Source of the DNA: Demequina sediminicola
Lineage (GTDB): Bacteria; Actinomycetota; Actinomycetes; Actinomycetales; Demequinaceae
Assembly: GCF_000975055.1 (NCBI RefSeq)
Contig: NZ_BBRB01000001.1
Location: 1 to 64,000, forward strand
DNA length: 64,000 nt
Direction of reading: 5' to 3'
The notes under the pieces are model-generated. The model made no database searches, was not told the origin of the DNA, and saw only the letters and a list, made by a program, of their open reading frames with translations. A program made the position numbers and the translations under genes. Of this stretch, positions 1 through 64,000 are shown in pieces; the first letter of the stretch is position 1, and every line of letters starts with the position of its first letter.

Positions 1-89
1 CATACCTCGAACGACACGCGACGCACTAACGCAGTCACGAGGCCCATCCGGACTCGGAGTCATCGCGACACTCAACACGGCTGTGGACG

Positions 90-95
90 TAGGCT
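90..95 (+). promoter_or_regulatory. -10 element of a leaderless MFS gene
   Basis: TAGGCT ends six bases before the GTG start at 102, and no Shine-Dalgarno sequence lies between. This spacing puts the transcription start on the start codon. The same arrangement recurs at many genes in this window. Confidence 0.4.
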
Positions 96-101
96 CGCAG
101 G

Positions 102-1466
102 GTGACCACTCAGCCCCGCCTCGTCCTCACCATCGCCGTCGTCGCGAGTTTCGTGTCCTTTCTCGACGGCACCGTGGTGAACGTGGCATTGCCTGCCATC
201 GTCGACGAACTCGGTGGAGGCATCTCCACCCAGCAATGGACAGTGGACGCCTACCTGATTTCCCTGGGGGCACTCATGCTGGTGGCCGGGTCAGTCTCGG
301 ACACGTACGGCAGGCTCCGGGTGCTGCGCTGGGGCCTCATCGGATTCGCGCTCACATCGATCGCCATTGCCCTGGCCCCAACTGCCACATTCCTCATCGT
401 GGCGCGGCTGCTCCAAGGCGTCGCGGGCGCAATGCTCGTCCCCAGTTCACTTGCCCTCATCACCTCAACGTTCCGTGGGCCCGCGCAAGCCAAAGCAATC
501 GGCACCTGGACTGCCGCGACGTCAACGGCCATGATCATCGGTCCTATCGTCGGTGGCCTTTTTGTGGACTTCGCGTCATGGCGGTGGGTGTTCCTTATCA
601 ACGTGATCCCCGTGGGCGCGACGCTGTGGATGATGGGCCGCCTCGCGCAACGTGATGTGCGGAACCCCGATGGCCGTATTGACATCATCTCTGCCGTCCT
701 GTGTGCAGCGGGCCTGGGCGGCATGGTGTACGCCCTCATTGAAGAGCCGATGCTCGGGTGGACCCACCCAGGGGTGTGGGCTACCGGACTTGCAGGCGTG
801 GCAGCATTCGCCGCCTTCTTGATTCGCCAGACGCAAGTAGAGCAGCCAATGCTCCCACTCACTCTCTTCCGCGAGCGCAACTTTGCGTGGGGCAACGGCG
901 CAACCTTCCTGATCTACGGTGCACTCGCACTCAATGGCTTCGTGGTGGCGGTGTACTTGCAAGAGGGAGCGGGACTCTCGGCCACGGCCGCAGGCTTGGC
1001 AAGCTTGCCGATCACAATCCTGATGATCGCGCTGTCGTCACGAGTGGGCGCGTGGGCGGGCCGGCATGGTTCGCGGCTCTTCATGACAGTGGGCCCGGTG
1101 ACGATGGCGGCGGGCGCATTGCTGATGTTGACGGTCTCCGCTGACTTCAACTACTGGTGGCAGGTGCTGCCGGGCATGATTCTGTTTGGGTTGGGTCTCA
1201 CACTGACTGTGACGCCGCTGACGTCAACCATTCTGGCTGCGGTGCCTTCGGAGCGTGCAGGGATTGCGTCGGCGACCAACAATGCGATCTCGCGCGTGGC
1301 AGGACTGGTTGCAGTCGCTCTCGTAGGCGCAGTTGTCGGTGGAGTGCTGGATTTGGGTGGCTTCCATCGGGCAATGTGGGCTACCGCCATTTTGATGGCC
1401 GCCGGAGGCATGGTGTCGTGGCTTGGCATTCGTAACACCGCAGCGCACGAGCAGCCAACACGCTAA
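102..1466 (+). CDS. MFS drug exporter, DHA2 (EmrB/QacA) family
   Basis: This 454-residue multi-spanning membrane protein should export drugs or other small molecules by proton antiport. Near the N-terminus it carries LDGTVVNVALPAI, the motif of the DHA2 14-helix drug:H+ antiporters, followed by a GRLRVLRWG loop of the conserved cytoplasmic 2-3 type. Length and the alternation of hydrophobic helices fit the family. The GTG start is chosen because TAGGCT lies six bases upstream and no better start with a ribosome site exists. The gene stands alone, with a TM2 gene 23 bases downstream. Substrate cannot be read from sequence. Confidence 0.88.
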   Translation: MTTQPRLVLTIAVVASFVSFLDGTVVNVALPAIVDELGGGISTQQWTVDAYLISLGALMLVAGSVSDTYGRLRVLRWGLIGFALTSIAIALAPTATFLIVARLLQGVAGAMLVPSSLALITSTFRGPAQAKAIGTWTAATSTAMIIGPIVGGLFVDFASWRWVFLINVIPVGATLWMMGRLAQRDVRNPDGRIDIISAVLCAAGLGGMVYALIEEPMLGWTHPGVWATGLAGVAAFAAFLIRQTQVEQPMLPLTLFRERNFAWGNGATFLIYGALALNGFVVAVYLQEGAGLSATAAGLASLPITILMIALSSRVGAWAGRHGSRLFMTVGPVTMAAGALLMLTVSADFNYWWQVLPGMILFGLGLTLTVTPLTSTILAAVPSERAGIASATNNAISRVAGLVAVALVGAVVGGVLDLGGFHRAMWATAILMAAGGMVSWLGIRNTAAHEQPTR

Positions 1467-1489
1467 AACGACCACAAAGCGCCTAGAGT

Positions 1490-1738
1490 GTGGTGATGAC
1501 AAACACACCGCCGCAATACGCGTACAGCCCACTTCCACCCAAGTCGCTCGCTGTCGCGTACGTGCTGTGGTTCTTCTTTGGTCTGCTCGGCATCCACCAG
1601 TTCTACCTGGGCAAGGTGGGTCGTGGAGTGCTCTACCTGTTGACGGCCGGCATCTTCGGCATCGGCTTCATCATCGACCTCTTCACGCTGCCGTCGCAGA
1701 CCCGCCAGGTGAACACCCAGCGTGCGGTGCGGCTATAA
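1490..1738 (+). CDS. TM2 domain membrane protein
   Basis: This small protein of about 80 residues has a short polar N-terminus rich in Pro and Tyr, then a TM2 domain: two hydrophobic helices joined by a tight turn containing the GIHQFYLGK signature. TM2 proteins are widespread inner-membrane proteins without an established biochemical role. Two GTG codons and an ATG stand in a row at the start (1490, 1493, 1496); ATG 1496 is equally possible. It follows the MFS gene on the same strand by 23 bases and could be co-transcribed. Confidence 0.8.
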   Translation: MVMTNTPPQYAYSPLPPKSLAVAYVLWFFFGLLGIHQFYLGKVGRGVLYLLTAGIFGIGFIIDLFTLPSQTRQVNTQRAVRL

Positions 1739-1772
1739 CAAAACCCAGCATCGGCCGTATCGGAGCGTTCCG

Positions 1773-1778
1773 TACAAT
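1773..1778 (+). promoter_or_regulatory. -10 element TACAAT of a leaderless small gene
   Basis: TACAAT matches the -10 consensus at five of six positions and ends seven bases before ATG 1786, which would place transcription initiation on the start codon. I see no convincing -35. Confidence 0.5.
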
Positions 1779-1785
1779 GAAGCGC

Positions 1786-1905
1786 ATGTGCTCACCTATC
1801 GCATGCCCTGACTGCAAGAAGACCACCTGGACTGGCTGTGGCCTCCACGTCGACGAGGCGCTCGCGGGTGTCGCTGAAGCGGATCGTTGCGCCTGCGCGG
1901 CCTGA
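1786..1905 (+). CDS. 39-residue cysteine-rich conserved small protein
   Basis: The predicted product begins MCSPIACPDCKKTTWTGCG and ends DRCACAA, with six cysteines in 39 residues. The spacing C-x4-C-x2-C followed by TTWTGCGLHV resembles a small conserved actinobacterial protein of unknown function, whose Cys pairs suggest metal binding. The start at 1786 rather than the in-frame ATG at 1777 is chosen because TACAAT (1773-1778) is a good -10 that would overlap the earlier codon. It converges on the RraB-like gene. Function is unknown; family resemblance is from memory. Confidence 0.6.
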   Translation: MCSPIACPDCKKTTWTGCGLHVDEALAGVAEADRCACAA

Positions 1906-1911
1906 CTGTCG

Positions 1912-1932
1912 ACGCCACCTGACCCGTGGCGT
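1912..1932. terminator. possible short hairpin between convergent genes
   Basis: ACGCCAC (1912-1918) pairs with GTGGCGT (1926-1932) around a 7-base loop. It lies between two convergent stop codons. There is no U-tract, so the call is weak. Confidence 0.25.
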
Positions 1933-2339
1933 TAGAGCCCGTCGAGCAACTCCACACCCCACGCTGCCTTTTCTTGCTTGGTGTAGAACGCTGTCCAGCC
2001 GCCGTACTCGCCAGAGTGCTCGTGCGCGATTCGTTCGCCTAGGTCAACAGCGTCCTTGAGCACGTCGGGGACTAGCGCGGTGTCGCGCCAGTGGATCAGG
2101 ATGCCCCACTCCTCAACGCCGTGACTGGGCGGCACCAGTTCGCCTCGTGCCCCTTCTGCCGCAAGCGTCTTTCCAGCTGCCCGCGCGTTGTCCTCTGCTG
2201 TGAACGCCACGGTGACTTCCAAGTCCCGGGCTGTTGAGGCATCGGCCCCTCGCCCAAGGAACGTTTCCCAGCGTGCAGCATCGTCGCTCCACAGTCCGTA
2301 GGGCTCGGTGCGGCGGCGTGAACGACTGAACAATCCCAT
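1932..2339 (-). CDS. RraB-like ribonuclease E inhibitor family protein
   Basis: This soluble 135-residue protein resembles the regulator of ribonuclease activity B family, seen in the C-terminal half with EWGILIHWRD followed by AHEHSGEYGGWTA. In enterobacteria RraB binds RNase E and modulates mRNA decay; whether actinobacterial members do so is unproven. The basic N-terminus (FSRSRRRTE) could contact nucleic acid. On the minus strand TAGTGT lies eight bases upstream of the ATG without a ribosome site, suggesting a leaderless or nearly leaderless mRNA. The gene is a single unit divergent from arcA. Confidence 0.6.
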   Translation of the reverse strand: MGLFSRSRRRTEPYGLWSDDAARWETFLGRGADASTARDLEVTVAFTAEDNARAAGKTLAAEGARGELVPPSHGVEEWGILIHWRDTALVPDVLKDAVDLGERIAHEHSGEYGGWTAFYTKQEKAAWGVELLDGL

Positions 2340-2464
2340 ATCGCCTCACACTAGTGCGTGGGAGCGACCGAAAGTGGCGTTGCGGTCGCACAACCTGACG
2401 GCAACAGGGACGATGCTTATGGGAGGACTAGCATCGTGTCACCTTCGCGTCAGGGAGGCTTGCA

Positions 2465-3730
2465 GTGAGCGAGACCTTGGTCGATACCCACCCACGGAAG
2501 TTTGGTGTCCATTCTGAGGTGGGTGAGCTCCACAGCGTTTTGGTGTGCTCCCCTGGTCTTGCACACCATCGGTTGACTCCGTCGAACGCGAGCGACCTTC
2601 TCTTTGACGATGTCATGTGGGTGGATCACGCGATTCGTCACCATCGGGAGTTCGTTGACCTGATGCGCGAACGCGAGATTGAGGTGTGGGAACTCACGGC
2701 TCTGCTGACTGAGGTTCTCGATATCCCGAGGGCTCGCGCGTGGCTGCTGGACCGCAAGATCACGCCCAACGAGGTAGGGCTTGGCCTGGTGGAAGAAGTC
2801 CGCGCCTTCGTGAATGAACTTCCTTCTCCAGCTCTCGCGGGCTTTGTGCTGGGAGGCTTGTCCACGCGGGATCTTCCCGGGGACTTCCGTTCGTCCTCCG
2901 TAGCGCTGGTGCGCGAAGAGTCGGGCATGCGCGACTACCTGATGCCGCCTCTGCCGAACACCATGTACACGCGCGACACCACGAGTTGGATCTACGGCGG
3001 AGTCACGCTCAACCCCCTGTACTGGCCCGCGCGCCACGCAGAAACCCTGATTATGCGGGCGGTGTACGAGTTTCACCCTAAGTTCGCGAACCAGGTGCAA
3101 ACCTGGTGGGGCGACCCGGAGCTTGACCATGGGCTTGCCACTCTTGAGGGCGGCGACGTGATGCCCGTGGGCAATGGCGTAGTGATCATCGGGATGTCGG
3201 AGCGTTCCAGTCGGCAGGCCATCACTCAGGTGGCCACAGAGTTGTTTGCCGCTGGCGCTGCCGAGAGGGTGATCGTTGCCAAGCTTCCGCGTATGCGTTC
3301 CGCCATGCATCTCGACACTGTGTTTACGCTGGCGGATCGCGATGTGGCAACGGTCTTCCCAGCGGTCGTGGACGCGATCGAAACTTACTCCATCTACGAG
3401 TCCACACGCCCTCTCGCCCTCGACGTGCGGCAGGAGTCACGACCCTTCACGGAGGTGGTCGCGGAGGCGATGCGGATCCCCAGCTTGCGACTTATCGCTA
3501 CTGGCGGGGACCGCTACGCGGCGGAACGCCAGCAGTGGGACGATGCTAACAATGTGCTCGCTCTCGAGCCCGGCGTTGTGGTGGGCTATGACCGCAATAC
3601 TCACACCAATGCTGCGCTGCGGGACGCGGGCATTGAAGTCCTCGAGATTGTCGGTGCCGAACTTGGGCGGGGTCGCGGCGGCGCTCACTGCATGACTCAG
3701 CCGCTCGTGCGTGACGCCCTGTCGTCATGA
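2465..3730 (+). CDS. arcA: arginine deiminase
   Basis: The enzyme hydrolyses L-arginine to citrulline and ammonia in the cytoplasm. The 421 residues match the family length. Catalytic residues appear in order: FDDVMWV near 47-53, EGGD at 228-231, HLD with His282 and Asp284, and the nucleophile Cys409 within GGAHCMTQP. The GTG start has an AGGGAGG ribosome site seven bases upstream. No ornithine carbamoyltransferase, carbamate kinase or arginine/ornithine antiporter lies nearby, so ATP-yielding arginine fermentation is not encoded here; ammonia production or citrulline supply is more likely. Its stop overlaps the next start (ATGA). Confidence 0.93.
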
Positions 3731-5490
3731 CTCACACCGCGACTGCCTCCCGCGGGCTGGTCGACCGAGCACATACCCGGTTCACTCAGCCCCGTCCGCC
3801 CCGCCGGCGCGCGCCCGGCATCATTGAGCCGCATTTCTCCGGCCTCGGCGTGATTGTTGGGCTGTACTTCTTTTCACTCTCACTCACTCCCTCACTGCTT
3901 CCGCGTGAGGGGTGGGTGCAGGGAATCAACTCGGGTGTGACGTTCATGGTCGGTTACGGCCTGGGTGTCGCAGTGTTCGCAGTGGGACGGTTCCTCACTG
4001 TGCCGCAGGCGCGTGGACGCATCCGGGCAGTGCTGCTCACCGTCGCGCTCGTGGTTATTGGTGTGCAGACGGGCCTTGCCATCTGGGACTACGTGGGGTG
4101 GCAGAACGAGACTCGGCTGGACTTTGGAATGGACCCGCTGTCGCCCCTGGTATGGCCTGTCATCGTGGTGGTCGCAGCTCTGGTCGCAGGCATCATTCTT
4201 GCGCTATCACGCTGCCTGCGCGCGCTGTTTAGGTGGGCCGACGACCTCTTGGACCACTTCCTTCCTCGGAGACTGGCGGTGGCTGTCGCTGCGGTCGCGT
4301 TGACCGCTCTGCTGTGGTGGGTTGCGTCGGGTGCGTTCGTCAACGCGTTCTTTACTGTCTCGAACTGGGCGTTCTCAGGCCTCGACCTAGACGACAAACC
4401 GGGAGTGACGCAGCCGGTCGACGAGCATCGTTCCGGTTCCCCCGCGTCCCTCGTCGCGTTCGACGACCTGGGCCGACAGGGCCGTTCCTTTGTGTCCACA
4501 GGCCCCACTGCTGCGGACATCGACGAGGTGGGGCCAGGCGGCGCACTCGAACCGGTACGCGCCTACGTGGGATTGCGGTCCGCTGAGACTCTTGAGGAGC
4601 GCGCAGAGCTCCTGCTCGACGAACTGATCCGGGCCGATGCCTTCTCGCGGGAGGTGCTTGTGGTCACCAGCACCACGGGTACAGGGTTCATCGACCCTCG
4701 CGGGGCGGACCCAATCGAGTACCTGTGGAATGGGGATACCGCCATCGCGGGTTTGCAGTACTCGTATTTGCCGAGTTGGATCTCTTTGCTTGCTGACCAA
4801 GAAGAGGTGGAGGAGACCTCACGAGTCGCGTTCCGTACCATCCACGATTATTGGGCGACGCTCGAGGACTCCGCGCGCCCTGAGCTGTACCTGTACGGAC
4901 TCTCGCTCGGCTCCACGGGTGTCGAGGCCGTGCTGTCGAGCGTCGACATCCTCAACGAACCCATCGACGGCGCCCTCATGGCGGGCCCGCCGTCGCTCAA
5001 TGAGATGCACTACGAGATCACGCGGGATCGAGACGCTGGATCCCCTGCGGCGTTGCCGGTCTTCAATGACGGGCGCACGGTGAGATTCGCCGATGAGGCC
5101 AGGGTGGTGGACAGCAGTGGGGGCACTCAAGCGAACGGCCCCGTGTGGGGTGACACCAAGGTGGTGTATTTGCAGCACGGGTCTGATCCAGTCATCTGGT
5201 TCAACCCGGAATTGGCCTGGACGTCACCCGATTGGCTCATCCCCGGCCAGCGAGCGCCCGATGTGTCCAGCACCATGGCGTGGTATCCGCTCGTGACCAT
5301 GTGGCAGGTGCTGTTGGATCTGCCAGCTGCGGGCAACGTTCCGGATGGTTTTGGGCATCTGTATACGGTGACGGCGAACATGCAGGCGTGGGCCGCAGTC
5401 ACGAACGTTGAGGTCAGTGACTCTCAGATGTCTGCGCTTGCCGCACATCTTGAGGAACGCGACGAGATTTACGCAATATCGCAAGACTGA
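3727..5490 (+). CDS. membrane alpha/beta-hydrolase, Abhydrolase_9 family
   Basis: This 587-residue protein has two parts: an N-terminal region (about 35-240) of roughly five to six membrane helices, and a C-terminal alpha/beta-hydrolase region. The nucleophile elbow GLSLG places the likely catalytic Ser at about residue 393. This two-part layout is that of Pfam Abhydrolase_9, an actinobacterial family of unproven substrate, possibly lipid or cell-envelope esters. The ATG overlaps the arcA stop by four bases, so translation is probably coupled. Why a deiminase and a membrane hydrolase should share an operon is unclear. Confidence 0.78.
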
Positions 5491-5502
5491 TATTGCGTTT
5501 TT
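5471..5502 (+). terminator. intrinsic terminator overlapping a stop codon
   Basis: ACGCAATATC (5471-5480) and GATATTGCGT (5489-5498) form a perfect 10-bp stem followed by TTTTT. The hydrolase stop codon TGA (5488-5490) lies at the end of the loop and start of the second arm. Confidence 0.85.
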
Positions 5503-5527
5503 AGCGTCACTCCCGCTAGTCTCCCGG

Positions 5528-5546
5528 TAAGGCATGCCTCACTTGG
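5528..5546. promoter_or_regulatory. candidate DtxR/IdeR iron box upstream of the HtaA gene
   Basis: TAAGGCATGCCTCACTT (5528-5544) contains the palindrome AGGCATGCCT and resembles the actinobacterial iron box TTAGGTTAGGCTCACCTAA, especially in the right half. It lies 54-70 bases before the start of a predicted haem-binding surface protein, where iron repression would be expected. Assignment is by eye. Confidence 0.45.
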
Positions 5547-5597
5547 CTGCTGCGGCGCGTCGAAGCGCCCCAATTCTCTCGAGCCTGGAGTCCCCAC

Positions 5598-8500
5598 GTG
5601 ACATTGCGTAGCGCCCCTTCGCGCCCAGCCGCCATTGTGGTGGCGCTGGTGCTTTTTGCCCTGACGGCAACCATGCTGACCGCCTTCCCCATCGCCGCAT
5701 CCGCCGCGACCCCAGGATCGCTCACATGGGGAGTGAAGGAGTCGTTCCGCTCCTACCTGGCCACAGGCGGAACAGCCACGGCGAGCAGCGGCGCTACAGA
5801 CAACGGCACGGCCACCACCTTCCCTGCCAGCAACGCGAACATTGTCGACGGCGCCGGCGAGGTGAACTACGCCGGATCGGTCACCTTCGCATACCCCTCG
5901 CACGGACTCGACATCACCCTGTCAAACGTCAGCATCACACTCGACGGCTCCTCAACGGCGACACTGAGCGCCGAGCACGCAGGCGTCCGCCAGTCGCTGG
6001 CCAGCCTCGATCTCACGTCGGGCTCCCAGACAGTTGCCGATGGCGTCACGACCTACTCCGGCGTCTCCTCCGTGGCCCTCGCAGGCACACCTGCCATCTT
6101 CGGCAACTACTACCCCGTTGGCTCCGCACTCGCGCCCGTCACATTCTCTTATGCCACGCCTGCGGTGGACCCAGACCCCGAACCCACGTCCCCCGACCCT
6201 GAACCGACGGAGACCGAGACACCCGACCCTGAGCCCACCGAGACCGAGACGCCGGACCCTGAGCCGACGTCCCCGGACCCCACCACGCCCGACTACGGCA
6301 TCACGGTGAATTCAGTGGTCGCAGACGGAGACTCGGCCGTCGTCACGTTCTCTGGCACCTTCCCGGCAACCGTCAACGAGGTGAACACTGGCATCTACGC
6401 CTTGTGGTGCACCGAGGGCTACGACCGCTCACGCAGCACCGGCTGCGCATCAACTCGCGATGCTGGCGGATGGTTCGCCCACACAAGCCAGTACGCCACC
6501 ATCGTCGGCTCCGTCGCTCATGGCGTGTGGTCCTTCACAGACGTCCAGGTCACCGTGCCCAACACCGTGGGTGACACCCAGTGCAAGGGCGCGGACGGCG
6601 ACGCCGAATGCGGATTGCTCTTCCGTCTGGACCGCTACAACAACTCAGACACCAGTTTTGATCAGTTCGAGTCAGTGCCGTTCCCCGACACGACTCCCCC
6701 AGCTGTACCGCAGATCACCGTCTCAGAAACCGAGAATCTTGACGGCAGCGGACAGACTGTCACCATCACCGGAACGGGATTCGACTTTGAAGCCGACGGT
6801 GCACCCGTAGGATCACGCCCACCGCTCGCCGGCCTGAGCACTGGTGCCTACGTAGTCTTCGGCAAGTTCGCAGACCAATGGCAGCCCACCTCGGGCGCGC
6901 AATCGACGGCTCGTCTGGTCGCGGAAGACCAGGACCGTTGGGCACTGCCCGCCGCATACCTCTCGACGGGAAGCGACAATCCTGTTCCGCCCATGTTCCA
7001 AGCCGCACTGCGAGCCGACGGTGTTGCGGTCGACGCCAACGGCGACTTTGAACTGACCCTTGAGGTGTCTGATTTTGCCCCGGACGCCGACGGCAACTAC
7101 GGCATTTACACCTATGCTGCGAGCGGTGCAAAGTACGCGCCGTACGAGACCGCAACTCTCCTCTCGTTCCGCGACGATGCCCCTGAACCGGCGAGCGGTA
7201 ACCTCACGTGGGCCATCTCTGAGTCCTTCAACGCGTATGTCACAGGCCCCGTCGGACAAGGGTCGATCACCGCATCGGCCGGAGCCACGGACAAGCCTGA
7301 GCGCTTCACCTTCACTGCGGATGGCGGCAACGCCGATGTGACACTCGGCAAGGGCACCGCACAGTTCCGCGGGACTGTCGCGTACAGCGCACATCACGGC
7401 CAGTTGACCCTCTCCATCGAGAACCCGTTCATTCGAGTCACCTCCCCGAACTCCGCTGTTCTCAGCGTCATGACCGGCGGACAGCGCATTGATTTTGCGA
7501 ACCTCAACTTGGGGGCAGCGGCACGGGTCGCGGGCACGAATGCCGCGACGTTCTCCGACGTTCCCGCCACCTTGACCAGTGATGGTGCGGCAGTGCTGCG
7601 TTCCACTGCAGGAAGCGCGATCGCTCCACTGACCGTCACCCTCGGGGCCTCTGCGCCCACCGACGGTGACGGCGATGGCAGTGACGGCGGCTCAACCCCA
7701 GGTAACGGGTCCGGCACAGGCACTCCAGGCAATGGCAACGGTGGCACCGTCGTCGCGGTCGACGAACCCACGTCAACACAGACCGCCGCCACCGTGGGGC
7801 GATTGACCTGGGGCATCAGCTCTGGGTTCCGCAACTACGTGACAGGGCCTATTGCTCAGGGCCAGGTGTCTGTCACTGGCGCGAGTGCCGGAGGTTCGAC
7901 CTTCACGTTTGTGCAGTCCGCGGGCACGCCCAATGTTGCTGGCGGCACCGGCTCCGCGACATACGGAGGCTCAGTGCGGTTCTCCGGCCACCACGGAGCA
8001 TTGGACTACACGTTCGCGAACCCTCGAGTCACCCTGACGTCGAGCACCACAGCGGTGTTGAACGTCGCGGTGAACGGCACTCGGATGAACTTCGCGACCC
8101 TCAACCTGGCATCGGGGACCCGCTCTGAGCTGAACGGCGCGGTCCGGTTCTCCAATGTGCCTGCCACGTTGACCTCTGCCGGCGCATCCGTCCTGAGCTT
8201 TGGCGGAAACTCCCTCGGTGTTGACCCAGTCACTGTGACGTTTGGCGCCGCAGCATCGGGCGCGACCGGATCGAGCACAGCACGGGTGGTGCAATCCGCG
8301 TTCACGACACACACGGACACCGACATCCCTGACACTCCCCCCGCAACAACGGGCATCGAACTTGATGCAGAGACTCTCGAGGCACTCTTGCGTGGCGAGG
8401 TTGTCACCATTCAGGTCGGCGGCTTCCAGCCCAACGAAGAAGGGATCTCGGTCGTCGTCTACTCCACCCCCACGGTGCTCGCGTCAGACCTCACGGCCGA

Positions 8501-9335
8501 TGCGACGGGAACCGTGACGTGGACTGGGTCACTCCCCTCAACGTTGACCGGGCAGCACACCCTCACGTTCCAGGGCTCAGTTGACAAGGGCATCGTGCTA
8601 GATATCCCAGATGCGTCACTCGAAGGCATGTGCGTAGCCGATGCCGAACTGGCCTGGGGTTTCAAGTCCGGATTCCGCGCCTACGTCGAGTCCACCACCG
8701 CCAACGGTGAATGGGAGCTCGAAGGCGTCACTGAAGAGGATGGCATCTTTACCTGGGCCACCGGGCAGGCCGTGCTCGACCCCGAAGACTCCACCGGCGC
8801 TGTGAGCACTGAAGGATCGGTGCGCTTTACCGGCCACGGCGGCGCACTGGACACCACTATTGCGAACCCCACCGTGGAACTCTCGGCCGACGGCGCATAC
8901 CTGCTGCTCGACGTCTCAGGCACCACACAGAGTGGTGAAGATGTCACGCAGGACGCGATCCGTTTTGCCGAACTCGACCTCGAAAGCGCGACGGTCACCA
9001 CCGACGGAAACACCACCACGGTGTCCGATATCCCGGCGGCTCTGACGGAGGCGGGCGCGGTCGCGTTCGGCACCTATCCGACCGGCGAGGAACTGGACAC
9101 CATCACGGTGACGTTGACCGGTGCCGACGATTGCGCCGCGGTTCTTGGTGGCGCACAGATTGCTGTAGCGGAACCGAGCCCGTCGCCCACACCCAAGGCC
9201 GAGTCTGACGACCCGGCAGCGACGGCAGAGACTTCATCAGAGGGTGGCTCGTTCTGGTGGATCTGGGTCTTGGCAGCGCTGGCGATTGCAGGCGCCGCGA
9301 CTGCCGTCATTGTGGGGGCACGCCGCAAGGCTTGA
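5598..9335 (+). CDS. surface protein with four HtaA haem-binding domains
   Basis: This 1245-residue exported protein has a signal peptide (residues 1 to about 36, cleavage near ASA) and four HtaA-type modules beginning near residues 41, 536, 736 and 1017. Each opens with LTWGVKESFRSYL, LTWAISESFNAYV, LTWGISSGFRNYV or LAWGFKSGFRAYV. HtaA domains bind haem through a conserved tyrosine and pass it to HmuT in corynebacteria. A Pro/Asp/Thr/Glu repeat linker near 193-230 follows module 1, an Ig-like segment precedes module 4, and a C-terminal helix with a GARRKA tail anchors it. It converges on hmuV. The GTG start has TGGAG eleven bases upstream. Confidence 0.88.
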   Translation: MTLRSAPSRPAAIVVALVLFALTATMLTAFPIAASAATPGSLTWGVKESFRSYLATGGTATASSGATDNGTATTFPASNANIVDGAGEVNYAGSVTFAYPSHGLDITLSNVSITLDGSSTATLSAEHAGVRQSLASLDLTSGSQTVADGVTTYSGVSSVALAGTPAIFGNYYPVGSALAPVTFSYATPAVDPDPEPTSPDPEPTETETPDPEPTETETPDPEPTSPDPTTPDYGITVNSVVADGDSAVVTFSGTFPATVNEVNTGIYALWCTEGYDRSRSTGCASTRDAGGWFAHTSQYATIVGSVAHGVWSFTDVQVTVPNTVGDTQCKGADGDAECGLLFRLDRYNNSDTSFDQFESVPFPDTTPPAVPQITVSETENLDGSGQTVTITGTGFDFEADGAPVGSRPPLAGLSTGAYVVFGKFADQWQPTSGAQSTARLVAEDQDRWALPAAYLSTGSDNPVPPMFQAALRADGVAVDANGDFELTLEVSDFAPDADGNYGIYTYAASGAKYAPYETATLLSFRDDAPEPASGNLTWAISESFNAYVTGPVGQGSITASAGATDKPERFTFTADGGNADVTLGKGTAQFRGTVAYSAHHGQLTLSIENPFIRVTSPNSAVLSVMTGGQRIDFANLNLGAAARVAGTNAATFSDVPATLTSDGAAVLRSTAGSAIAPLTVTLGASAPTDGDGDGSDGGSTPGNGSGTGTPGNGNGGTVVAVDEPTSTQTAATVGRLTWGISSGFRNYVTGPIAQGQVSVTGASAGGSTFTFVQSAGTPNVAGGTGSATYGGSVRFSGHHGALDYTFANPRVTLTSSTTAVLNVAVNGTRMNFATLNLASGTRSELNGAVRFSNVPATLTSAGASVLSFGGNSLGVDPVTVTFGAAASGATGSSTARVVQSAFTTHTDTDIPDTPPATTGIELDAETLEALLRGEVVTIQVGGFQPNEEGISVVVYSTPTVLASDLTADATGTVTWTGSLPSTLTGQHTLTFQGSVDKGIVLDIPDASLEGMCVADAELAWGFKSGFRAYVESTTANGEWELEGVTEEDGIFTWATGQAVLDPEDSTGAVSTEGSVRFTGHGGALDTTIANPTVELSADGAYLLLDVSGTTQSGEDVTQDAIRFAELDLESATVTTDGNTTTVSDIPAALTEAGAVAFGTYPTGEELDTITVTLTGADDCAAVLGGAQIAVAEPSPSPTPKAESDDPAATAETSSEGGSFWWIWVLAALAIAGAATAVIVGARRKA

Positions 9336-9350
9336 CTCTGCTGAACACTG

Positions 9351-9387
9351 AAGCGGGGCCGTCCTGGGGACATGGGCGGTCCCGCTT
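9351..9387. terminator. hairpin between HtaA gene and hmuV
   Basis: AAGCGGGGCCG (9351-9361) pairs with CGGTCCCGCTT (9377-9387) through one G-U pair. The hairpin sits between two convergent genes and could stop transcription from either side. Confidence 0.6.
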
Positions 9388-9394
9388 TGGCGTA

Positions 9395-10162
9395 CTAGCG
9401 GACCGGAACGACAATGGGCGTGCCGTCTGGGTCATCCAAAACGCGCACAGGCACTCCGTACACACGCTCGAGCATATGAGCGTCAAGAACATCCCTCGGA
9501 GCTCCAAGGGCGGCCAACGTGCCACGCTCCATCACCGCGATGCGGTCCGCATAGGCCGCTGCGAGCGAGAGATCGTGCAACACCACCACCACTGCAGCGC
9601 CAGCGCGTGCCTGGGCCCGGGCAACTTTCAGCACGTCTTCCTGATGTTTGAGGTCCAGCGCCGCCGTGGGCTCGTCAAGCAAGAGGGCCTGAGTGCGCTG
9701 CGCCAGCACTCGCGCAAGCGACACCCGTGCGCGCTCACCGCCAGACAGTGAGGTGAACGTGCGCTCGGCAAGATGAGTGACATCGGCCTCAGCCATCGCG
9801 GTGGCGACCGCCGCGTCATCGTCTTCTTCGTCAGCCGTGCCACGCCAAGGAGCGCGCCCCATGTCCACCACTTCACGGACACGGAAGGAGAACGCTACGT
9901 GGTTGTCCTGAGGCAACACGGCACGATGTCGCGCGAGCTCGAGTGCATTCCACTGTGTGATCGCGCGCTCATCGCAGGTGACTCGCCCTTCACTCGGGGT
10001 GCGGTCCCCCGCCATGACTCCAAGCAACGTTGACTTCCCTGCCCCATTGGGTCCCACGAGCGCCACGATCTCGCCATGTTCCACGTCGAGGGATACGCGA
10101 TCGACAAGAGTCGCATCGCCGATTCGCACGCTGACCTCGTCCACCGAAAACGCCACGCTCAT
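9395..10162 (-). CDS. hmuV: haem ABC transporter ATP-binding protein
   Basis: This 255-residue ATPase powers haem import through HmuU. It has Walker A GPNGAGKS (about 37-44), Q-loop LPQDN, ABC signature LSGGERARV, Walker B ALLLDEPTAALD and the H-loop VVVLHDLSLAAAYAD, as in FecE/HmuV proteins. The start is ATG 10162, not the in-frame GTG six bases upstream, because AAGGAGGG then lies at normal spacing and the ATG overlaps the hmuU stop as ATGA. It is the last gene of the hmuO-hmuT-hmuU-hmuV series. Confidence 0.9.
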   Translation of the reverse strand: MSVAFSVDEVSVRIGDATLVDRVSLDVEHGEIVALVGPNGAGKSTLLGVMAGDRTPSEGRVTCDERAITQWNALELARHRAVLPQDNHVAFSFRVREVVDMGRAPWRGTADEEDDDAAVATAMAEADVTHLAERTFTSLSGGERARVSLARVLAQRTQALLLDEPTAALDLKHQEDVLKVARAQARAGAAVVVVLHDLSLAAAYADRIAVMERGTLAALGAPRDVLDAHMLERVYGVPVRVLDDPDGTPIVVPVR

Positions 10163-11256
10163 GCCCACCCTCCTTGGCGGGACCGAGCACGGCGCAGTAG
10201 CCAGAAGAAGAAGGGTCCACCAATGAGGGAGGTGAGCAAACCAATGGGCAGCTCCGCGCCTGTGACCGCAGTCCGCGCAAACAGGTCAGCCCAGACCATG
10301 AGCACTGCACCACCCAGCAGCGAGCCCGCCAGGAGCATCTTGTGCGCGGGGCCAAGCATCATGCGCACCGCGTGAGGGACCACGAGCCCCACGAACGCAA
10401 TGATGCCGGCGAAAGCAACAGCGGCACCCGTCAGGACAGCCACCACAATGATGGAGATCACCCGAAGTCGCTCAACTCTCAAACCCAGGTGCCCAGCAGT
10501 GCGTTCGCCCAGCGCCAGCAGGTCGTAGCGCCGCGCCAAGGCGAAAGCCACCGATCCCGCCACAAGCGTCAAGGAAGCGACAACCGCTACCTCATTCCAC
10601 CGCGAGCCGTTGAGCGACCCCAGCTGCCAGAACACAATTTGCTCGCGCGCAGCCGAGTCGCCAATGAAGATCACGAGCGCCACACCAGCACCGGCAAAGG
10701 CGTTCACCGCGATTCCGGTGAGAAGCAATGTGACCACCTCAGTCCTCCCCTGGGACCGTGCCATGAAGTACACGAGCAAGGTGGCGCCCACGCCGCCCAC
10801 GAAAGCCATGGCCGCCATACCGAAGACACCAGCGAACACGCCGCCCGACACAATCGCGAGCGCAGCGCCTAGTGCCGCACCCGAGGACACACCCACGACG
10901 CCGGGCTCGGCCAAGGGGTTGCCGAAGATTGCTTGCATGACGGCGCCGGCTATCGCGAGGGCGGCACCGACGGCGAGGCTCATCGCTACGCGGGGGAACC
11001 TGATCTGCCAGAGCGCTTGATAGGTCACATCGGTGGCTGGAGCCCAGGAGGTGTCGACTCCGATGCCTTGCAGGAGCGCACCGATGACTTCGGTCACTGA
11101 CACCGTCAACTGACCCACCCCTGCAGAGGCGATCATTCCTAGGACCAACAACAACGTGAGTGCCGCGAGCAACACCGGCGCCCGCCACCGTCCTCGCTGG
11201 CGGCCGGCAGCGGCGCTCGCGGGAGCATCGGCCTTTGCGGCCGCCACGTCGGTCAC
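10159..11256 (-). CDS. hmuU: haem ABC transporter permease, FecCD family
   Basis: This 365-residue membrane protein forms the transport channel with HmuV. It has about ten hydrophobic helices; the segment RFPRVAMSLAVGAALAIAGA is the FecCD/BtuC hallmark, and GIIAFVGLVVPHAVRM near the C-terminus is the loop that contacts the ATPase. The GTG start has GGAAGG at good spacing. The hmuT stop ends only two bases upstream and the hmuV start overlaps its stop, so the three are translated from one message. Confidence 0.9.
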   Translation of the reverse strand: MTDVAAAKADAPASAAAGRQRGRWRAPVLLAALTLLLVLGMIASAGVGQLTVSVTEVIGALLQGIGVDTSWAPATDVTYQALWQIRFPRVAMSLAVGAALAIAGAVMQAIFGNPLAEPGVVGVSSGAALGAALAIVSGGVFAGVFGMAAMAFVGGVGATLLVYFMARSQGRTEVVTLLLTGIAVNAFAGAGVALVIFIGDSAAREQIVFWQLGSLNGSRWNEVAVVASLTLVAGSVAFALARRYDLLALGERTAGHLGLRVERLRVISIIVVAVLTGAAVAFAGIIAFVGLVVPHAVRMMLGPAHKMLLAGSLLGGAVLMVWADLFARTAVTGAELPIGLLTSLIGGPFFFWLLRRARSRQGGWA

Positions 11257-11258
11257 GA

Positions 11259-12392
11259 CTAGCCTTCCGGTGCGTACACCGCGCGAGCCAACGCGTCGAC
11301 GATGCTGGCGGAGCGCGGGCCAAAGGCCAAGAGTTGGTTGTCGGCCATATCTACAATGCGCGAGTTCTGTCCCGCGGCGGTGAGTGCGATGGAGGGCTTG
11401 GATTCGAGGAGGCCTTCGACACCGCCGACGGATTCGAGCCCCTTGGTCATCACAATGATGACTTCGGGGTCTGCGGCGAGCATGGCCTCGTCGGTGAGGG
11501 GCTTCATGCCCTCGAGTCCCGTCTCGGTGGCAACATCGACGCCGCCGAGCGCGCCGATGAGTTGGTCAGCTCCGGACTCGTCGCCGAACATGTAGTAGAC
11601 GCCAGAGGCACCGCGGAGGTACAGCATCATCACCCGCAGTCCTTCCTGGGGTGCGATGGACGCCACCTGAGCGGTGGTGGCTTCCACATCGGCGGCGATG
11701 TGTGCGGCGACAGTCTCCCCGGCATCGGCCACTCCCAATGCCGCTCCCACCTGGCGCGATAACTCCTCTGCACCCGCGAAGGTCGGGTCGTTCTGTACAT
11801 AGACCACGGGGATGCCGGCGTCGCGGATTTGAGCTACAGCATCGGAAGGGCCGATGCTGCCATCGGTGAGCACCAGGGTCGGTTCAAGTTCGAGGACGGC
11901 CTCGGGGTTGACCGTGTGGCTGGACCCGGTGATGACGGGAAGATCTTCAGTTCCGGGGAACTCCCCCGCTGCATCGCGTCCGACGAGCCGGTCGCCCTGT
12001 CCAAGTGCCCACACGGTCGCGGCGATGGAACCAGAGATGTCCATTGCCACAACCCGGGAGGTGTCGTCGACGGTGACCTGGCGGTCGCCATCGCGTTCCT
12101 TCGAGGTGACCTCGACTGGAAGTGCAGGGTCTGGTGCGGGCTCGAGCGCCGGGACGGACGCATCGGCGATGGTGGCAGTCGACGGACCCACAAAGGCGTG
12201 AGGGTCGTCGAGCCACGCGACCTCATCCCAGGGCGTCGTCTGCGCGAGTGCAGACTCAGTGGCCGATGCGGCCTCCGCGGTGGGGTGGGCTTCTACTGCC
12301 GCACCGCTGGCCTCAGGTGTCAGCGGAACTGCGCACGCCGTCAGGAACAGTAGTGCCCCTGCGAACGCGGCGGTGATCGAACGTCGAGCCAC
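11259..12392 (-). CDS. hmuT: haem-binding lipoprotein
   Basis: This 377-residue substrate-binding protein has a lipoprotein signal: hydrophobic GALLFLTAC gives the lipobox with Cys at about residue 20. The mature part is a class III (helical backbone) binding protein, with VAMDISGSIAATVWALG followed by GDRLVGRDAAGEFP as in HmuT. It should receive haem from the HtaA surface protein and deliver it to HmuUV. It begins with GTG two bases after the hmuO stop and lacks a clear ribosome site, so coupling to hmuO translation is likely. Confidence 0.9.
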   Translation of the reverse strand: MARRSITAAFAGALLFLTACAVPLTPEASGAAVEAHPTAEAASATESALAQTTPWDEVAWLDDPHAFVGPSTATIADASVPALEPAPDPALPVEVTSKERDGDRQVTVDDTSRVVAMDISGSIAATVWALGQGDRLVGRDAAGEFPGTEDLPVITGSSHTVNPEAVLELEPTLVLTDGSIGPSDAVAQIRDAGIPVVYVQNDPTFAGAEELSRQVGAALGVADAGETVAAHIAADVEATTAQVASIAPQEGLRVMMLYLRGASGVYYMFGDESGADQLIGALGGVDVATETGLEGMKPLTDEAMLAADPEVIIVMTKGLESVGGVEGLLESKPSIALTAAGQNSRIVDMADNQLLAFGPRSASIVDALARAVYAPEG

Positions 12393-12394
12393 GT

Positions 12395-13051
12395 CTATGA
12401 GGCGACAGGCTCGGGCACTGCGTCACCCAATGCGTTAAACATGTCCCCGTTGAAACGGAACGCCAGCTTTGCCTCAGCGAACAGAATCTGCGCTTGGTCC
12501 TCGCAGAAGTCGAGCGCATCGATTTGGTCGCGGTATGCCCTCTTGAAGCGCACCGGACTATCGATCGCCTCAAAGCGGTAGAACGCCAGTTGGTCCGGGG
12601 TCGCGTCGTAGTGCCTCGCAACCAGGGATGCGATGGCTTGACCGCCCGAGAGGTCTCCGAGGTATCGCGTGTAGTGGTGCGCCAGGTAGCGCGGGACATC
12701 CGCATCGGCAATGGACTCTAGGTGTGCGACGTACGCCTGTGTGGCGGGCAGCGCCGGGTGAGCGATTTCCCAGTCCCCAGCACCCAAGTGAGCGAGGTCC
12801 GACACGATTGATGGGAACCGTGGCAACGCAGGTTCAGACAAGAACTCGGGGTCGCCCGGCTGGGGCTGACGCGCTTCCAGCGCGCGATACACGTACGCGT
12901 ATTGAGCGAGGTAGCGCGTGTACTCGTCGAGCGAAAGTTCACCACCCATCAAGCGTGAGATGAAGGAACGGTTCTCCGTGTCCTTGTGTTCGACGGCGGT
13001 GGCGTCGCGCAGTCGCGCAGCGAGTCCGGGGGCACCCTCAGCAGAAGTCAT
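12395..13051 (-). CDS. hmuO: haem oxygenase (biliverdin-producing)
   Basis: The enzyme cleaves haem to biliverdin, CO and free iron in the cytoplasm. The 218-residue length matches HmuO. The proximal haem ligand is His22 in TAVEHKDTENRSF, and the distal helix carries YLGDLSGGQA. As first gene of hmuO-hmuT-hmuU-hmuV it ties haem uptake directly to iron release; in corynebacteria the hmuO gene lies elsewhere. ATG 13051 has no ribosome site but TAGCAT six bases upstream, so the operon mRNA is probably leaderless. Confidence 0.92.
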   Translation of the reverse strand: MTSAEGAPGLAARLRDATAVEHKDTENRSFISRLMGGELSLDEYTRYLAQYAYVYRALEARQPQPGDPEFLSEPALPRFPSIVSDLAHLGAGDWEIAHPALPATQAYVAHLESIADADVPRYLAHHYTRYLGDLSGGQAIASLVARHYDATPDQLAFYRFEAIDSPVRFKRAYRDQIDALDFCEDQAQILFAEAKLAFRFNGDMFNALGDAVPEPVAS

Positions 13052-13057
13052 AGGCCG

Positions 13058-13087
13058 ATGCTAGCAATTACGCAAGGGTCATGTCAC
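13058..13087 (-). promoter_or_regulatory. promoter of the hmuOTUV operon
   Basis: Read on the minus strand, GTGACA (13087-13082) and TAGCAT (13063-13058) are separated by 18 bases, and the -10 ends six bases before the hmuO ATG. Both hexamers are near consensus. Confidence 0.55.
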
Positions 13088-13095
13088 GCAAAAAT

Positions 13096-13114
13096 TTCGG
13101 TTCACCTCAACTTT
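13096..13114. promoter_or_regulatory. possible second iron box upstream of hmuO
   Basis: TTCGGTTCACCTCAACTTT agrees with the iron-box consensus TTAGGTTAGCCTAACCTAA at about 12 of 19 positions. It lies just upstream of the hmuO -35 and within the divergent promoter region of the antiporter gene. Weaker than the box at 5528. Confidence 0.3.
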
Positions 13115-13140
13115 CTGCCTCCCAGGAAACATCCCTCCCG

Positions 13141-13146
13141 TAGAAT
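13141..13146 (+). promoter_or_regulatory. -10 element TAGAAT of the leaderless antiporter gene
   Basis: TAGAAT (five of six consensus positions) ends six bases before ATG 13153, leaving no room for a ribosome site. Confidence 0.5.
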
Positions 13147-13152
13147 GACCCC

Positions 13153-14796
13153 ATGTTGGACCACGCACCCCTCCTGACCACGATGGCGGTGGGCCTGGTC
13201 ATGGCCTTCATCCTCGGCTTCATTGCCCAGCGCCTCAAAATGTCCCCCATCGTCGGCTACCTCGCCGCCGGGCTCGTCATTGGCCCCTTCACCCCCGGCT
13301 TCGTCGGAGACACCGAAGTCGCCTACGAGCTTTCCGAAATCGGTGTGATCCTGCTGATGTTCGGCGTAGGACTGCACTTCTCGATGAAAGATTTGCTCGC
13401 CGTCAAGAAGGTCGCCATCCCCGGCGCCGTCGTGCAAATGCTCTTTGCTACTGCACTCGGTACCGGCGTTGGCCTGTGGCTCGACTGGTCGTTGGGCGCC
13501 GCCTTGCTCTTTGGCCTCGCGCTATCCGTCGCATCGACCGTGGTCATGCTGCGCGCGCTCGAAGACAAGCAGCTTCTCGACACCCGCGCCGGTCACATTG
13601 CCGTGGGCTGGCTCATTGTCGAGGACCTCGCCATGGTGATTGCGCTGGTGGTGGTCCCCGTGCTCGCCGTCGATGCCGCCGGTCCGGGAGCCATCGCGGG
13701 CGAGCTCGCGTGGACCCTCGTACGCGTGGGGCTCTTTGTCGCACTCATGCTCGTCGTGGGCAAGCGAGTCATCCCCTGGCTCCTGGCGCGCGTCGCAGAC
13801 ACCGGCTCACGCGAGCTCTTCACCCTGTCCGTCCTGGCAATGGCCATGGGTACTGCCGTGGGGGCGGCGTGGTTGTTCGACGTCTCGTTTGCGCTCGGCG
13901 CCTTCTTTGCCGGCATGATCATGCGCGAGTCCGACCTCTCTCACCGCGCGGCCGATGACTCACTACCAATGCGCGACGCGTTCTCCGTCCTGTTCTTTGT
14001 GTCGGTCGGCATGCTGGTTGACTGGCACATCATCATTGAGGCACCGCTCGCGCTCCTGGTCACGACGCTCGTGATCGTCGTTGGGAAGTTCGTGATCGCG
14101 TTCGGCCTGGTGCGTGCCCTGAAGTACTCGAGACGGATGTCCCTGGTCGTGGCGGCCTCTCTCGCGCAGATCGGCGAGTTCTCCTTCATCCTCGTCACGA
14201 TGGGTAGCGACTACGACATCCTGCCCGAGGCCGCACAGGACCTCGTCCTGGGTGGAGCGATCCTCTCCATCGTCATTAACCCCCTGCTTTTTGCTTGGGT
14301 CTCCCGGTTCTACCGCGAAGGCGTCGACCCGGACGAGGCGGATGCAGCCGATGCGCCGCGCACTTACACGGGCGGCGAGCACGTCATCGTCGTAGGCTTC
14401 GGGCGGGTAGGCACCCGTGCAGCGACCACGCTGTGGCAACAAGGCGTCCCAACGGTCGTCGTGGTCGATGACGAAAATGTCGTTAAAGCGCTGCGCGAGG
14501 ATGGCGAGGAAGCGATCCTCGGCAATGCAGTGCGCTCCAAGGTGTTGAAGGCAGCGGGCTTGCCCAACGCGACAACAGTCCTTGTCGCCATTCACGACAC
14601 CATCACGGCCGGAGCGATCGTGGCCAAGGTCAAGAAGCTCCACCCCGAGGTGCGCGTCATCGCGCGCGGCCAGACCGAGACAGACATGGAGTACCTGACT
14701 CACCTCGGAGCGGATCGAGTTCTCGTGGGAGCCTTCGAAGTTGCGGATCTGATGGCCATCGATGTCATGACGGATCCCGAGTCCAACCCCACCTAA
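13153..14796 (+). CDS. Kef-type monovalent cation:H+ antiporter with RCK domain
   Basis: This 547-residue CPA2-family transporter has about twelve membrane helices (residues 1-395), including the pattern GYLAAGLVIGPFTPG, and a cytoplasmic TrkA-N/RCK domain (about 410-540). The latter begins IVVGFGRVGTRAATTLW, a Rossmann motif for nucleotide binding that gates K+/H+ exchange. The layout is that of YbaL/KefB. It probably handles potassium or pH stress. It is divergent from hmuO and appears leaderless. Substrate ion is inferred. Confidence 0.85.
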   Translation: MLDHAPLLTTMAVGLVMAFILGFIAQRLKMSPIVGYLAAGLVIGPFTPGFVGDTEVAYELSEIGVILLMFGVGLHFSMKDLLAVKKVAIPGAVVQMLFATALGTGVGLWLDWSLGAALLFGLALSVASTVVMLRALEDKQLLDTRAGHIAVGWLIVEDLAMVIALVVVPVLAVDAAGPGAIAGELAWTLVRVGLFVALMLVVGKRVIPWLLARVADTGSRELFTLSVLAMAMGTAVGAAWLFDVSFALGAFFAGMIMRESDLSHRAADDSLPMRDAFSVLFFVSVGMLVDWHIIIEAPLALLVTTLVIVVGKFVIAFGLVRALKYSRRMSLVVAASLAQIGEFSFILVTMGSDYDILPEAAQDLVLGGAILSIVINPLLFAWVSRFYREGVDPDEADAADAPRTYTGGEHVIVVGFGRVGTRAATTLWQQGVPTVVVVDDENVVKALREDGEEAILGNAVRSKVLKAAGLPNATTVLVAIHDTITAGAIVAKVKKLHPEVRVIARGQTETDMEYLTHLGADRVLVGAFEVADLMAIDVMTDPESNPT

Positions 14797-14884
14797 GAGC
14801 GCTCAGGGCCCAGCACTCGCGACACGATGGCCTGGGCGCTTGCCGGCACTCCTCGGTGCGTCTGACGAGACGCCGCACATGCAC

Positions 14885-14921
14885 AAGGGCCCTGGACACC
14901 GCGATGGTGTCCAGGGCCCTT
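14885..14921. terminator. bidirectional terminator, 16-bp perfect stem
   Basis: AAGGGCCCTGGACACC (14885-14900) and its complement GGTGTCCAGGGCCCTT (14906-14921) enclose a five-base loop between two convergent genes. Confidence 0.85.
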
Positions 14922-14940
14922 TCGTGTGAGAAAGCGAGGG

Positions 14941-15327
14941 TTAGTCCTTGCCTCCCACGCGCTCCTTAAGGATGAAGGACAGCAAGATCCAACCGGCAAG
15001 CGCCGAGGCCAGCCACACAATCAGTGTTCCCAGCAGCCAGGCAGTGACGCCATCAATGGTCAGCCCATCGGTAATGAGGGTCGTCAGGAGCAGTGCCACG
15101 AAGGTCGAGACCAGGGCAACGCCGCCCTGGAGTGCCTTCGCATACTTGACCGCAACCTTGAAGATGAATGGGGACAGGATGGCCTGAGCGGCCACGAAGA
15201 TCACAACTGCGATGATGAACCCATCGAACGCGTTGATCGAGAACCCGTCGACGAAGTACGAGGCGGCCAGTAGGCCGACAACCGCAGCAACGAGGCTGGA
15301 CAGAATATTCCACATGAATCGCACCAT
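14941..15327 (-). CDS. four-helix membrane protein of the phage-holin-like (Mycobacterial 4TMS) family
   Basis: The predicted 128-residue protein is almost entirely four hydrophobic helices. It starts MVRFMWNILSSLVAAVVG and has a short charged C-terminus KERVGGKD. The pattern fits a family of small actinobacterial membrane proteins named after phage holins; no lytic role is implied and there is no endolysin nearby. A longer open frame runs upstream to 15480, but 15327 is preferred because the N-terminal addition is polar, unlike the family, and TAGCGT stands seven bases before this ATG, the leaderless spacing used elsewhere here. Confidence 0.65.
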   Translation of the reverse strand: MVRFMWNILSSLVAAVVGLLAASYFVDGFSINAFDGFIIAVVIFVAAQAILSPFIFKVAVKYAKALQGGVALVSTFVALLLTTLITDGLTIDGVTAWLLGTLIVWLASALAGWILLSFILKERVGGKD

Positions 15328-15488
15328 GTGACTGACGCTACTGCACCCACACCTCTCGCCGCACGAGATAGGCATCGACACGCCCACCGCCTCCCCCACC
15401 TTGTCCGGCTTCATTGGGACCCCAAAGATGCGCCGCCGGACATGCGCGCGCTGCTGCGGCACTGCGCTCACCTCCACCACGGTTTCCT

Positions 15489-15509
15489 ATAGTGTGTGTC
15501 GCACAGTAT
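15489..15509. promoter_or_regulatory. palindromic operator candidate for the PadR regulator
   Basis: ATAGTGTGTG and CGCACAGTAT flank a central base (15499), with 8 of 10 positions complementary. The site overlaps the -10 TATTGT (15507-15512), which ends seven bases before the padR ATG. Binding by the adjacent regulator would repress its own promoter. Confidence 0.5.
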
Positions 15510-15519
15510 TGTAGGGGGC

Positions 15520-15855
15520 ATGCTCGATCCTGACCTCGTTGCCCAGCACCGGCAAGAACTCCGTCGTGGCACGACGTCCCTCGCCTGCCTGGCGCTCCTC
15601 GCACACACGCCCGATTACGGCTATAACCTGCTCTCGCGATTGTCCGCGATCAGCCTGACTATCGAGGCGAACACCCTCTACCCGCTGTTGCGCAGGCTCG
15701 ACAAGCAAGGGCTTCTGACATTCGAGTGGGACACCACTGACTCACGCCCACGCAAGGTCTATGCCACTTCTCCGGATGGCATCTCGCTCATTGACCTACT
15801 GCGCGCGGACTGGGAACGCCTCAGTTCCGCGCTGCAACTGATGGAGAAATCATGA
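15520..15855 (+). CDS. PadR family transcriptional regulator
   Basis: This 111-residue DNA-binding protein has a PadR winged helix: GTTSLACLALLAHTPDYGYNL followed by IEANTLYPLLRRLDKQGLL, the recognition helix and wing. PadR proteins repress exporters and stress genes in response to small molecules. ATG 15520 is chosen because TATTGT lies seven bases upstream; the in-frame GTG at 15496 would lie inside the palindromic operator. It overlaps the next gene by four bases (ATGA), the usual PadR/HAAS two-gene unit. Confidence 0.85.
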   Translation: MLDPDLVAQHRQELRRGTTSLACLALLAHTPDYGYNLLSRLSAISLTIEANTLYPLLRRLDKQGLLTFEWDTTDSRPRKVYATSPDGISLIDLLRADWERLSSALQLMEKS

Positions 15856-16823
15856 CACTCACCGACCGCTACATCGCCGCAGCCGCCGCCAAGCTCCCCG
15901 AGGATCAGCGTGCGGAAGTCTCGGCGGGACTTCGTGAAGCCATCGGGGACGCCATTGACGCTCGCCTCGACGAGGGCCTCGACAACGGTTTCGCAGACGC
16001 CGAGCGCTCCGCCCTGAACGCCATGGGTGACCCTGAGGCACTCGCAGCAACGTACAGCGAGCGTCCCCTCGTGCTCATAGGACCGGATCTCTTCCTCAAG
16101 TGGAAGCGGCTGACGGTGCTCCTGCTGTGGATCGTTGTGCCAATCATCGCAGTCGTCATCCCCCTCGCGGGCTACCTTGATGGCGACTCATGGGGCACGA
16201 TTGTCGGCAGCACCATTGGCGGATGCATCACCGTGGCCGTCCACCTGGTCTTTTGGGTGACGCTCATCTTCGCCGTCCTCGAAAGGACCGGCGTCGGCGC
16301 AGCTGACCTCTCTGACAAGTGGACCGTCGACGATCTGAAGGAGACTCCAGATCCACGTGTCCCTGCCGGGGACACGATCGGCGCCGCGGTCACGTTGGTC
16401 ATCACGGCGATCTTCCTCATCTGGCAGCAGGTCTACCCCTGGGCCCACACTGACACCGGCGAGGGCCTCCCGCTCCTCAACCCAGCCTTATGGTCGTTCA
16501 TCCTGCCGGCACTCCTGGTGGTGATGGCCGTCGAGTTGGTGCTCGTAATCGCGCGCCAGGTGCGTGGATGGTGGACGCCAGCCGATGCCTGGGCAACGCT
16601 CGCAATCAACGTCGCCTCCGTGGTCCTCGTCGCGATTCCGGTCGCACAGCATGCGCTCCTCAACCGGGAACTGTTTGCGCACATCGGGTGGCCAGATGCG
16701 GCCACGACTGTGACGCTCGATCAGATTGAGTGGATCACACTGGCCGCGATTGTCGCGATCAACATCACAGACGTGGTGCAGGGCTTTCGCAAGGCGCGGC
16801 GCGCTACTCGGTCCCCCGGGTAA
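15852..16823 (+). CDS. HAAS-domain membrane protein, partner of PadR
   Basis: The 323-residue product starts with a soluble helical HAAS/DUF1700-type region (residues 1-75, LPEDQRAEVSAGLREAIGDA, then SALNAMGDPEALAATYSER), and continues with about six to seven membrane helices. Proteins of this kind are nearly always encoded right after a PadR regulator and are thought to sense or respond to envelope conditions; no mechanism is established. The ATG overlaps the padR stop. Its last 20 bases overlap the end of the convergent AhpD-like gene. Confidence 0.75.
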   Translation: MTLTDRYIAAAAAKLPEDQRAEVSAGLREAIGDAIDARLDEGLDNGFADAERSALNAMGDPEALAATYSERPLVLIGPDLFLKWKRLTVLLLWIVVPIIAVVIPLAGYLDGDSWGTIVGSTIGGCITVAVHLVFWVTLIFAVLERTGVGAADLSDKWTVDDLKETPDPRVPAGDTIGAAVTLVITAIFLIWQQVYPWAHTDTGEGLPLLNPALWSFILPALLVVMAVELVLVIARQVRGWWTPADAWATLAINVASVVLVAIPVAQHALLNRELFAHIGWPDAATTVTLDQIEWITLAAIVAINITDVVQGFRKARRATRSPG

Positions 16824-17220
16824 CGCGGTTCCACGCGTTGGTGACCGCCACCGTTTCCACGATGGCACCCAGTTGCTTGCCGGTGAAGAACTCGCCAGCC
16901 CGGGCGCGCGCTTCTCGCTCGAGGCCTCGGGGAGGGTCCGTCAGGATCTCGGCAAAACGCAAGGCCGCCGCGTCGCCCTCCGAGACGGCATCGGCCCTCA
17001 TGCTGCTCACCGGGCGGGCAAGCGCACTGATCAGCACCGGAGACGCCCCCTCAGCCGCCAGCTGCTCTGAATGAAGCCGGATGCAATGCGTGCAGCCATT
17101 GATGTGGGAGACACGCAGACGGATCATTTCCCGCAGGCGCGGCTTCAGCTCTCCGCCCACGGACATGTCGAAGTCCTCGAGCGTCTTAAAGAACTCCGCA
17201 CGCACTTTGGCCTCAGTCAC
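16804..17220 (-). CDS. AhpD-like carboxymuconolactone decarboxylase family protein
   Basis: This 138-residue protein has the AhpD/CMD fold signature CTHCIRLHSEQL, a CxxC redox pair followed by a conserved His, preceded by LREMIRLRVSHINGC. Such proteins act as peroxidase partners or alkylhydroperoxidase-like reductases; the substrate is unknown. GTG 17220 is used because TAGGGT ends six bases upstream (minus strand), again without a ribosome site. It ends within the 3' end of the HAAS gene, an unusual tail-to-tail overlap of 20 bases. Confidence 0.8.
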   Translation of the reverse strand: MTEAKVRAEFFKTLEDFDMSVGGELKPRLREMIRLRVSHINGCTHCIRLHSEQLAAEGASPVLISALARPVSSMRADAVSEGDAAALRFAEILTDPPRGLEREARARAGEFFTGKQLGAIVETVAVTNAWNRVTRGTE

Positions 17221-17337
17221 GGAGCGACCCTAGCAACGCATTCCGCGCCACGCCAGAGCCCTGGTCAGAAATCTGTGAATGCGCCTGAGATACCCGCCGA
17301 CACCGAGCATCGGCCCTGTTCTGGAAGAATGACCCCC

Positions 17338-20151
17338 ATGAGCGCACGCATCCCCGACAAGGCCACCGTTGATGGACTCGAGGACCGCTGGAACGAGACG
17401 TGGGAAGCGGACGGCACCTACCGCTTCGACGTGTCGAAGTCCCGCGATGAGGTCTACTCGATCGACACCCCTCCCCCGACAGTCTCGGGATCGCTGCACG
17501 TCGGACACGTCTTCTCCTACACCCACACCGATGTGGTGGCGCGCTACCAGCGCATGTGCGGCAAAGAGGTCTTCTACCCGATGGGGTGGGACGACAACGG
17601 CTTGCCCACGGAGCGTCGCGTGCAGAACTATTTCGGTGTCCGCTGCGACCCGACGCTGCCATACGTGGAGGACTTTGAGCCGCCGCACTCCGGTGGAGCG
17701 AAGTCGGTCAAGGCTGCCGACCAGGTGCCGATCTCGCGCCGCAACTTCATCGACCTGTGTGAGCGACTCACTGCCGAGGACGAGCAGCAGTTCGAGCACC
17801 TGTGGCGCCGTTTGGGCCTCTCCGTTGACTGGTCACGCACGTACCAGACCATTTCGCCGTCGTCACAGGCTGTCGCGCAGCAGGCGTTCCTGCGCTCACT
17901 CGACCGCGGCGAGGCCTACCAGGCTGAAGCTCCCACCCTGTGGGATGTGACCTTCCGGACCGCCGTCGCTCAGGCGGAACTCGAGGACCGCGACCGTCCC
18001 GGCGCGTATCACCGCCTCGCCTTCGAGCCGGCGGCCGACATGGAAGAAGCCACTGGCTCCTTCGAGACGGTGTGGATCGAAACCACTCGCCCCGAACTCC
18101 TCGCGGCCTGTGTCGCTCTCGTGGCACACCCCGATGACGAGCGTTACCAGCCGTTGTTCGGCAAGCACGTGCGCACCCCCATCTTTGGTGTCGAGGTTCC
18201 CGTGGTGCCACACCGCCTTGCATCGCCTGACAAGGGTTCAGGCATCGCCATGATCTGTACTTTCGGCGACGTCACAGACGTGATCTGGTGGCGTGAGCTC
18301 GGCCTGCCCATGCGTTCCATCCTGGGCCGCGACGGACGCATCCTCCCGGACGCACCCGAGGGCATCGAGACGGCCGATGCTGTGGCCGCCTACAACGAAC
18401 TCGCCGGCTTGACCGTGTTCTCGGCACAGAAGCGCATGGTGGAAATGCTGGTGGAAGCGGACGCCATCGACGGCGACCCCAAGCCCATCCAGCACCCCGT
18501 GAAGTTCTTCGAAAAGGGCGACAAGCCCCTGGAAATCGTCACATCGCGCCAGTGGTACATCTCCAATGGAGGCCGCGACACCGACCTGCGCTCGGAGCTC
18601 CTCAAGCGTGGCGAAGACCTCGACTTTGTTCCCTCCCACATGGGCAAGCGCTACGAGAACTGGGTCAATGGACTCACCGGTGACTGGCTAATCTCCCGCC
18701 AGCGCTTCTTCGGTGTCCCCATCCCCGTCTGGTATCCACTCGACGACGCCGGTGAAATCGTGTGGGACTCCCCCATCGTCCCGTCAGAAGACGCACTGCC
18801 CGTGGACCCGTCCTCGCAGACCCCCGCCGGATACGACGAGGCTCAGCGCGATGTTCCCGGTGGCTTCACCGGCGAGAAGGACATCATGGACACCTGGGCC
18901 ACGTCATCGCTCACGCCACAGATCGTGTGTGGCTGGCGCGACAACCCGGAACTGTTCGCCAAGACGTTCCCCATGGACCTGCGCCCTCAAGGTCAGGACA
19001 TCATCCGCACCTGGCTGTTCTCGACTGTGGTGCGATCGCACCTCGAGCACAACGCACTCCCCTGGAAGCACGCCGCGATCTCCGGCTGGATCCTGGACCC
19101 CGACCGCAAAAAGATGTCGAAGTCCAAGGGCAACGTCGTGACGCCGCTGGGCCTCCTAGAAACTCATGGGTCCGACGCCGTCCGCTACTGGGCAGCTTCG
19201 GCTCGCCTGGGCACGGATGCCGCCTTCGACGAAGGCCAGATGAAGATCGGCCGCCGCCTGGCAAACAAGGTGCTCAACGCCTCGAAGTTTGTCTTGGGTG
19301 CCACCGGCATCGCCACTGCTGCCAACGAGTCGCTTGAGGCGGGCCTTACTGCGACGTCGCACGTGACCGCTGGTGTCATCAATGGCGAAGGCGTCCACGT
19401 TGCCGGAGGCGCCGCAGGAGACGCCAACCCTGCCGCCCTCGATGGCACCGGTTCGCTCGTGACGGACCCGCTCGACCGCGCCCTGTTGGCCGGCTTGGCT
19501 GAGGTCGTCGACACCGCCACGAAGGCGTTCTCCAGTTACGACCACACGCGTGCGCTCGAGCAGGCTGAAACCCTGTTCTGGACGTTCTGCGATGACTACG
19601 TCGAACTCGTGAAGGCTCGTGCGTATGACGGTGCCGCACCTGGTGCCGACATCGACCCATTGGCCCCCTGCTCCCCCGGAGCAGCATCGGCCCGTGCCAC
19701 GCTGGTGATTGCCCTCGAGACGTTCTTGCGCCTCTTTGCACCGTTCCTACCGTTCGCCACCGAAGAGGTGTGGTCCTGGTTCCGCCCCGGAACCGTGCAC
19801 CATGCCGCATGGCCCGCCTCGGCTCCGCTGCGCGCGGTCGTCGGTGACGGCGCGGACGCATCCCTCGTGGGAACGGCCGGCGAGGCCCTCGCCACGTTGC
19901 GCAAGATCAAGTCGGAGGCCAAGGTTTCCCAGCGCACCGAATTGGTCTCGGTAGACCTCCTCGTGCCAGAAAGCCAGGTGGCTGCGGTTAACGCCGCCAA
20001 GAACGACCTGATGGCCGCCGGCCGCGTCCGCGCGCTGCAGGTTGTCGATGCGGTGGCTGCACTCGACCCCGCAGTTGATGGAGGGGAATCGGCGGAGATC
20101 GCTGACACCACGGTGATGCGTACCGAGAACGCCGTCCTCTCGGAGTCCTAG
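17338..20151 (+). CDS. valS: valyl-tRNA synthetase
   Basis: This 937-residue class I synthetase attaches valine to tRNA-Val. The HIGH motif is HVGH at 54-57, preceded by PPPTVSGSL; KMSKS is at 592-596. Editing and anticodon-binding regions follow in order, with a C-terminal TLRKIKSEAKVSQR arm. The open frame extends to 17071 but the upstream part overlaps the divergent AhpD-like gene and lacks synthetase features. AAGAAT lies seven bases before ATG 17338. ATG 17329 is in frame but would remove this spacing. No T-box is visible. Confidence 0.95.
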   Translation: MSARIPDKATVDGLEDRWNETWEADGTYRFDVSKSRDEVYSIDTPPPTVSGSLHVGHVFSYTHTDVVARYQRMCGKEVFYPMGWDDNGLPTERRVQNYFGVRCDPTLPYVEDFEPPHSGGAKSVKAADQVPISRRNFIDLCERLTAEDEQQFEHLWRRLGLSVDWSRTYQTISPSSQAVAQQAFLRSLDRGEAYQAEAPTLWDVTFRTAVAQAELEDRDRPGAYHRLAFEPAADMEEATGSFETVWIETTRPELLAACVALVAHPDDERYQPLFGKHVRTPIFGVEVPVVPHRLASPDKGSGIAMICTFGDVTDVIWWRELGLPMRSILGRDGRILPDAPEGIETADAVAAYNELAGLTVFSAQKRMVEMLVEADAIDGDPKPIQHPVKFFEKGDKPLEIVTSRQWYISNGGRDTDLRSELLKRGEDLDFVPSHMGKRYENWVNGLTGDWLISRQRFFGVPIPVWYPLDDAGEIVWDSPIVPSEDALPVDPSSQTPAGYDEAQRDVPGGFTGEKDIMDTWATSSLTPQIVCGWRDNPELFAKTFPMDLRPQGQDIIRTWLFSTVVRSHLEHNALPWKHAAISGWILDPDRKKMSKSKGNVVTPLGLLETHGSDAVRYWAASARLGTDAAFDEGQMKIGRRLANKVLNASKFVLGATGIATAANESLEAGLTATSHVTAGVINGEGVHVAGGAAGDANPAALDGTGSLVTDPLDRALLAGLAEVVDTATKAFSSYDHTRALEQAETLFWTFCDDYVELVKARAYDGAAPGADIDPLAPCSPGAASARATLVIALETFLRLFAPFLPFATEEVWSWFRPGTVHHAAWPASAPLRAVVGDGADASLVGTAGEALATLRKIKSEAKVSQRTELVSVDLLVPESQVAAVNAAKNDLMAAGRVRALQVVDAVAALDPAVDGGESAEIADTTVMRTENAVLSES

Positions 20152-20216
20152 GACACGAACAGGCCCCTCCACACCACAGGTCCGTCGACACCCCCCTCCA
20201 CAGCACAGCTCCGTCC

Positions 20217-20263
20217 ACACCACAGAGCCTCACCGTCACCGTGGCGGTGAGGCTCTGTGGTGT
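20217..20263. terminator. 19-bp perfect hairpin after valS
   Basis: ACACCACAGAGCCTCACCG (20217-20235) pairs fully with its complement at 20245-20263 around a 9-base loop. It lies between convergent valS and an unknown gene. There is no U-tract, but stem length suggests a bidirectional terminator. Degenerate repeats of CACCACAG/CCACAGCAC type precede it. Confidence 0.7.
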
Positions 20264-20297
20264 GTTGCGTGGATGATGAAGGCAGCGAGTGCGACGC

Positions 20298-21440
20298 CTA
20301 CGATGCCGGTGTCGCCGTTGGCGCAGGTAACTCAGTCCGCAGGTCTACGGTGGGTGTGGGGGCTGGCACATCAAAGTTTTGAATCACTTCATCCAGCGCG
20401 TCCGGATCATATGAACGAACCACGATGGGCGAGTCGACCACGTCATCCTCGTGAGCCGTGTCTCCCTCCCACTGGCCAGCGGAAGTGTGCATCATCACGA
20501 GCACCGACCCGGCGATCATGGCGCTGTTGCCTAGCAGAGAGACCCACGCCAAGGCGCGCGCTCCTACCCGCCACCCCGGAGCCGCCACTGCGCCCAGAGC
20601 AAACAAGAAGCCCGCCCACGGCAACACAACAATCCCCAAGAGTGACGCCCAGGTCAGCGTTGGGCATCCGCGAACTGCGGTTACCGCCGGCATCATCTCG
20701 GTGGATTCAACTTCGCTACCGTAGCTGCGGCGAAGGCCCGGCGTCAGCGCGTCGTAGAGCTCAGCAAGCCGATCACGAACACGATCGATGTCGGCATCGT
20801 CATAGCCATACGCATAGAGCATTGTTCCGCTCAACGCAACGCGATGACACATCAGCACTAAGTCATCCATGGCGTGTCTGGCTCGCGGCGTCATCCATGC
20901 GTGCACGAGAAGCGGCTCGCCTGACACCTCGTACTGGGCTTGATGAACATGACCGTCAGAGTCCACGGCTTGTAGAGGATCCGAGGCTGTGGAGTTCCCG
21001 GGGTGGCGGCGCCTGAACTCCACCGCAGGCATCGAGTGTTGAAGGTAGATGATCTGGACCGCGGTGCCAGCGCCAAAAGGAAGGATCCCCTGGACGGTGA
21101 CGCGTTCAAGTGGGGCGACCGAGCCGCCTGATGTCTGCACTTCTGTAGTCAGACGCATGGTCGTGGGAATGTTGCCCCCGTTGAATGGCGCGAGGCTTGA
21201 CGAGTACTCGCCTAGTGCCGGTCCCCAGATGTCGCGTCTCCACCCAGGCGGCTCAACCGGGATACGCGCGAACGCCACCCCCAACGTGATCGCCACAGCG
21301 ACCACAAGCACACCCATGCCGAAAGCGAGCGGTACGGCGAGGCCCTCGGTGACGAACAGCAGCGTGAGAGCCATCGCAACGACGCCTGTCACACAAACCT
21401 GAAACCATCGCTGCCAGATGACATAAGCGAACATATGCAT
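20298..21440 (-). CDS. membrane protein of unknown function
   Basis: I do not recognise this 380-residue protein. It has two hydrophobic helices near the N-terminus (about 12-58), a large soluble central region (60-265) starting IPVEPPGWRRDIWGPALG, two or three helices (about 275-335) and a soluble tail ending in a Pro/Thr-rich stretch. The arrangement suggests a domain between two membrane hairpins. The second ATG (21434) is a better start than 21440 because AGGGGG then sits six bases upstream. It is a single gene between valS and a tandem-repeat spacer. Confidence 0.6.
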   Translation of the reverse strand: MHMFAYVIWQRWFQVCVTGVVAMALTLLFVTEGLAVPLAFGMGVLVVAVAITLGVAFARIPVEPPGWRRDIWGPALGEYSSSLAPFNGGNIPTTMRLTTEVQTSGGSVAPLERVTVQGILPFGAGTAVQIIYLQHSMPAVEFRRRHPGNSTASDPLQAVDSDGHVHQAQYEVSGEPLLVHAWMTPRARHAMDDLVLMCHRVALSGTMLYAYGYDDADIDRVRDRLAELYDALTPGLRRSYGSEVESTEMMPAVTAVRGCPTLTWASLLGIVVLPWAGFLFALGAVAAPGWRVGARALAWVSLLGNSAMIAGSVLVMMHTSAGQWEGDTAHEDDVVDSPIVVRSYDPDALDEVIQNFDVPAPTPTVDLRTELPAPTATPAS

Positions 21441-21518
21441 CCCCCCTAGGCTCTACCCGTAGGGATCCTAGCGAAGTCGCTGGGCAGCCCTGCAACCAGC
21501 GCCCTGCGACCCTGCAAT

Positions 21519-21557
21519 CTGAGACCCGCGACCTGAGACCCGCGACCTGAGAGCCGC
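21519..21557. repeat. 14-bp tandem repeat, about 2.8 copies
   Basis: CTGAGACCCGCGAC repeats twice exactly and a third time with changes. It lies in the 274-base spacer between clpX and the unknown membrane protein gene, next to a heptamer array. Confidence 0.8.
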
Positions 21558-21603
21558 ACACTGCACACTCCACACTGCACACTGCACACTGCACACTGCA
21601 CAC
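21557..21603. repeat. CACACTG heptamer array, 6.7 copies
   Basis: Seven-base units CACACTG run from 21557 to 21603 with one variant (CACACTC). The period is not a multiple of three and no reading frame through it is credible. Such arrays vary in copy number by slippage. Confidence 0.85.
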
Positions 21604-21714
21604 CCGCACCCTTCCATCGGCACACTGCAGGGCGGCAGGTGTCACGAGGATTATCGGATCCGAGTGACCTCTGGACGGACTGCGTGTCGTGATGACACGG
21701 GCGCTGGTGGAGCT

Positions 21715-22980
21715 TTAGGCTGCACCTTCTTGTTGCTCCGGCGCCTCGTGCGCGATGTATGCCGGCAGCACTCGGTTCATGACGACTTCGCGGGTGACAA
21801 CGACTTGTGCCACGTCATCGCGACCTGGCACGTCAAACATTGTTTCCTGGAGCACTTCCTCCATGATGGCGCGCAGGCCACGTGCTCCGGTGCCGCGTTC
21901 GAGTGCCTGTTCCGCGATTGCTTCGATAGCTTCTGGCTCGAAGTCGAGTTGGACTCCATCGAGGTCAAACATGCGCTGATACTGCTTGACGAGTGCGTTC
22001 TTGGGTTCGGTGAGGATCGAAACCATGGCAGAGACGTCCAGCGGTGACACTGTCGCGATCACGGGCAGTCGGCCAATGAACTCTGGGATCAGGCCGAACT
22101 TGTGAAGGTCGGCGGGGGTGACCTGCGCGAACAAGTCCGAGTTGTCTGCTTCCTTGAGTTGCGCGCCGAAGCCAATACCCTTGCGTCCGACCCTGGACGA
22201 GACGATTTCTTCGAGCCCAGCGAATGCACCACCCAGGATGAAGAGCACGTTCGACGTGTCGATCTGGATGAATTCTTGATGCGGGTGCTTACGGCCACCT
22301 TGCGGGGGCACTGAGGCTTGCGAACCTTCAATGATCTTGAGGAGTGCCTGCTGGACTCCCTCACCCGAGACGTCACGAGTGATTGACGGGTTCTCGGCTT
22401 TGCGGGCGACCTTGTCAATCTCGTCGATGTAGATGATGCCGCGCTGGGCCTTCTCGACGTCGTAGTGTGCGGCCTGCAGCAACTTGAGGAGAATGTTCTC
22501 GACGTCCTCACCCACATAGCCCGCTTCGGTGAGTGCAGTGGCATCGGCGATCGCGAACGGCACATTCAACATGCGTGCGAGCGTCTGCGCGAGATACGTC
22601 TTGCCTGTACCAGTAGGGCCGATGAACAACACGTTCGACTTTGCAATGTCGACCGTGTCCTCGTCGTCCTTGGCGGCAGTCTCACCTGCGCGGACACGTT
22701 TGTAGTGGTTGTACACCGCAACGGAGAGCGCACGCTTGGCGGCCTCTTGTCCGACGATGTACTGCTCGAGGAAGTCGAAGATGACTCGCGGCTTAGGGAG
22801 CTCGGTGAGTTCTGCTTCAACCGCCTCGGCGAACTCTTCTTCAATGATCTCGTTGCATAGTTCAATGCACTCGTCACAGATGTACACGCCAGGGCCCGCA
22901 ATAAGCTTGCGTACCTGCTTCTGGGTCTTGCCACAGAACGAACATTTCAGCAGGTCGCCGCTGTCAGCTGGTCTGGTCAT
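21715..22980 (-). CDS. clpX: ATP-dependent Clp protease ATP-binding subunit ClpX
   Basis: This 421-residue AAA+ unfoldase recognises tagged proteins and feeds them to ClpP1P2. The N-terminal zinc-binding domain has Cys13, Cys16, Cys35 and Cys38. Walker A is GPTGTGKT (121-128); [12 protein letters not shown] is Walker B. Loop GFGAQ before the sensor region is the ClpP-binding IGF-type position (RKGIGFGAQ). The start has GAGGAGA eight bases upstream. It lies downstream of clpP1-clpP2 but is separated from them by a hairpin and 196 bases, so it is probably its own unit. Confidence 0.96.
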
Positions 22981-23115
22981 CGAGGTCTCCTCTCACGGAC
23001 TCGGGCACCATCAACTCGAGCCGTACCCGTTCAGGCTACCCACCACGTCTGACACGCGCTGGGCGACGCGCCGCCCGGCTGTCCCCATCTGTGGATAACT
23101 CTTTCCGGAACGCAC

Positions 23116-23153
23116 AACGGCCGCCCTCCCGAGGTCTCGGGAAAGCGGCCGTT
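23116..23153 (-). terminator. hairpin after clpP2
   Basis: AACGGCCGC...TCCCGAG pairs with CTCGGGA...GCGGCCGTT, interrupted by a CC/AA internal loop. It lies 24 bases beyond the clpP2 stop, and should end the clpP1-clpP2 message before clpX. Confidence 0.6.
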
Positions 23154-23176
23154 GGAGCATCTAGGGTTGCGCTGGC

Positions 23177-23899
23177 CTAGCCTTCGGCCTGCTTCAGTGC
23201 ACGGTCCTCGGGTGACACGGTGTCGACGCCCTTGCGTGACTCCAGTACCTGGTCGACGAGGCCGTAAGCCTTCGATTCCTGTGCGGAAAGGAAGCGGTCG
23301 CGTTCGATGTCTTCGCGCACCTTTGCTTCGGTCTGGCCCGTGTGCTTGGCAAGGGTGTACTCGAGCCATTCACGCATGCGGATCATCTCTTCCGCGTAGA
23401 TCTCGATGTCCGAGGCCTGCGCGCGAGCGCCCTGCTCAATGCGGGGCTGGTGGATCATCACGCGAGCGTTGGGCAGTGCCAAACGCTTGCCGGGCGAACC
23501 GGCTGCAAGGAGCACGGCCGCCGCCGACGCCGCCTGGCCCAGGCATACGGTCTGCACCTCAGGCTTGATGTACTGCATGGTGTCGTAGATCGCGGTCAGC
23601 GCGGTCTGCGATCCACCAGGCGAGTTGATGTACAGCGTGATGTCGCGGTCCGGGTCCTGGGACTCGAGCACTAGCAGCTGTGCCATGACGTCGTCTGCCG
23701 AGGCATCGTCGATCTGCACGCCCAGGAAGATGATGCGGTCTTCGAACAGCTTGGCGTAGGGATCCTGGCGCTTGAACCCGTAAGCCGTGCGCTCTTCGAA
23801 TGACGGCAGGATGTAGCGCGAGCTGGGCCCTGCGGGAGCTGCTCCGCCGAAGCCAGCAGTGCGGCCGGCTGCGTGCAATGCCTGCTGAATCTCACTCAT
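23177..23899 (-). CDS. clpP2: ATP-dependent Clp protease proteolytic subunit ClpP2
   Basis: This 240-residue serine protease forms one ring of the heteromeric ClpP1P2 tetradecamer. Nucleophile Ser125 lies in [10 protein letters not shown] and His150 in ARVMIHQPR; the Asp is in the RDRFLSAQE region. The N-terminal 30 residues (Ala/Gly-rich) are longer than in ClpP1 and are probably removed. Its ATG overlaps the clpP1 stop by four bases, so the two subunits are coupled, as in mycobacteria and streptomycetes. Confidence 0.95.
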
Positions 23900-24510
23900 G
23901 CCTTGCCTCCCTGCGAAGAGTCGCCAGCCTCTGCGGCGTGCGTAATGACCTTGTCGACAAAGCCGTATTCCATTGCCTCGGGGGCAGTGAACCAGCGGTC
24001 GCGGTCGGCGTCCTTGTTGATCTGCTCAGGCGTCTTGCCCGTCTGCTCTGCGGTCAGCGTGGCGAGCGTCTTCTTCATGTGCATGATGAGCTCGGCGTTG
24101 ATGCGGATGTCAGTGGTGGTGCCGTAGATGCCGCCGGAAGGCTGGTGCATCATGACGCGGGCGTGGGGCGTCGCAAATCGCTTCCCCTGTGCACCGGATG
24201 AGAGCAGGAACTGCCCCATCGATGCGGCCATACCCATTGCCACCGTGGCAACGTCGGGCTTGATGTACTGCATGGTGTCGTAGATCGCCATACCCGCCGT
24301 GATGGAACCACCCGGCGAGTTGATGTAGAGGTAGATGTCCTTGTCCGGGTCTTCCGCAGCGAGGAGCATCATCTGGGCGCAGATGGCGTTGGCGTTATCG
24401 TCACGCACCTCGTCGCCCAGCCAGATGATCCGCTCGCGTAGCAACCGGTTGAAGATCGAGTCGTTCAGCGCCATTCCTGCGCCGTCACCTCGAGCCGTAA
24501 TCTCGTTCAC
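23896..24510 (-). CDS. clpP1: ATP-dependent Clp protease proteolytic subunit ClpP1
   Basis: This 204-residue subunit has nucleophile Ser97 in [11 protein letters not shown], His122 in [11 protein letters not shown], and the substrate-binding INSPGGS loop. The GTG start has AGGAGG at seven bases. It is first in the clpP1-clpP2 pair. Upstream, 213 bases separate it from the divergent DUF4190 genes. A ClgR operator is expected there from related bacteria, but I found no convincing copy. Confidence 0.95.
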
Positions 24511-24723
24511 GTGAATCCTCCTGTGTGAATGTCCTGTTTGACCCTAACGCGCGCCGCCCCTGCTGTATTGCCGTTTGGGGGTTGTTTTCGCTACAGGGTG
24601 AACGATCCGTCACGCAGCGCCCGTGAGACCCGATGCCACAGAGTTATCCACTGCGGGTATCCACTCAGTTGGGCCAGCGCTAGAGTTCTGTCCACAAGTC
24701 GCAGAGCACCGGGGGGCACCGCC

Positions 24724-25101
24724 TTGAGTACACCGACTCACGATCAGTTTCTCAATATTCGCGGGGAGCGTTCCACCACCCCGCAATACACGGTGCAGCC
24801 CGATCTACGAAGTTCCACTCTGCGCATCGCACCGACGACGACGGACAAGGACTGGATGGGCGTCATGTCTCTGGTCCTCTCCATCACTTCGCTATTTATT
24901 GGTGTGAACGCGATCGGTGGCGTCATCTTTGGCCACATGAGTGTGAAGGCAGTCAAACGCGGAGAGGCCAGCAATCTGAAGGCAGCACGGGCAGGACTCG
25001 TGATGGGGTACATCGTCCTTGGATTCGGCTTCGTCGGGTTCGTGCTCTTGTTCCTGCTGATCGCCCTGATCAAAGCAATGGTCGAGGGCGTCACGTACTG
25101 A
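24724..25101 (+). CDS. DUF4190 membrane protein, array copy 1
   Basis: This 125-residue protein has a soluble N-terminus of about 40 residues, then DKDWMGVMSLVLSITSLFIG, a short FGHMSVKAVKRGEA loop and a second helix pair. That is the DUF4190 pattern of two hydrophobic segments around a GH-(x)n-A-KRGEA motif. A TTG start at 24724 is preferred because GGGGGG precedes it at suitable spacing and the open frame upstream is uncharacteristic. It is the first of four tandem homologues. Function unknown. Confidence 0.7.
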   Translation: MSTPTHDQFLNIRGERSTTPQYTVQPDLRSSTLRIAPTTTDKDWMGVMSLVLSITSLFIGVNAIGGVIFGHMSVKAVKRGEASNLKAARAGLVMGYIVLGFGFVGFVLLFLLIALIKAMVEGVTY

Positions 25102-25165
25102 GCGCCCCCTGGCGAGCGAGCGCTAAGGTTTCCCTGAGTAGTCACGCACACATGGGGAGAACACC

Positions 25166-25681
25166 TTGAACACGCCCACCAACGACCCGTTTACCAACCC
25201 TCCCGGAGACGCACCGTACACGCCTCCGGCACCCGCGCCACCCGCGGCACCGACGGCTCCACCTCCAGCACCTGCCGGATACGAGCAGTACGGCACCAAC
25301 GAGCAGTACGGAGCGAACGGGCAGTACTCATCGCAGGCTCAGCCCGCGTATGGGGCGCCGGCACCCTATGCACCTGTCCCCTACGCCCAGAACGCTCCTT
25401 ACACGCCTCAGGTGAGCCAGGAAAAGAACTGGATGGGCATCGTTTCACTCATCCTGTCTTTGTCCTCCATCATCGTCGGCATCACTGTCATCCCCGGCAT
25501 CATCCTGGGTCACATGAGCCTTGCGGCGGCCAAGCGCGGAGAGGCAAACAATAGGGGCCTCGGCCTCGCGGGCCTCATCACGGGCTATGTCTTGCTAGGC
25601 CTCTCCATTCTCTTGATCCTGGGCTACCTCCTCTTTGTGGGCATATTCGTGGCCGCGGCAAGTTCGAGTTCCACCTACTAG
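25166..25681 (+). CDS. DUF4190 membrane protein, array copy 2
   Basis: The 171-residue protein has an N-terminal tail of about 85 residues rich in Pro, Ala, Tyr and Gln (repeated EQYG/GQYS units), then NWMGIVSLILSLSSIIVG, ILGHMSLAAAKRGEANN and a final helix. The tail resembles low-complexity cytosolic tails that drive protein clustering. The TTG start has GGGGAGA six bases upstream. It is closest in sequence to copy 3, suggesting recent duplication. Confidence 0.8.
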   Translation: MNTPTNDPFTNPPGDAPYTPPAPAPPAAPTAPPPAPAGYEQYGTNEQYGANGQYSSQAQPAYGAPAPYAPVPYAQNAPYTPQVSQEKNWMGIVSLILSLSSIIVGITVIPGIILGHMSLAAAKRGEANNRGLGLAGLITGYVLLGLSILLILGYLLFVGIFVAAASSSSTY

Positions 25682-25793
25682 TCAGCGGATCTTCCGCCAA
25701 CACGCACTGGGCGCGCTCCCACGGCCTCACTTAGGCTGGGAGCCAGCGCCCCTCACCACGCCCAAGGGCCACACAACGCACGAGGAGAGTCTG

Positions 25794-26384
25794 ATGACCA
25801 ACCCACCAGAAGATCCGTTCCAGAACCCCCAGAGCGGCACTGACGAGCCGCCCGCACAGGGGCAGCAGCAACCCGGTGCAACACCACCGCCACCACCACC
25901 CGGAGCGGCACCTCAAGGCGCCCCGCAGAACCCTCCGCAGTACGGACAACAACCGAACCCGCAACAGGCCTATGCCCAGCAGCCGCCGCAACAGCCGTAT
26001 CCGGGCCAGGCTTCACCGCCGCCCGCCTATGGCGCACCTCAGTATGGGCAGCAGCAGCCGTACAAGGATCCCGCGACCGCCAAGAACTGGATGAACATCA
26101 CGTCCCTGATCTTGTCGCTGTCCTCTTTGCTCGTCGGCATCACCCTCATCCCGGGAATCATCTTTGGCCACTTGGGACGCTCGGCTGCAAAGAAGGGTGA
26201 AGCCAACAACGGTGGACTGGGTCTTGCCGGCCTCGTTGTCGGCTACGTGTTCTTGGCACTCAGCATCATTGCGCTCATCGTGTTCTTCGTCTTCATTGGC
26301 AATGTGATTGACGACTGCTCTGGGCCTAACCCTGAGTCTTGGTGTGAGAGTGAGACGAGTTGGACGTGGGAAGCCACCGCGTAA
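25794..26384 (+). CDS. DUF4190 membrane protein, array copy 3
   Basis: This 196-residue protein has the longest tail of the array, about 95 residues dominated by Pro, Gln, Gly and Tyr. It ends at KNWMNITSLILSLSSLLVG, followed by IFGHLGRSAAKKGEANN and a second hydrophobic segment. The acidic C-terminus contains two Cys (DDCSGPNPESWCESE), which could form a disulfide if outside the membrane. ATG 25794 has GAGGAG seven bases upstream; the open frame extending to 25635 overlaps copy 2 and is not used. Confidence 0.8.
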   Translation: MTNPPEDPFQNPQSGTDEPPAQGQQQPGATPPPPPPGAAPQGAPQNPPQYGQQPNPQQAYAQQPPQQPYPGQASPPPAYGAPQYGQQQPYKDPATAKNWMNITSLILSLSSLLVGITLIPGIIFGHLGRSAAKKGEANNGGLGLAGLVVGYVFLALSIIALIVFFVFIGNVIDDCSGPNPESWCESETSWTWEATA

Positions 26385-26454
26385 GCCCATCGAACGAGTC
26401 GTCACGCAGGTGCTCCCCGCACCTGTGTGACGAGATGACGAGAAAGACCTGAGT

Positions 26455-26832
26455 GTGACAGTCCCTCCCCCTCGACCTGACGAAGCTCAGTCGGTGGTGC
26501 CGTATAGCTCCGCACCTGAGAGTACATACAGCTATCCACCTCAGGGTTACCCATCTCAACGCTATGCGCCGGTGAATGACAAGTCGTGGATGAACATCAC
26601 GGCGCTGGTGGCATCGCTTTGTGGAGTGGGCATCGCGGGCATCGTCTTTGGCCACCTAGGGCTTGCCGCAGCCAAGCGGGGTGAAGCCCAGCAACGCAAT
26701 CTCGGGCTCGCGGGGCTCATCATCGGCTACGTGCAGGTAGGGATCATCGCCGCGGTGGTGGTGTTCTATTTTGTCTTCTTCCTCGTTGCCATGGGCGTGA
26801 TAGGAAGTTTCGCCTTCGGCAGCACCCCTTGA
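26455..26832 (+). CDS. DUF4190 membrane protein, array copy 4
   Basis: This 125-residue copy has a short Pro/Tyr-rich tail (about 40 residues), then KSWMNITALVASLCGVG, IVFGHLGLAAAKRGEAQQ and a second helix. The first hydrophobic segment is shorter by several residues than in the other copies. The GTG start has AAAGACC but no good ribosome site. It is last in the array, followed by a strong hairpin shared with tig. Confidence 0.75.
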   Translation: MTVPPPRPDEAQSVVPYSSAPESTYSYPPQGYPSQRYAPVNDKSWMNITALVASLCGVGIAGIVFGHLGLAAAKRGEAQQRNLGLAGLIIGYVQVGIIAAVVVFYFVFFLVAMGVIGSFAFGSTP

Positions 26833-26860
26833 CCAGGTAAGCCAGGAAGTGGCCGCCAAC

Positions 26861-26902
26861 AGCGAAGGGCCCCCATCACCACAGTGATGGGGGCCCTTCG
26901 CT
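26861..26902. terminator. bidirectional terminator, 19-bp perfect stem
   Basis: AGCGAAGGGCCCCCATCAC (26861-26879) and its complement (26884-26902) enclose a four-base loop CACA between convergent DUF4190 copy 4 and tig. Confidence 0.88.
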
Positions 26903-26921
26903 TGACGAAAGCGGCTGAGCC

Positions 26922-28244
26922 TTAGTTGGTGGCCTCTTCGGTTGCTTCGTCGTCTGACTTCTCGTCTTCGACCGATCCGATGACCTCGGAGAGGTCCACG
27001 TCTGCACCAGTGGTGTCCTTGATCGTGGCGCGGCGCAGTGCGAAGGCGGTGGCCTTCGAGCGTGCAACCTCGGCAACGATCGCGGGAATCTGGCCACCCT
27101 GCTCCACCTGCTGGATGAAGGTCTGGGGGTCCATGTTGTACTGGCGCGATGCGTTGATCAGGTACTCGAGGAGCTCGTTCTGCTCAACCTGGATCTCTAG
27201 GTCGTCGGCAAGCTGGTCGAGGAGGATCTGCGCACGCAGGGCCTTCTGAGCTTCCTCGGTGACCTCGGCGCGGTGCTCATCGTCTTCGAGTCGGTTCTCG
27301 TTCTCGAGGTGCGAGTGCACTTCGCCTTCGATGACCTTCTTGGGGAGTTCGAAGTCGGTGGCTTCCTTGAGCACGTCAAGCAGCTTCTCGCGTGCCTCGA
27401 TGGCCTGGTTGTTGGCCTTGATGCGTGCGGCCTGCGACTTGAGGTCTTCCTTCAGCTCGTCAACGGTGTCGAACTCGGAAGCGAGCTGAGCGAAGTCATC
27501 GTCCACCTCAGGAAGCTCGCGCTCCTTGACTGCGGTGACCTTGACCGTGATCTGTGCGGTCTGGCCGGCCAGTTCACCTGCGGCCAGAGGTGCCTCGAAC
27601 GTGGTCTCTTCGTCAGCCGAGAGGCCAATCAGAGCATCGTCCATGCCCTCGAGCATGTTTCCGGATCCAACCTGGTACGAGGTGCCCTGAACGTTGTCGA
27701 CCTCGGCGCCGTCAACCTTGGCAAGCAGGTCGATAGTCGTGTAGTCGCCGTCAGCGACGACGCGATCGACGGTCTTGAGCGAGCCAAAGCGTTCGCGGAG
27801 GTTCGTGAGGCGCTCTTCGACGTCCTCGTCCGACACCTCGATGGGGTCGACCTCGACGGTGATGTCTGCGGCAGCAGGCAGCGTCACCTCGGGACGGATC
27901 TCCACCTGTGCGGTGAACTCAAGGCCTTCGAAGCCCTCTTCCGAACCGGGGATCTTCACAACGTCGACCTCGGGCTGACCGAAGGGGCGCACGCCCTGCT
28001 CCTGGACTGCGTCCGAGTACCAGCCGGGGAGGCCCTCGTTGACGGCGTGCTCAATGACAGCACCCTTACCTACGCGCTGTTCAAGGATACGCGGCGGCAC
28101 CTTGCCCTTGCGGAAACCGGGGATCTGGACCTGCTCACCAATGTGCTGGTAGGCGTGATCCATCGCGGGCTTGAGGTCTTCCTCGCTGAGGGTGACCGTG
28201 AGCTTGACGGTCGTGGCGTCGATCTTCTCGAGGGCGCTAGTCAC
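26922..28244 (-). CDS. tig: trigger factor, ribosome-associated chaperone
   Basis: This 440-residue chaperone binds the ribosome exit tunnel and holds nascent chains. The signature GFRKGKVPPRI (ribosome-binding loop, about 43-53) is clear. A central PPIase domain follows (about 160-245), then the helical C-terminal arms. The tail after residue 415 is acidic. The GTG start has AGGAG seven bases upstream. The location near clpXP is the usual bacterial arrangement, here split by the DUF4190 array. A 349-residue open frame on the other strand is a shadow. Confidence 0.95.
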   Translation of the reverse strand: MTSALEKIDATTVKLTVTLSEEDLKPAMDHAYQHIGEQVQIPGFRKGKVPPRILEQRVGKGAVIEHAVNEGLPGWYSDAVQEQGVRPFGQPEVDVVKIPGSEEGFEGLEFTAQVEIRPEVTLPAAADITVEVDPIEVSDEDVEERLTNLRERFGSLKTVDRVVADGDYTTIDLLAKVDGAEVDNVQGTSYQVGSGNMLEGMDDALIGLSADEETTFEAPLAAGELAGQTAQITVKVTAVKERELPEVDDDFAQLASEFDTVDELKEDLKSQAARIKANNQAIEAREKLLDVLKEATDFELPKKVIEGEVHSHLENENRLEDDEHRAEVTEEAQKALRAQILLDQLADDLEIQVEQNELLEYLINASRQYNMDPQTFIQQVEQGGQIPAIVAEVARSKATAFALRRATIKDTTGADVDLSEVIGSVEDEKSDDEATEEATN

Positions 28245-28425
28245 TGCTGTGCTCCTGACAAATTGGGGTTGGATCCTGTCCGCATGCGGGCATACCGCAG
28301 TCGGGCAACCCTGCGAGTCTAGTGCGTACGGCCATCCGCGCCCAATCGGTTTCGCTGAGGGCCGATGCCCCGACCGGGTTGGCCATGGGCCTCAGCCTCG
28401 CCGTGCGCTTCAGTCCGACTCCCCG

Positions 28426-28431
28426 TAGGGT
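28426..28431 (+). promoter_or_regulatory. -10 element TAGGGT of a leaderless GNAT gene
   Basis: TAGGGT ends seven bases before ATG 28439, followed by CACTTTT with no ribosome site. The 194-base gap between tig and this gene holds nothing else I can identify. Confidence 0.4.
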
Positions 28432-28438
28432 CACTTTT

Positions 28439-28966
28439 ATGGCTCATTCCACGTTCGATGTCCGGGTTGCGTCACCTGACGACGCCGCCAGCCTCGCGAC
28501 GCTCCTGCGTGACTTTAACCAGGAGTTTGACGCACCAGTGGACGAGCAAACGGCGCTCGAGGGCCGGTTGAGCCGTTTGCTAGCGCGACGCGATTTCTTT
28601 GCTGTTCTGGTGGGCGATCCCGCCTTCGGTTTCGCCACAGTGGCGTTGCGAGCGACCGCATATGGTGATGGCGAAGTCGCCGCGCTTGAAGACCTCTACA
28701 TCCGGCCCGACGCGCGTGGCCAAGGTGCAGGAAGCGCACTGATCGAGAGCCTCGGACAGCATGCCCGTGCACGAGGAATCGTGGCGGCCGAGGTCTTTGT
28801 TGACGAACCAGACGCCGATGCTCTGCGGTTCTATCAGCGCCACGGCTTTGTCCACCATGACCCAGGTACCGGTGAGCGCGCGTTCTATCTTCACCACAAC
28901 CTTGACTCAGGGACTCGGCTCCCCCACCCCGAACGGCAGTTCGGAAGTACCGCACCCAAGGCGTAA
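28439..28966 (+). CDS. GNAT family N-acetyltransferase
   Basis: This 175-residue enzyme should transfer an acetyl group from acetyl-CoA to an amine. The acetyl-CoA loop is IRPDARGQGAGSALI (R-x-x-G-x-G/A), preceded by ALEDLYI on beta4 and followed by VFVDEPDADALRFYQRHGF, the typical C-terminal strand-helix. The frame opens upstream at 28322, but the first 39 codons lack family similarity and ATG 28439 has the leaderless spacing. The substrate is unknown. Confidence 0.82.
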   Translation: MAHSTFDVRVASPDDAASLATLLRDFNQEFDAPVDEQTALEGRLSRLLARRDFFAVLVGDPAFGFATVALRATAYGDGEVAALEDLYIRPDARGQGAGSALIESLGQHARARGIVAAEVFVDEPDADALRFYQRHGFVHHDPGTGERAFYLHHNLDSGTRLPHPERQFGSTAPKA

Positions 28967-29050
28967 ACCCGCACATCGCACCAGGTCCTCGCCGAGGGGG
29001 CGTACGAGATTCCGGTGCGATGCGCGGGCAGTCTGGAGTTGCGCAGTCCT

Positions 29051-32000
29051 TTACGCGCTGCGCCTACGAACGATGACGAGCACCGCACCAGCCATCAGTA
29101 GCGCCACTGCGACGGCCATCATGCGCCAGGCGTCGACGCCGGTGACGGCAAGGCTGTTCGCCGCCGATACCGTGACGTCGTCCTCGTCAGATGCCTCTTC
29201 GCTTGTGGGCTCGTCCTGGTCGGGATCGGTCCAGGCCACGGTGGCCTCGTTCGTGACGGTTCCTGTCGCATCTGAGCTCACAGCCGTCGTGATGGTGACG
29301 TTCGGCGCAGATTGGCCCGCACCTATCCAGCCACTCAGGACGCATGTCACTGTGCCGCCATATCCGTCGGCATCGGTTCCATCCACTGTGCACGAATTCC
29401 ACGCAGGCTGTGTGTGATCAGCGGGGTCAGCGGCTGTCACGTCGGTAACCCTGAGCGTTGACGGGATGTCATCGGTCAAGACCACGTCGTCCGTAGCGCC
29501 CGGTCCATCGTTCGTGACGCTCAAGTCCCACGAGACTTCGTTCCCGGCGGCCACCGCATCGGTATCGGCGGTCTTGCTGACGGCAAGATCTGGCACTCGG
29601 TCCACAGCACACGAGGGAGTCGACATGGGGTACGCCGACCACACGCTGCTATCAGGGTTCATCGTGACCACAATCAGCGCGCCATCTCGGAGCGTGGCCA
29701 CGTCTGCGGACCTGTCCAAGATGAGGTTCTCCCAGGTCGGCACCTCGTCGCGGGTCGCAACCCGCCATCCTGGCCAGGCTGTTCCCCACTGCGTCACCGG
29801 GTCTACGGCAGCTCCAGGCCACAGAACCGCTCCACTCAATGGGCTTCCAGCCGGGAACTCATCAACGTGTACGGGTGCGCCGGAACCATCGGGAATCAAG
29901 TCCCCGTCCGCGTCCGCATACCAACTAATGGTGTACGGAAGACCCTGCTCGACATATGCGCTGGTAGTGATCTCAAAGGAGAACCACGGCGCATCGAAAA
30001 CACACTCAGAAGCCCCTGTGACGGAAATCCAGCGTGGATCAATGAGCATGAATCCAGCGTCGATGGTCGGGTTAATGGCGCTTCCATCCGCAATCTGCTG
30101 GAAGCCCAAAGCGTTGTATTCGTCGCTACTCATGACGTCGTCGCTAGCACCACGCGACGGGTAATCGATGTGAACGGGACTTGTCCAATACGCGCCGCCG
30201 TCGTCAGCGGTCGAGCTGATGTTGGAGTCAACGTCGGAGCCTCCCGCCAAAGGCAGCGTCGCCATGTAGATGGCCTGCTGCTCGTCAGTGAGCTCAAAAC
30301 TGACGCGGTACGTCGCGGGGTAGAGCCCCTCGAATACGTAGTAGCCCTCCGCATCGGTCACCGTCTCTGCGAGCACGGCACCGGTGAGGTCGTGCAGCCG
30401 CACTGTGACACCAGGCAAGGGAAGTTCACCATCGTCTTGAACGCCGTTGCGGTTGTCGTCAATCCAGACCCGATCGCCGATGCTCAGCGGCGTCTCCGGC
30501 TGTGACATTACGATGCCCGCTTTGAGTGGCGCTGTGCGGAAGTACGTGTAGGCAGCCTGACCACCATTGCCCCCTTGATGCGCAAGAGTCTGGGCCCAGC
30601 CTCCAAACGAGTTCCAGGCCGGTGCATCGTCCGCAGGTGCGTTGGCGGGAAGCACCTCCGGGTTTTGAGTGCGGAAGTAGATCCTGACGGCCTCTCCCGG
30701 CTGCAACAAGTCATCATCGGCGTACGTGATCTCGAAACGCAGCGCTGTGACCTGAGCCAAAGCATCCGCGTCATCCTTGATCGCGTCCCAGTCGGACTCC
30801 CAATCGGCACATCGAGCGCTGAATGGGTCTTGTTCATCGACCCCGCCCGTCATGACACAGCCCTCGTTCACGGCCGTCTGATACTGGACTTCAAGCGTTC
30901 CTTCAGCGCCCAGCCACTCGACCTCCATGCCTGCGACCAGTTCGGGCGTGAAGGTACTGCCACGGCTTAGACCGGACAGTGCAGTGGTGATACCCACATC
31001 GCCTGGCGTCGGCAGAACATCAACAGCCACCAACTGCTTCGTGGGCTGGTTGCCTGCGTTCGTCAACCACAAGCGCCACTCAGACGTGCCACCCGGCTCC
31101 GTCTTGACGGTGCATGGTGTGCGCTGCCAGGGGTCAAGGTCACCGTTGAGGTACTCCTCCTCGGTGCCACGGCACATGCCATCGATACCGGTCAACTGTT
31201 CGCCTGCATCGGTGTCCACGACCTCACGGACGTACTTGGTGAACCAATAGCCGGGGGCATCCATGACGCTGATGTCGACCTCGACAGGATCGACCGTGTG
31301 CGCACCGAGTTCATCGGTGTACGCCAAGTCGTACGTGTTGATGAAGGTGCCTGGAGCGTGACCAGCACTTACGGTCAACGGAAGCGTGACGGCGTACGTC
31401 TCGCCGGGCCATACCGTGTTGGCTTCGGGCAAGGCGATCGTGATGGTGTCGGTGCCGTCAACACACCCCGTCTCGTATGTCACGCTGGCGTCTGCCAGAT
31501 CTGTTGACACGTCGTCGGCGTTTGTCCCACCTGAACCCAACGTGATGGTCGCCGTTTCGGCGTCGTAGATCATGTCGGGTACGCCCGCCACGCACTGGAT
31601 GGTGTCGGTGAGCACGAGGCCCCGGACGGCCGTAGTGCCGTCGTTTGTCAGTGACAGACCAAAGTTGATACTGCTACCGGCGGCGGTCAGCGTGTCCCGC
31701 GGTGTCTTGGAGATAGAGACGTCGCTCGTGCGCATGGCGACGGAGAAGTTGGCATCTGCCGTGTCCTGCGCGGAGTTGTCCTGCGCGTTCACTGCGTCAA
31801 CCGTCACAGCATTGACCACGGAGGTGCCATCGGGCACGGCGTCACCACTGTCACGGAACGACGAGCGGAGCTCGAAGTCGAAGCGGATCTTTTGTCCGTA
31901 CGCAGACAGGTTGGTCGCGTGAGTGGACATGTCAGGCAGTCGGGCGGACCCGTCAGTCCAGAAGTTCACGCGCACACCGGTGACGTCGGCAAACGTGTGG

Positions 32001-35000
32001 CCTGCAGGCGGCAACGTCGCTGCCGCTGGTAGTGCCCGGAAACTGGCTCCCTGGGGCACGTCGAAGCCATCCAGCGGCGCACCGTCAGGAGCGACCCAGT
32101 CGGTCCCCACCAAGTATTCGATGCTGAACTTCACATCGGTCGATGCACCGGTGGGCTCGCCAACGATAGTCGTGGGCGACTGAAGCGTGAACAGGTTCCA
32201 GAACTCAGGCGTGACGTCGGTGATCTCGTAGCGCACCGGGTTGCTGTAGGAGTCACGGTCGGGAGCCGTGGCATCTGCTGCGAACTTGTTTGCACCCAGA
32301 GTCATCGTGACAGTGGGGTCGGTGTCAGCAGACAGAATTGTCGCGCTGCTCGGCGACAGTGACTTGAGTGCCTGAACAGTGACTTCTTGGGTAGCCAAAG
32401 CTCGAAGCTCCAGCGAGTCTTGCGCGGCGGCGTCCGCCGAATAGTGCGAGTACTCGCCCGCGCCCTGCACCACGTTGTCCACTGTGAGCGCGCTTGCCGC
32501 CAGGTCATTAGGGTCAACGGCAACGCCCGCCAGGGTTGTCTCGCGGACTTGCGTGGCGAACAAAGCGTTCAGGCGTTCACCGCTCTCAATACCGCCGGCC
32601 TCACTGTGCACACTGATCTCGATCGACGTGACGTCGTCGTTCGCAGCGAGGTACGTATTGACCTGCGCTGTGACCGTGTCCGGGTGGGCTGGGCCGAACG
32701 TCTCCGAAGGGGCTCCTTGCGGCGTGAGTGTCACGGTGAAGGTATCCAGGTCAGCACCCTCGGGGGTGTTGACCGATTCGAGGGACAGCACCTGAATCGC
32801 GTCAAAAGGGTCGGTTTCAGCGGCCGTAGAACCCTCGATTTCCTGGGCGCCGAGTGCAGGTTCGCGGAGCGTCAGCGACTCCACGGGGATTCCGTAGTCC
32901 GAGTTGTTTTCGACGCCAATGGACAATCCAAACTGCGGGTAGTCACCGGTGGCAGGGATCCACAACGGCACATTCAGCGCACGCGAACCCGTGGCAGCAG
33001 AGTCGCGCCAGGTCTTCGCTGCGACAACATCGATGGGGCTCTCCCCGGGCTCGTCTCCTGGAAGACCGGTGCGGGTCGTGAGGGTGTCTACATCGGTCAC
33101 TTCATCGCCGATGACGGGCGTAGCCGGGTCGGCAGGGTTGATGCCCGTGGCCTGGGACAAGGCAAGGTTGGTGAATGTATCCAGCGTGTTGACACCGTTG
33201 GCTTCCCAGTTCAGCAACGTCCTGTAGCGCTGCGACTCGTCGAGCGGTGTGCCATCAGTCTTGGTGTACGTAACGCGAACACCGTCGACGCCGCCAGCAA
33301 CTCCAAAGCTCTGCTCAGCGATCGCGTCAGTGGCAACAGTGAACACCGACCAGTCGATGCCGTCATACGTTTCGATGGTCGCTTGCACGCCTGCTGGAAG
33401 CGTGGTCGCCGCGACGCCGGTGGGACGGAACGTGGAGTCCCAGACGGACGTACCGGTACCAGCTTGGTGGTCAATAGAGTCTTCGATCACCAGCGAGTCC
33501 ACGGGTACGTTCGAGAGCGGCGTTCCGTCGGTCTTATCCAGACGACTCGTCAAGATTGACACAAAGGTCGCACCAGGCTCCAAGGAAACTCGGCTCGGTG
33601 CGATTGCTTTAGTGGTGGTGCTTTCCACATACGGCACCTCGATCTCCACCACGTCCGTCGCAGGCGCGGCATCGGCGCTGTCGTCCGCGGTGGTGACCAT
33701 GCCATCGGCGCTATTGCGGGCACCGTCGACCGGCACGTCACCTGCGGTGAGCTGATAGGGCAATCGCGCGCTTGCATTGGGGGCGAGATCGCCGGTGTAC
33801 GTGATCGAGAAACCGTCGACTGTGCCTGAAGGCGCGGGGAAGGTGACGCCTGGCGAGTTGAGCGTCGCCGCGAGGGTCTCCGTCCCACCGCCCACATAGG
33901 TGTAGGTCACCGTGGCGGCGGTGGCGCCGGAAGGAACGGAGTTCGCAGCGCCGATGCTGTTGGTTCCGTCCGTGCCGAAGCCCTCGAAGGCCACGCCTTG
34001 AGCTGAGAATGTGTGCTCAGCCACTGGAGTACCGGTGGGGTCGTGTAGAGCAGGGTCGTTCACGGTCAGGGATGTCAGGCGTACGTTCCCGCTGCTGGTG
34101 ACAGTGGCACGGCCTCCGAACGTCTCCCCCGTCACGATGTTCTGATTGTTACTCAGCGTGTTGCCCGTGGCATCGGTGTAGACCTTGGTTGCACGAGCAG
34201 AGAGCGACCGCGGCTCAACGACGATCGAATCCTGTGCGGTAGCAGTCTCGTCACCAAAGTCCGAGGTGACGGTGGCGGAGGCGATATTGCCCACCGTTTC
34301 CGAGGAAAGTCCTTCACGTTGCGTCATATCGAATGACAGCAGCGCGTGCTCACCGGCGGGAATGACGTCGTCACCGGATGAGTGCGAGAACTCTGTGGTG
34401 ACGCCGATGATGTCGGCACGTGCCGCACCAACCGCGTCCAATGCTGCCGTCACAGCGGCCGCGTTCGGCAGTGTCGCGGAAGCTGGAAAGTCGACAGAGC
34501 CCCCGCCAGCGAGATCAAGGGAGATCACGGCCTGGTCTGCGCCGGCGGGCAAGGTGAGCGAGGTGAAGTCCTCAAAGGCGAAGTGGTCGAACGAGTCTGA
34601 TCCGTCGGCCGGATCGGTCACCACCAATGATCCGGCAGGGACGTTCGAGTTGTGCCAGGCATCAAGGTTAATGGTGACCGTTGAATTGTCTCCGGCCACC
34701 ATTCGATTCTCGGACCACGACTTAGATACCTGGGGCTCGAGGCTGGCCACAAACTCGATCCGCGCGGTGTCGGTCGCTTCGTCGTCTTTCACTTGCGCAT
34801 CAGTCGAGGTGAGGTGCGCCGTGTTCGGAATGTCCTGCCCCCCAGCAGGGATCACCGCATTCGCGGGCAAGTGAGCGCTCAAGGTGAAGGTCATCCCGTG
34901 GCCGCTCGCAAGCCCGGTCTGGCCAGGAAAGCTGTTGTTCTCATCGTTGAAGACCACCGTCAACGTGTTGTCGTTGTCGCTGGCGGGTTCCGTAATGGTG

Positions 35001-35359
35001 GGGTCCGGCCAATCACCGTCAGAGGTGAACTGCAGGCTATCGGGAACATACTCAAACGGCTCAGGGATCGCGTCTGTCAATGTGGCATCCCAGCAATAGA
35101 CAGTGTCGGATTGGCAGTTGACTGTGATGGTCCACGTGATGTCGCCGCCCGAATGCACCACCTTGCTCTCGGGTGTAGTGACCTCCTTGGTCACCTCCAA
35201 CAGCGCCTTGGGATTCTCAGGAGCGGGCACCGCAGCCGCAGTGGGCGCAAGGCCCAATGCGAATGCCAACAGTGCAGCGACAATGGCGAATGCCCTGCGG
35301 CGAACGACCGCACTGATGCGGATCGAACGAGGGACATGGGACAGGACGGTGGCAAGCAT
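29051..35359 (-). CDS. giant sortase-anchored surface protein with DUF11-like repeats
   Basis: This product of about 2,100 residues should be secreted and covalently attached to the wall. A signal peptide ends near TAAAVPAP (about residue 43-50). The body is a chain of beta-sandwich repeats of DUF11/isopeptide type, seen in starts such as LLEVTKEVTTPESKVVHSGG, DVSISKTPRDTLTAAG and DLAVSKTADTDAVAAGNE. An SdrD-B-like domain begins IGDRVWIDDNRNGVQDDGE near 1620. The C-terminus is LAVTG, a helix and RRRSA, a class E-type sorting signal. ATG 35359 is uncertain (no good ribosome site). It follows a LuxR regulator by 107 bases. Adhesion or cell-cell contact is inferred. Confidence 0.82.
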   Translation of the reverse strand: MLATVLSHVPRSIRISAVVRRRAFAIVAALLAFALGLAPTAAAVPAPENPKALLEVTKEVTTPESKVVHSGGDITWTITVNCQSDTVYCWDATLTDAIPEPFEYVPDSLQFTSDGDWPDPTITEPASDNDNTLTVVFNDENNSFPGQTGLASGHGMTFTLSAHLPANAVIPAGGQDIPNTAHLTSTDAQVKDDEATDTARIEFVASLEPQVSKSWSENRMVAGDNSTVTINLDAWHNSNVPAGSLVVTDPADGSDSFDHFAFEDFTSLTLPAGADQAVISLDLAGGGSVDFPASATLPNAAAVTAALDAVGAARADIIGVTTEFSHSSGDDVIPAGEHALLSFDMTQREGLSSETVGNIASATVTSDFGDETATAQDSIVVEPRSLSARATKVYTDATGNTLSNNQNIVTGETFGGRATVTSSGNVRLTSLTVNDPALHDPTGTPVAEHTFSAQGVAFEGFGTDGTNSIGAANSVPSGATAATVTYTYVGGGTETLAATLNSPGVTFPAPSGTVDGFSITYTGDLAPNASARLPYQLTAGDVPVDGARNSADGMVTTADDSADAAPATDVVEIEVPYVESTTTKAIAPSRVSLEPGATFVSILTSRLDKTDGTPLSNVPVDSLVIEDSIDHQAGTGTSVWDSTFRPTGVAATTLPAGVQATIETYDGIDWSVFTVATDAIAEQSFGVAGGVDGVRVTYTKTDGTPLDESQRYRTLLNWEANGVNTLDTFTNLALSQATGINPADPATPVIGDEVTDVDTLTTRTGLPGDEPGESPIDVVAAKTWRDSAATGSRALNVPLWIPATGDYPQFGLSIGVENNSDYGIPVESLTLREPALGAQEIEGSTAAETDPFDAIQVLSLESVNTPEGADLDTFTVTLTPQGAPSETFGPAHPDTVTAQVNTYLAANDDVTSIEISVHSEAGGIESGERLNALFATQVRETTLAGVAVDPNDLAASALTVDNVVQGAGEYSHYSADAAAQDSLELRALATQEVTVQALKSLSPSSATILSADTDPTVTMTLGANKFAADATAPDRDSYSNPVRYEITDVTPEFWNLFTLQSPTTIVGEPTGASTDVKFSIEYLVGTDWVAPDGAPLDGFDVPQGASFRALPAAATLPPAGHTFADVTGVRVNFWTDGSARLPDMSTHATNLSAYGQKIRFDFELRSSFRDSGDAVPDGTSVVNAVTVDAVNAQDNSAQDTADANFSVAMRTSDVSISKTPRDTLTAAGSSINFGLSLTNDGTTAVRGLVLTDTIQCVAGVPDMIYDAETATITLGSGGTNADDVSTDLADASVTYETGCVDGTDTITIALPEANTVWPGETYAVTLPLTVSAGHAPGTFINTYDLAYTDELGAHTVDPVEVDISVMDAPGYWFTKYVREVVDTDAGEQLTGIDGMCRGTEEEYLNGDLDPWQRTPCTVKTEPGGTSEWRLWLTNAGNQPTKQLVAVDVLPTPGDVGITTALSGLSRGSTFTPELVAGMEVEWLGAEGTLEVQYQTAVNEGCVMTGGVDEQDPFSARCADWESDWDAIKDDADALAQVTALRFEITYADDDLLQPGEAVRIYFRTQNPEVLPANAPADDAPAWNSFGGWAQTLAHQGGNGGQAAYTYFRTAPLKAGIVMSQPETPLSIGDRVWIDDNRNGVQDDGELPLPGVTVRLHDLTGAVLAETVTDAEGYYVFEGLYPATYRVSFELTDEQQAIYMATLPLAGGSDVDSNISSTADDGGAYWTSPVHIDYPSRGASDDVMSSDEYNALGFQQIADGSAINPTIDAGFMLIDPRWISVTGASECVFDAPWFSFEITTSAYVEQGLPYTISWYADADGDLIPDGSGAPVHVDEFPAGSPLSGAVLWPGAAVDPVTQWGTAWPGWRVATRDEVPTWENLILDRSADVATLRDGALIVVTMNPDSSVWSAYPMSTPSCAVDRVPDLAVSKTADTDAVAAGNEVSWDLSVTNDGPGATDDVVLTDDIPSTLRVTDVTAADPADHTQPAWNSCTVDGTDADGYGGTVTCVLSGWIGAGQSAPNVTITTAVSSDATGTVTNEATVAWTDPDQDEPTSEEASDEDDVTVSAANSLAVTGVDAWRMMAVAVALLMAGAVLVIVRRRSA

Positions 35360-35402
35360 GCCGCCAGTCAAAGCGATCGCCGCATACCGCCTGGTAGAAA
35401 AA

Positions 35403-35425
35403 CGGGTGAAAGCGCGGGTGAAAGC
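35403..35425. repeat. 12-bp direct repeat upstream of the giant surface gene
   Basis: CGGGTGAAAGCG (35403-35414) is followed directly by CGGGTGAAAGC (35415-35425). The pair lies 44 bases before the proposed start of the surface protein, in the short gap after the LuxR gene. Head-to-tail sites at this spacing suit a multimeric activator. Confidence 0.45.
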
Positions 35426-35466
35426 CGGAGCACACTCCCGGCAAACTAGGACAAAGAGCCCGCAGG

Positions 35467-37983
35467 CTAGTGCAAGAGGCCTCGGCGAGCAGCTGCCGCG
35501 ATAGCTTCCGACCGCGAGGATGCACCCAATTTGCGATACGCCGCCTTGAGTTGTGACCGCACGGTGTTGGCGGAGACAAACAGTTCTGCCGCTGCCTCGT
35601 CGACCGTCAGACCGCCAGCCACGGACCTGAGAGCCGCCACCTCGCGCGCACTCAAGGCACGTTCCGCCAGCGGTGAAGGATACCGGGGAGCAGGTGCCCC
35701 TGGCGCCACTCGATTCCATTGGTCTTCACCCAGCGCCGCGCGAGCCTGCTCGTCAACCATGCTCCACGCACACGGCAACGCGTAGGCGCGAATCAATTCA
35801 TCAGCCCTCGACAGAGACTCCCAAGCTGCGTCGTGTTCCTTCAGTTGCAGGCAACACATCAGTCGCACCACCGCGCCGTGGGTCCTCGCCACCGGCCCAC
35901 CGTAACTACCCCATTTAACCAACGTGGCCGCATCAAGTGCCGCCCTGGCATCGCCCAGCACATACTCGACGTGCGCCTTCAACGCCTGAACTCGCGGCAA
36001 GGGGGGCAGGACCGACAGCACCGATTGAGCGCGATCTGGTTGCCCCAGAGAAAGACGGACTTCAGCCTCCGCCAATCCCACGAGCGCATAAGAGAAACTC
36101 GACTCCGGCATCAGGTCCGCGCGTGCCAGACGTTGCCGCGCGATGTCATCAAGCAACGCCATAGGCGCGCCCTGCGACTGCGCGACTATCGCCTGAACGT
36201 ACAACGTGAAGGCCCAAAACTCATCGCGCTCGGCGACGCTCATCGGGTCCTCAAGGTGCTCCACAGCATCGGCCGTCCGCCCCTGGTAGACAGCGACCAA
36301 CGCGAGCGCCAAGTTCTCCGCGACCATGGCGATACGTGTCCACCGGCCGCGCGGCCGGCGCAGGGCCCTCGCACGCTCCAGCCACGCTTGCGCATCCGCC
36401 ACGTCACCGTCGATGGCCGACATCAGTGCGAGGCAGCCAGCTGCGTTCCGTGGCACAAAATCGACACGACTCGCGGGTCCAAGGGTGTAACTCGTTTCGA
36501 AGTGCTCGCGAGCGCGGGGCAGGTCGAATGCGAACAGAGACGTGATCCCCCACTGGAGAAACACGATGGGGGCAAACGACGCCGCGATGGTGCGCTCACC
36601 AGACACTGCCTGCACCTTGGCGTGAGCCATAGCGACGCTGTCGCGCGCCTCGTCAAAGTTGCCTATGCGCCGTGCACGGAGCATGCGCCACAGACCGTAC
36701 AGCGCCATGTCTTGGGCAGGCTGAACCGGACGAGATTGTTCTCGCTCCTCCTGCCCATGGATCCGAGAGAAATTCTCTTCTGGATTGAGTGCAGGCCAAC
36801 TGTCGGACGACAGCGCCAACGTGCGCATGTCCAGCGCAATCTCAAGTCCCGACATCAACCCCAGACGTGACTCTCGAAGTCGCGCGGGAAGCGCACCCAA
36901 CGCCCACGCCACCAGTCCAGCGTGATCGATAAAGAGTTCAGACCAGTTTCGTTCGAATATGACGGTGGCGGCTTCCCACTCTTCGCCCTCGATGGCGTGA
37001 TAGAGCGCTACATCCGGATGGAGTGCACCGTCGGTCATTTCCAGCATCGCTCGATGCTCCGCGCGCAAGGATGCCGGGTCGACCGCCTGCCTGCGGCGCA
37101 CGAGCGTCCCACGAACCGCCGGAATCACCCGCAGGCGTTGACTCGCCCCGTGTCCACGGACTGCCGCAAGTGACGCACGCGTCACAACGTCGACGAGGGC
37201 GTCAAACTGTTCATCGGAGGCCCGCGTCAAGCGCCGCAGCGTGGACCGATCACACCACGTCGCTGCGGCTGTGGCCTCCAGCAGCGCGAGACTCTCTGCA
37301 TCAAGGCGCGACAACAGTTCGGTGTCCACATATCCGTCAAGGACCTCTGACAGCAACACATCACGTGAATGCGTGCGTGCTGACAACAAGGCGACGGCCG
37401 CCGGCCACCCGACCGCGGTTCTCTGGATCTCGAGGGCATCGACAGCATCTGCGCCAGTGCGACCGCGCGTCGCCGCCAAAGCATGCACAATCTGATCGCG
37501 CCCGACACTCAGCTGATCCTCATTGATCACCACTCCCCCGGCAGCTGCAACCGCATGGTCTGGGAGTGAACGTGAGTCTGTGGAGATCACGATGATGGCG
37601 CACTTTGTGCGATCCATGAGCTCGCGGATTCCAGCGAACGCCTGGTCCGCACCTTCGGGAGAGGGATGCGGCAGGTGCGACACCACAAGTGTGTCGAGTT
37701 GACTGAGCCGGTCGTCTGCTGCCAGCGCTGTGAGGGTTTGCTGAAGAGCCTCGGCATTCACCCCGCGCAACGACAGCCACGCACTTCGATCGCGCCGCTC
37801 GGGCTCCGCCGTTAGCCATCCCTCGACCGCATCGGCTTTGGCGTATCCGAACGGCGCACACACCACGGTCAGGGGGTGTCGGGCTTCCAACACCGCATCG
37901 ACCTCTGGTCGGGGCAGTGCCGCGGGATGAGCGCGAGGGCGCCACGAGAGGTCAAGTCGCGGGGTCGCAGAACCGACGGCCAT
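35467..37983 (-). CDS. MalT-like LuxR family regulator with degenerate ATP site
   Basis: This protein of about 838 residues has the layout of large ATP-dependent LuxR (MalT/STAND) activators: N-terminal ATPase-like domain, helical TPR-like middle, and a C-terminal LuxR helix-turn-helix (about 775-838, ALSAREVAALRSVAGGL then FVSANTVRSQLKAAYRKLG). The Walker A position reads APFGYAKADAV where active members have GYGKTT, and the Walker B position LVVSHLPH lacks the Asp pair. ATP hydrolysis is therefore doubtful. ATG 37983 has AAGGAGA just upstream. The giant surface gene directly downstream is the likely target. Confidence 0.8.
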   Translation of the reverse strand: MAVGSATPRLDLSWRPRAHPAALPRPEVDAVLEARHPLTVVCAPFGYAKADAVEGWLTAEPERRDRSAWLSLRGVNAEALQQTLTALAADDRLSQLDTLVVSHLPHPSPEGADQAFAGIRELMDRTKCAIIVISTDSRSLPDHAVAAAGGVVINEDQLSVGRDQIVHALAATRGRTGADAVDALEIQRTAVGWPAAVALLSARTHSRDVLLSEVLDGYVDTELLSRLDAESLALLEATAAATWCDRSTLRRLTRASDEQFDALVDVVTRASLAAVRGHGASQRLRVIPAVRGTLVRRRQAVDPASLRAEHRAMLEMTDGALHPDVALYHAIEGEEWEAATVIFERNWSELFIDHAGLVAWALGALPARLRESRLGLMSGLEIALDMRTLALSSDSWPALNPEENFSRIHGQEEREQSRPVQPAQDMALYGLWRMLRARRIGNFDEARDSVAMAHAKVQAVSGERTIAASFAPIVFLQWGITSLFAFDLPRAREHFETSYTLGPASRVDFVPRNAAGCLALMSAIDGDVADAQAWLERARALRRPRGRWTRIAMVAENLALALVAVYQGRTADAVEHLEDPMSVAERDEFWAFTLYVQAIVAQSQGAPMALLDDIARQRLARADLMPESSFSYALVGLAEAEVRLSLGQPDRAQSVLSVLPPLPRVQALKAHVEYVLGDARAALDAATLVKWGSYGGPVARTHGAVVRLMCCLQLKEHDAAWESLSRADELIRAYALPCAWSMVDEQARAALGEDQWNRVAPGAPAPRYPSPLAERALSAREVAALRSVAGGLTVDEAAAELFVSANTVRSQLKAAYRKLGASSRSEAIAAAARRGLLH

Positions 37984-38103
37984 GACTCTCCTTTCCCGCG
38001 AGCGCGTAGAGGCGTTCAACTGAGGACCATAGTCCTGCATTCAGGGCGCTCGGACCAATTTGAATGAAGTAACAACTGTTCCACCAATGAAGGAGGAAAT
38101 GTC

Positions 38104-38841
38104 ATGCCAGGCACATTTGAGGGAAAGATCGCCGTTGTCACCGGCGGAGCCTCGGGACTCGGCGAGTCTATCGCCAAGAAAGTTGCGGCAGAGGGCGCCA
38201 CTGTCGTCATCGCAGACGTGTCCGGGCGCCAGGATGAATTAGCGAAGGAGATCGGCGGCACCGCCGTCGGGTACAAACTCGATGTCGCAGATGAGGAGGC
38301 AATCAACGCCTTCGAAACGTGGCTTCGCGATCGCTACGGTCACATCGACACACTCTTCAACAACGCCGGAGTTAACGGCGTCATGGCGCTCAGCCACGAG
38401 TACCCCATGGATTCGTTCGACAAGGTCATGTCGGTCAACGCACGCGGCGCGTTCATGGTTCAACGGATGGGGCTGCGGCTCATGCTCGATGAGGGTGGCT
38501 CCATTGTCAACACGGCGTCGATTGGAGGGCTCTTCGCCACACCCACCGCGTCGGCATACATTACGTCGAAGGGAGCTGTGGTGATGATGACCAAGACCGC
38601 CGCCCTCGAATACGCTCGCAAGGGCATCCGCGTCAATGCAGTGGCTCCGGGAATCATTCGTACCCCGTGGCTCGATGGCCTCGATGAGGACCTCATCGAG
38701 ACGCTGGCCCAGCAGGTGCCACAGGGCCGTGTCGGCACATCCGACGAGGCAGCAGATGTTGCTCTATTTCTTGCGAGCGATCACGCGACTCATGTCACCG
38801 GTCAAGTCATGCTGGTCGACGGCGGACGTTCGGCAGGATAG
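38104..38841 (+). CDS. short-chain dehydrogenase/reductase
   Basis: This classical SDR of 245 residues is an NAD(P)-dependent oxidoreductase. TGGASGLG (about 14-21) binds the cofactor, an Asp at VIADVS (end of beta2) favours NAD, NNAG follows beta4, and the catalytic set is Ser in NTASIGG with YITSK. The C-terminal VDGGRSAG is typical. A strong AAGGAGG site lies eight bases before the ATG. It stands alone and is divergent from the LuxR gene. The substrate cannot be assigned. Confidence 0.88.
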   Translation: MPGTFEGKIAVVTGGASGLGESIAKKVAAEGATVVIADVSGRQDELAKEIGGTAVGYKLDVADEEAINAFETWLRDRYGHIDTLFNNAGVNGVMALSHEYPMDSFDKVMSVNARGAFMVQRMGLRLMLDEGGSIVNTASIGGLFATPTASAYITSKGAVVMMTKTAALEYARKGIRVNAVAPGIIRTPWLDGLDEDLIETLAQQVPQGRVGTSDEAADVALFLASDHATHVTGQVMLVDGGRSAG

Positions 38842-38854
38842 CCACACTGCATAC

Positions 38855-38904
38855 GGACTACCTGCGGCGTCGCGTCAGCGAGGACGTGCCACCGCAGGTA
38901 GTCC
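38855..38904. terminator. 13-bp hairpin between SDR and DUF2306 genes
   Basis: GGACTACCTGCGG (38855-38867) pairs perfectly with CCGCAGGTAGTCC (38892-38904). The loop is 24 bases and contains the stop codon of the minus-strand gene, whose last codons form one arm. Confidence 0.5.
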
Positions 38905-39582
38905 CCGCTGCCTTACCCACCACTCAGCGAACACGATGTTCGGCACCCAACACAGAAACGGCACCCACAGGTATGCAGAGGCGAACGCCTCATCGTCGTT
39001 CTCGGCGCCCAGAGCCATGTAGATGACGATCAGGACGATGAGCCAGAGCCGAAGTGTGACTGCAGCGAAGGTGAGCGAATAGTTCCGGATCATCCACGCC
39101 TGGTGGCGAGCGAGATCTCGCCTTCGCGCGGCGCGCACCGCCAGGATGACTGTCCCGAGCCACAGCGCCCCAAGGAGCCCGAAGCCCGCAGTGCCGATGG
39201 CGCCGGCTGAGTTCGATGGCGCTATGACGAGTCCGGACAGCGCCCCAACAACCACGGACACTGCGTAGATGCGTCCCATCACGCGGTGGGTGGCAGTGAA
39301 ACGGCGTCGGAGCCGCTGAGAGAACTGGGCTGGACCGAGGACGAGTGCGGCACAGGCGCTCACAATGTGGACGTAGAGCGCTGACCTGAGAAACGTTGAT
39401 CCTTCCGCGTAGGTGCGCGCTACCTCCGAGCCTTCGGCGAGGTCATCGAGCGGCTGACTGGCGTAAATGCCAGCGCTCACTGCAGCGATGGCAAGGGCGA
39501 GGAGCGCCACAACTCCCCACCCGATCTTTGAGGACGTTGACACGCTGCGCGATTGGACGCGCGTAGGACTCGAAGTCGACAT
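38875..39582 (-). CDS. DUF2306 family membrane protein
   Basis: The 235-residue protein has about six hydrophobic helices. The motif AALVLGPAQFSQRLRRR followed by THRVMGRIY is characteristic of DUF2306, and RHQAWMIRNYSLTFAAVTLR resembles the cytochrome-b561-like His/Arg pattern of the family. Its conserved His residues suggest haem or quinone binding, but no function is established. GGGAGGG precedes the ATG. It is divergent from a TetR gene with two operators between them, so that regulator probably controls it. Confidence 0.75.
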   Translation of the reverse strand: MSTSSPTRVQSRSVSTSSKIGWGVVALLALAIAAVSAGIYASQPLDDLAEGSEVARTYAEGSTFLRSALYVHIVSACAALVLGPAQFSQRLRRRFTATHRVMGRIYAVSVVVGALSGLVIAPSNSAGAIGTAGFGLLGALWLGTVILAVRAARRRDLARHQAWMIRNYSLTFAAVTLRLWLIVLIVIYMALGAENDDEAFASAYLWVPFLCWVPNIVFAEWWVRQRGLPAVARPR

Positions 39583-39614
39583 AGGTACCCTCCCGGGGCC
39601 GCGGCTTAGCCAGT

Positions 39615-39629
39615 GTTAATGCCATTAAC
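39615..39629. promoter_or_regulatory. TetR operator 1, perfect 15-bp palindrome
   Basis: GTTAATG-C-CATTAAC is a perfect palindrome in the 74-base gap between the divergent DUF2306 and TetR genes. Confidence 0.7.
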
Positions 39630-39641
39630 TTAGACGAGGAT

Positions 39642-39656
39642 GTTAATGTCGTCAAC
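39642..39656. promoter_or_regulatory. TetR operator 2, imperfect copy
   Basis: GTTAATG-T-CGTCAAC repeats the first operator with two changes in the right half. Its centre is 27 bases from the first, and it abuts the tetR ATG at 39657, so a bound dimer would block that gene. Confidence 0.55.
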
Positions 39657-40247
39657 ATGAGTGAGAAAACGGCCTATCACCACGGCGCGCTGCGCGAGGC
39701 ACTCCTCCAGGAGGGGCACGATCTCCTCGCAGAAACGGGGCCAGAACAGTTCTCACTCAACGCCCTGGCGCGGCGAGTGGGAGTGTCCCCCGCCGCCCCC
39801 TACCGACACTTCACTGACCGCAACCACCTGATCGACGCAATAGCCGATGCCGGGTACGAACTCTTTGGTGCGGCGCTCGGGGACGCCGTACGCAAGGCGT
39901 CCGATCCCGGCGACGCCGTGCGCGGCATCGTCCGGGCGTACCTCTCCTTCGCAGCGACCCACGCCACCTACTTCTCGGTGATGTTCCGTGACAGGCAGGA
40001 CCGCCCCAACGCGGTTGGCCCACCTTCCTTCACCACTTTCGCCGATGCCATCACCGCCGCACAGCGCAGCGGACACCTGAACCCTCACGACGACGCCGCA
40101 GGCATTGCGCGCGCGATCTGGGCAGGCGTCCACGGTGCCGCGGTGCTCACCAGCACGGGCGGATTCGCCAAAGTAGGGCTGGCAGCTCCCCAGGAACAAC
40201 TCGTCGAAGAGCTGGTCTCACCGCACTTGCGAACGCCACCGGACTAG
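39657..40247 (+). CDS. TetR family regulator with WHG-type C-terminal domain
   Basis: This 196-residue repressor has a TetR helix-turn-helix in residues 10-55: LREALLQEGHDLLAETGPEQ, then SLNALARRVGVSPAAPYRHF with the recognition helix. The C-terminal ligand domain has AYLSFAATHATYFSVMFRDR and IWAGVHGAAVL, as in the WHG (TetR_C_33-like) group. It probably represses itself and the divergent DUF2306 gene through the paired GTTAATG sites. The inducer is unknown. Confidence 0.88.
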   Translation: MSEKTAYHHGALREALLQEGHDLLAETGPEQFSLNALARRVGVSPAAPYRHFTDRNHLIDAIADAGYELFGAALGDAVRKASDPGDAVRGIVRAYLSFAATHATYFSVMFRDRQDRPNAVGPPSFTTFADAITAAQRSGHLNPHDDAAGIARAIWAGVHGAAVLTSTGGFAKVGLAAPQEQLVEELVSPHLRTPPD

Positions 40248-40348
40248 CGTCTGGCAACGCTCTTGCCAACGGGCCACTGCCTCCTAGCGGTGCTTGAGTG
40301 TCACTTCTTCGCCGGATTGAGCGCCCAGTGACCGCCAGGGCACATCAC

Positions 40349-40573
40349 TCAACGCGTTCGGCGAGGCGGCACCGGCTTTGCAGCAACGATGCTGGACACC
40401 GGAATACGCTCCACCCCGCGCACCCCGTCAACCACCACGAGCTCGTCGTCGGCGCTGAGCAGTTCACCGAGCGCATCGGTGGCTTCCCCAGTCGAGATCA
40501 GATAGCGCACCACCACTCGCGCACCGGGCCTCGGTAGGCGGATGCGTCCTTGGCTCTCACTGTGCTCAGGCAT
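40349..40573 (-). CDS. small SH3-like protein resembling the N-terminus of Rv0428c-type acetyltransferases
   Basis: This 74-residue protein contains PGARVVVRYLISTGEATDAL, LLSADDELVVVDG and IPVSSIVAAKPVPPR. These resemble the N-terminal beta-barrel of actinobacterial Rv0428c/cg3035-type GNAT proteins, without the acetyltransferase domain. It may be a stand-alone version or a remnant. The ATG has GGGAGGATGGG upstream; the longer open frame to 40804 runs through a palindromic repeat and is rejected. It converges on tetR. Confidence 0.5.
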   Translation of the reverse strand: MPEHSESQGRIRLPRPGARVVVRYLISTGEATDALGELLSADDELVVVDGVRGVERIPVSSIVAAKPVPPRRTR

Positions 40574-40586
40574 GAACCCATCCTCC

Positions 40587-40626
40587 CAGGAACACCTCTG
40601 CGCACACCAGGAACACCTCTGCGCAC
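40587..40626. repeat. 19-bp direct repeat, period 21
   Basis: CAGGAACACCTCTGCGCAC occurs at 40587-40605 and again at 40608-40626, just upstream of the SH3-like gene (minus strand). No gene is visible between 40574 and 40829; this region holds repeats and a terminator only. Confidence 0.8.
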
Positions 40627-40677
40627 GAGCACACAACGCCGCCACCCAACTCGGCACCACCCCTCCCCGACCGATGC

Positions 40678-40735
40678 GAAGTGGCTCCATTTGCCAGCCT
40701 TGAGGACTCAATACGGTTAAGTGGAGCCATCTGCT
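40678..40735. repeat. diverged copy of the 58-bp palindromic element
   Basis: It keeps the blocks AAGTGGCTCCATTT, TTGAGG, CTCAA and TGGAGCCA in the same order and spacing as the perfect copies at 49418 and 52978, but the inner arms no longer pair. Like copy 2 it is preceded by a CCCCTCC-type run. Confidence 0.7.
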
Positions 40736-40771
40736 GGGCGCTACGGGCAATGGCAGCCCGCGAAACAACAA

Positions 40772-40797
40772 GAGGCCCTCCCGAACGGGAGAGCCTC
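40772..40797 (-). terminator. terminator of tRNA-Pro
   Basis: On the minus strand GAGGCTCTCCC and GGGAGGGCCTC pair with one mismatch, then TTGTTGTTT follows. It lies 33 bases past the tRNA 3' end. Confidence 0.65.
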
Positions 40798-40829
40798 GTG
40801 CCAACGATGTTGCTACACATCACCATGCG

Positions 40830-40903
<74 letters not shown>

Positions 40904-41035
40904 TTGCCCGTTTCCAGGCGTCGTAACTCTAGTACATCTGTGCCGGTCTCAACGACACCACCACAACATCGGCCTTTCCGTACACTCCGATTACACGGCT
41001 TTTCTCCACGAAGTTCCACGGCTCAGGAGGCCACC

Positions 41036-41422
41036 ATGCTCGGTGTTGCACTTGTTTTGGCAGGAGCGGCCGCTCTGCTTCACGTCTACATTTTTTGGAT
41101 GGAGTCGTTTGCGTGGATGCGCCCGGCCACACGAAGAGTCTTTGGGATTGCAAGCGAAGCCGATGCTCGGGCTACTCGGGATATGGCCTACAACCAGGGC
41201 TTTTACAATCTGTTCCTGGCGGTCATTACCGGAGTGGGCATCGGCTTCGCGGCGTCGGGCTCCGAGGCGGTGGGAGCAGCCCTGATCTTCGCCGGTGCAG
41301 GCTCAATGGTGGCTGCGGCCATCGTTCTCATCACGAGTGGTCCTGCGTACCGTAGCGCGGCTATCAAGCAGGCGACTCTTCCACTTCTTGCAGTCGTGTT
41401 CCTGGCCTTCGCGCTGATCTAG
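41036..41422 (+). CDS. DUF1304 family membrane protein
   Basis: This 128-residue protein has four hydrophobic helices. The segments LLHVYIFWMESFAW and AYNQGFYNLFLAVI are the DUF1304 hallmarks (His-x6-Glu in helix 1; NQGxYN before helix 2). Function is unknown. ATG 41036 has AGGAGG six bases upstream; the longer frame to 40721 crosses the tRNA-Pro gene and is spurious. It lies between the two tRNA genes as a single unit. Confidence 0.8.
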   Translation: MLGVALVLAGAAALLHVYIFWMESFAWMRPATRRVFGIASEADARATRDMAYNQGFYNLFLAVITGVGIGFAASGSEAVGAALIFAGAGSMVAAAIVLITSGPAYRSAAIKQATLPLLAVVFLAFALI

Positions 41423-41526
41423 CAGGCCCCGATTGAGCCGTTGCGGCGTGCGAGTTTTTATTGTCGGCGCGGCTCGGCTACTCTAGGAGCGCTGACACGG
41501 TGGATAACGGTTCACCAGCCAGCATT

Positions 41527-41600
41527 GCGGGTGTAGCTCAATGGTAGAGCCTCAGTCTTCCAAACTGATTACGCGGGTTCGATTCCCGTCACCCGCTCCA
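41527..41600 (+). tRNA. tRNA-Gly (anticodon TCC)
   Basis: The cloverleaf has acceptor GCGGGTG/CACCCGC, discriminator T, and an encoded CCA at 41598-41600. Anticodon loop CTTCCAA lies in stem CAGT/ACTG; T-arm GGGTTCGATTCCC is canonical. The encoded CCA differs from the tRNA-Pro gene 0.6 kb away. Confidence 0.95.
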
Positions 41601-41605
41601 TTTGC

Positions 41606-41633
41606 AAAGCCCTCGCCACATGGCGAGGGCTTT
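41606..41633 (+). terminator. intrinsic terminator of tRNA-Gly
   Basis: AAAGCCCTCGCC and GGCGAGGGCTTT form a 12-bp perfect stem with loop ACAT, followed by T, six bases after the encoded CCA. Confidence 0.85.
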
Positions 41634-41676
41634 TGTGTTGCCGGCGTTAACGGAACCGCACTGTGCACTGCGCGCT

Positions 41677-41735
41677 GGGCAACGTGGCGCGCCGGGCAAC
41701 GTGGCGCGCTGCGTAACGTGGCGCGCCGGGCAAGG
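41677..41735. repeat. 17-bp tandem repeat, about 3.5 copies
   Basis: GGGCAACGTGGCGCGCC repeats at 41677, 41694 and 41711 (with small changes) and ends partially at 41728. Each unit contains the palindrome GGCGCGCC or a near copy. It lies in the gap between tRNA-Gly and the convergent DUF1761 gene. Confidence 0.8.
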
Positions 41736-41765
41736 CGGGCTAAGCGAGGCATGTTCCGGACCGGC

Positions 41766-42188
41766 TTACCCGAGGAACATCCCAATGATTGCGCCAGCCG
41801 CGGCAAGCGAGACAGTGTCGTGGACGCCGTCAATCCAGGTCGCTGCTTGCCCGCGCATCGCGAAGCCGTCATGGATCAGGTGCGCTCCCCATCGGAAAGC
41901 CACGCCAAGAACTGCGCCCGTGAGTGCCGCGGCCCACCAGGAATCCACACCCAGTGCTACGAGCAGCACCGCGAGCGCTATGACGCCCAGGAGGTTTCCC
42001 ACGACCATTTGCCCGAAGGCCAATGGCATGTTGGCGCCCTTCATATCTTCATCGGTGAATCCGACGGCGCGTTGCCATTGGCGAAAGAACAGCGGTGGCG
42101 AGTACCACAGCGATCCGATCACGAAAGTGGCGACGAACCCGAGTACGACGCCCAGCCACGGAACTGCATCAAAGTTGAGCCACTCCAT
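41766..42188 (-). CDS. DUF1761 family membrane protein
   Basis: The 140-residue protein has four hydrophobic helices. The N-terminal FVATFVIGSLWYSPPLFFRQW followed by an acidic MKGAN loop matches DUF1761, a family of small integral membrane proteins of unknown function. AGGGAGC lies upstream of the ATG. It is 26 bases downstream of an SRPBCC gene on the same strand, so the two may be co-transcribed. Confidence 0.78.
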   Translation of the reverse strand: MEWLNFDAVPWLGVVLGFVATFVIGSLWYSPPLFFRQWQRAVGFTDEDMKGANMPLAFGQMVVGNLLGVIALAVLLVALGVDSWWAAALTGAVLGVAFRWGAHLIHDGFAMRGQAATWIDGVHDTVSLAAAGAIIGMFLG

Positions 42189-42214
42189 TGTTTGCTCCCT
42201 TGTGTCGTTGTCGT

Positions 42215-42688
42215 CTACGCGCCTTCAGTGCTTCCTTCTGCCGCGGATGCGATGTCGGCGAGGTCGTCAGCGACGACCTTCTTGGTGGCCTTCATGCCAC
42301 TTGCGCCAAACACCACCCATCCGAGTTTCTGAACAAAGGAGGGGTCACGCGGCTCCCCGGTAAACGAGCAAGTGAGCCGGGTACCAGAGTCGATCGGTTC
42401 GCAATGGAACTCGGTCGTGTAATACGTACCGTGGGACAAGGACCCGACGGTGGTCCGCACGGGGGCTTGGATGCCTGTCACTTCCATGACTTCGGAGGCT
42501 TCGCGTCCAAACATCTTGCGGGTCTCACGCCAGATGGTGCCGACTTCGTACCCGTCGCCCTCGAGGCGTTCAACCTTGAGAATCCCTGACATGACTTCTG
42601 TGGCGTGATCGAGATCGGTGAGCACCTCGAAGACGCGCTCGGGTGGCGCCTCGATGTCTCGCGTCACTTCAACAGTCCGGGGTTTCAT
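42215..42688 (-). CDS. SRPBCC (START-like) family protein
   Basis: This 157-residue protein opens with the helix-grip signature VTRDIEAPPERVFEVLTDLD, followed by RLEGDGYEVGTIWRET and a C-terminal long helix (KLGWVVFGASGMKATKKVVA). The fold forms a hydrophobic cavity for lipids or aromatic ligands; polyketide-cyclase-like proteins belong here. Ligand unknown. GAGGAAA precedes the ATG. It is in line with the DUF1761 gene and a second SRPBCC-like gene 59 bases upstream. Confidence 0.75.
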   Translation of the reverse strand: MKPRTVEVTRDIEAPPERVFEVLTDLDHATEVMSGILKVERLEGDGYEVGTIWRETRKMFGREASEVMEVTGIQAPVRTTVGSLSHGTYYTTEFHCEPIDSGTRLTCSFTGEPRDPSFVQKLGWVVFGASGMKATKKVVADDLADIASAAEGSTEGA

Positions 42689-42747
42689 CGCTGTTTCCTC
42701 AGTTCACTCGGCAACTTCCCTGCTTTCAAGGATAGTCCCGGTACGAG

Positions 42748-43278
42748 TCAGGCGCTCGTGGGGTCAGTTACCTCGGGCTCGTCGGCGTCAAAGTGCCCGT
42801 ATCCGCACTCCTCAATGAGGTATCGCTGAAGCACGGAATACGCCACCAAGAAGTCGTCGCCTGCGTCGCTCTTGAGCGACCTCGATTTCAGTTTGACCGC
42901 TGCATATTCGCCAAGGGAAAGGTTGCGCGTACGGAGCACGATCCGTTGACGAAGTTCTTGCGCCCGTCCGTTGCTGACACCAAAGGACATGGTCGAGGTG
43001 GTGGTGACATCCGGCGCACGGAGCTCCGTGACATAGGACTCGGGACGCTTCACCTCGACAAGACGCTGCTGCACCATGAAGTCGGAGCCGTCCTTCGCGT
43101 GGCCTGTTGTCACAAACTCTGAGTTGACTTGACCCCATGCACCTTCGACGACGTCGATGCGTTCGATCTGGGGATGGAGCCGCACTTGCGCCTCACGATC
43201 GTCGATGAACGCCCAAATGTCCTCGATGGCGGCATCAAGTGGCAAAGTGAACTCGCTCGTCAGCGTCAGGTGGGGCAT
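42748..43278 (-). CDS. SRPBCC-like protein (DUF2505-type)
   Basis: This 176-residue protein probably shares the helix-grip fold: LTSEFTLPLDAAIEDIWAFI, a beta-rich middle (VQQRLVEVKRPESYVTELRA) and a long C-terminal helix region. The start at 43278 has AAGGAGA six bases upstream; the longer open frame to 43404 would cover the promoter of the leader peptide gene. Function unknown. It is divergent from the cysteine leader. Confidence 0.6.
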   Translation of the reverse strand: MPHLTLTSEFTLPLDAAIEDIWAFIDDREAQVRLHPQIERIDVVEGAWGQVNSEFVTTGHAKDGSDFMVQQRLVEVKRPESYVTELRAPDVTTTSTMSFGVSNGRAQELRQRIVLRTRNLSLGEYAAVKLKSRSLKSDAGDDFLVAYSVLQRYLIEECGYGHFDADEPEVTDPTSA

Positions 43279-43336
43279 GGCTTCTCCTTTTCCAGGGACG
43301 ATGCTAGCGGCAGGGACGTTGTCACGTCCCCTGATC

Positions 43337-43365
43337 TTGCTCCCCTGGGGCATCGGCGCTAGCCT
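43337..43365 (+). promoter_or_regulatory. promoter candidate for the cysteine leader and cysK-cysE
   Basis: TTGCTC (43337-43342) and TAGCCT (43360-43365) are 17 bases apart. Transcription would begin near 43372, 24 bases before the leader peptide ATG. A palindrome GGGACGT-tgtc-ACGTCCC (43313-43330) lies just upstream and could bind a regulator. Confidence 0.4.
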
Positions 43366-43395
43366 GGCCATAACCGCACTCGGAAGGACGGCCCC

Positions 43396-43503
43396 ATGAG
43401 CCACGCAACGCGCTTTGACGCGGCGTTCGCTCCTGCCTCCTCGATGTGTATGACCTCCGCTTGCATGTGCTGTGCCATGTGCGACGCGGACTGCTGTCTG
43501 TAG
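43396..43503 (+). CDS. cysteine-rich leader peptide upstream of cysK
   Basis: The 35-residue product ends SMCMTSACMCCAMCDADCCL: seven of its last 18 residues are cysteine. GGAAGGA stands seven bases before ATG 43396. It lies 148 bases ahead of cysK on the same strand. Such short Cys-rich frames are known in mycobacteria as cysteine-responsive attenuators, where ribosome stalling at Cys codons lets downstream cysteine genes be expressed. The stop codon TAG is the first base of a 10-bp hairpin. No family similarity is needed for this role; the composition and position are the evidence. Confidence 0.75.
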   Translation: MSHATRFDAAFAPASSMCMTSACMCCAMCDADCCL

Positions 43504-43587
43504 AGCGCTGGCACTGCCCCGCGGCCCCAGGCCACGGAGGTGACGCGCCGCCAGCGCTCGCCCCAGGAATCAAAGAGATTCCCCCTG
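43503..43587 (+). promoter_or_regulatory. attenuator-like hairpins between leader peptide and cysK
   Basis: GAGCGCTGGC (43503-43512) pairs perfectly with GCCAGCGCTC (43550-43559), starting at the leader stop codon. A smaller hairpin GGAATC/GATTCC (43566-43571, 43577-43582) follows. Neither has a U-tract, so control could be Rho-dependent or act on cysK translation. A ribosome on the Cys codons at 43492-43497 would cover the left arm. Confidence 0.5.
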
Positions 43588-43651
43588 CGTTACCCCCGCT
43601 AGCCGCGCTCGTGCACGGGCGCATTCATCGAATCACAAGGAAGAGAACCCC

Positions 43652-44587
43652 ATGGCAAAGATCTATGAGGACGCCACGGCCCTCATCGGCAACACTCCCC
43701 TGGTCAAGATCAACGCGCTCGCTGAAGGCGCCGGCGCCACGGTGCTGGGCAAGCTCGAGTTCTACAACCCCGCTAACTCTGTGAAGGACCGCCTCGGTGT
43801 CGCGATCGTCGACGCAGCAGAGAAGGACGGCGCCCTCAAGGCTGGCGGAACCATCGTCGAGGCAACGTCCGGCAACACCGGCATCGCCCTCGCCATGGTT
43901 GGTGCAGCACGTGGCTACAACGTCGTGCTCGCTATGCCGGAAACGATGTCGAAGGAGCGCCGCGCCCTGCTGCGCGCCTTCGGTGCCGAACTGGTGCTGA
44001 CCCCCGGACCAGAGGGCATGAAGGGCGCAGTCGAGGCTGCCAACAAGATTGCAGAAGAGCGTCCCGGATCGGTGCTGGCTCGCCAGTTCGCCAACGAAGC
44101 GAACCCCGAGATTCACCGCCGCACCACCGCGGAAGAGATCTGGAACGACACTGACGGCGAAGTTGACATCGTCGTGGCCGGCATCGGCACCGGTGGAACC
44201 ATCACCGGCGTGGGCGAAGTCCTCAAGGAAAAGAAGCCCGGCGTTCAGATCGTTGCGGTCGAGCCCAAGGAATCGGCGATCCTCAACGGCGGTGAGGCAG
44301 GCCCGCACAAGATCCAGGGAATCGGCGCCAACTTTGTGCCTGAGGTTCTCAACACTGAGATCTACGACGAGGTCTTCGACGTCGACTCCGAGACTGCAAT
44401 CGCCACGGCTCGCGCTGCTGCCCGCAAGGAAGGTCTGCTTGTCGGAATCTCCTCCGGTGCCGCCCTGCACGCTGCTATCGAGATTGCCAAGCGCCCTGAA
44501 AACGCTGGCAAGACCATCGTGACGATCATTCCGTCCTTCGGCGAGCGTTACCTGTCATCGGTGCTGTACGCCGACCTGATGGACTAA
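43652..44587 (+). CDS. cysK: cysteine synthase A (O-acetylserine sulfhydrylase)
   Basis: This 311-residue PLP enzyme makes cysteine from O-acetylserine and sulfide. The Schiff-base lysine is Lys45 in NSVKDR; TSGNTG (72-77) binds the substrate carboxylate; GIGTGGT (about 174-180) binds PLP phosphate; ISSGAAL holds the Ser facing the pyridine nitrogen. AAGGAAGAG precedes the ATG. cysE starts 16 bases downstream, giving the two-step serine-to-cysteine operon, under apparent control of the cysteine-rich leader. Confidence 0.96.
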
Positions 44588-44603
44588 GGAGCTTCACCCA
44601 CAT

Positions 44604-45257
44604 ATGACTGACCGCATCGGATTCTGGGGCTTGGTCCTGGAGGACATTCGCACAGCGCACCGCCGCGACCCCGCAGCGCGTTCCACGCTGGTCATTGCGT
44701 TGTCCTACCAAGGCGTCCATGCCGTGTGGCATCACCGTGTCGCACACTGGCTGTGGAACCACGGGCTCAAGACCTATGGCCGATTGTGGTCGCAATATGC
44801 ACGCCGTCGCACCGGGATTGAGATTCATCCCGGTGCGACGCTTGGGCGTCGGGTCTTCATTGATCACGGAATGGGCGTCGTGATCGGCGAGACTGCCGTG
44901 GTCGGCAACGACGTCCTCTTGTTCCACGGAGTCACCCTCGGTGGAACCACGATGAGCCCTGGCAAGCGCCACCCCAGCATCGGCGATCGCGTTGTTGTGG
45001 GCGCCGGCGCCAAAGTCTTGGGACCCGTGCACATCGGTTGCGATGCCCGCATCGGCTCTAATGCGGTAGTCGTCAAGGACGTTCCCGATGGAGCTACGGC
45101 AGTGGGGATTCCTGCCAAGATCCGCAACCACCCCTCGGACCGCGAGGCCAGTACCGCTGCGTCCGCTGTCGACTCGGGCGACTCGCATCGGCACCCAGAT
45201 CCCGATGCGCCGCCGCAGAGTTTCGAGCAGCGCGAACCGGCGATGTACTACATCTAG
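44604..45257 (+). CDS. cysE: serine O-acetyltransferase
   Basis: The enzyme makes O-acetylserine from serine and acetyl-CoA for CysK. The 217-residue protein is the short type (EpsC-like). An N-terminal helical region includes [20 protein letters not shown], then comes a left-handed beta-helix of hexapeptides ([20 protein letters not shown] onward) with catalytic DHG and HPSIGD. The tail beyond the beta-helix is 30-40 residues, rich in Ser/Asp/Pro, and ends MYYI, comparable to the CysE C-terminal Ile that docks into CysK. AAGGAG lies 12 bases upstream. Confidence 0.93.
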
Positions 45258-45374
45258 CGCAGAGCCTTCTGTCACCCCATACGCACGTCAGTTCGGTGGC
45301 GGGATGTGCGGCAAGACTGGACGCCGATGCGTGTTGCCATTGAGCCCGATTTACATTCACCAACGAGTGTAAAT

Positions 45375-45451
45375 TTGCCGCATTTCGACGCGCATATCAA
45401 CGTCCCTACCGTTGGTATCCTCACTGGTACAAGTGCGAATTGCCGCATTTC
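45375..45451. repeat. 12-bp direct repeats upstream of the small RNA
   Basis: TTGCCGCATTTC occurs at 45375-45386 and 45440-45451; similarity extends upstream (GAGTGTAAAT / AAGTGCGAAT). An imperfect inverted repeat ATTTACATTC/GAGTGTAAAT (45349-45374) overlaps the first. The gap 45258-45646 contains no protein gene; it holds these repeats and the candidate RNA. Confidence 0.55.
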
Positions 45452-45496
45452 TCGGACAACCTTGGTTCGAACACTCCCAAAACCTGTAACGACCGG

Positions 45497-45598
45497 CTAC
45501 AGTGACAAACAGAGCTTCCCCAAAGCTCGAAGGTGAGAGCGCCCCTCAGCCGCTCTCACCGCAAAAGGCCCCCGCCTCATGGCGGGGGCCTTTTGTCA
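45497..45598 (+). ncRNA. candidate small RNA resembling 6C RNA
   Basis: Three hairpins follow each other: GAGCTT-cccca-AAGCTC (45512-45528), GGTGAGAGCG/CGCTCTCACC (45532-45560) with loop cccctcagc, and an intrinsic terminator. C-rich loops in two consecutive hairpins are the hallmark of the actinobacterial 6C RNA, though these loops have four adjacent Cs rather than six. A promoter TTGGTT-17-TGTAAC (45462-45490) would start it near 45497. The roughly 100-base size fits. A covariance search is needed to name it. Confidence 0.5.
45562..45595 (+). terminator. intrinsic terminator of the small RNA
   Basis: CAAAAGGCCCCCGCC and GGCGGGGGCCTTTTG form a 15-bp stem with loop TCAT and TTTT in the descending arm. 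It may also serve the convergent dps gene. Confidence 0.85.
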
Positions 45599-45646
45599 TG
45601 TATGTGGTGCGCGAGCCGCGTGGTGACACGCCACTCTCGACGCGCA

Positions 45647-46126
45647 CTACGAGGCGAATGACCTCAGCATCCACGCCGTTTCCTCGTGGAATGCAAGACG
45701 CGCGTTATAGAGGTCAGCAGTGGCGCCATCTCCTGCCTCATCGGCAGCCTCAGACAGCGGGCGAATCAAGGAAGCAACCTTCTCGTGATCGCGCTGCAGA
45801 TTCTTCACCATGGTCATGGCGTCATCCGTCGGCTCGTGATCCTTGAGGTTGGTCAGTTCAAGCATCTCCGCCATTGAGCCCGGGGCCATCTCACCCAACG
45901 AACGCATACGCTCCGCGAGTTCGTCCACCGCAAGGAACAGCGCGTTGTACTGCTCCTCCAGCATCAGGTGAAGTGACCGGAAATGCGGCCCAGTGACATT
46001 CCAGTGATATCCGTGAGTTTTCACGTACAACGCAAAGGTGTCCGCAGTAGTGCGGGCGAGTCCTGCGTTAATTTCCTTCAAGTGCGCTTCGTCAATACCA
46101 AGGGCAGGGGTTGTTTCAGCAGTCAT
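45647..46126 (-). CDS. dps: Dps-family ferritin-like DNA-protection protein
   Basis: This 159-residue protein should form 12-mers that oxidise and store iron and protect DNA. The Dps signature YVKTHGYHWNVTGPHFRSLH and YNALFLAVDELAERMR supply the inter-subunit ferroxidase ligands. The N-terminal tail is short with a single Lys, so DNA binding through the tail is doubtful. ATG 46126 is used because AAGGAG lies eight bases upstream; the in-frame codon at 46144 lies within that site. Single gene, divergent from the CoA-binding protein gene. Confidence 0.88.
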   Translation of the reverse strand: MTAETTPALGIDEAHLKEINAGLARTTADTFALYVKTHGYHWNVTGPHFRSLHLMLEEQYNALFLAVDELAERMRSLGEMAPGSMAEMLELTNLKDHEPTDDAMTMVKNLQRDHEKVASLIRPLSEAADEAGDGATADLYNARLAFHEETAWMLRSFAS

Positions 46127-46247
46127 CAACTTCGCTCCTTCCAAGAAATGCGTACGAGATACACCAGGTGTAACGGCTCGATTACGGACGCTATTCCCTT
46201 AGCCAAAAAGTCGCTTCTGCACCATTTTTTGGAGTAGCGTCAACATC

Positions 46248-46757
46248 ATGGCGGACTTCACACCCATCGCGGCCACAGGTGACTCCGGCGAGGCATGCCC
46301 AGCGCCCACGCCCCAGCACATTCCAGACGACTCCACCCTGGCATCGGCCCTTGCCCAGGCCCAGACGGTTGCGGTCGTCGGCGCTTCTCCCAACGACCAG
46401 CGCACCTCCTACGCCATCGCCGTATGGCTCATGGACAACACGCCCTACCAAGTGTTCTTGGTCAACCCCATGGCAGTGGGCGAAGAAATCCGCGGGCACG
46501 GCTTCTACTCCTCCCTCGCAGACCTGCCGGTGACGCCGGATATTGTCGACGTCTTTCGTCGCAGTGAACACGTGCCTGAGGTTGCAGACGAAGCCGTTGA
46601 AGTTGGCGCGCGCATGCTGTGGATGCAACTTGGCGTCGTCAACGACGAAGCCGCCTCCACAGCACGCTCCGGCGGCCTCATGGTGGTGCAAAACCACTGC
46701 ATCAAGATTGAATACGCACGGCTCCGCGAGCAGATTGAGCACCCTGAGTCCCAGTAG
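46248..46757 (+). CDS. CoA-binding domain protein (YccU/CoA_binding_2)
   Basis: The 169-residue protein has a Rossmann-like CoA-binding fold: TVAVVGASPNDQRTSYAIA (about 39-57), VFLVNPMAVGEEIRGHGFY, IVDVFRRSEHVPEV and LWMQLGVVNDEAA. These four blocks are in the usual order for YccU-type proteins. Function is unproven; CoA sensing or detoxification is assumed. TAGCGT ends seven bases before the ATG and no ribosome site is present, so the gene is probably leaderless. Confidence 0.82.
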   Translation: MADFTPIAATGDSGEACPAPTPQHIPDDSTLASALAQAQTVAVVGASPNDQRTSYAIAVWLMDNTPYQVFLVNPMAVGEEIRGHGFYSSLADLPVTPDIVDVFRRSEHVPEVADEAVEVGARMLWMQLGVVNDEAASTARSGGLMVVQNHCIKIEYARLREQIEHPESQ

Positions 46758-46804
46758 CGCGTCAGCCCCCGCCGCTTGTCACCGCCGCGTGGCAATATTG
46801 ATCC

Positions 46805-48064
46805 ATGAGTACCCCCGACGGCTACCGCCGCACCTCTGTTGACCAGACGCGCTCGAAAGAGATGCTCCACGTTGACGCGTTTGCCTTTGCTTTCACCGTG
46901 CCGGAGAAGGACCAAGGCTTCATGGATAAAGTCGTGCCCTGGCGTCGGGCACGAGCACTCGAGGTGGCCGATGCTTCACGCGGCACCGTAGGTACGCTCG
47001 CCGCCGTCCACGCAAGCTTTGAGTTCCACATGCGAGTCCCTGGGGGCGCGGAAGTGCCGACCGCCGGGCTCACGTGGGTAGGTGTCCATCCTGGCCACCG
47101 GCGTCGCGGATTGCTGCGCGACATGATCAATGACCACTTTGAACGCTCAATCGCGCGAGGCGAACACCTCTCCGCCCTCATCGCTGCGGAGACAGAGATC
47201 TACCAACGATTCGGCTACGGTCTCGCGACACACGACGTCCAAATGGAACTCGGCCGCGGCGTGGGGCTACGAGACTTCCCCGAGGCCGAGCAACTGCACG
47301 TCGAGCTCGAAACCGCGTCAATGGAACGCCATGGCGCAATTGTCAGCGACATCCAGTCACAGATGACACGCGCCGGAAGCTTCACCCGGATCACCGACAA
47401 CACGCTGCACGACCTCTTCATCGACTTGGAATCAGACCGTGATGGCGCGGAAGAACAACGCATTGCGATCATTCGAGACGGCGAACGCCCCGTCGCATGG
47501 GCACTGTTCCAACGCAAGCAAGAATGGGGCTCCGCCGGGGCCGATGGCAAAACCCGCGTGAGAATGTGGGGATCACTCACGGCCGCCGCCACCCAGCGCC
47601 TCATGACTGTCATGTGCGACTTTGACCTGATGACGTCGACGGCCGTCGGAGGTTTCGCTGGTGACGACCCTCTCATTCTGCGACTCAAAGATGTCCGGGG
47701 CGCCAAACTTGCCATCAAGGACAAGATCTGGCTCCGTGTCCTGAACGTTCCCGGCGCACTGCAAGCGCGCACGTACTCATCCGACACGACCGCAACCCTG
47801 GCGATCGCTGACACGCAGATCCCCGACAACGACGGCACGTGGCGCATCACGATCACCGACGGGCGCGCCACAGTGGAACGCACTGATGCGGCTCCCGACA
47901 TCTCCCTCAACGCTCAAGAGTTGGGTGCCGTCTACCTCGGCGGAACCACGCTCGCCCAACTCCACGCAGCAGCGTTGGTCACCGAGCATCGGCCCGGCGC
48001 CATGCGAGAACTCTCACGCGCGTTTGCTGGCGACACGATGCCCGCCGGAAACCTCTTCTTCTAA
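46805..48064 (+). CDS. Eis-family GNAT acetyltransferase, paralogue 1
   Basis: This 419-residue enzyme has the three-part Eis layout: N-terminal GNAT domain with acetyl-CoA loop VHPGHRRRGLLR (about 97-108), a second GNAT-like domain, and a C-terminal SCP2-like domain. EIYQRFGYG is the conserved strand-helix after the CoA site. The protein ends in Phe (NLFF), matching Eis, where the terminal carboxylate helps catalysis. Eis proteins acetylate aminoglycosides, cationic peptides or proteins. Substrate here is unknown. A close paralogue follows 64 bases downstream. Confidence 0.85.
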   Translation: MSTPDGYRRTSVDQTRSKEMLHVDAFAFAFTVPEKDQGFMDKVVPWRRARALEVADASRGTVGTLAAVHASFEFHMRVPGGAEVPTAGLTWVGVHPGHRRRGLLRDMINDHFERSIARGEHLSALIAAETEIYQRFGYGLATHDVQMELGRGVGLRDFPEAEQLHVELETASMERHGAIVSDIQSQMTRAGSFTRITDNTLHDLFIDLESDRDGAEEQRIAIIRDGERPVAWALFQRKQEWGSAGADGKTRVRMWGSLTAAATQRLMTVMCDFDLMTSTAVGGFAGDDPLILRLKDVRGAKLAIKDKIWLRVLNVPGALQARTYSSDTTATLAIADTQIPDNDGTWRITITDGRATVERTDAAPDISLNAQELGAVYLGGTTLAQLHAAALVTEHRPGAMRELSRAFAGDTMPAGNLFF

Positions 48065-48128
48065 ACGCACCGACCACAGAAAAGCCGCACGATTTCTTGA
48101 CCCATCCAATACCTGAAAGACTGGACGC

Positions 48129-49400
48129 ATGAAGAAGGCACAGGGTTACCAGTCCATCTCCGTTCCCGAGGACCGTCTCGACGACTTTTTTCAGGTAGTG
48201 CAATGGGCGTTCGTAGGTGAATGGCTCAAAGAAGACCGGCAAGATTACGTGGACGCACTCCCCACCGAGCGCGCACGTGCGCTCCAGGTCTCGGACGAGG
48301 TGCGAGGCGAGGTTGGCGAATTGGCCGCCGTGCACGCATCGTTCGGCACCGAGATGATCACCAACGGTGGACGCCGAGTCAAGACCGCAGGCCTCTCGTG
48401 GCTCGGGGTTCACCCCGCACACCGCCGCCGCGGACTCATGACGGCCATGATGCGCGACCACTTTGACCGTTGCATCGAGCGCGGCGAAGCCGTCAGCGCG
48501 CTGTACGCCATGGAAGCGGAGATCTACTCCCGGTTCGGGTATGGCATGGCATCGCAGACCGTCAAGGCATCTATCCCCCGCGGCTCCGCGATGTGGTCCG
48601 TCGACGGTGTCGATGACCTGTCCATCCGCCTCGAACGCGCCGACTTCGACAAGCACGATCAACTTGTCGCGGACCTCCAGGCCAAGCTCACCCGTCCGGC
48701 CACGATCATCAACCCCGAAGGCTCGGGACGCAATGCGCGCTTCACCGACCCCGTGGGAAATCGTCACGGCTACGAGAAGTGGCGTATTGCCATCGTTGAG
48801 GACCGCGGAGAGCCAGTGGCGTACGCATTCTTCCGACGCAAGCCTGACTCTGAACTCGGCATCCACGACGGCGTATGCCAGGTCCGTGAACACGGCGCCC
48901 TCTCTGCGGCGGCATCGCAGAAGCTGTGGCAGACACTGCTCGACTTCGACCTCGTGGGCACGACCCACACAGAGAACCTCGCGACCGACGATCCCCTGCT
49001 GCACCAACTCAAGGACGCACGCGGTGCGCGCTCCAAGATCGTCGACAACCTGTGGGTCCGCATCCTCGATGTGAAGACTGCACTGGAGTCACGCGAGTAC
49101 TACCACGACTGTGATGTCACCTTCTCGATCACCGATAAGCACGTTCCCGCTAACCAAGGCGTGTGGCGCATCGTGGTGAGCGGAGCCGATGCTGAAGTGA
49201 GCAAGGTCAGCGATGACGCGTCCTCGCAGGCGGACCTGTCGATGAACGCTCGTCATCTGTCCACCATTTACTTGGGCGGAACGTCGGTCGAGTCCTTGTC
49301 GGCAGCCGGTCAGGTGGCGGAGCACACTCCGGGCCAGGCGCGTGAACTTGCGGTGGCCATGCTGTCGCCGGTTGCGCCGCTCACTAACTGGGACTTCTAA
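48129..49400 (+). CDS. Eis-family GNAT acetyltransferase, paralogue 2
   Basis: The 423-residue protein is homologous to the previous gene over its full length: LSWLGVHPAHRRRGLMTAMM, AEIYSRFGYGMA and a C-terminal SCP2-like domain with NARHLSTIYLGGTSVESL. It again ends in Phe (NWDF). A short insert near GYEKWRIAIVED differs from paralogue 1. Divergence is substantial, so the duplication is old and substrates may differ. It is followed by the first perfect 58-bp palindrome. Confidence 0.85.
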   Translation: MKKAQGYQSISVPEDRLDDFFQVVQWAFVGEWLKEDRQDYVDALPTERARALQVSDEVRGEVGELAAVHASFGTEMITNGGRRVKTAGLSWLGVHPAHRRRGLMTAMMRDHFDRCIERGEAVSALYAMEAEIYSRFGYGMASQTVKASIPRGSAMWSVDGVDDLSIRLERADFDKHDQLVADLQAKLTRPATIINPEGSGRNARFTDPVGNRHGYEKWRIAIVEDRGEPVAYAFFRRKPDSELGIHDGVCQVREHGALSAAASQKLWQTLLDFDLVGTTHTENLATDDPLLHQLKDARGARSKIVDNLWVRILDVKTALESREYYHDCDVTFSITDKHVPANQGVWRIVVSGADAEVSKVSDDASSQADLSMNARHLSTIYLGGTSVESLSAAGQVAEHTPGQARELAVAMLSPVAPLTNWDF

Positions 49401-49417
49401 ACCCCACCCCTTCTCCG

Positions 49418-49475
49418 CCAAGTGGCTCCATTTCGCTGTTTTGAGGCCTCAAAACAGCGAAATGGAGCCACTTGG
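49418..49475. repeat. perfect 58-bp palindrome, copy 1
   Basis: The left half, CCAAGTGGCTCC-ATTTCGC-TGTTTTGAGG, is followed immediately by its exact reverse complement with no loop. The sequence is identical to 52978-53035. It lies between convergent genes (Eis paralogue 2 and rpiB) and so could end both messages. No U-tract follows. Confidence 0.95.
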
Positions 49476-49544
49476 TGTGGGGTGTGATGCCGCCACTCGG
49501 TGTGGGAGGATCCGCCAGTTCGCGTGGGGTGGCTTCGAGCGAGG

Positions 49545-49994
49545 TTAGCGGTTGGCCTCGTATGCCGACATCTCGTCAATACGGCGCTGGTGACGGGCGT
49601 CCCCACTGAACGCCTCGTTGATGAAGGCATCGGCAATAGCCGTCGCCTCGTCGAGTGAGTGCATCCGCGCGCCAAGCGAACCCACGTGGGCATCATTGTG
49701 TTGGCGAGCCAGTTGGGCCACTTCAACAGACCAGATCAGCGCCGCTCGAACACCCGTCACTCGGTTAGCAGCCAACTGCTCTCCGTTGCCCGAGCCGCCA
49801 ATCACAATGCCCAGCGAACCAGCATCGTCCCGCACACCCTCGGCGGCAGCGATGCAGAACGACGGGTAGTCATCGAGAGCGTCATACTCGTGAGCGCCAT
49901 GATCAATGACGGAGTGCCCAGCCTCCGAAAAGTGGGCCTTCAGGTGTTCCTTGAGCTCGAATCCGGCGTGGTCCGCGGCGATGTGGATGCGCAT
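49545..49994 (-). CDS. rpiB: ribose-5-phosphate isomerase B
   Basis: This 149-residue enzyme interconverts ribose 5-phosphate and ribulose 5-phosphate in the pentose phosphate pathway. The N-terminal MRIHIAADHAGFELKEHLK binds phosphate and contains the conserved Asp-His; GIVIGGSGNGEQLAANR is the active-site loop. Serine (GSGNG) replaces the Cys of E. coli RpiB, as is normal in actinobacteria. The ATG at 49994 is the family start; the longer frame to 50141 overlaps the divergent peptidase gene. Confidence 0.93.
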   Translation of the reverse strand: MRIHIAADHAGFELKEHLKAHFSEAGHSVIDHGAHEYDALDDYPSFCIAAAEGVRDDAGSLGIVIGGSGNGEQLAANRVTGVRAALIWSVEVAQLARQHNDAHVGSLGARMHSLDEATAIADAFINEAFSGDARHQRRIDEMSAYEANR

Positions 49995-50117
49995 AAGGCC
50001 ATCTTGCCAGCACACAGTGCGCACGCGCGACACGTACTCGCTTCCCACACCGCCTGGCCGTGAGCCGCCCATCCTCGCCGTGAGCGAAAACGCCCCTAGC
50101 CACCCACACCCGGGTCG

Positions 50118-50123
50118 TAGGGT
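50118..50123 (+). promoter_or_regulatory. -10 element TAGGGT of the leaderless M13 peptidase gene
   Basis: TAGGGT ends six bases before ATG 50130, with only GAGGAC between. GGTGAGGAC could be read as a ribosome site, so the leaderless reading is tentative. Confidence 0.35.
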
Positions 50124-50129
50124 GAGGAC

Positions 50130-52070
50130 ATGGCACTGCACTCAGGCATCGACAAGTCCAAGCTCTCTCCTACTGTTCGTCCCGGCGACGACTTCTTCCG
50201 CTACGTCAGCGGCCCTTGGGAAGACACACACGTCATCCCCGATGACCGTTCGGCGGACGGCAGCTTCTACACGCTTCGCGACGAAGCAGAAAAGCACACC
50301 CGCGTCATCATCGAAGCAGCCGCACCCGACACTCTGCTCGGCGCACTGTACGCGAGCTTCATGGACGTCGACCGCGTCAATGCGCTGGGTGCCACACCTC
50401 TGGACGCCGATTTTGCGGAACTCGACGCCGCAGCAGACCACGAGGCTCTGGCCGCCGCGACTGGTCGTCTGCAGCGCCAAGGCGTCGGCGGCCTCGTCGG
50501 CTACTACGTGTTTGCAGACAAAAACGCACCCGACAGCAACGTGGTCTATCTCAGCCAGTCCGGCATCGGCCTTCCCGACGAGGCGTACTACCGCGAAGAC
50601 GACTACGCGCCCGTCCGTGAGCAGTATGCGGCGCACATCGACCGCATGGCGGCGCTGACGGGACAGTCCTTTACCGGCTCGGAGATTCTTGCGCTCGAGA
50701 CCGCGATCGCTGAGCACCACTGGGACGTCGTGAAGTCCCGCGAAGCGGAGCTGACCCACAACCCGACGACGCTTGACCGTCTGGCCGATGACGCCGCTGG
50801 CTTTGCCTGGAAGGCGTGGGCGGACGCCATTCACCTTCCCGAGGCGGCACACGACCTGCTGATTGTCGGAGAGCCCAGCTACTTCGGGGCGCTTGGCGCT
50901 CTGTGGAAGAACACGGACCTGGAGCAGTGGAAGCGTTACTACGCGTGGCGCATCGTCTCGGCCCGTGCCCCGTACCTCACCGAGGAAATCTCCAAGGCCA
51001 ACTTCTCCTTCTACGGCACTGTGCTGTCAGGCGCCACCCAGCAGCGTGATCGCTGGAAGCGCGGCGTGGGCTTTGTTGAGGCCGTCGCTGGCGAACTCGT
51101 CGGCCAGGAGTACGTCAAGAAGCACTTCCCGCCCACTCACAAGGCAGACATGGATCGCCTCGTGGCGAATCTGATCGAGGCCTACCGTCAGTCCATCAAC
51201 GGCCTGCCATGGATGACACCGGCCACTCAGCAGCGCGCACTCGACAAGCTCGCGAACTTTACGCCCAAGATCGGCTACCCGGAGAAGTGGCGCGACTACA
51301 CCGGGCTGGAAGCAGCGGCCGATGACTTGGTGGGCAACGTGCGCGCCTCCAGTGTGTTCGATGAGGACTGGGAATGGTCCAAGATCGGCAAGCCCGTGGA
51401 CCACACCGAATGGCTGATGACGCCCCAGACAGTCAACGCCTACTACCTGCCTACGGCCAACGAGATTGTCTTCCCAGCAGCCATTTTGCAGCCCCCGTTC
51501 TTCCACCCCGAGTCCGATGACGCGATCAACTACGGTGGCATCGGCTCTGTGATCGGCCACGAGATCGGTCACGGATTCGATGACCAAGGCTCCAAGTACA
51601 ACGGCTCGGGCGCCTTGGAGAACTGGTGGACTGACGAGGACCGCGAGGCCTTCTCGGAGCGCACCTCTCGCCTCATCGACCAGTACAACAGCTACTCGCC
51701 TGCACAGTTTGGTGACGAGCCCGTGTACGTCAACGGTGCGCTCACCATCGGAGAGAACATCGGCGACCTCGCCGGAGTCGAGATTGCGCTCAAGGCCTAC
51801 GAGATTGCTCTTGGCCACCCCATTGAAGAAGCGCCTTCCGTGGACGGGTTCACTGCCACCCAGCGCTTCTTCATCGGCTACGCACTCACCGAGCAGATGA
51901 AGATCCGCAACGAGGCTCTTAAGACTCGCATGTCGATGGACCCGCACTCCCCCAGCGAGTTCCGCGTCAACGGCATCGTGCGCAACGTCGATGCCTGGTA
52001 CGAGGCATTCGGCATCAAGGAAGGCGACGAGCTGTACCTGGACCCCGCTGAACGCGTATCCATCTGGTAA
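50130..52070 (+). CDS. pepO: M13 family zinc metallopeptidase (PepO/neprilysin type)
   Basis: This 646-residue endopeptidase cleaves small peptides. Zinc motif HEIGH has His477, Glu478 and His481; the third ligand lies in GENIGDLAGVEIAL. NAYYLPTANEIVFPAAILQP precedes the motif as in all M13 enzymes, and the final residue is Trp in SIW, near the conserved C-terminal CxVW of neprilysins but without the Cys. No signal peptide is present, so it should act in the cytoplasm. The sugar acetyltransferase gene begins seven bases downstream. Confidence 0.93.
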   Translation: MALHSGIDKSKLSPTVRPGDDFFRYVSGPWEDTHVIPDDRSADGSFYTLRDEAEKHTRVIIEAAAPDTLLGALYASFMDVDRVNALGATPLDADFAELDAAADHEALAAATGRLQRQGVGGLVGYYVFADKNAPDSNVVYLSQSGIGLPDEAYYREDDYAPVREQYAAHIDRMAALTGQSFTGSEILALETAIAEHHWDVVKSREAELTHNPTTLDRLADDAAGFAWKAWADAIHLPEAAHDLLIVGEPSYFGALGALWKNTDLEQWKRYYAWRIVSARAPYLTEEISKANFSFYGTVLSGATQQRDRWKRGVGFVEAVAGELVGQEYVKKHFPPTHKADMDRLVANLIEAYRQSINGLPWMTPATQQRALDKLANFTPKIGYPEKWRDYTGLEAAADDLVGNVRASSVFDEDWEWSKIGKPVDHTEWLMTPQTVNAYYLPTANEIVFPAAILQPPFFHPESDDAINYGGIGSVIGHEIGHGFDDQGSKYNGSGALENWWTDEDREAFSERTSRLIDQYNSYSPAQFGDEPVYVNGALTIGENIGDLAGVEIALKAYEIALGHPIEEAPSVDGFTATQRFFIGYALTEQMKIRNEALKTRMSMDPHSPSEFRVNGIVRNVDAWYEAFGIKEGDELYLDPAERVSIW

Positions 52071-52076
52071 GCATCC

Positions 52077-52721
52077 ATGCCTGATCCCGTTGACATCGAT
52101 CCGTACGCGGACCTCGACCCACCTGACACCCGCAGCATGCACGAGCGCATGATCGCCGGCGACCTCTACCGAGGCGACGACGAGATCGCGGCAGGCGTGG
52201 CGCGTGGTCAGGAACTATGTGAGCGGCATGCCGCACAGGCACGCACTGATCCTGACGGCGCCACCGAGACTCTTCGTGAACTGCTCGGCAGCATGGGCGA
52301 CGATGTCTGGATCAGGCCGCCGTTGCATGTGGACTATGGCTCCAACATTCACATTGGGGACAGAACCTGGATCAACTACAACCTGGTGGCGCTTGACCCG
52401 GTCAGCATCCATATTGGGGACGACGTACTGATCGGGCCCAACGTCCAACTCTTGACACCCACTCACCCCATCGATCCGGACTTGCGCCGCGCAAAGTGGG
52501 AGGCGGCAGAACCGATCACCATTGGTGACAACGTCTGGATTGGTGGCGGAGCGATCGTGTGCCCGGGCGTCACCATCGGCGACCATGCAGTGATTGGTGC
52601 CGGAGCGGTGGTCGTGAAGGACATTCCCGCGTACTCGGTCGCGGTCGGGAACCCAGCACGTGTGGTGCGAAAGATTGATGAAAACGAAGCACCCACAGAC
52701 CCCAGATCGGGTCTACAGTAG
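52077..52721 (+). CDS. maltose/galactoside O-acetyltransferase-like hexapeptide enzyme
   Basis: The 214-residue protein belongs to the left-handed beta-helix acetyltransferases. An N-terminal Maa-type segment [13 protein letters not shown] is followed by hexapeptide coils ([17 protein letters not shown], then [13 protein letters not shown]) and the active-site His in LLTPTHPID. It acetylates sugars, the exact acceptor being unknown. The gene begins six bases after the peptidase stop, without a ribosome site, so translation is probably coupled. Confidence 0.85.
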
Positions 52722-52767
52722 AAGGAAGCCCCGATGTGGGGCGGTCACAGATGTGAAGGAGGCGCCA

Positions 52768-52878
52768 ATGGCTGAAAAGCAGAACATTGACCTGATCGAC
52801 CAGGACGTAGTTGCTGAGAGCAACGGCGGCGGCGAAGGCGGCGGTTGCTGCGGCGGAAGCTGCGGCTGCGGAAACTAG
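52768..52878 (+). CDS. 36-residue Gly/Cys-rich peptide
   Basis: The peptide begins MAEKQNIDLIDQDVVAES and ends in a stretch of Gly with CC, SC and GC pairs (four Cys in its last ten residues). A strong AAGGAGG site lies seven bases before the ATG, and an intrinsic terminator 30 bases after the stop, so this is a real transcription unit. The acidic N-terminal half plus Gly/Cys core resembles a RiPP precursor (leader and core), but no modifying enzyme or exporter-linked cluster adjoins, except an ABC exporter facing it. A metal-binding peptide is an alternative. Family unknown. Confidence 0.65.
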   Translation: MAEKQNIDLIDQDVVAESNGGGEGGGCCGGSCGCGN

Positions 52879-52907
52879 TCGACACTATTCGACTTCTTAA
52901 ACCAAGG

Positions 52908-52944
52908 AGCGGGATCGGACCCAAGCGGTCCGGTCCCGCTTTTT
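52908..52944 (+). terminator. intrinsic terminator of the Gly/Cys peptide gene
   Basis: AGCGGGATCGGACC (52908-52921) pairs with GGTCCGGTCCCGCT (52927-52940) through one G-U pair, followed by TTTTT. Confidence 0.9.
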
Positions 52945-52949
52945 GCGTC

Positions 52950-52979
52950 CCTCCGCGAACTGCCCCTCCGCGAACTGCC
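52950..52979. repeat. two exact 15-bp tandem copies flanking the palindrome
   Basis: CCTCCGCGAACTGCC is repeated at 52950 and 52965, abutting palindrome copy 2. An inverted relative, CCAGTTCGCG, occurs 40 bases beyond palindrome copy 1 (about 49517). Confidence 0.8.
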
Positions 52980-53035
52980 AAGTGGCTCCATTTCGCTGTT
53001 TTGAGGCCTCAAAACAGCGAAATGGAGCCACTTGG
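52978..53035. repeat. perfect 58-bp palindrome, copy 2
   Basis: It is identical in all 58 bases to copy 1 and again sits between convergent genes, here the Gly/Cys peptide and an ABC exporter. The centre is GAGGCCTC; the outer arms are CCAAGTGGCTCC and GGAGCCACTTGG. Confidence 0.95.
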
Positions 53036-53037
53036 CG

Positions 53038-53084
53038 TGGAGGCGGCGGGGGTGTGGAGGCGGCGGGGGTGTGGAGGCGGCGGG
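53038..53084. repeat. 17-bp tandem repeat, 2.8 copies
   Basis: TGGAGGCGGCGGGGGTG repeats at 53038 and 53055 and partly at 53072. It fills the space between palindrome copy 2 and the stop codon of the ABC exporter gene. Confidence 0.85.
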
Positions 53085-54992
53085 TTAGTGCTCCGTCGCT
53101 TGGTCGCGTGCCAGGCGCGCATACAAGCCATCCGCCGCCACGAGATCCGGATGCGTTCCGGACTCCACGATGCGCCCGCCCTCGACGACGTGAATGACAT
53201 CCGCATCGCGAATGGTGGAGAGCCGATGCGCGACCACCAACGTGGTGCGGCCGCGAGCCGCGCGGTCCAGTGCCGTCTGCACCACGCGCTCGGAGACCGT
53301 GTCGAGCGCACTGGTAGCTTCGTCGAGCAACAACACTGGCGGGTCCTTCAAGAGCACGCGGGCAATCGCGATCCGCTGCTTCTCTCCGCCGGACAGCCGG
53401 TACCCGCGCTCCCCCACCACCGTGTCGTACCCGTCCTCGAAAGACTCGATCTGCTCGTGAATGTTCGCGGCACGGCACGCTTCTTCCAACTCAGCGTCGG
53501 TGGCATCTGGCTTGGCGTACCGCAGGTTCTGCGCAATGGTCGCGTGGAACAGGTACGTCTCCTGACTCACCACGCCTACCTCGTCCACGATCGACGCGTG
53601 GGTGAGGTCACGCACATCCGCCCCTGCAAACTGCACGGATCCGGCCGATGCTTCGTGCAGTCGCGCAGCCAGGTACACGATGGTCGTTTTGCCCGCGCCG
53701 GAGGGTCCAACAAACGCCGCAGTCTGGCCCGGCTGGACCTCAAATGACACATCGTTGAGCGTGGGTCGAGAATCTTCAGCAGCACCCGGATAGCGAAAAC
53801 TCACGTCCTCAAACTTCACCGACCCCAACGGTCCGGGTGCGTCCGCCACTGCGATCGCATCGGCGCTATCCACGATGTCCGGGGTGAGGTCGAGGTACTC
53901 GAAGATGCGGGCAAAGAGGGCTCGCGATGTCTGCACTTCCAGCGCCACACGCATCAACGCCATGAGGGGAAACAGCAGCCGACCCTGGATAGCCGTGAAC
54001 GCAACGATAGTTCCTGCGGTGATGGACGGGTCAAAGCCCTGGTCGAGTGAGCGTGCAATAAGAAAGCCCGAGACCAGGTAAATCACCGCGGGAACGGAGC
54101 TCATGATGACCGTCACAAGGCCAAAGAACCACTGCCCAGACATCGACAGGCGCACCTGCAAGTCGATCTGATTGGCGTTCTCTGCTGCATACCGCTCGGA
54201 CTCCAACCGCTGGCGATTGTGCACCTTGGACAGCAGGATGCCGCTGACGGAAAGCGTCTCCTGCGTGATCGCGGTCATCTCCGAAAGCGACTCCTGGGTC
54301 CGCGATGCAAGGCGTGCACGGACCTGGCCTACCCGGCGCTGCACAAGCACCAAGACGGGCATCATCACGATCGCCACGAGCGTCAGGCGCCAGTCCAACA
54401 CGATCATTGCGACCAGCGACGCGAGGACCGTCACGGAGTTACCCAGAATCGAGGACACAAAGGTCGTGAGCACTCCCGAAACGCCGCCGACGTCATTGCT
54501 GAGGCGCGACTGGATGTCACCGGTACGCGTACGCGTAAAGAACGCCAGGTCCATCGATTGGAGCTTGTCGAACAGCCGAGTGCGCAAGTCGCCAGTGACG
54601 TTGTTGCCTACGGTCGCGGTCACGTAGGTCTGCCACACGCTCAACGCTGCGGTGATCAGAAAAATCACGATGACGAGCAACACGAGTTCCGTCAGCAAGG
54701 TCAGGTGCGGGCCTGCCTGATCTGCCGGGAAGAGCGCGTTGTCAAAGATTCGCTCGACGATGAGGGGTGGGATCACTCCAGCCGATGCCGTGATCACCAC
54801 AAGGACGGCCGTCACCACGAGGGATGCCTTGTATGGCGCGAACATCGCTAAGACGCGCCGCCACAAATGCGGAATCTCAGGGGCGTCGGCGTTGCGGGCG
54901 CGCTGCGCGGCCTCATCCCTGCCTGCAACACCGCGGCCACTACCGCCACCCATGGCGGCTCGGCGGGATCCTGCAGGCGCGGGTGTATGCAT
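53085..54992 (-). CDS. ABC exporter, fused permease and ATPase
   Basis: This 635-residue half-transporter works as a dimer. An N-terminal soluble segment (1-45), six membrane helices (about 50-340), and an ATPase domain follow: Walker A GPSGAGKT (about 425-432), Q-loop VSQET, signature LSGGEKQRIAIARVLL, Walker B VLLLDEATSALD, H-loop VVAHRLSTI. Lipid, peptide or drug export is possible. The ATG has TAGGCT six bases upstream on its strand, and 22 bases separate it from the divergent pentapeptide gene. It faces the Gly/Cys peptide gene, so export of that peptide is conceivable but unproven. Confidence 0.9.
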   Translation of the reverse strand: MHTPAPAGSRRAAMGGGSGRGVAGRDEAAQRARNADAPEIPHLWRRVLAMFAPYKASLVVTAVLVVITASAGVIPPLIVERIFDNALFPADQAGPHLTLLTELVLLVIVIFLITAALSVWQTYVTATVGNNVTGDLRTRLFDKLQSMDLAFFTRTRTGDIQSRLSNDVGGVSGVLTTFVSSILGNSVTVLASLVAMIVLDWRLTLVAIVMMPVLVLVQRRVGQVRARLASRTQESLSEMTAITQETLSVSGILLSKVHNRQRLESERYAAENANQIDLQVRLSMSGQWFFGLVTVIMSSVPAVIYLVSGFLIARSLDQGFDPSITAGTIVAFTAIQGRLLFPLMALMRVALEVQTSRALFARIFEYLDLTPDIVDSADAIAVADAPGPLGSVKFEDVSFRYPGAAEDSRPTLNDVSFEVQPGQTAAFVGPSGAGKTTIVYLAARLHEASAGSVQFAGADVRDLTHASIVDEVGVVSQETYLFHATIAQNLRYAKPDATDAELEEACRAANIHEQIESFEDGYDTVVGERGYRLSGGEKQRIAIARVLLKDPPVLLLDEATSALDTVSERVVQTALDRAARGRTTLVVAHRLSTIRDADVIHVVEGGRIVESGTHPDLVAADGLYARLARDQATEH

Positions 54993-55014
54993 GTGGCAAG
55001 CCTAGGCTGACACT
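54993..55014. promoter_or_regulatory. 22-bp divergent leaderless promoter pair
   Basis: The palindrome AGCCTAGGCT (54999-55008) supplies TAGGCT on both strands. Each copy ends six bases before a start codon: ATG 54992 on minus and ATG 55015 on plus. Both -35 regions must lie inside the opposing genes. Confidence 0.5.
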
Positions 55015-55668
55015 ATGACAACGGTTGCCAGCCCCCGCATCGACCCTGTGACGCTCCCCTCCCTGCAGCAAGCCGACGCCTACGACCTCGACGAGGGGCC
55101 CCGATGGGAGGACCTCGACTTCTCTGGCCTCTCATTTGACGGGCGGGATCTCACCGACACCGCAATGACCGGGTGTCTAGTGTCAGGAGTGCCGTTTGAG
55201 GACGTAGCCGCGCGAGGAGTCGCCATCTCAGACTCGCGAGTTGAAGCGTTGTCGGTCACGACGTGGCGCGGCGCCTCGAGTACCTGGCGCCGCAGCGAAG
55301 TAGCTCGCGCACGCATTGGCGCCGCGGAGTGGTACGACTCCGAATGGGACCAGTGCATGCTCACCGGCTGCAAGGTTGGCTACCTCAACCTGCGTGCCGC
55401 CACGGTGACGGATGTGGTTTTCGAGGACTGCGTTTTCGACGACCTTGACCTCATGAGTGCAACGCTGACGCGCGTCGAGTTTCGCAATTGCCGCGCGGGC
55501 ATGCTGACAGTCAGCGGCGTTCGCTGCACAGATGTGAATCTCACGGGACTAGATCTAGGCGGCGTCGACGATCCAGCGGGACTGTCCGGGGCGCTGGTGT
55601 CCCAGGAGCAGGTCTTCGAACTCGCACCAGTGTTCGCCTCCCGGGCAGGGTTGCTGGTCGCGGACTGA
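55015..55668 (+). CDS. pentapeptide-repeat protein
   Basis: The 217-residue protein consists of A(D/N)LxF-type five-residue repeats: DFSGLSFDGRDLTDTAMTGC, then VTDVVFEDCVFDDLDLMSAT and TRVEFRNC. These build a right-handed four-sided beta-helix. Some members mimic DNA and protect gyrase from quinolones (MfpA/Qnr); this one lacks an obvious MfpA signature and the function is open. The start is leaderless. trmL follows four bases after its stop. Confidence 0.85.
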   Translation: MTTVASPRIDPVTLPSLQQADAYDLDEGPRWEDLDFSGLSFDGRDLTDTAMTGCLVSGVPFEDVAARGVAISDSRVEALSVTTWRGASSTWRRSEVARARIGAAEWYDSEWDQCMLTGCKVGYLNLRAATVTDVVFEDCVFDDLDLMSATLTRVEFRNCRAGMLTVSGVRCTDVNLTGLDLGGVDDPAGLSGALVSQEQVFELAPVFASRAGLLVAD

Positions 55669-55672
55669 CACA

Positions 55673-56146
55673 ATGATCGCTATGTCTGCTGCCCCACACA
55701 TCGCATACTTTGAGCCGCGCATCCCCGAGAACACCGGTGCAGCGATTCGACTCTCCGCGGTGACGGGCGCGCACCTTCACCTCGTGGAGCCGCTGGGATT
55801 CGACCTGTCCGAGCCCAAGCTCAAGCGAGCGGGGCTGGACTATCACGACCTGGCATCGGTCACCGTGCACGCCGACTTCGACGCCCTGCTCACGGCGATG
55901 CCGGACTCCCGGGTGTTCGCGTACACGGCACACGCTGACACCATCTATTCGGACATCGAGTACCGCCCCAGCGATGTGCTGCTGTTTGGCCCCGAACCCA
56001 CGGGACTACCCGAGGAGATCATGGCGCACCCGCGCATCACGTCGCGCGTGCGCATCCCGATGATTCCCGGGCGCCGCTCGCTCAACCTCACCAACGCGGC
56101 GTCGCTCGTGGTCTACGAGGCGTGGCGCCAGGCGGACTTCACGTAA
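55673..56146 (+). CDS. trmL: tRNA (cytidine/uridine-34) 2'-O-methyltransferase
   Basis: This small SPOUT enzyme (about 155 residues) methylates the wobble ribose of tRNA-Leu. AYFEPRIPENTGAAIRLSA is motif 1, LLFGPEPTGLP motif 2, and RSLNLTNAASLVVYEAWRQ motif 3 with the knot. The Arg/Tyr context KRAGLDYHDL is specific to TrmL/YibK. The start is ATG 55673 or ATG 55682. It follows the pentapeptide gene in the same direction and probably shares its message. Confidence 0.9.
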   Translation: MIAMSAAPHIAYFEPRIPENTGAAIRLSAVTGAHLHLVEPLGFDLSEPKLKRAGLDYHDLASVTVHADFDALLTAMPDSRVFAYTAHADTIYSDIEYRPSDVLLFGPEPTGLPEEIMAHPRITSRVRIPMIPGRRSLNLTNAASLVVYEAWRQADFT

Positions 56147-56159
56147 GCTCCCGCCGAAC

Positions 56160-56534
56160 TCAGGAATGAGCCAGCGGAGGCACCGACCACCATCCATAGA
56201 CTCCGGTGCCACCTGCATCGACACAGATGAGTCCGTACCGCCGTGCAGCGCGCGCGATCAGCGACACCATGTGCGCTGCGTCCTCGGAGTTGACTTCCAT
56301 GTCGCACACCTTGCCGAACACGCTCTCCGTCGGCGTCATGTCGTGCCACGGCCCCGCGAGATGTTCCGCCTCCGTGCGTGCGGGCCAACGGCGTTCAAGT
56401 GCGCGAGCAAACCGCTGTACACGGCGCGATGGCCGCGCACCGCTGGCCTCATCGAAGAGCCGGTCGAGGACATCGTCTGCACTATCCGGGGAACGTGGAA
56501 GAAAACCCTGGTAGACACGTACTGGATAACCCAT
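56160..56534 (-). CDS. conserved hypothetical protein
   Basis: I do not recognise this 124-residue soluble protein. It begins MGYPVRVYQGFLPRSPDS, is rich in Arg and Asp, and ends with YGLICVDAGGTGVYGWW. The frame continues to 56747, but TAGAAT stands seven bases upstream of ATG 56534 on its strand, the leaderless spacing used across this window, and the added part would overlap the MFS gene end. It converges on trmL. Confidence 0.55.
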   Translation of the reverse strand: MGYPVRVYQGFLPRSPDSADDVLDRLFDEASGARPSRRVQRFARALERRWPARTEAEHLAGPWHDMTPTESVFGKVCDMEVNSEDAAHMVSLIARAARRYGLICVDAGGTGVYGWWSVPPLAHS

Positions 56535-56556
56535 GGTCGGGATTCTACTGTGGCGC

Positions 56557-57915
56557 TTACGGCGTAGGGCTGCGGTCGTCGTAATCGCGGAAGGTCTGTC
56601 CTGTCCGCGACCGAGTGACCCGGGTGATGATGCCGACGAGGCAGATGATGAGGAGTCCACCGAACAGTGGCGGGCACCACAGCGCGACTGCGCTGGCGAG
56701 AATGCCCGCATACATGTCGCCCAGGCGTGGACCGCCGGTGACGACAACGATGAAGATTCCTTGGAGGCGTCCGCGCATCTCGTCGGGCGCGGCCTTCAGG
56801 GTCATGGTTTGGCGGAAGATCGCTGAGATCTCGTCGGAGGCTCCCATACCTGCCATGGCTAGTCCCAGGATCACGAGCGCTGGCCAGTAGATGCCCGACC
56901 ATCCCTCACTCGCCTCGTGGGGAATGCGCATCATGATGAGCACGGCGATTCCAAAGAGTGTGACGAATGCTCCGTAGACGGCGATGGCGCGCGACACGGC
57001 GAGTCCGTGACGGTGGACGCGTCCCACGGGTCCCGAGAACACGCTCGCGAGCAGCGTTCCTACGGCACCGGCCGCAGTCAGTGCGCCAACGGTCAGCGGT
57101 CCGCCGCCCACGACGGTGGCACCGAGAGCCGGGAACAGCACTAGTGGCCGCCCGAAGGTCATCGCGATGATGTCGACGATGAAACTCATACGGATGTTGG
57201 GGGCGCGTTTGAGGAACGCGAGTCCTTCGCGGACCTGTCCCCATCCTGCGGAGACCCGTTCACCGAGCCGAGGGAGCGAAGGCAACATCCAGATGCCGAG
57301 GAAGCCAGCGGTGAACAGCACGGCGTCGATGGCGAATGTCCATGGCAGCCCGACCGTGGCGGCGAGCACCCCCGCGAGCGCTGGCCCGACGGTGACCATC
57401 ATGCCGATGCTGATGCCGTTCAGGGCGGTTGCGCGCGAGATGAGTTCTGGAGGCAGGATTCGCGGCACCACGGAGGAGCGCGTGGCGCCGGCAATCGTCG
57501 CTGCGACGGCGTTCACGGTGGTGACGAGGTAGAACGGCCATACTGCGGCGTGTCCCCCGCTGTCTTGCGCGATGGCGTCCCACGTGGACAGCGCTACGAG
57601 TGCGAGGGTGCTGGCCCATGCGGTGAGGGAGGCGATGATGAGGATGCGGCGACGGTCAAAGACGTCGGCTAGCATCCCTCCCCACAGGCCGGCAATGATC
57701 ATGGGGATCAACGCAATGCCTCCCACCAATCCCACGGCAAACGTGGAGTTGGTGATCGCGTAGATCTGGAGGCCGACGGCAACGATAGACATTTGGGAGC
57801 CGATGCCCGCGATCGCGCCGCCAATCCACAGTCGCGCAAATGCGGGGCTGGCTTTGAGTGGTGCGAGGTCAACGAGACGACGTTGGCGAGGTGCCGCGGT
57901 GTCTGTTTCTGTCAC
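56557..57915 (-). CDS. MFS exporter, EntS-like (MFS_3)
   Basis: The 452-residue protein has about twelve membrane helices. It starts with a polar tail and FARLWIGGAIAGIGSQMSIV; LWGGMLADVFDRRRILI is the MFS 2-3 loop; GGPRLGDMYAGI near the C-terminus is typical of MFS_3/EntS transporters. EntS exports siderophores; related proteins export macrolides. No siderophore biosynthesis genes are nearby. GTG 57915 is chosen because TACACT ends six bases upstream; the longer frame to 57945 has no such signal. Confidence 0.85.
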   Translation of the reverse strand: MTETDTAAPRQRRLVDLAPLKASPAFARLWIGGAIAGIGSQMSIVAVGLQIYAITNSTFAVGLVGGIALIPMIIAGLWGGMLADVFDRRRILIIASLTAWASTLALVALSTWDAIAQDSGGHAAVWPFYLVTTVNAVAATIAGATRSSVVPRILPPELISRATALNGISIGMMVTVGPALAGVLAATVGLPWTFAIDAVLFTAGFLGIWMLPSLPRLGERVSAGWGQVREGLAFLKRAPNIRMSFIVDIIAMTFGRPLVLFPALGATVVGGGPLTVGALTAAGAVGTLLASVFSGPVGRVHRHGLAVSRAIAVYGAFVTLFGIAVLIMMRIPHEASEGWSGIYWPALVILGLAMAGMGASDEISAIFRQTMTLKAAPDEMRGRLQGIFIVVVTGGPRLGDMYAGILASAVALWCPPLFGGLLIICLVGIITRVTRSRTGQTFRDYDDRSPTP

Positions 57916-58030
57916 CGCACAAGTGTACGAGGCGCGCGGCGGCACCGCCGTCGCGAGTCCCCGGCGAAGTTTCGCTCACAGCGGGATTGCTTATCGCATC
58001 GTCCCGGCTTCCGCGTGAAAGAATCACCCC

Positions 58031-60622
58031 ATGCCAGGTACCAATCTCACCCGCGCTGAGGCAGAAGCCCGCGCCGCCATCGTCTCTACCGAGACGTACT
58101 CCGTCGAGCTTGACCTCACCACCTCTGAGGACACCTTCCGCTCGATCTCTACCGTTCGCTTCTCTGCGACGCCAGGCGAGTCGACCTTCATCGACCTGAT
58201 CGCGCCAACCGTTCACCGCATCGTGCTCAACGGCACCGAGCTGGACCCCGCGACTCACTTTGTCGACAGCCGCATCTCGCTACCGGACTTGCAGGGCACG
58301 AACGAGCTCGTTGTCGACGCGACCTGTGAGTACATGAACACAGGTGAAGGCCTCCACCGTTTTGTGGATCCCGAGGATGGAGAGGTGTACCTCTACAGCC
58401 AGTTCGAGGTGGCTGACACACGCCGTGTGTTTGCCGTGTTCGAGCAGCCCGACCTCAAGGCGCAGTTCACCTTCTCCGCGGTCGCGCCACAGCACTGGCA
58501 CGTCTTGAGCAACAACCCCGGCTCCGTCACTCCGGTCGATGGCACTGTCTCGATCGCCGGCAAAGACCACCAGAAGGTGCGCTGGGACTTCACGGAAACT
58601 ACTCGCCTCCCCTGCTACGTCACCGCCCTCGTGGCCGGCCCGTACCACGAGGTCGAAGGCACCGTCGAGTCGCGCAAGGGCACGTTGCGTGCCAACGTGT
58701 ACTGCCGCGCGGCCCTGGCGCCGTACCTCGATGCAGACGTGATTCTGGACGACACTCAGAACGGCTTCACGTTCTACGAGGACAAGTTCGAATGCGACTA
58801 CCCGTTCGAGAAGTACGATCAGATCTTTGTCCCCGAGTTCAACGCGGGGGCCATGGAGAATGCTGGCTGCGTCACGTTCTTGGAGGACTACGTCTTCCGC
58901 TCCAAGCCACCTCAGGCCCGTGTGGAACGCCGCACCGTCACCGTGCTGCACGAGCTCGCGCACATGTGGTTCGGCGACCTCGTCACCATGAAGTGGTGGA
59001 ACGACCTGTGGCTCAACGAATCCTTCGCTGAGTACGCCTCGACCGTCGCCACGGTGGAGACCACCAAGTGGAAGAACAACTGGGTCACCTTTAACTCGCT
59101 TGAGAAGACGTGGGCAGCACGTCAGGACCAGCTCCCCAGCACGCACCCGATCATGGCTGACATCGCCGACCTTGAAGACGTTGAAGTCAACTTTGATGGC
59201 ATTACCTACGCCAAGGGCGCCTCCGTGCTACGCCAGCTCGCCGCCTGGGTGGGCGAGGACGAGTTCTTTGCTGGAGTCGCTGAGTACTTCCGCAAGCACC
59301 ACCACTCCAACACCACGCTCAACGACTTGCTCGTGGAACTCGAGAAGACCTCGGGTCGCGATCTCGCTGGCTGGTCAGAAGTGTGGCTGCAGAAGGCTGG
59401 CATCACGACCCTGCGTCCGGAGATCGAGACGGACAGCCACGATGACATCGCTCAGTTTGTGGTGCGCCAGGAGGTTCCCGAGGCCTGGCCGACCCAGCGT
59501 CCACACCGCCTCGGAATCGGTGGCTACGACGTGGTCGTGAACGATGCAGGTAAGGCGACGCTGGAACGCACCCAGTACGTTGAGGTCGACATCGACGGCG
59601 AACGCACCGAGATTCCTGAACTTGCAGGCAACCACCGTTCGGCACTGTTCTTGATCAACGACGGCGACCTCGCTTATGCCAAGGTTCGCCTTGACCCGCA
59701 GTCGCTCGCTACCGCAGTGGAACATGTGGGCAGCTTTGTTGACCCGCTGGCACGTTCGATGGTGCTCACCGCTGCCTGGGACATGACGCGCGACGGCGAG
59801 ATGCCGGCACGCCAGTTCATTGACCTGGTGCTGGGCAACATCGGTTCGGAGACCGAGTCCACGACAGTGATGGTGCTTCTGCGCCAGCTTGCGACGACTG
59901 TGGGCCTCTACGTGCACCCCGATCACGCTGAGGAAGCCGCGCAGAAGGTTGCCGAGGGTCTGTGGCGCCTGGCCATCGAGGCTCCGGCCGGCTCCGACTC
60001 GCAGCTGCAGTTCCTCCGCGCATTCGCATCGCACGCTTCTGATGACGTGCACCTGGACAACCTTCAGGGCCTCATCGACGGCAAGCTCTCCTTCGACGGC
60101 CTTGAGCTCGACACGGATCTCACCTGGGACCTCCTCACGGGCTTGGTGGCAGGAGGCCGATGCGGCGAAATGGCTATCGAGGTTCAGCTCACCAAGGATG
60201 CGACCGCATCGGGTCACCGGCGTGCCGCTCAGGCTCGCGCATCGATCGCGACGCCCGAGGGCAAGCGTGCGGCGTGGGATTCCCTGGTCAACGCCGAGGA
60301 AGACATGCCTAACGCATTGCAGTTCTCTGCGACAGCAGGGTTTGGCCACGTGCACGACACCGACCTGCTACTGCCGTTCGTCGACGAATACTTCGCATCC
60401 GTGCGTCGCATTTACGACACCAAGACCAACGAGATGGCCACGACCCTCATCGAAGGTCTCTACCCCGTCGAGTTGGCTGGCCGCGTGACAGACCTTCAGG
60501 ACAAGGCCGATGCCTGGCTTGAGTCGAACGCCGACGCCCACTCGGCTCTGAAGCGCCTCATCATCGAGGGTCGCGACAGTGTGCGCCGCGCACTGGAGAA
60601 CCAGGCGCGCGACGCCCAGTAA
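58031..60622 (+). CDS. pepN: aminopeptidase N, paralogue 1
   Basis: This 863-residue M1 zinc aminopeptidase removes N-terminal residues from peptides. The exopeptidase motif GAMEN is at 273-277; zinc motif HELAH has His307, Glu308 and His311, with third ligand Glu330 in NESFAEY. Length and the C-terminal ERAP1-like helical domain fit actinobacterial PepN. AAGAAT ends six bases before ATG, with no ribosome site. A second paralogue follows after a terminator. Confidence 0.95.
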   Translation: MPGTNLTRAEAEARAAIVSTETYSVELDLTTSEDTFRSISTVRFSATPGESTFIDLIAPTVHRIVLNGTELDPATHFVDSRISLPDLQGTNELVVDATCEYMNTGEGLHRFVDPEDGEVYLYSQFEVADTRRVFAVFEQPDLKAQFTFSAVAPQHWHVLSNNPGSVTPVDGTVSIAGKDHQKVRWDFTETTRLPCYVTALVAGPYHEVEGTVESRKGTLRANVYCRAALAPYLDADVILDDTQNGFTFYEDKFECDYPFEKYDQIFVPEFNAGAMENAGCVTFLEDYVFRSKPPQARVERRTVTVLHELAHMWFGDLVTMKWWNDLWLNESFAEYASTVATVETTKWKNNWVTFNSLEKTWAARQDQLPSTHPIMADIADLEDVEVNFDGITYAKGASVLRQLAAWVGEDEFFAGVAEYFRKHHHSNTTLNDLLVELEKTSGRDLAGWSEVWLQKAGITTLRPEIETDSHDDIAQFVVRQEVPEAWPTQRPHRLGIGGYDVVVNDAGKATLERTQYVEVDIDGERTEIPELAGNHRSALFLINDGDLAYAKVRLDPQSLATAVEHVGSFVDPLARSMVLTAAWDMTRDGEMPARQFIDLVLGNIGSETESTTVMVLLRQLATTVGLYVHPDHAEEAAQKVAEGLWRLAIEAPAGSDSQLQFLRAFASHASDDVHLDNLQGLIDGKLSFDGLELDTDLTWDLLTGLVAGGRCGEMAIEVQLTKDATASGHRRAAQARASIATPEGKRAAWDSLVNAEEDMPNALQFSATAGFGHVHDTDLLLPFVDEYFASVRRIYDTKTNEMATTLIEGLYPVELAGRVTDLQDKADAWLESNADAHSALKRLIIEGRDSVRRALENQARDAQ

Positions 60623-60634
60623 ACCGTCGCACTT

Positions 60635-60679
60635 CAACGCCGCCCAGGCCCTTCACATCGAAGGGTCGGGGCGGCGTTG
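60635..60679. terminator. hairpin between the two aminopeptidase genes
   Basis: CAACGCCGCCC...CCCTTC pairs with GAAGGG...GGGCGGCGTTG with a small internal loop, followed by TTG. It should separate the two genes into independent units. Confidence 0.7.
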
Positions 60680-60708
60680 TTGCGTTCACTGGTGAGACAC
60701 TAGGAAGC

Positions 60709-63345
60709 ATGCTTACCCGCACCGAAGCCGCTGCACGCGCACAACTCATCACATCGGCCGCCTATCAGGTAGAGCTCGATTTCACTCCCGCAGGCGACAC
60801 CTTCCGCTCGCGTACCACCGTGACCTTTGACGCCCCCGCGGGGACCGAGACGTTCCTCGATGTGGTGGGGACGATCCATCACGTTGAGGTAGACGGCACG
60901 GCCCTGGACCTCGAGCAGGTGGTCTCCGACGACCGGGTCCACGTCACGGCAGGCCCGGGCACAACCGTCGTGGTGGAAGCAGACTGCTCCTACCGTACGG
61001 ACGGACAGGGAATTCACCGCTTCATCGACCCTGAGTCTGGCGACACCTACCTGTACAGCCAGTTCGCCACCGACGACGCACGTCGGGCGTTCGCGTGCTT
61101 CGACCAGCCCGACATCAAGGGCACCTTTGCCTTCACCGTCACCGCTCCTGAGGCGTGGACCGTCATCTCCAACTCCCCCACGCCCGAGCCCACCCCAGCA
61201 TCCGTGGCGACCGACGATGGCGCGACCAACGACAGTGGCGCCATGCAGGGCGGCGCCTCAGCCCCGGCATCGGCCCTGCGCTGGGAGTTCTCCCCCACAG
61301 TGCCCCTCCCCTGCTATGTGGCTGCCGTAGTAGCAGGACCTTATGTGAGCGAGGGTGGAACCCTCACCTCGATCAAGGGCGAGATCCCTGCCCGCGTATA
61401 TGGACGTGCAAACCTGGCCGAGCACCTTGATGCGGACGAGATGATCGCCACTGTCCAGGCGGGCCTCGAACTCTTTGAGCAGGTCTTCGGTATTGCGTAC
61501 CCGTATGAGAAGTACGATCAGATTTTTGTTCCTGAGTACAACTTGGGTGCCATGGAGAACGCCGGCTGCGTGACCTTTTCCGAGGACCGCCTCGTGTTCC
61601 GCGGCCGTGTGTCCGACGCGATGCAGGAGTTCCGCGCAAACGTCACTCTTCACGAGTTAAGCCACCAATGGTTCGGCAACCTCGTGACGATGCAGTGGTG
61701 GGATGACCTGTGGCTCAACGAATCGTTCGCAGAGTTCATGGGCGCCTGGGCTACGTCCAAGGTCACACCGTGGACGGACTCATGGGTGACGTTCACCGCC
61801 GAGCGCAAGTCCATTGCGTACGTGCAGGATCAGCTTCCCACCACGCACCCGATCGTGGCTGAGATCGCCGACACCGAGGCGACGGTCTCCGCGTTCGACA
61901 TGATCACGTACGCCAAAGGCGCCTCAGCTCTGAAGCAACTTGTGGCATTTGTGGGCGAAGACACGTTCTTTGCAGGAGTGCGCACCTACCTTGCCAAGTA
62001 CAGCCACGGCAATGCGACGCTCGCGCACTTCCTCGTGGAACTCAGTGCAGCCGCGGATCAAGACCTCACGGAGTGGGCCGATGCGTGGCTGGAAACTCCG
62101 GGGCCGTCCACCCTGCACACCGACATTACTCTGACCGACGGCTCTGCTACTGGCAGTGGAGCCGAGGCCACGGTCGCCTCGCTGCACGTGGACCAGCAAG
62201 TACCGGCAGCCCACCCGCAGCACCGCCCACACCAGATCGTTGTGTCCGGGTTCATCGTCGACACGTCGAGTTCGGGAGAGTCGACGCTCGCCCGGGCCTG
62301 GGAGGTTGCTGCGACCGTCGCGGGGCCACGCACAGAAATTGAAGGTGCTCGCGGCCTCATCGCACCGGACTTGGTAGTGCTCAACGACCGTGACCTCACC
62401 TACGCGAAGTTGGTGCTCGATGAGCGTTCGCTCGACACGGTCCGGCGCCACATCGGCGACCTCAAAGACCCGATGGTGGTGGGTCTCGTACTCGATGCGC
62501 TGTGGCACATGGTCCGCGACGCGCTGATTCCAGCGACCCAATACATCGACGCTGTCCTTCATGCGCTGCCTCACATCACCAACTCGGAAACCGCAGCTTC
62601 CCACCTGCGCACCTTGGTCACGGCCATCGGTCGCTACGTTCCTGCCGCAGCTGCCGTGGAGGTCCGCGAGGATGCTGCCGACCGCCTATGGGCGCTACTG
62701 CCGTCATTGTCAGCGGGGAGCGACCTCCAACTCCAGGTGCTCTCCGGTGCGGCTCGCTTGTCCACCACTGAGCGCCACGCACATGCCATCGCATGCCTTC
62801 TCGATGGCGACACCACTCTCGACGGAGTCACGATCGACACTGATCTGCGTTGGGAGTTGCTGTCAGGGATGGCGGTGGCGGGTGCCGACGTGACCGACTA
62901 CGTCGAACAAGCGCTCGCCGTCGACGGTGGCGCAATGGGATTGCGCAAAGCGGCTGGAGTCAAGGCATCGGTGGCCACTCGCGCCAGCAAGGAAGAGACG
63001 TGGCAAGAACTCGTTCGACCAGAAGAGCCGATTCCCAACGCTGTCCAGTATGAGATGGGGCTCGGCCTGTCCCGCACCGCCGATGCATCGCAACTCGCTC
63101 CGCTCGTCCCCACGATCCTGGGGGAACTACGTGAGTACTACGCCGCAAACGAAGGTTTCGTGGGCAAACGCGTCGCCACCTATGTGTTCCCAACGTGGGC
63201 TGTGGGGCGCGTTGAAGGACTTGACCGGATGCTCGACCAGTGGCTCGCGGACAACACCGATGCGCCCAGCGTGCTCCGCAAGGTCGTCACCGAGGCGACG
63301 GACGAGGTGCGTCGTGCTCTGCGCGCACAGGAGGCGTGGAGCTAG
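60709..63345 (+). CDS. aminopeptidase N, paralogue 2
   Basis: This 878-residue M1 enzyme has GAMEN at 280-284 and HELSH with His315, Glu316, His319, then Glu338 in NESFAEF. Compared with paralogue 1 it carries an insert near residue 165 (PTPEPTPASVATDDGATNDS) and longer central loops. Active-site residues are intact in both, so the two may differ in side-chain preference. GACACT and AGGA precede the ATG. Its 3' end overlaps the end of the convergent ATPase gene by 59 bases. Confidence 0.93.
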   Translation: MLTRTEAAARAQLITSAAYQVELDFTPAGDTFRSRTTVTFDAPAGTETFLDVVGTIHHVEVDGTALDLEQVVSDDRVHVTAGPGTTVVVEADCSYRTDGQGIHRFIDPESGDTYLYSQFATDDARRAFACFDQPDIKGTFAFTVTAPEAWTVISNSPTPEPTPASVATDDGATNDSGAMQGGASAPASALRWEFSPTVPLPCYVAAVVAGPYVSEGGTLTSIKGEIPARVYGRANLAEHLDADEMIATVQAGLELFEQVFGIAYPYEKYDQIFVPEYNLGAMENAGCVTFSEDRLVFRGRVSDAMQEFRANVTLHELSHQWFGNLVTMQWWDDLWLNESFAEFMGAWATSKVTPWTDSWVTFTAERKSIAYVQDQLPTTHPIVAEIADTEATVSAFDMITYAKGASALKQLVAFVGEDTFFAGVRTYLAKYSHGNATLAHFLVELSAAADQDLTEWADAWLETPGPSTLHTDITLTDGSATGSGAEATVASLHVDQQVPAAHPQHRPHQIVVSGFIVDTSSSGESTLARAWEVAATVAGPRTEIEGARGLIAPDLVVLNDRDLTYAKLVLDERSLDTVRRHIGDLKDPMVVGLVLDALWHMVRDALIPATQYIDAVLHALPHITNSETAASHLRTLVTAIGRYVPAAAAVEVREDAADRLWALLPSLSAGSDLQLQVLSGAARLSTTERHAHAIACLLDGDTTLDGVTIDTDLRWELLSGMAVAGADVTDYVEQALAVDGGAMGLRKAAGVKASVATRASKEETWQELVRPEEPIPNAVQYEMGLGLSRTADASQLAPLVPTILGELREYYAANEGFVGKRVATYVFPTWAVGRVEGLDRMLDQWLADNTDAPSVLRKVVTEATDEVRRALRAQEAWS

Positions 63346-64000
63346 CCGCTCGGCTCCGCGGGACCACGAGCGGGGTGCCGCTGACGGGGTCATCGATCAC
63401 GACACTGTCGAGCCCAAACACGTCCTGCACGATCTCCGCGGTCAGCACACTTGCGGGGGTTCCGGTCGCCCGAACCTCGCCGCTTTTCATGGCGATGAGG
63501 TGGTCTGCGTAACGAGCAGCCATGTTGAGGTCATGCAGCACCATCACGATGGTGGTGCCGCGAAGCGCGTTGAGTTCAGCCAAGAGGTCGAGTACCTCGA
63601 TTTGATGGCTCACGTCGAGATACGTGGTGGGCTCGTCCAGGAGCAATACGTCGGTGTCCTGGGCGAGCGCCATGGCAATCCACACACGCTGACGCTGGCC
63701 TCCGGAAAGTTCGTCGACTGAGCGTTCTGCGAGTTCCGCGGTATCGGTGGCGTTGAGTGCTTCAGCAACTGCGGCATCGTCCGCTGCGGACCACCGCGCC
63801 ACAATCTTCTGGTGTGGATGACGTCCACGACCCACGAGGTCCGCCACGGTGATCCCTTCGGGCGCGACAGGCGCTTGCGGGAGAACACCCATCACGCGGG
63901 CGAGTTGCTTGGGTGGGGTGCGGTGAACAGCACGTCCATCAAGCATCACTACACCGGCCCGCGGTTTCAGCAGGCGCGACACGGCTTTGAGCAACGTGGA
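63287..64000 (-). CDS. iron-siderophore ABC transporter ATP-binding protein (partial)
   Basis: The N-terminus lies beyond the right edge; the visible 237 residues begin STLLKAVSRLL, the end of Walker A. Q-loop VLPQAPV, signature LSGGQRQRVWIAMALAQ, Walker B VLLLDEPTTYLD and VMVLHDLNMAARYAD are typical of FecE/FepC. YLDV rather than ALDL after Walker B separates it from HmuV in this window. The last 25 residues after PLVVPRSR overlap pepN paralogue 2 and may be a random extension. Permease genes are expected to the right. Confidence 0.88.
   Translation of the reverse strand, partial: STLLKAVSRLLKPRAGVVMLDGRAVHRTPPKQLARVMGVLPQAPVAPEGITVADLVGRGRHPHQKIVARWSAADDAAVAEALNATDTAELAERSVDELSGGQRQRVWIAMALAQDTDVLLLDEPTTYLDVSHQIEVLDLLAELNALRGTTIVMVLHDLNMAARYADHLIAMKSGEVRATGTPASVLTAEIVQDVFGLDSVVIDDPVSGTPLVVPRSRAASSTPPVRAEHDAPRPSPR

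Follow-up and report, generated by a model that had tools for sequence, protein, structure and literature searches.

In Mycobacterium smegmatis, leaderless short open reading frames (ORFs) encoding polycysteine are reportedly cysteine-responsive, and a structure is said to sequester the ribosome site downstream of them. In tnaC, a ribosome held at the end of the leader frame covers the RNA just after the stop codon; the signal in that system is nascent-chain arrest by tryptophan and not a shortage of charged tRNA. A Cys-cluster ORF before cysA2 was presented by Shell et al. in 2015 (PMC4633059). A prediction published in 2005 placed Cys leader peptides on cys operons of Mycobacterium and P. 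acnes and on cbs of B. longum. In the accessible parts of that paper, these leaders have runs of Cys codons near the stop and no terminator, and Rho was proposed to act on them, with Rho control of the E. coli tnaC type being invoked (PMC1262725). In Rhodobacterales, the uORFC-8-2 motif before cysS combines an upstream ORF (uORF) containing tandem conserved Cys codons with stems and is a proposed attenuator (PMC8632094). The accessible part of PMC6429828 names no cysteine uORF, and for actinobacteria other than mycobacteria the literature searched had little on how leaders exert cysteine control.

The window analyzed here is the whole 64,000-nucleotide stretch of DNA (contig C11, positions 1 to 64000) from a Demequina genome of 2.46 Mb. 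Its assignment to Demequina agrees with the nearest named cysK loci, which belong to that genus at 97% identity, and with several loci of the genus set that are identical to named Demequina loci. A Cys-rich frame in this window precedes cysK and cysE, and the features of the region are as follows.

43337 to 43342, plus strand: predicted -35-like TTGCTC, part of the pattern TTGNNN-N16-18-TANNNT
43360 to 43365, plus strand: predicted -10-like TAGCCT, 30 bases 5' of the uORF ATG
43382 to 43388, plus strand: Shine-Dalgarno (SD)-like GGAAGGA of the uORF, 7 nt 5' of the ATG; SD-like sequence at 42 of 43 genus loci
43396 to 43503, plus strand: Cys-rich leader peptide frame of 35 codons, ATG start and TAG stop; kept in 43 of 43 genus cysK leaders
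43494 to 43507, plus strand: CTGTC-NN-TAG-AGCG block (TGT as the final Cys codon, then a C-first codon of any kind, the TAG stop, and the start of the stem), conserved in the genus
43503 to 43512, plus strand: 5' arm of hairpin 1, GAGCGCTGGC, beginning in the stop codon
43550 to 43559, plus strand: 3' arm of hairpin 1, GCCAGCGCTC, with GCCCC directly after it
43566 to 43582, plus strand: possible hairpin 2 (GGAATC / GATTCC), a weak candidate; GGNATCG..CGATNC in many Demequina
43587 to 43591, plus strand: GCGTT block, mostly kept across Demequina
43637 to 43643, plus strand: SD-like AAGGAAG of cysK, by sequence
43652 to 44587, plus strand: cysK, cysteine synthase A (TIGR01139, 1.1e-134)
44604 to 45257, plus strand: cysE, serine O-acetyltransferase (TIGR01172, 1.5e-70)

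The product of the leader frame, MSHATRFDAAFAPASSMCMTSACMCCAMCDADCCL, is 35 amino acids long and contains 7 Cys, all among the final 18 residues. Among the 2833 stop codons in the six frames of the window, only that of the leader frame is preceded by 7 Cys within 18 codons; 5 Cys were counted ahead of three others. An earlier note on this DNA had claimed a 35-codon frame with a good ribosome site, seven Cys within 18 residues, a position 148 bases before cysK on the synthase operon, and a perfect 10-bp hairpin starting at the stop codon. All of this agrees with the translation and coordinates, since 148 bases separate the stop codon from the cysK ATG at 43652 and the hairpin has 10 pairs, of which the first base is the third base of TAG. 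The same note had placed a Cys pair adjacent to the stop, which is slightly off, as one Leu codon lies between the pair and TAG.

Like the mycobacterial polycysteine ORFs, as far as the accessible accounts describe them, the Demequina leader is a short frame with a C-terminal Cys cluster, stands first in a cysteine-metabolism operon, and would use ribosome speed as its sensor. Unlike them, it appears by sequence to be leadered with an SD, and it stands on cysK-cysE. With the leaders predicted in 2005 it shares the Cys run near the stop, the lack of a terminator, and the suggestion of Rho; a difference is that the accessible part of the 2005 paper describes no conserved hairpin able to serve as a terminator (PMC1262725). 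The name cysK has 0 occurrences in the main text of that paper. A uORF with tandem Cys codons together with stems is common to the Demequina leader and uORFC-8-2, which differs, in the accessible text, in having a U-run that fits an intrinsic terminator and in belonging to another gene in another phylum (PMC8632094). The kind of switch is therefore already known, from the mycobacterial polycysteine attenuators, and the stop-anchored build on cysK-cysE may be new: no published cysK leader of this build was among the matches listed, which is weak evidence of novelty given that the subscription literature was mostly out of reach.

Conservation of the leader frame and its Cys codons

A genus-wide search found a close cysK in 43 of 44 Demequina genomes. 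The 44th genome (G039) had only a distant cysK match and is outside the 43, and in one genome (G011) cysK is split over two frames. All 43 cysK leaders contain both the uORF and the CTGTC-NN-TAG-AGCG block, with leader peptides of 25 to 36 residues and a distance from stop codon to cysK of 111 to 206 bases. Whichever in-frame ATGAG or ATGTC came last was used as the uORF start, a choice that favours the resulting count of 42 of 43 leaders beginning with ATGAG. The promoter-like pattern TTGNNN-N16-18-TANNNT was present no more than 110 bases upstream of the uORF at 43 of 43 loci, compared with 0.2% of shuffles. Since the -10-like sequence of the window lies so close to the uORF ATG, a short 5' leader is expected. 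The description of the frame as leadered fits this pattern and the SD-like sequences; a stricter consensus scan of 43250 to 43700 found no sigma-70 promoter. The presence of the frame, the promoter-like sequence, and the block at every genus locus with a close cysK argues that the leader frame is not a chance occurrence. Conservation of the frame in relatives had been set beforehand as a test of the idea, and no genus locus with a close cysK lacks it.

Over the last 18 codons of the 43 genus leaders, 271 Cys codons were counted in frame versus 101 and 21 in the other frames. Counting back from the stop codon, Cys is found at position -2 in 43 leaders, at -3 in 37, at -4 in 34, at -7 in 24, and at -6 in 22. 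All 43 leaders use TGT for the last Cys codon; the remaining Cys codons comprise 207 TGC and 25 TGT. The codon preceding the stop always begins with C, encoding Leu in 39 leaders, Arg in 2, and Gln in 2. The fixed TGT and the C-first final codon point to two layers of constraint, one on the Cys codons and one on the bases across the end of the frame. The first 15 codons, with 390 nonsynonymous versus 89 synonymous codon differences (91 pairs), are without amino-acid constraint. Across relatives, Cys codons and the stop-stem are kept, and the N-terminal half is free to change.

Could the frame instead encode a small Cys-rich metal- or redox-binding protein? The way the Cys residues are spaced in the window peptide would allow metal binding. 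Across the genus, however, the number of Cys in the last 18 codons ranges from 3 to 9 and their spacing drifts, the first 15 codons are unconstrained, and the frame is linked to cysK with conservation at the level of bases across its stop codon. Leader peptides also gave no Pfam or NCBIfam match (seven peptides were compared with NCBIfam and three with Pfam). A protein of this type is therefore very improbable. The unconstrained N-terminal half argues that the leader works in cis, and from its sequence a cysteine response in cis appears highly likely. The leader is real and conserved, and it very probably senses cysteine.

The stop-anchored stem and its distribution

When the stem formed by 43503 to 43512 and 43550 to 43559 was folded alone, it had a predicted energy of -36.6 kcal/mol (z, -2.82), and 3 of 200 shuffles were as good; the whole leader of the window was not unusually stable (z, -0.96). 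Covariation was scored over all 85 distinct leaders, from inside and outside the genus. Paired cells made up 88.6% versus 85.5% in shuffled alignments, a measure that is inflated because the 3' arm was located by its own complementarity. Double-changed cells numbered 24 versus 7.8 in shuffles, and the covariation score was 0.124 versus 0.089 shuffled and at most 0.071 when the arms were slid. The number of pairs with a double change (5) and the number of further pair types (11 versus 11.7) were not clearly above shuffles, of which 85 and 420 of 500, respectively, were as high. In some families the aligner splits the 3' arm in this alignment.

A second, better aligned set (A2) contained 52 of the 85 leaders; omitted were near-duplicates, leaders removed as thinning choices, and those with a weak or misplaced 3' arm (L012, L026, L032, L055, L098, and L136), an omission by which the A2 covariation figures are flattered. 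With that selection, 91.0% of cells were paired versus 84.0% shuffled, 6 of 10 pairs had double changes, 39 cells were double changed versus 12.1 shuffled, and the score was 0.233, compared with 0.127 for shuffles and no more than 0.101 after sliding. The count of further pair types in A2 (12 versus 11.4) was not above shuffles. One stem pair is U-A in 35 of these leaders and C-G in 17, and three pairs are invariant and hence uninformative. When the downstream sequence was shuffled as a control, no more than 5 of 100 shuffles were as good in 72 of 85 leaders, with more in 13, and 83 of 85 leaders beat their own upstream region. In an alignment of Demequina alone (A1), the 3' arm is conserved without having been selected by complementarity. 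By sequence comparison, hairpin 1 is a covarying, conserved RNA stem across the leaders.

A second small stem, read from A1, is weakly indicated in many Demequina. In possible hairpin 2, 69.6% of cells are paired (shuffled, 63.4%), with a score of 0.178 versus 0.109 shuffled, but a shift of +2 still gave 0.166, and RNAalifold predicted no such stem.

Outside the genus, the best 80 of 572 relatives yielded 70 non-Demequina loci with a usable start (L075 and L084, without one, were left out), and the motif was found upstream of cysK at 21 of the 70. Carriers include Cellulomonas, Actinotalea, Isoptericola, Xylanimonas, Promicromonospora, Georgenia, and Gordonia zhenghanii. Variants among the 21 are GTGTC at L016, TAGGGCG at L037, L040, and L055, and a locus without a good stem, L032. 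Five of the 49 loci without the motif (Cellulosimicrobium and Oerskovia) keep a Cys-rich frame. The other 44 have none within 450 bases upstream of cysK, which indicates that the element marks some actinobacterial families and not all.

In an order-wide search, the exact pattern was found in 84 of 396 genomes: 34 of 34 in the genus, one other in its own family, 28 of 34 in family f9, eight in family f3, and 13 scattered. A control pattern read backward matches about 62 of 396 genomes, so single matches scattered beyond the carrier families are no more than chance would give. Among 30 order-wide loci that were fetched, 26 precede cysK and cysE (17 from f9, eight from f3, and one from f13), and cysK is absent at the remaining four (L137 to L140). 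A class-wide covariance search gave matches in 2 of 345 genomes, including that of the window, a result that bounds little because its filters were stricter and few carrier families were in the draw. The phylum-wide pattern search gave 0 of 396 with a pattern made for the Gordonia form and unable to match the form in the window. Within the family of the Gordonia record, a pattern search of 201 genomes gave four matches, three before cysK and one not. What gives the leader its interest is that a covarying, stop-anchored element lies on the cysteine synthase operon itself and is spread over several families.

Some leaders of Gordonia's family have a form of their own. In L200, L201, and L202 (~1500; L202 and L046 come from one genome), the leader ahead of cysK starts with GTG and contains the same stop-stem element. 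Their near-identical peptides end in LSLALFAHTVHLLTDHCR and have a single Cys, one codon before the stop, and the peptide itself looks conserved.

The bases before the stop codon also drew attention in their own right. CTGTC before the stop, with its TGT codon and the C-first final codon (43494 to 43503 in the window, and in the other carriers), is the most constant stretch of the leader, and neither pairing nor coding accounts for it; local pairing of at least 3 of its bases was predicted in 25 of 87 leaders. Three leaders from family f3, L128 to L130, have a 3' arm that copies the bases ahead of the stop, CTGTCGCT. By eye, an alternative stem that encloses the stop codon in its loop might compete there; the local fold prefers another hairpin.

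A ligand- or protein-binding RNA element of the riboswitch type, in which the uORF is secondary, would explain why the CTGTC-NN-TAG-AGCG block is more constant than the Cys run and why the last 12 codons contain just one Cys in 3 of 44 non-Demequina carriers. Apart from the stem, the loop of hairpin 1 is, however, variable across leaders, and Cys is enriched in frame in most carriers. A search of 43000 to 44000 of the window also found no Rfam family above its gathering score (best match, E 3). We consider such an element improbable.

Ribosome position and the probable read-out of the stem

The effect of a ribosome on the stem was modelled in the 43 genus leaders. The predicted probability of the stem, P(stem), was 0.82 with no ribosome, rose to 0.90 when the first Cys codon occupied the A-site, and was 0.83 for a middle one. 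With the ribosome on the last Cys codon or the stop it was 0, the zeros arising by construction from an assumed 15-base footprint. The claim that ribosome position decides whether the hairpin forms is thus geometrically sound in the model. The window's own leader is an outlier, with P(stem) of 0.06 without a ribosome, 0.03 at the first Cys, and 0.84 at the middle Cys; its 5' arm instead pairs with the uORF in the predicted fold. A trp-type attenuator shares the frame rich in regulatory codons, but its mutually exclusive stem may have a counterpart only in this competing fold of the window: for neither stem arm was a competing partner conserved across genomes found in the uORF, the downstream RNA, or the last Cys codon, where scores were near those of shuffles. 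The intrinsic terminator with U-tract of the trp type is absent from the Demequina leader. No U-tract follows the 3' arm, as had been stated earlier; 68 of 85 leaders have no T in the six bases after it, and none of the 85 has more than 3. A scan found no intrinsic terminator in the leader, its sole terminator-like site being at 43272 to 43284, before the leader.

The ribosome site of cysK was examined in predicted folds of 42 leaders. Mean openness of the SD was 0.57 with no ribosome, 0.58 with one at the first Cys, and 0.59 with one at the stop. An SD that is equally open at every ribosome position makes hiding of the ribosome site unlikely, and sequestration of this site by the stem was rejected on these values. 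In this the Demequina leader again departs from the mycobacterial polycysteine ORFs: its stem covaries and is anchored in the stop codon, and its downstream SD is not predicted to be hidden. Translational attenuation as in M. smegmatis, in which a structure would hide the cysK ribosome site unless a ribosome stalls in the Cys run, has the closest experimental precedent, as far as the accessible account goes. It also agrees with a rise in the predicted openness of the cysK AUG from 0.45 with no ribosome to 0.52 at the first Cys and 0.53 at the stop. Given the constant SD and, in the window, a gap of about 80 bases between the end of the stem and the cysK SD, we regard it as quite unlikely. Of the two modes of control named in the earlier note, Rho-dependent or translational, the second is therefore unsupported by the predicted folds, and the first remains plausible. 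The stretch from stop codon to cysK SD is 43% C and 26% G, versus 36% and 32% in cysK coding sequence, the only sequence used for comparison, and C exceeds G there in 42 of 43 genus leaders. A gene with the Rho RNA-binding domain was found in the genome of the window. On these sequence features, Rho is a likely candidate for the read-out.

The position of the Cys codons bears on the sign of the switch. Among 45 distinct carriers outside the genus, 21 have no Cys at -6 to -18 and have Cys in the final five codons only. For this reason we regard the stem, or else the bare RNA that follows it, as the repressive state and the stalled ribosome as the mask. The same 21 carriers, together with a cysK SD that is not hidden and the missing U-tract, indicate that the 5' arm is probably masked when a ribosome stalls at the frame's end. 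Transcription would start about 25 bases before the uORF, and the speed of the ribosome over the Cys codons would report charged tRNA-Cys. With ample cysteine, the ribosome would finish at UAG and leave, and the stem beginning in the stop codon would form; transcription of the C-rich untranslated stretch would then be cut short, most likely by Rho, which is the weakest step. When cysteine is scarce, the ribosome would wait on the Cys codons just before the stop and cover the 5' arm as well as the first part of the untranslated stretch, so that no stem would form and cysK-cysE would be transcribed. Masking of RNA after the stop by a ribosome would be shared with tnaC, and the signal would differ, being arrest by tryptophan in tnaC. 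This sign and the Rho read-out, taken jointly, are proposed tentatively, at a little under an even chance.

In Demequina, a mean of 3.4 of the 6.3 Cys in the last 18 codons are too far upstream to mask the stem, and these distal codons are why the opposite sign is kept as a rival. The stem would then be the "on" state: a ribosome stalled early would free it, and it would shield the RNA from Rho or aid RNA polymerase, whereas a ribosome at the stop would block it and transcription would end. The modelled stem is indeed most probable with the A-site on the first Cys, and the geometry resembles that of strand 2 of the trp leader. Carriers lacking distal Cys would, however, be shut off on starvation under this scheme, and no competing partner was found for the freed 3' arm. 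We judge the opposite sign unlikely, though worth keeping in view.

With the stalled ribosome as mask, CUGUC-NN-UAG-AGCG could be a nucleotide-level switch made by fusing the final Cys codon and the stop codon to the 5' arm. A ribosome on the last one to three Cys codons would occlude the stem, as few as one Cys codon would suffice (the Gordonia type), the switch would do without a terminator and without hiding a ribosome site, and Rho would read the outcome; as a whole, this is possible but doubtful. The broader proposal, that the region is a cis-acting, ribosome-mediated cysteine attenuator of cysK-cysE, is likely. It builds on sequence features for the frame, the Cys codons, the covarying stem, and the missing U-tract. 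The geometry and the open cysK site come from models. We infer the response to Cys, the sign of the hairpin, and the use of Rho. The locus would offer a chance to see attenuation without a terminator or a hidden ribosome site, a question raised, in its accessible part, by the 2005 prediction (PMC1262725).

A second Cys-run frame in the same genome

The genome of the window contains another frame with a Cys run.

L167:3782 to 3853 (contig C11, ~496281 to 496352, outside the window), plus strand: frame with the second Cys run, MSQHFAMRAFMMCRCCCAMCLQA, ahead of a sulfite reductase-like gene

In the 8 kb read, this frame is followed by a sulfite/nitrite reductase-like gene, cysH, and cysD; the best NCBIfam matches of the reductase-like gene were below their cut-offs. 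The reductase-like gene is present in 43 genus genomes, and a Cys-rich frame of the same kind, ending in MC(L/P)xA, was found at 26 of the 30 loci examined. The cysK leader and a leader on sulfate reduction in one genome would form a cysteine regulon, based on translation and open to testing, in which a leadered and a leaderless member occur side by side. A -10-like CACAAT ends 7 bases 5' of the ATG of the second frame; this spacing suggests that the frame is leaderless, as in mycobacteria.
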